Translations under genes and position numbers: made by a program
Assembly: GCA_030629485.1 (NCBI GenBank)
Contig: DAOVOW010000015.1
Coordinates: 1 to 13,599 of the forward strand
Reading direction: 5' to 3'
DNA from: a bacterium
GTDB lineage: Bacteria; Zixibacteria; MSB-5A5; GN15; FEB-12
Length of the DNA: 13,599 nucleotides
Notes under the pieces: generated by a model
What the model saw: only the letters and a program-made list of their open reading frames with translations
What the model was told of the DNA's origin: nothing
Databases searched by the model: none
Shown here: positions 1 through 13,599 of the stretch, piece by piece
Layout: each line of letters opens with the position of its first letter
Position numbering within the stretch: the stretch's first letter is position 1

Positions 1-3000
1 AAATCTCCGAAAGATCGCAGACGAATACAGGATCGGGGAAGTCGGGACAGACGACTGTCGGCGGCTGGTTCATCTCCAGCGTTACCGTGAAAGTCTGGTC
101 GCAGTAAGCGCCGCACGAATCCAGAGCGCGGATAGTCACGGTGACAGTTTCCGATGTCGTAGCATAATAGCACCATTCACCGGCGTGGATTTCTCCGGGA
201 CCGGAGATCAGTTCCCAGCCCAGGAAATTGCCGTCGATATCGGAGGCAACCATGGGTAGACAAAACGGAGTCGGTTCACATGTGAAAATCGTGGTGTCGT
301 TGGGACCTTCGCAGACCGGAGCACTATTGACAATAACGTCAACAGCCGTGCTGCAGGAGCTTTCGGCGCCGCATTCATCAACGGCGGTGAGAGTGATAAG
401 GTTGGTCCCTTCGATCGGCACAAAACAGACGATACCCTCGACCAATGGATATATTTCGCCATTAATAGTCACGATCACCGAAGCGAGGTTGTCGTCCGGA
501 TCCACGAAGGTAAGACCGTCTATGCAAAGCTCATCGTTGAGATTGCACACGAAGATCGGTTCAAAGAAGTCCGCGCATGCCACCACCGGAGCCTTGTTCA
601 TCTCAAATGTCACAGTGAACGTCGCTTCGCACGACTCCCCGCACTCGTCTGTACACAGCACGGTAACCGTGACCGCCTCGTCGCTGGCAGGTGTGTAGGT
701 CCAGTTGCCATCAACTATAGCGCCCGGTCCGGAAATAACAGTACAGCCGGTCAAATTGCCGTCGATGTCGGATGCCGTTACCGGCAATGAGATTTCAACG
801 GCGTCGCACAGGAAGATGACCGTATCGTTCGGAACATTGCAGACCGGCGCTTCGTTGAAGAGTACGGTCACGAAGATCTCATCGGCATCTTCACCTCCGC
901 AGTCGTCAAGCGCAGTCACCACGATCCGATACGTGCCGGCGGTGTCGGCGGCGAAGCAGACTTGTCCGGTAGCGGCGTTGTATGTACCGCCATCGACTTG
1001 GATGTTCACTATGTTGTTATTGACGTCGCTGATACCGACCGGCAGGGAAATATCGCCCGGACCACACAGCATCATGGTCGTATCCGGCGGCAATAGTACC
1101 AGCGGGTCAACGTTACATTCGACCGTAACTGTGAACTCACAGGTGTAAGTGCTGCACGGCGTGTGCACCATGATCTGGATGTCGTTCTGATTGGAGCATT
1201 CAATGTAGAAGCAGACTGAATGCGTGGCGTCGTCGTACCAGGCGTTGAGTCCCAGGACGTCAACGGTGATATAATCCGACTGGGGAATGCCGCTCAACGG
1301 GAGACACACGGTGTCCTGCACGCAGACGGACAGAGTGGTGTCATTGGGACATTCAATGGCGATGTCCTGGTCGGTCATAATGGTGAGGTTGATAGTAGTC
1401 GAAGCGGACTCTCCGCATTCATCAGTGGCCGTCACGACTATTTCGTAACTGCCGGCGGCATACGGTGTAAAACATACCAGTCCGTTATCGTAGTAACCCT
1501 GACTGGTGGTGATCTCGACGATATTCTGGTCGGCATCATTGATATCAACCGGCAGACAGATCGCCTGCGGGAAGCACAGGTAGAAGGAAGTATCAGCGAC
1601 CGCGCTCACTGTCGGTGCCTGGTTGATCGACACCGTGATATCCATCGTGTCCGCAGCCACCAGGCCGCAGGTGTCGGTAACCTCGACAATCAAGGAGTAC
1701 AGCCCGGCGCCTTCGGGAGTGAAACAGACCTGTCCGGTCTGCTCATCGTATGTACCCAGGTTGGTGATCAGAGAGCCATATCCGGCGATTGTGGTGACGT
1801 CCACGCAGATCGACTCACCGCCGCAAAGTAGCGTGTCGAAATCGTCCGGCAGAATCACAAACGGATCCACACCCGGATCGGCGGTGATCACGACAGTGTC
1901 AGCGTCTACCAGGCCGCACTCATCGGTTGCTTCTATGATAACTTCGTATGTCCCGGCCAGCAGAATATCCAGACAGACAGTTCCCTCGCTCACAGTGCCA
2001 AGGCTGCTGGTGATCTGGACGATATTCCCGTCGACATCTTCAATCGATACCGGCAGACAGACAGACTGCGGATAGCAGGGATAAACAGTAGTATCGACAG
2101 AGGCAGTAACACTCGGTGCCTGGTTCATGGTAATGTCAAACAGAACAGTGTCTTCCACAGCCTGACCACACGTATCGGTGACTATGACAACCAGCCCATA
2201 TGTTCCGGCCAGATCAATATCGACACAGACCTGTCCACTCTCCGGGTTGAACGTTCCGAGGTTGGTAGTTAGAGACTGGTATATTTCAATTGTATTTACA
2301 TCAACGCAAATCTGCGTCGGTTCACAGAGGAACCGCTCGAAGTCGGCACCCAGGTCAACGTAGGGAAGCTCGCCCTGGTCGGCTGTGATAACCAACGTGT
2401 CGGCGTCAACTTCGCCGCACTCATCAATGGCTTCAACGATCAACTCGTAGACTCCGGCGTCGTTGATTGTGATGCAAACCTCACCGTTGGCGTAAGCACC
2501 GATACTCGGTGTAATACTCACGATGTTGTCGTCAACGTCGGCTACCGTCACCGGAACGCAGACTTCTTTGGGATAGCAGGGATAGATCGTCGTGTCCGGC
2601 GGGAGATCGACCGTCGGTGCGCTGTTCATCATGATCTCAAAGGTAGCAGAACACTGGTCAGTTTGCCCTGTGCTATCTGTAGCCGTTACTTCGACATAAT
2701 AGGTTCCGGTGGTGTCGGGGGTGAGGCAAAGCTCTCCGGTAACGGGATCGATAGTGCATGATAATCCACCGGGAATCGTAAACAATAGATCGCCGGCGCC
2801 GTCATAGACTACGGTCGTTGGCAGACAGACTGTCTCACCGCTGCAGACAAAAAACTGATCGGTCGAACATTCGATCTCAACAGGATCCCAGATTATGTCG
2901 AATCTGGTGCAGTCGATCGAGGCGAGAATCTTGACGCGATCATCGGGGTGGCAGACCGAGTTGGGCGGATCATCCGGTCCCGGCTGATCTTCTCCGGCGT

Positions 3001-3676
3001 ACTTGACGCCGATGGTGAACAGTCCGACCTCGGTTGCCGTCAGGGTGGCCGTGGCCACGCCGTTCTCGTCGGTGACGGCAGTTGCTATCGGGTCACCCTC
3101 GATCGGTATCCCACATTCTTCCTGGTGGATGTAGAACTCAATCAGCCGATCCGGCATTGGGGCGTACACTCCATCGCAACAGTCCTGCTCCAGCAGGACC
3201 GTCACCTCGTATGGCACCTCGGTCATAATGTTATCCGGCATTGATATGATGGTCAAACGACTATCAATCTCCGTCAGTGGCGCAGTGGCCTCAGCACCGG
3301 AGCCGGAGGCGGTGACAATAATCGGCAGCCAGGCGTGAGACTCGTCTTCGATTACCCACAGCGCCTCAATAGTGCCATCGGCAGTAGCCTGGACGTCGAA
3401 CTGAGCAAGTTCAACGTTGCTGCCCGACTGATCCTGGTGCAACACCAGTATCGAAACCGTTTCATTGGAGGCAAACCCACTGCCCTCAATGAATACGGTG
3501 TCTCCCAGGGCACGACCTGCCGAATGCAAGTCCAATCGCGGTGACTCATCACCGACGACAGGGAGCGGCGACTCCGATCCGGCTGGGTTGGTAGCTCCGG
3601 CAGCAAAAACCGGCAAGGCACAAAAGACCAAGCCGATAGCTATAAACAGTAATCTCTGACACCTCGATCTTATCAT
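1..3676 (-). CDS. Giant secreted Ig-like repeat protein (3' end beyond window)
   Basis: One uninterrupted frame of 1225 codons runs from an ATG at 3676 off the left edge. The N-terminus is a signal peptide: MIRSRCQR, then a hydrophobic core LLFIAIGLVFCALPVFA, with probable cleavage near residue 26. Residues about 45-140 resemble an IPT/TIG-like fold (GDTVFIEGSGF) and about 145-245 a Big1/invasin-like fold (TDENGVATATL). From about residue 260 there are roughly 12 Ig-like repeats of 83-90 residues. Most begin N-x-A-P-x-V and contain a Cys before strand B, a second C-[LV]-P, a D-x-D-x-N loop, and T-D-x-C-G near the end. Residues 351-517 and 518-684 form two A-B super-repeats of exactly 167 residues. 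The paired cysteines suggest disulfides and the acidic loops possible Ca2+ sites; both are inference. It is probably a cell-surface or extracellular adhesin or structural protein. Its anchoring domain is not visible. It is transcribed alone. Confidence 0.9.
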   Translation of the reverse strand, partial: MIRSRCQRLLFIAIGLVFCALPVFAAGATNPAGSESPLPVVGDESPRLDLHSAGRALGDTVFIEGSGFASNETVSILVLHQDQSGSNVELAQFDVQATADGTIEALWVIEDESHAWLPIIVTASGSGAEATAPLTEIDSRLTIISMPDNIMTEVPYEVTVLLEQDCCDGVYAPMPDRLIEFYIHQEECGIPIEGDPIATAVTDENGVATATLTATEVGLFTIGVKYAGEDQPGPDDPPNSVCHPDDRVKILASIDCTRFDIIWDPVEIECSTDQFFVCSGETVCLPTTVVYDGAGDLLFTIPGGLSCTIDPVTGELCLTPDTTGTYYVEVTATDSTGQTDQCSATFEIMMNSAPTVDLPPDTTIYPCYPKEVCVPVTVADVDDNIVSITPSIGAYANGEVCITINDAGVYELIVEAIDECGEVDADTLVITADQGELPYVDLGADFERFLCEPTQICVDVNTIEIYQSLTTNLGTFNPESGQVCVDIDLAGTYGLVVIVTDTCGQAVEDTVLFDITMNQAPSVTASVDTTVYPCYPQSVCLPVSIEDVDGNIVQITSSLGTVSEGTVCLDILLAGTYEVIIEATDECGLVDADTVVITADPGVDPFVILPDDFDTLLCGGESICVDVTTIAGYGSLITNLGTYDEQTGQVCFTPEGAGLYSLIVEVTDTCGLVAADTMDITVSINQAPTVSAVADTSFYLCFPQAICLPVDINDADQNIVEITTSQGYYDNGLVCFTPYAAGSYEIVVTATDECGESASTTINLTIMTDQDIAIECPNDTTLSVCVQDTVCLPLSGIPQSDYITVDVLGLNAWYDDATHSVCFYIECSNQNDIQIMVHTPCSTYTCEFTVTVECNVDPLVLLPPDTTMMLCGPGDISLPVGISDVNNNIVNIQVDGGTYNAATGQVCFAADTAGTYRIVVTALDDCGGEDADEIFVTVLFNEAPVCNVPNDTVIFLCDAVEISLPVTASDIDGNLTGCTVISGPGAIVDGNWTYTPASDEAVTVTVLCTDECGESCEATFTVTFEMNKAPVVACADFFEPIFVCNLNDELCIDGLTFVDPDDNLASVIVTINGEIYPLVEGIVCFVPIEGTNLITLTAVDECGAESSCSTAVDVIVNSAPVCEGPNDTTIFTCEPTPFCLPMVASDIDGNFLGWELISGPGEIHAGEWCYYATTSETVTVTIRALDSCGAYCDQTFTVTLEMNQPPTVVCPDFPDPVFVCDLSEI

Positions 3677-3681
3677 CAGGT

Positions 3682-3686
3682 CCTCC
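3682..3686 (-). promoter_or_regulatory. Ribosome binding site of the Ig-repeat protein
   Basis: On the minus strand GGAGG lies 5 nt before the ATG at 3676. It supports that start codon, which also gives a well-formed signal peptide. Confidence 0.7.
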
Positions 3687-3881
3687 AAAAATTCATCAAG
3701 TCGCAGGAGTACGACCATGTCCGCGGAGCGACGTTGCGGATAGATGAACACCTCGTATCTGTTCTGAGGGCGAGTCACCCCCGCTAAGCGCAACATTTAC
3801 TTCTGCCAAGCTCCTACACAGTTCGTGTGACAAATCGTAGTAAGCTAATGTAGTAAGTAAGCTTAGTTTTTCAAGCATCAC

Positions 3882-3909
3882 AATATAGCCTATCTGGCTG
3901 AAAAGTCAA
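3882..3909 (-). promoter_or_regulatory. Sigma-70-type promoter for the Ig-repeat gene
   Basis: Reading the minus strand, TTGACT (3909-3904) and TATATT (3887-3882) are separated by 16 bp; each hexamer matches the consensus at 5 of 6 positions. A start near 3875 would give a leader of about 200 nt. A weaker overlapping candidate, TTGAAA-16-TACATT at 3874-3847, lies just downstream. The long leader holds a direct repeat of AGCTTACT but no riboswitch class I recognise. Confidence 0.55.
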
Positions 3910-3910
3910 C

Positions 3911-4210
3911 ACACAATAGTCTGAACAGCCTATGACGCAAGAATCAGGCCGAGCCGGTAATCCGTTAAAATGCTGACAGTTACAGAGCTTGTCTGAACAA
4001 GCTTGCAGCCGTCTGCCTCTTATATGAAGTTGGTTTAACAGTTTGTGCTCTCTGGTTCCCGATGATCTGCATTTTATGATGCTCTGCCGGTCGGGATCGG
4101 CTCAGAGATGACGCCTTGGATGGGGGATGGGAAGGCTCACCCCCGAGAGGCTCTGCCCGCAAAGTGGAGCCCTGAGGAGAAAATCGGCGGAAAGGAATAA
4201 GGAACGATGA
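3911..4210. other. Gene-free stretch
   Basis: No convincing coding region. All open frames are short and lack both ribosome binding sites and recognisable protein features. The only clear structure is a perfect small hairpin at 3986-4003 (AGCTTGT-CTGA-ACAAGCT) without a strong U-run on either side. Its role is unknown. Confidence 0.5.
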
Positions 4211-4240
4211 CCTTAGGATGCCGGCTCAGGCGCCCTAAGG
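4211..4240 (-). terminator. Hairpin downstream of the exported coiled-coil protein gene, possible terminator
   Basis: A perfect 7-bp stem (CCTTAGG/CCTAAGG) encloses a smaller GCC/GGC stem with a 6-nt loop. On the minus strand it is followed by a moderately T-rich tract (TCATCGTTCCTTATTCCTTT). It lies about 100 nt past the stop at 4337, so it could end the two-gene unit. The tail is weak for an intrinsic terminator, and a structured intergenic repeat is an alternative. Confidence 0.35.
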
Positions 4241-4259
4241 ATTTAGTGCTATTCCTGTC

Positions 4260-4276
4260 CCCGATAAAAGATCGGG
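4260..4276. repeat. Small inverted repeat CCCGAT-N5-ATCGGG
   Basis: Perfect 6-bp arms with loop AAAAG, extendable by one pair past a bulged C. It sits between the stop of the minus-strand unit (4337) and the larger hairpin at 4211-4240. Two adjacent hairpins could act together as a transcription or mRNA-end signal, or could belong to a dispersed intergenic repeat. Nothing in the window distinguishes these. Confidence 0.35.
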
Positions 4277-4336
4277 ACTGACACCGGCAGGCCGACATTG
4301 ACGACAGTGCCACGACGCCGGTCAGTTCCAAGCCTG

Positions 4337-5683
4337 CTAGTTCTCAATCGAACGGTTCGATCCGAAGCCCATCACCAGATTGACCAACGAAATCAAGTTT
4401 CCGGACCTTTCACCCGAGAAATCCCGACCCAGCGTGACCGAGATCGAATTGTTCTTGCCGATGGCATAGTCGGCCTGGAAGGCAACCCTCCAGGTGGATT
4501 TATCCAGTCCCATGTCATCCTCGCGGTTCGGGAAGTTGCGGTGCACACCCTCAACCGAGAACGACACTTTCTTGTAGTTGTCCAATATAATCCGACCACC
4601 AAGATCATAGCTGACATTGTCGGATGTCTGGTCGTTGCCTAAAGCCCGTCCCAGCAAAAGGCCGGTGAGTCTGGGCCCGGACCATCCAACAGTAACCCAG
4701 GCGCCCCAGCGGGAGAGTCTTCCCTCCTGGACCACCCGTCCGGGGAAGTCAACTACTATGCCGCCGGCCACGTCCGCAGTAGCTCCCACTCGATGCATAG
4801 GCTGTTTGGCGACTTGCTTCCTGAGTTGCTCCAGTAAAGCCACACCGTCCTCCAGGATGTTGTCCGCAAGAGCTTTCACGCGTAAAGCCTTTTCCTTGTG
4901 AAGTAGCTGGCGCTGTTTTTCCATCAAGGCCGAGTCTGCCTCAAGAGTTGCCCGGTTGGCGGCACCAGCGGTGTCCAGGGGCTCCTCGATGGGGCGCATA
5001 TCTCTATTCAGGGCTTTGATTCTATCATTTATCGCTTTGTAGATCGCATCGTCTTCCAGCGCCTCCGTCAAGTGAGCACTTAGGCTGTCATGTGCTACCA
5101 TCATAGTGCGCGTGGCGGATTTGTACCAATCTACATACTCCGTAGTCGTTGTGTCGAGTTTGCCCGGCAGGATTGTGACGGTCAGCCCTACGCCCAGAGA
5201 TGTTGACTGCATTGTCGTGAATTCGTCCAATGCCTCGCTGAAGATTGTATCGGTGCGTGATCTCGTCCCCAGCGAAAACCGGGTGCTGCGTCCCATATTC
5301 GCCGGCGAGAACTTGTTGGCCGACCACTCGCTAAAGTCCTGACGGCCGCCGAATATCCAGTAGGGGGCGAATTCGACCGAAAAATCGTTCGGCAGCGTTG
5401 TCAGGCCCGCGGTCTCATTGAGAATCGTTATGGCCAGATCGACCGCCTGGGTCGGTCGTGGCACCGAGGCGGGCTCTGATCCCAGCAGGGTAAAAGCCGG
5501 TGACGACGGCGCCACCATCAAGTTCAAATCGACCGACGTAGTTTCGGCTCCGGCCGGGTTCATGCCCTGGGCGAAGGCGGCTGCACAAGAAACCGCCAAC
5601 CATGTTGTGACTATCATCGCCAGCGGCGTCCAGGGCATCCGCGTCAACACGCGTTGAGATATCCGTTTATGATTGCATTTCAT
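4337..5683 (-). CDS. Exported protein with coiled coil and probable beta-barrel C-terminus, function unknown
   Basis: 448 residues from the ATG at 5683. This start is preferred over one 19 codons upstream (5740) because AGGA lies 7 nt before it, because it begins a classical signal peptide (MKCNHKR, hydrophobic stretch, AAAFA before QG at about residue 39), and because the upstream start would overlap the preceding gene. Residues about 80-175 are beta-rich and contain FSVEFAPYW. Residues about 195-295 are strongly helical and charged and are probably a coiled coil. Residues about 300-440 alternate hydrophobic and polar residues, with repeated G-aromatic patterns (WGAWVTVGW, LGGRIILDNY, FSVEGVHR, FQADYAIGK, ISVTLGRDF) as in outer-membrane barrels. 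An outer-membrane or periplasmic location is inferred. It follows the small gene at 5710-6063 by 26 bp, probably as one transcript. I do not recognise the family. Confidence 0.8.
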   Translation of the reverse strand: MKCNHKRISQRVLTRMPWTPLAMIVTTWLAVSCAAAFAQGMNPAGAETTSVDLNLMVAPSSPAFTLLGSEPASVPRPTQAVDLAITILNETAGLTTLPNDFSVEFAPYWIFGGRQDFSEWSANKFSPANMGRSTRFSLGTRSRTDTIFSEALDEFTTMQSTSLGVGLTVTILPGKLDTTTTEYVDWYKSATRTMMVAHDSLSAHLTEALEDDAIYKAINDRIKALNRDMRPIEEPLDTAGAANRATLEADSALMEKQRQLLHKEKALRVKALADNILEDGVALLEQLRKQVAKQPMHRVGATADVAGGIVVDFPGRVVQEGRLSRWGAWVTVGWSGPRLTGLLLGRALGNDQTSDNVSYDLGGRIILDNYKKVSFSVEGVHRNFPNREDDMGLDKSTWRVAFQADYAIGKNNSISVTLGRDFSGERSGNLISLVNLVMGFGSNRSIEN

Positions 5684-5709
5684 AATCAATTCCTGTTGCT
5701 TGATTTCGA

Positions 5710-6063
5710 TCAATAAAAATTGACTTCGACCAAATACCACTCGGATTTGCCCTCCGCCATCACCTTCGTCTCAATCTTATGCTCGAACTCTCGGGCACCG
5801 CCGCTGAGACCGTAGGTTACCGCCGTGAAGTTGGTAGCCCTGTGCCGGTCCGTGACGAGCGTGTCGATGCGCAGAACCTTGTCCCTGAGGTCCTCGCCGT
5901 CGCCCGGCAGAACCAGTTCGAAATCACCCTCTTGCTTATCAGCCACCACTTCATGGTCAAGCAGGACCCTGGTCGCTCCCAGTTGACCGTATCCGATGGC
6001 GATACTGAGGGTTACTTTCTCTCCTTCCTTGACTCGATACGATGCCGAATAGGTGCTTGCCAT
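5710..6063 (-). CDS. Small beta-rich protein of unknown function, first gene of the unit
   Basis: 117 residues, starting MASTYSASYRV and ending LVEVNFY. It has no signal peptide, membrane segment or cysteine cluster, so it is probably cytoplasmic unless exported by a non-Sec route. It alternates short beta-strand-like stretches (KVTLSIAIGYG, TRVLLDHEVV, DFELVLPG, VLRIDTLVT, TNFTAVTYGLSGG, EWYLVEVNFY), consistent with a compact all-beta sandwich. A very strong ribosome binding site lies 5 nt before the ATG. The next gene, the exported coiled-coil protein, begins 26 bp after the stop, so the two probably act together. I cannot name a family, and no catalytic residues stand out. Confidence 0.8.
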   Translation of the reverse strand: MASTYSASYRVKEGEKVTLSIAIGYGQLGATRVLLDHEVVADKQEGDFELVLPGDGEDLRDKVLRIDTLVTDRHRATNFTAVTYGLSGGAREFEHKIETKVMAEGKSEWYLVEVNFY

Positions 6064-6068
6064 AGAAA

Positions 6069-6076
6069 CCTCCTTT
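6069..6076 (-). promoter_or_regulatory. Strong ribosome binding site for the small beta-rich protein
   Basis: AAAGGAGG on the minus strand, 5 nt before the ATG at 6063. It is near-perfect complementarity to the 16S rRNA tail and suggests this first gene is translated at a high level. Confidence 0.7.
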
Positions 6077-6273
6077 ATTAAGTGTGAAACCTTGTTGATT
6101 CCGAATCGATATTATCTTTCCTGGGGGTAGCCGGAATCTCATTGACAGTCAAGCCTGGAGTCGCACTGTGACACCACCGGTAGGAGCATTGTCCTCCGTA
6201 TATACATCTTAATTGATCTTGCCGTACGATGCCCGATACGATGTCATTACTACTGCTCAGACAGCGAAGCTCT

Positions 6274-6321
6274 CCCGGAACTTCCGGGTTGGACGTTACA
6301 AGCGTGTATCCGATTTGTCAA
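6274..6321 (-). promoter_or_regulatory. Possible promoter with overlapping palindrome for the two-gene minus unit
   Basis: On the minus strand a perfect TTGACA (6321-6316) is followed after 15 bp by TGTAAC (6300-6295), a 4-of-6 match to the -10. Just downstream, over the expected start site, is a 15-bp palindrome (CCCGGAA-C-TTCCGGG, 6274-6288) that could be a repressor site. The leader would be about 225 nt. The short spacer and imperfect -10 make this tentative. Confidence 0.3.
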
Positions 6322-6536
6322 GTTCATTTTTCCGGGCGGCGTATCCTCCGGGGGGTTAGCGTAAATTCTTTTGTGTGAATTGGTGGACTTCCGATCCCCG
6401 GATCGAAGGGCAAGAGACCTTTACTTTGACTCCCGGCTTTGGCTGCTGCCATATTGAAGGTGCGACTACAAGTGACAAGGCACCGCGTGAGTTCTTGTTG
6501 CGGCGAAAGAGAGTTCCTGATAGAACACGCACCAAG

Positions 6537-6701
6537 ATGCATCCTGTTGAAACATATCTAACAGAACTGCGGGAGATTCGATCCACTGGCGGGGCGCAGC
6601 CCAGATTTCCAGTCAAGGTAAGCCTCCTCCCGGTGTGCTACAATGGGGGCGTAATAGCGTCAAATGTGTTTTCTGGTAAGACCCGGACAACAGTGAGTTG
6701 A
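6537..6701 (+). pseudogene. Relic resembling the N-terminus of a restriction-associated DNA methyltransferase
   Basis: The frame from the ATG at 6537 starts MHPVETYLTELREIRSTGGA. From memory this closely resembles the opening of large Type ISP/Type II-like restriction-modification or N6-adenine methyltransferase proteins (V-E-x-Y-L-x-x-L-R-x-I-R-S-T-G-A). The family usually continues with an E-T-S-Y-Y segment and many hundreds of residues. Here the resemblance stops after about 20 residues and the frame closes at 6701. There is no clear ribosome binding site. I read it as a fragment left by deletion or failed insertion of a defence gene. Chance similarity cannot be excluded without a database search. 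Confidence 0.4.
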
Positions 6702-6771
6702 GCGTTTTAGTCTTCCGGTTGTCCATATGCTTCGGTGTATTTGTCTCAATCGTGTACAAAGACCAGGCTGT

Positions 6772-6789
6772 CCGGAGGCCATCCTCCGG
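6772..6789 (+). promoter_or_regulatory. Perfect palindrome abutting the -35 of the kinase promoter (candidate operator)
   Basis: CCGGAGG-CCAT-CCTCCGG: two perfect 7-bp arms around a 4-bp centre. It ends at the base immediately before the TTGACA of the kinase promoter. A protein bound here would touch RNA polymerase, so it suits an activator or repressor site, possibly autoregulatory. The function is inferred from position. Confidence 0.45.
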
Positions 6790-6817
6790 TTGACACCCAT
6801 CATTCTGCCCTTATATT
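6790..6817 (+). promoter_or_regulatory. Sigma-70-type promoter for the two-component genes
   Basis: A perfect TTGACA (6790-6795) and TATATT (6812-6817) are separated by 16 bp. The start would fall near 6822-6825. This argues against kinase translation starting at the in-frame ATG-like position 6735 and favours 6861 (or, nearly leaderless, 6828). Confidence 0.65.
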
Positions 6818-6860
6818 GCGCATCAGTATGAAGAATCAGGTGGACAAAGCTGCAGGTAAG

Positions 6861-8582
6861 ATGAATGGTTCCAGACGGCCGGTGGAGTTCCGTGCCATAG
6901 CAAGCCAGATTATGGCTCTGGCCGACAGTGGCATTCCCCGAGCCGAGTTCCTTAAGGAAGTCTCCGAATTGCTGATCCGATTCAGTAAGTGCGATTTCGT
7001 CAAACTGGTCTTGATAAAGCGTGGACGCCGGTACCGCTGCGAGTTGAGCCGAGGCAAGGGAAAGGCATTCAGATTCGAAGAAACACCAACACCGCGAATC
7101 GCCGTGGATGAGCCCACCTGGACCTCTGACAAGAACGGTCCCCTGGAACATCTTTGCATCGAAATGATCGACAGACGGTTCGATCCTTCGCTGCCGTGGT
7201 TTACCGAGAATGGTAGTCTCTGGTCGGGCGACCTGATGAAAACTCCCCTGAGGGAACTCACTTCCGCTGCCGCCGGTGAGACGCTTGGACTCAGCATCGG
7301 CAAAGGCTCAAGGTCAGTGGCAATAATCCCGGTGGAATCCAGTTTGGATCGTATCGGTCTGTTGGAATTGGAGAGCAGTGCTGCGGACTTCTTCATCAAG
7401 CAGCAGATCGAATCATATGAATCAGTGGCTCAGACTCTCGGAATCGCGTTGTCTCATCGACGGCTGCGGGTAGAATTGCGCGAACGTGTCAAAGAACTAA
7501 CCTGTCTGTACGGAATCGCAAAGCTGGCAGCCCAGCCGGAAATCTCCTTGGAAGAAGTGCTGCAAAGCACGGTGGAATTGCTCCCACCGGGTTGGCTCTA
7601 CCCGGACATATGCTGTGCGCGCATTGGGCTGGATGACCGCATTTACACGACTCCGGGATTCAGAAGGCCGGTACGGAGCCTCAAGGCCAATATCGTAATC
7701 GACGGTCAGAAGCGCGGCTATGTCGAAGTCGGTTACGTGTGGGAGAAACCTCCGATCGATGAAGGTCCATTCCTGAATGAAGAGCGCAGTCTGATTGATG
7801 CTGTTGCCTTGGAGGTGGCCACAATCGTAGAACAGCAGCAAGCCGATGAAGAGAAGTCGAGACTGCAGGAGCAACTGAGACATGCCGATCGTCTTGCTAC
7901 CATAGGCCAGCTTGGAGCCGGGCTTGCCCACGAACTCAACGAGCCATTGGCTAACGTCCTTGGTTTCGCCCAATTGCTGGCAAAGAACGAGGGACTGCCA
8001 GACCAAGCCAAACAGGACATAGATAAGATCGTTTCAGCTTCTTTGCACGCTCGAGAAGTGATCTCAAAACTCCTTGTATTCGCCAGGGAGAAAACTCCCG
8101 AAAGAACGCGATTGCATATCAGTGCCTTGGTAGAAGACGGGCTCTATTTCCTCAAGTCGAGGTGTGCCAAGGCTGGTATCGAACTCTCCTGCAAGCTTGA
8201 GCCAGACTTGCCTGAGATCACTGCGGATCGATCACAACTTCTACAAGTGGTGACCAATCTGGTCGTCAACTCCATACAGGCTATGTCGCAGGGCGGCCAA
8301 CTCACGATTACAACAGCATGCGACGACGACCGGATATTGCTGACTGTTGAAGATACGGGAACCGGCATGAGTGAGGATACTATGAAACGGGTGTTCGACC
8401 CGTTCTTCACCACTAAAGACGTCGACCAGGGGACAGGATTGGGTTTGTCGGTCGTCCACGGTATCATCACCTCTCACAAGGGCACAATCGAAGTAGAAAG
8501 CGTAATCGGCACGGGAACCAAGTTCCTGATTCGGTTACCAATGGGAACGGTCAAAGGGAGTAGGAACTATTCTAATGACTAA
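6861..8582 (+). CDS. Soluble GAF-GAF sensor histidine kinase
   Basis: 573 residues from the ATG at 6861, which has AGG 4 nt upstream and lies about 37 nt after the predicted transcription start; 6828 is an alternative start. There is no signal peptide or membrane span, so it should sense a cytoplasmic signal. Residues about 10-200 form a divergent GAF-like domain. Residues about 205-330 are a second GAF-like domain of the type common in sensor kinases (LYGIAKLAAQPEISLEEVL ... LLPPGW). The dimerisation/phosphoacceptor domain carries His357 in AHELNEPL. The ATPase domain has the N-box TNLVVNSIQAM (Asn466, Asn470), the G1 box EDTGTGM (Asp498), the F-box DPFFTT and the G2 box GTGLGL. All catalytic boxes are intact. 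It overlaps the response regulator gene by 8 bp, so the two are translationally coupled partners. The ligand is unknown; redox or metabolite sensing would fit the downstream genes. Confidence 0.92.
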   Translation: MNGSRRPVEFRAIASQIMALADSGIPRAEFLKEVSELLIRFSKCDFVKLVLIKRGRRYRCELSRGKGKAFRFEETPTPRIAVDEPTWTSDKNGPLEHLCIEMIDRRFDPSLPWFTENGSLWSGDLMKTPLRELTSAAAGETLGLSIGKGSRSVAIIPVESSLDRIGLLELESSAADFFIKQQIESYESVAQTLGIALSHRRLRVELRERVKELTCLYGIAKLAAQPEISLEEVLQSTVELLPPGWLYPDICCARIGLDDRIYTTPGFRRPVRSLKANIVIDGQKRGYVEVGYVWEKPPIDEGPFLNEERSLIDAVALEVATIVEQQQADEEKSRLQEQLRHADRLATIGQLGAGLAHELNEPLANVLGFAQLLAKNEGLPDQAKQDIDKIVSASLHAREVISKLLVFAREKTPERTRLHISALVEDGLYFLKSRCAKAGIELSCKLEPDLPEITADRSQLLQVVTNLVVNSIQAMSQGGQLTITTACDDDRILLTVEDTGTGMSEDTMKRVFDPFFTTKDVDQGTGLGLSVVHGIITSHKGTIEVESVIGTGTKFLIRLPMGTVKGSRNYSND

Positions 8583-9921
8583 GCCGCAAGGACGACCTCA
8601 TTTATTAGTGGTGGACGATTCCCTTGAGACGCTTGAGGTACTCCAGCGGAACCTGTCTTCAAAGGGGTATGTTGTTCACACGGCGCCAAGTGTGGAGGCT
8701 GCACTGGAGGCTCTGGAAACGGAGTCGATTGATCTGGTTATCACCGATTACAGGATGCCCCGGGTGAGCGGCGTGGAACTGGTGCGACATGTCCGCGAAA
8801 ACCTCAAGGACACCGAAGTCATGATGATTACCGGGTACGCTTCGATCGGCGGAGCGGTAGAAGCCGTGAAGTATGGAGCCGAGGACTATCTAGCTAAGCC
8901 GTTTACCGATGACGAACTGTTCAGCGCCGTAGAGCGGGCTTTGGACAAGCTACATAAGCGACGCACGACCAGTGTGTTAGCCGCCAAGGTGACCGTTGAA
9001 TCCTACGGTATCCTTGGGGAGTCCAAGGCCATGCAGGGGGTATTCAAGGCCATAGGTAAAGCCTCCGGCACCGCGGCAACCGTCCTCATTACCGGGGAGA
9101 GCGGGACTGGTAAAGAACTGGTCGCACGCGCTGTCCATTATGGCAGCGTGCGCGCATCAGCTCCGTTTGTTCCGGTGAATTGCGGCGGCATACCCGAGAG
9201 TCTGCTGGAAAGCGAACTGTTCGGTCATGTAAAAGGAGCCTTTACCGGAGCCGTCGACACACGGGCCGGTTTCTTTCAGACGGCTGAAGGCGGCACCATA
9301 TTTCTCGATGAAATCAGTGAAACCAGTCTTGCTATGCAGGTCAAGCTTCTTCGCGTCCTTCAAGACAAAGAAGTATGCATGGTCGGTGACACGCGTTCAC
9401 GCAAGGTTGACGTGCACATCGTCGCGGCGACAAACAAAGACCTAAATGATCTTGTGGCGAAGGACCTTTTCCGCCAGGATCTTTTCTTCCGTCTCAATGT
9501 TATCACGATTGCCGTTCCTCCCCTGCGCATGAGGAATAATGATGTCCTCATTCTGGCTCGACACTTCGCTGCCAAGTACACCCTGGAAGCGGGCAGACCG
9601 CCTCTGAGTTTTTCAGACGACGCCCTGAACGCCTTGCGACATTATGATTGGCCAGGCAATGTAAGGGAGTTGGAAAACGTGATACAGCGACTTGTCGTCA
9701 TGACAGACGGCGAAATGGTCGATGCGCCGGACCTGCCTTCGCTGATGCGGTTTTCGGTGTCCCGACACATGGGTTTGCACCGCAAGCTGGCCGAAGTGGA
9801 GGGGGAATATATCAGAAACGTTCTGGCCAGCGTGGGTGGCAACAAGACTCGTGCCGCTGAGATACTGGGTATCGACCGCAAGACACTCCGAGAGAAGCTG
9901 AAAGAGAATAAAACCTCCTGA
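8575..9921 (+). CDS. NtrC-family sigma-54-dependent response regulator
   Basis: 448 residues in three standard parts. The receiver domain (about 8-120) has the acidic pair Asp14/Asp15, phosphoacceptor Asp58 in TDYRMP, Thr86 and Lys108. The AAA+ domain (about 145-380) has Walker A GESGTGKE (174-181), the sigma-54-contacting loop GAFTGA (221-226), Walker B FLDE (Asp245/Glu246), arginine fingers in FRQDLFFRLN and the WPGNVREL motif (359-366). A Fis-type helix-turn-helix closes the protein (about 402-444, NKTRAAEILGIDRKTLREKL). An intact GAFTGA means it should activate sigma-54 promoters. The gene starts inside the end of the kinase gene, with AGGA 9 nt before the ATG. Its likely target is the sigma-54 promoter about 220 bp downstream at 10138-10152, via the paired inverted repeats at 9997 and 10056. 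Confidence 0.95.
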   Translation: MTKPQGRPHLLVVDDSLETLEVLQRNLSSKGYVVHTAPSVEAALEALETESIDLVITDYRMPRVSGVELVRHVRENLKDTEVMMITGYASIGGAVEAVKYGAEDYLAKPFTDDELFSAVERALDKLHKRRTTSVLAAKVTVESYGILGESKAMQGVFKAIGKASGTAATVLITGESGTGKELVARAVHYGSVRASAPFVPVNCGGIPESLLESELFGHVKGAFTGAVDTRAGFFQTAEGGTIFLDEISETSLAMQVKLLRVLQDKEVCMVGDTRSRKVDVHIVAATNKDLNDLVAKDLFRQDLFFRLNVITIAVPPLRMRNNDVLILARHFAAKYTLEAGRPPLSFSDDALNALRHYDWPGNVRELENVIQRLVVMTDGEMVDAPDLPSLMRFSVSRHMGLHRKLAEVEGEYIRNVLASVGGNKTRAAEILGIDRKTLREKLKENKTS

Positions 9922-9933
9922 ATCCGAACAGTT

Positions 9934-9970
9934 CCACCGGGGAATTTCTCCCCGGTGGTTCGTATTTCCC
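9934..9970 (+). terminator. Rho-independent terminator of the two-component operon
   Basis: A perfect 10-bp GC-rich stem (CCACCGGGGA/TCCCCGGTGG, 9934-9958) with a 5-nt loop ATTTC, followed by TTCGTATTT. It lies 12 nt after the response regulator stop and separates this operon from the oxidoreductase operon. Confidence 0.85.
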
Positions 9971-9996
9971 CGTTTATGTCTACTTGTTCTGGAGAA

Positions 9997-10011
9997 GATT
10001 GAGACGCAATC
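9997..10011 (+). promoter_or_regulatory. Inverted repeat, candidate enhancer site 1 for the NtrC-type regulator
   Basis: GATTG-AGACG-CAATC, perfect 5-bp arms with a 5-bp spacer. Its core ATTG-N5-CAAT is shared with the repeat at 10056-10070. Its centre (10004) lies about 159 bp upstream of the start predicted for the sigma-54 promoter, inside the usual range for NtrC-family enhancers. Confidence 0.5.
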
Positions 10012-10055
10012 GTCCTGTCCGGTGATTTCCTCCAACTAAACTCCCCATCGCATCG

Positions 10056-10070
10056 CATTGCAATACAATG
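10056..10070 (+). promoter_or_regulatory. Inverted repeat, candidate enhancer site 2 for the NtrC-type regulator
   Basis: CATTG-CAATA-CAATG, the same ATTG-N5-CAAT architecture as the repeat 59 bp upstream. Its centre (10063) lies about 100 bp before the predicted sigma-54 start. A further small palindrome, GAGAT-A-ATCTC (10070-10080), adjoins it. Confidence 0.5.
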
Positions 10071-10137
10071 AGATAATCTCCAGGGTATCCCATCTCACTC
10101 GCTCACAGCAGTCGCTCGAACTTGCAACGCAGACATC

Positions 10138-10152
10138 GGCACACCGATTGCT
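10138..10152 (+). promoter_or_regulatory. Sigma-54 (RpoN) promoter of the oxidoreductase operon
   Basis: GGCAC-ACCGA-TTGCT fits the -24/-12 consensus TGGCAC-N5-TTGCW. The invariant GG (10138-10139) and GC (10150-10151) are separated by exactly 10 bp. Transcription would start near 10163, leaving a leader of about 185-230 nt. The gene directly upstream encodes a sigma-54 activator with an intact GAFTGA loop, which makes the match more credible. Confidence 0.65.
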
Positions 10153-10232
10153 AATGATGCCGAGTGTGAGTGCCAGGGTCGACGCATGCGGCGCCACCTG
10201 TAGGAGATAAAGACAGGTTGGAATTCTTGAGG

Positions 10233-10313
10233 ATGAGCAGACGTCAACAGCTTCTAAACAGACTGACAGAGAGAAGCACGGATCACATGTTCTTTGTGTC
10301 AGGATTGCGATGA
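10233..10313 (+). CDS. Possible 26-codon leader ORF
   Basis: Frame from an ATG at 10233 (MSRRQQLLNRLTER...) to TGA at 10311-10313. The stop overlaps the next small ATG as ATGA. It sits wholly in the predicted sigma-54 leader. The upstream ribosome binding sequence is poor: GAGG directly touches the ATG and GGA is 10 nt away. It may be only an open frame by chance and is listed because it chains with the next small ORF. Confidence 0.2.
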   Translation: MSRRQQLLNRLTERSTDHMFFVSGLR

Positions 10314-10342
10314 ACGAGAGTATCTGCAACCAAAGGAGGTAG
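10310..10342 (+). CDS. Possible 10-codon leader ORF ending in the next Shine-Dalgarno
   Basis: Encodes MNESICNQRR and stops at TAG (10340-10342). Its last codons are the AAAGGAGGT ribosome binding site of the ATG at 10348, so ribosomes terminating here could feed re-initiation. Its start overlaps the stop of the preceding 26-codon frame. Coding status is uncertain. Confidence 0.2.
   Translation: MNESICNQRR
10332..10340 (+). promoter_or_regulatory. Near-perfect ribosome binding site for an upstream start at 10348
   Basis: AAAGGAGGT, 7 nt before an ATG at 10348 that is in frame with the small cysteine protein and would add 16 residues. A second strong site (AAGGAGG, 10381-10387) precedes the ATG at 10396 by 8 nt. 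Two excellent sites in one frame suggest either two isoforms or an in-frame duplication of the initiation signal. Confidence 0.5.
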
Positions 10343-10395
10343 CAAGAATGCTGGGTGTAAGAGTGAAAGAAGCCGGGCCGAAGGAGGAGTTCGCA

Positions 10396-10677
10396 ATGTC
10401 AAGTTCTTATATATTTGTCGGACTTTGTGCAACGTGCAACAACGCCGCGGACTGTGTCTACCGGAAACGTCGTGGGGCGGATGCGATATACTGCGAGATG
10501 TTTGATGGTTATGCGCGTCCAAACGGCAACGGCAAGCGTGTCGCTACCATTGTGACGACACTGGAAATCGCGAAATCCACTGAATTCAAAGGCCTGTGTG
10601 TGAATTGTGAAGACCGTGATACCTGTAAGCTTCCCAGACCGGAAGGTGGTGTCTGGCATTGTGAGGAATACAAATAG
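10396..10677 (+). CDS. Small eight-cysteine protein with duplicated CxxC-type motif
   Basis: 93 residues from the ATG at 10396 (109 if translation starts at 10348, which also has a strong ribosome binding site). It holds two copies of a four-cysteine unit: GLCATCNNAADC...YCEMF at the N-terminal end and GLCVNCEDRDTC...HCEEY at the C-terminal end. The spacing in each is C-x2-C-x5-C followed by C 13-15 residues later. Each unit could bind zinc or an iron-sulfur cluster; the metal is not determinable from sequence. It opens the operon and lies 22 bp before the NuoE-like gene, so a role in the oxidoreductase complex, as a subunit, electron-transfer module or assembly helper, is plausible. I recall similar small proteins beside redox genes in anaerobes but know no named family. 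Confidence 0.8.
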   Translation: MSSSYIFVGLCATCNNAADCVYRKRRGADAIYCEMFDGYARPNGNGKRVATIVTTLEIAKSTEFKGLCVNCEDRDTCKLPRPEGGVWHCEEYK

Positions 10678-10699
10678 CGCATGCGGATGAAAGAGAGAA

Positions 10700-11551
10700 A
10701 TGGCATCTGAGGAAATATCGAAGATCGTAGAAAAGGTCGGCTCCAGCAAGGGAGGGCTTATCTCTATTCTGGAGGAGATACAGGCCAAGTACAGTTATCT
10801 GCCCGAGGATGCTCTGCGAGCCGTTGCGGAAGAAACCGGTCGCTCGCTCATTGACATATACGGCGTGGCGACCTTCTACCGAGCGTTCAGTCTCAAACCC
10901 CGAGGAAAGCATCTCATCTCTGTTTGTCTGGGAACAGCCTGCCACGTTCGGGGTGGACCGGCCATTGCGGAGGAGATTGAACGGCAGTTGGGAATCAAAG
11001 GCGGTGAGACGACTTCAGACAATGAGTTCACGCTGGAAACGGTCAACTGTCTGGGGGCCTGCGCTCTTGGTCCGGTAGTTGTTGCCGACGGGCACTACTT
11101 CTCCAAAATGAGAACCTCGATGGTTAAGGAGATACTTGATAAGGTAATCACCGGCCTGGATCGGGTTGAAATCGATACCGATCAGCGCGTGTTTCCGCTT
11201 GAGGTCAGTTGCGCCCGGTGCAACCACAGCCTGTTGGACCCGCGGAACGTGATTGACGGCCACCCGTCCATTCGCATAACGGTGTCTTTTGGCAACAAGC
11301 ACGGTTGGTTCTGCCTGTCGAGTCTCTATGGAAGCTACGAAGTGTCCTCGGAGTATGATATACCCACCGACACCATCGTTAACGTGTTTTGCCCTCATTG
11401 CCACGCTGAATTGATCGGTGGCTCCAAATGCGGTGAGTGCGGCGCGCCGATGGTGCCGATGATCGTCCGCGGTGGTGGTGTGGTCCAGATTTGCTCTCGT
11501 CGTGGCTGTAAGGGCCACTTGTTGGATCTGGGCGGCGCCGCATCGGAATAA
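10700..11551 (+). CDS. nuoE: NuoE-like [2Fe-2S] thioredoxin-fold subunit with long cysteine-rich C-terminal extension
   Basis: 283 residues. The first about 160 are a standard NuoE/HydC-type subunit: an N-terminal helical part (LPEDALRAVAEETG ... DIYGVATFYRAF) and a thioredoxin-like domain with all four [2Fe-2S] ligands, Cys76 and Cys81 (CLGTAC) and Cys117 and Cys121 (CLGAC). NuoE normally ends there. Here about 120 further residues carry C171xxC174, Cys205, C231xxC234, C244xxC247, Cys265 and Cys270, a pattern that looks like one or two zinc ribbons. The family passes electrons between NADH/FMN of the NuoF-like partner and other clusters. The partner gene follows after 44 bp. The start has only an AG-rich ribosome binding sequence (AAAGAGAG). 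The symbol reflects homology and does not imply Complex I membership, because electron-bifurcating hydrogenases use the same fold. Confidence 0.93.
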   Translation: MASEEISKIVEKVGSSKGGLISILEEIQAKYSYLPEDALRAVAEETGRSLIDIYGVATFYRAFSLKPRGKHLISVCLGTACHVRGGPAIAEEIERQLGIKGGETTSDNEFTLETVNCLGACALGPVVVADGHYFSKMRTSMVKEILDKVITGLDRVEIDTDQRVFPLEVSCARCNHSLLDPRNVIDGHPSIRITVSFGNKHGWFCLSSLYGSYEVSSEYDIPTDTIVNVFCPHCHAELIGGSKCGECGAPMVPMIVRGGGVVQICSRRGCKGHLLDLGGAASE

Positions 11552-11595
11552 TGCTTGGACCCAATCCGTCACGAAGTATGAGGAGAGATCGATAA

Positions 11596-13599
11596 ATGAG
11601 AAAGCTTGCGTCAGTAGAGGGACTCGGCGATTTCCGCCGCCGGGTTCTTGCAGAAAAGGATGTTGTATATGATCGGCCGACGCTGGTGGTATGTGCCGGG
11701 ACGGGAGGGCAGGCAAGCGGCGCCAACGATGTCATCAGGGTCATCAAACGATATGTTCTTTCCCGGAGCATGCAGGAGAAAGTCGCGCTCAGAATTACCG
11801 GTTGCCAGGGTTTCTGTGAGATGGACCCGTTCATCCTGATTGAACCCGGCAATCATTTATATCCCAAACTCAAGATGGAAGATGTCCCGAGAGTTATCGA
11901 GGCCGCTGTGGGCGGTTACGTAGATGAAGGTTTGATTTACAAGGAACCGCGTACAGAAAAACGTTATCACGATCAATTGGACATCCCGTTTTTCAAGAAG
12001 CAAACGCGCACTATTCTCGGTTATAACCAGAGTCTGGATCCAATAAGAATTCTCAGCTACATCGAACTGGGTGGATATGCAGCGGCGGAGAAAGTCCTGT
12101 CCAATCCCGATCCGGAGTGGATCATCCGAGAAGTTCAGAAAGCCGGCATAAGAGGCCGGGGCGGGGCGGGCTTCCCCACCGGCAAGAAATGGGAACTGGC
12201 GAGAGCTTCCGGCAACGGCCGGGGACAGAAATATGTTGTCTGCAACGCCGACGAAGGTGACCCGGGTGCTTACATGGATCGCAGTCTCCTTGAGGGTAAC
12301 CCACATGCCATCATCGAAGGAATGCTTATTGCGGGTATCGCTATCGGCGCTACCGAGGGCATAGTATACGTACGCAGCGAGTACCCGCTGGCTATCAAGC
12401 ACACTCTGATCGCTCTGCGTCAGGCGCGCGATGCCGGCCTTCTGGGAAAGAATATCCTCGGTACCGGCATCGATTTCGATATCGAGATCGTCCGCGGCGC
12501 CGGCGCTTTTGTTTGCGGTGAGGAAACGGCGCTGATCAGATCAATAGAAGGATTCATGGGAGAACCCCGTCAGCGACCGCCATATCCTATCGAGAAGGGT
12601 CTCTGGGGACATCCCACCTGCATCAACAACGTGGAAACACTGGCCAACATCCACGTGATCATCGACCACGGCGCCGAAGCATTCGCCAAGGTGGGGGTGC
12701 CGGGTAATACCGGAACAAAGATATTCTCATTGGTGGGGAAGATCAAGAACACCGGTCTTGTCGAAGTCCCGCTGGGTATGAAGCTCAGCGAGGTAGTATA
12801 CGACATCGGCGGCGGCCCGGTCGGCAATGCAAAGATCAAAGCGGTGCAGACAGGCGGACCGTCCGGTGGCTGCATCCCCGCCAATATGTTTGATATCCCC
12901 ATCGATTACGAAAGCCTTGCCAAGGTTGGATCGATGATGGGCTCCGGCGGCATGATTGTCGTAGACGACAATACCTGCATGGTTGACTTCGCCAAGTATT
13001 TCATGTCCTTTCTCAAAGACGAGTCGTGCGGCAAGTGTTTCACCTGTCGGAAGGGCACGCAGCGCATGCACGAGATCCTCGACGATATTTGCAAAGGCAA
13101 GGCAACCTTTGAGGATCTCGACCTGCTTGAGGAGTTGGCGCATGTCGTGAAGGATACCACCATGTGCGGCCTGGGACAGACGGCGTCCAACCCCGTTCTC
13201 AGCACCCTGCGATATTTTCGGGAAGAGTACGAGCGACACATCAGGGATAAAAGATGCGACGCCTTCGTCTGCAAGGAATTGGTGGGAGCACCCTGCCAGT
13301 CCGCTTGTCCGCTCGGCACCGAGGCGTGGCGCTACGTGGCCCACATCTCGCGCGGCGAATACAATGAAGCTTACACCGTCATCCGCGATGCGAATCCTTT
13401 CCCGTCCGTGTGCGGCCGGGTTTGCCATCACCCCTGCGAAGAAAGGTGTCGCGCCGGTACGAGTGGTGGCGACCCCATAGCTATTCGGTCGCTCAAGCGC
13501 TTCATTACCGACCGCGTCGATCCATCGCTATACAAACCGCATAGAGTGGCGTGGACTGATGGTGAGCCTCCCCAGATAGCGGTAATCGGCGCAGGTCCC
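11596..13599 (+). CDS. nuoF: NuoF-like NADH:FMN/iron-sulfur subunit fused to GltD-type flavoprotein (3' end beyond window)
   Basis: 668 codons are present and the frame is open at the right edge. Residues 1-125 are an N-terminal thioredoxin-like domain as in HydB, with Cys33 and C70QGFC74; the expected fourth ligand, the second Cys of CxGTGC, is Gly38. Residues about 150-550 are the NuoF core: FMN site GRGGAGFPTGKKW (187-199) and CNADEGDPGAY (216-226), NADH-binding region GAGAFVCGEETALI (301-314), and [4Fe-4S] ligands C478GKC481FTC484 plus Cys524. HydB proteins then carry ferredoxin domains. Here residues about 554-620 are instead the two-cluster domain of GltD/dihydropyrimidine dehydrogenase (Cys554, 559, 567, 571 and Cys606, 610, 614, 618), and the window ends at IAVIGAGP, the start of the FAD-binding fold. 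This suggests NADH electrons are shared between FMN and a second flavin, as in bifurcating or NAD(P)H-coupling enzymes; this is inference. An AGGAG site lies upstream of the ATG. Confidence 0.93.
   Translation, partial: MRKLASVEGLGDFRRRVLAEKDVVYDRPTLVVCAGTGGQASGANDVIRVIKRYVLSRSMQEKVALRITGCQGFCEMDPFILIEPGNHLYPKLKMEDVPRVIEAAVGGYVDEGLIYKEPRTEKRYHDQLDIPFFKKQTRTILGYNQSLDPIRILSYIELGGYAAAEKVLSNPDPEWIIREVQKAGIRGRGGAGFPTGKKWELARASGNGRGQKYVVCNADEGDPGAYMDRSLLEGNPHAIIEGMLIAGIAIGATEGIVYVRSEYPLAIKHTLIALRQARDAGLLGKNILGTGIDFDIEIVRGAGAFVCGEETALIRSIEGFMGEPRQRPPYPIEKGLWGHPTCINNVETLANIHVIIDHGAEAFAKVGVPGNTGTKIFSLVGKIKNTGLVEVPLGMKLSEVVYDIGGGPVGNAKIKAVQTGGPSGGCIPANMFDIPIDYESLAKVGSMMGSGGMIVVDDNTCMVDFAKYFMSFLKDESCGKCFTCRKGTQRMHEILDDICKGKATFEDLDLLEELAHVVKDTTMCGLGQTASNPVLSTLRYFREEYERHIRDKRCDAFVCKELVGAPCQSACPLGTEAWRYVAHISRGEYNEAYTVIRDANPFPSVCGRVCHHPCEERCRAGTSGGDPIAIRSLKRFITDRVDPSLYKPHRVAWTDGEPPQIAVIGAGP

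Follow-up and report, generated by a model that had tools for sequence, protein, structure and literature searches.

An NtrC-family regulator gene followed by a redox operon raises the question of whether the regulator controls that operon and, if so, through which DNA sites. The original prediction placed here a sigma-54 promoter with two ATTG-N5-CAAT dyads upstream as the regulator's binding sites, and a terminator directly after the regulator gene. The window analysed is an entire contig of 13,599 bases, the right end of which truncates the operon; the genome comprises 2.47 Mb in 437 contigs and is 83% complete.

Genes flanking the intergenic region

The sensor histidine kinase (6735–8582, plus strand, with a predicted GTG start) matches Pfam HisKA and HATPase_c and has two predicted GAF domains and no obvious membrane segment, its top 19-residue hydropathy being 1.26. 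The sensor part was modelled by structure prediction as tandem GAF-like domains (pLDDT 87.5), for which the best solved fold matches among those listed are phytochrome and phosphodiesterase GAF proteins, with TM values by query length of 0.40–0.58. The response regulator (8575–9921, plus strand) contains the receiver, the sigma-54 AAA+ domain (Sigma54_activat) with GAFTGA in the translation, and the Fis-type HTH (HTH_8) of the NtrC family, each above the Pfam cut-off. Its identity across 58 other loci is 60–77%, the HTH stretch GNKTRAAEILGIDRKTLREKLK is strongly conserved among them, and the paralogues listed from its own genome are 29–47% identical and have different helices. Assignment to a characterized equivalog was tried and rejected for NtrC (GlnG) (424.4 against a cut-off of 558.6 for TIGR01818, and 349.7 against 620 for NF008176), AtoC (NCBIfam, 428.8 against 714) and ZraR (NCBIfam, 392.7 against 760).

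Downstream on the same strand are the genes for a small Cys-rich protein (10396–10677, with an alternative in-frame ATG at 10348 behind AAAGGAGGT), which has no Pfam or NCBIfam match, a NuoE-like subunit recognised by Pfam that carries a conserved Cys-rich C-terminal extension (10700–11551), and a NuoF-GltD fusion (11596–13599) in which Pfam finds the NuoF domains and the start of the GltD part before the contig ends. A search of Rfam with 9700–10700 returned a single match (E 0.54), well below the gathering score. At the other end of the window, a 1265-codon open frame on the minus strand (2–3796) leaves the contig; its repeated Ig-like, Cys-containing segments suggest a large protein that is secreted or exposed at the surface.

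For comparison, NuoE was searched in 61 genomes (this one and 60 relatives), of which 29 relatives gave a full or partial close match (loci L003–L031), with fragments elsewhere, and longer DNA stretches were taken for 32 places. A scan of named genomes with a NuoE alignment supplied the best 80 of 581 loci, all from records titled as metagenome-assembled genomes, with the record titles used as a guide only. The titles among these 80 include Zixibacteria (the nearest named relatives of the window), Latescibacterota, Acidobacteria, Planctomycetes, Bacteroidetes, Deltaproteobacteria, Gemmatimonadetes, Aminicenantes, Coatesbacteria, Hydrogenedentota and Spirochaetales. Below, L handles denote loci and G handles genomes.

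The predicted sigma-54 promoter

The predicted -24/-12 element, CGGCACACCGATTGCT at 10137–10152 on the plus strand, has the GG-N10-GC form and a single mismatch to TGGCAC-N5-TTGCW. It is the sole one-mismatch match in the window, where matches with up to two mismatches number 5 against 5.96 expected, so that match quality alone gives it no weight; its weight comes from conservation. The element is retained in the genus, in other families of the order and, by record title, in other phyla. The predicted promoter before the NuoE/NuoF-GltD operon is thus where it was placed and recurs far outside the genus, and a start near 10163, as a prediction, is the usual expectation from an element at this position. 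The genome also encodes rpoN (PF04552, E 1.5e-57), the gene on which the prediction had been made to depend; rpoN and a conserved GG-N10-GC promoter at the target are both expected of an NtrC-family system.

The 5' leader that would follow, 10163–10395, is long. It includes a 70-nt run invariant across the four closest genomes (10200–10269) and, ahead of the small Cys-rich gene, two short frames, one of 26 codons that opens with an ATG near 10233 and one of 10 codons; the leader of L006, a locus from the same genus, is much shorter and lacks the invariant run. No repeat of 10159–10350 was found elsewhere in the genome, and 10163–10300 has no unusual fold (z 0.44).

The ATTG-N5-CAAT dyads are confined to the closest genomes

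Both dyads are present as described, GATTG-AGACG-CAATC at 9997–10011 and CATTG-CAATA-CAATG at 10056–10070, with centres 59 bp apart and about 159 and 100 bp before the predicted start. As a chance event such a pair would be only slightly unusual, since two or more ATTG-N5-CAAT sites also arose in 5 of 200 shuffles of the window and 33 of them occur across the 2.47 Mb of the genome. The dyads are found exactly, or with a single base changed, solely in the four closest, near-identical genomes of the same genus, and they are missing from L006, which keeps the promoter and a palindrome that in the window spans 9939–9971. Among the four closest genomes, dyad 1 is invariant at 13/15 positions and dyad 2 at 15/15, compared with 30/33 for the palindromic site and 13/16 for the sigma-54 element; taken alone, this comparison therefore favours dyad 2. 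The whole region is invariant at 410/475 positions (86%) in the same genomes, and the sigma-54 element is no better conserved than that.

Over 63 regulator-to-operon regions, ATTG-N5-CAAT occurs in seven (shuffles mean 1.07, max 5), of which four are the near-identical genus group. L029/L095 carries the exact motif twice, at a distance of 77 bp and with one copy overlapping a candidate promoter, and L023/L089 and L146 carry it once each. A regulator that binds the dyads, with the palindrome at 9934–9958 acting as a terminator only, would accord with the spacing of the dyads and their distance from the predicted start, with their invariance in the closest genomes and with the two copies at L029/L095. 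Their absence from L006, their rarity across the regions and the high background invariance of the genus group argue against this reading, which we regard as exceedingly unlikely. Conservation in relatives had been named as the check on both the dyads and the -24/-12 element, with loss of the dyads to count against them: the element is kept widely, and the dyads did not hold up as the regulator's sites. A genus-specific role for them is possible.

A conserved tandem palindrome about 180 bp before the predicted promoter

The sequence immediately behind the regulator gene is conserved much farther than the dyads. It consists of a 15-bp palindrome of the form GGGGAA-N3-TTCCCC with a weaker second copy 18 bp on: copy A, GGGGAATTTCTCCCC, at 9939–9953 and copy B, GGTTCGTATTTCCCC, at 9957–9971, whose left half is the weaker one (both plus strand). 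Together these proposed enhancer copies form a tandem palindrome with the consensus GGGGAAWTTYTCCCC-N3-GGTTCAAAATTCCCC, about 180 bp before the promoter.

In a test that presupposed no motif, we counted all 4+4 dyads with spacers from 3 to 11 in the 63 regulator-to-operon regions (L101 and L102, copies of L071 and L072, were omitted) and in first-order shuffles. The top dyad was GGGG-N7-CCCC, in 33 of the 63 (shuffles mean 1.26, max 5), and the next, CGGG-N9-CCCG and GGGA-N5-TCCC, are parts of the same GGGGAA-N3-TTCCCC palindrome. We then defined a pair as a palindrome matching at least 9/12 positions located 130–215 bp before a sigma-54 element matching at least 9/11. Such a pair is present in 52 of 100 upstream regions, against a mean of 1.0 and a maximum of 3 in shuffles and 2 for the reversed pattern; with the palindrome held to at least 10/12, it is present in 39 of the 100, and shuffles and reversed control both gave 0. 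The 100 regions come from both genome sources and include near-duplicates such as the four genus genomes; they omit L101, L102, L104, L111 and L130 (by length, the contigs of G-genome loci), L114, L136, L165, L171, L177 and L179 (less than 400 bp upstream), and also L073 and L100.

A logo from 45 of the 52 pairs, without the near-duplicates L069, L070, L071, L096 and L135 and the poor pairs L115 and L164, reads GGGGAAWTTYTCCCC, N3, GGTTCAAAATTCCCC, and the palindrome starts 182.5 bp before the sigma-54 element (sd 16.9, range 133–207). L115 and L164 are counted in the 52, and L164 also among the named loci with regulator and pair described below; L164 has a perfect palindrome farther up, yet was scored on a poor pair. 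The 22 logo rows from outside Zixibacteria and the G-genome set give nearly the same consensus, and in L168, titled Spirochaetales, GGGGAATATTTCCCC lies 203 bp before TGGCATATTTTTTGCT. The palindrome is also present at the regulator-adjacent loci L076, L086 and L095, where the sigma-54 score is just 8/11. These comparisons point to the two palindrome copies, 9939–9953 and 9957–9971, rather than the dyads, as the regulator's likely binding site.

The palindrome tracks target promoters

The same sequence had been read as the terminator of the kinase-regulator operon. A terminator-like hairpin is indeed formed at 9934–9958 (plus strand), directly past the stop codon, by copy A together with its flanking bases, and a terminator scan picked it up with the tail TTCGTATTTC; that much of the reading stands, while the tail is T-poor and the stretch read as a terminator contains the conserved tandem palindrome. 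Were the palindrome an intrinsic terminator, its conservation would reflect RNA folding and not protein binding. The stem is indeed strong (-22.3 kcal/mol for 9928–9980, z -4.2), and the palindrome lies within 120 nt of the regulator stop in 32 of the 52 pairs. In the other 20, however, it is farther off or no regulator is found upstream in the DNA taken, and a T-rich tail, with at least five T in the 8-nt window just past the palindrome, accompanies only 6 of the 52. A terminator would, moreover, explain neither why a second copy is present nor the spacing from the promoter.

Loci at which regulator and operon are separated bear directly on this choice. In eight G-genomes the site is at the operon and no regulator lies upstream within the DNA taken; seven of these (G039, G040, G042, G045, G050, G052 and G056) have a regulator orthologue of 67–71% identity elsewhere, the match in G042 containing one stop, and in G054 none was found among the 60 best candidates scored. 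The pair is therefore present where the regulator gene lies elsewhere, which assigns the palindrome to the target promoter and not to the 3' end of the regulator gene. Conversely, at L199, L200, L205 and L207 the regulator is detached and no palindrome of at least 10/12 is found in the roughly 1.5 kb behind it, whereas the distant operon has the site. Detached regulators without the palindrome, together with operons or target genes that have it, thus indicate that the palindrome goes with target promoters. On this evidence a terminator alone is very improbable, although in the window the hairpin at 9934–9958 may serve both as enhancer and in ending transcription.

In G042, G045, G050 and G074 the site, a sigma-54 element and the small Cys-rich gene come directly after the regulator; the first three of these genomes have another site and promoter at the operon, which lies elsewhere. 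Such an order, with the small Cys-rich gene as the only one behind the site and sigma-54 element, is seen at L201, L202, L203 and L206, and suggests that the small Cys-rich protein may itself be a principal target.

Co-occurrence of site, regulator and operon

Among the named loci, 28 have regulator and pair, 17 the regulator without the pair, none the pair without the regulator, and 16 neither (Fisher p 5.9e-6, relatedness ignored); loci with no regulator match and less than 4.5 kb upstream were left unscored. Inspection by eye of the 17 of 45 regulator loci that lack a pair at these thresholds revealed a tandem motif in 7, a single or partial motif in 4 and none in 6. Three genomes with the operon and no palindrome-promoter pair (G023, G025 and G026) yielded no regulator orthologue among the 60 best candidates scored, and the orthologue is likewise missing from G029 and G033, where the upstream DNA or the operon is incomplete. 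In eight genomes without a close operon copy (G002, G003, G019, G022, G031, G034, G035 and G036) there was no regulator orthologue above 45% identity, a result that for G002, G019 and G034 rests on the 60 best candidates scored. G057 departs from this pattern: it has an orthologue with the site behind it, yet no clear site or promoter at the operon, where the sequence is partly masked. The association of regulator and operon thus recurs far beyond the genus, and the proposed link from the kinase-regulator pair to the NuoE/NuoF-GltD operon is well supported by comparison.

The motif might instead be an enhancer for another activator or for a general factor of these genomes: sequence comparison does not reveal which protein binds, and of the 18 matches to PF00158, the sigma-54 activation domain, in the genome, 15 are strong. 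The distribution of the motif across 80 genomes, this one included, argues otherwise. A composite pattern of palindrome, spacer and sigma-54 core found 15 distinct sites (reversed control 1), of which 12 are at the kinase-regulator/operon system, one is at a contig edge (G074) and two are inside other coding genes (G027 and G076). The tandem motif with up to three mismatches gave 62 strand matches against 15 for the reversed control; with up to two mismatches there are 18 sites, 17 at the regulator or operon, that of G070 being tentatively placed through agreement in coordinate and size with the named locus L103, and one at the G074 contig edge. Sites with exactly three mismatches are a mix of this system and other places. 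The G079 site and a three-mismatch G076 site, both from class-level relatives, are each preceded by orthologues of the kinase and the regulator, and a sigma-54 element can be seen by eye farther on. In the window's own genome, the tandem pattern matches the window site (one mismatch) and one three-mismatch site. The single 15-bp palindrome with up to two mismatches has 92 forward matches there against 67 for the reversed control, and is for that reason too weak for a regulon search. Being nearly confined to the kinase-regulator/operon system and tracking the presence of the regulator, the tandem motif is very unlikely to serve a different activator or a general factor.

The region is thus, on this comparison, very probably a sigma-54 promoter with its enhancer, through which (9939–9971) a dedicated two-component system drives the redox operon. 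The comparison itself shows that the site pair and the regulator are conserved, that they occur together, and which genes the operon contains in relatives; the switch mechanism is of a known kind. From what is known of the family, the soluble tandem-GAF kinase would phosphorylate the NtrC-family regulator, which would bind the tandem palindrome at 9939–9971 and, with the roughly 180 bp of intervening DNA looped, activate sigma-54 RNA polymerase at 10137–10152. The operon switched on would comprise the small Cys-rich protein, NuoE and NuoF-GltD and, by the gene order of relatives, presumably also a NuoG-like ferredoxin and a glutamate-synthase-domain protein.

Content and possible function of the operon

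At L071, from the same genus, GltD is complete and the operon extends further, to genes for a NuoG-like ferredoxin, a glutamate-synthase-domain protein and a PPDK_N (PEP-synthase-type) protein; NuoF-GltD forms a single frame of 1065 aa there, and the ferredoxin, of 227 aa, has a gene of its own. The ferredoxin and glutamate-synthase-like genes are found downstream in 76 of the 80 loci with at least 6 kb of downstream DNA (duplicates included), a GltD part in 66 and a match to the PPDK_N protein in 9. Among solved structures, HydB-type chains are the closest to the NuoF part. The glutamate-synthase-domain protein (L071:12878–14470) is 73–86% identical in 17 other loci under many record titles, with a mean column identity of 85% over 18 sequences. 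A sequence search found no solved relative for it, and it was modelled poorly (pLDDT 55.6), with fold matches to FMN-dependent hydroxy-acid oxidases and also to unrelated TIM barrels.

The ferredoxin and glutamate-synthase-like genes occur with no detected GltD at L097, L112, L116, L119, L120, L122, L125, L127, L135, L149, L151, L160, L167 and L175; these 14 operons suggest that GltD may be dispensable for the complex. The N-terminus of the PPDK_N protein (L071:14782–17532) matches kinase residues 240–379 (window 7455–7874), the second GAF-like domain, as though this enzyme and the kinase responded to a common signal.

The operon has the NuoE- and NuoF-type core subunits expected of the electron-bifurcating Bfu family, which is also marked by a full set of core cluster ligands, those of the C-terminal ferredoxin-like part of BfuB included, and by bifurcating activity. 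It shares with that family and with the Stn transhydrogenase, as described in the main texts (PMC9304861, PMC10482914), these subunits, a NuoG-like ferredoxin and a GltD module. Assignment as Stn was rejected: in StnC, according to the main text of PMC10482914, GltD is fused to a NuoG domain, whereas here it follows NuoF in the 1065-aa frame of L071. The glutamate-synthase-domain protein is a further difference from Bfu and Stn as described in those texts. The main text of the Bfu survey does not contain the word glutamate; no third substrate of glutamate type is named there, and for 17 clades no obvious function is given (PMC9304861). That the product is a bifurcating glutamate-synthase-type complex is, from gene content, a fair hypothesis and no more.

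Relation to known regulatory systems

NtrB/NtrC, AtoS/AtoC and ZraS/ZraR have the same domain plan of kinase and regulator as the pair described here, and the likeness to systems of the NtrB/NtrC type extends to palindromes upstream of a GG-N10-GC promoter at the usual enhancer distance in a genome with rpoN. The NtrC dyad is also of 5-N5-5 form. Unlike NtrC, AtoC and ZraR, the regulator here scores below the NCBIfam cut-offs for all three, and its proposed site consists of GGGGA-N5-TCCCC half-sites in two copies 18 bp apart, with a redox operon as the proposed target. The main text of a Clostridiales survey places sigma-54 activator sites 100–250 bp before the promoter (PMC6615313), and in the sigma-54 regulons reconstructed for Clostridiales and Desulfovibrio, as presented in the main texts, many activators control one adjoining operon through multiple sites (PMC6615313, PMC4641369), an arrangement resembling the present one. 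The main text of the former contains no GGGG or CCCC string, and that of the latter no GGGGAA, TTCCCC or CCCC string. In the open-access literature, taken as text without figures or supplements, we found no description of this unit of regulator, site and operon.

More tentatively, and with somewhat less than even confidence, we propose that a single regulatory unit is kept across many phyla, made up of the tandem-GAF kinase, the NtrC-type regulator, whose recognition helix is nearly fixed, the tandem enhancer of GGGGAA-N3-TTCCCC form and the sigma-54 promoter. It might control a previously undescribed complex of electron-bifurcating, glutamate-synthase type and so couple the NADH/ferredoxin state with nitrogen assimilation or some related reaction. 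For the regulator of these mostly uncultured bacteria, the palindrome gives an exact, testable candidate operator and relocates where to look for it. It also illustrates that an enhancer behind a regulator gene can be mistaken for a terminator when one sequence is read alone. The strong conservation of the glutamate-synthase-domain protein suggests an important redox reaction, and control of the operon would offer a handle on when cells need it.
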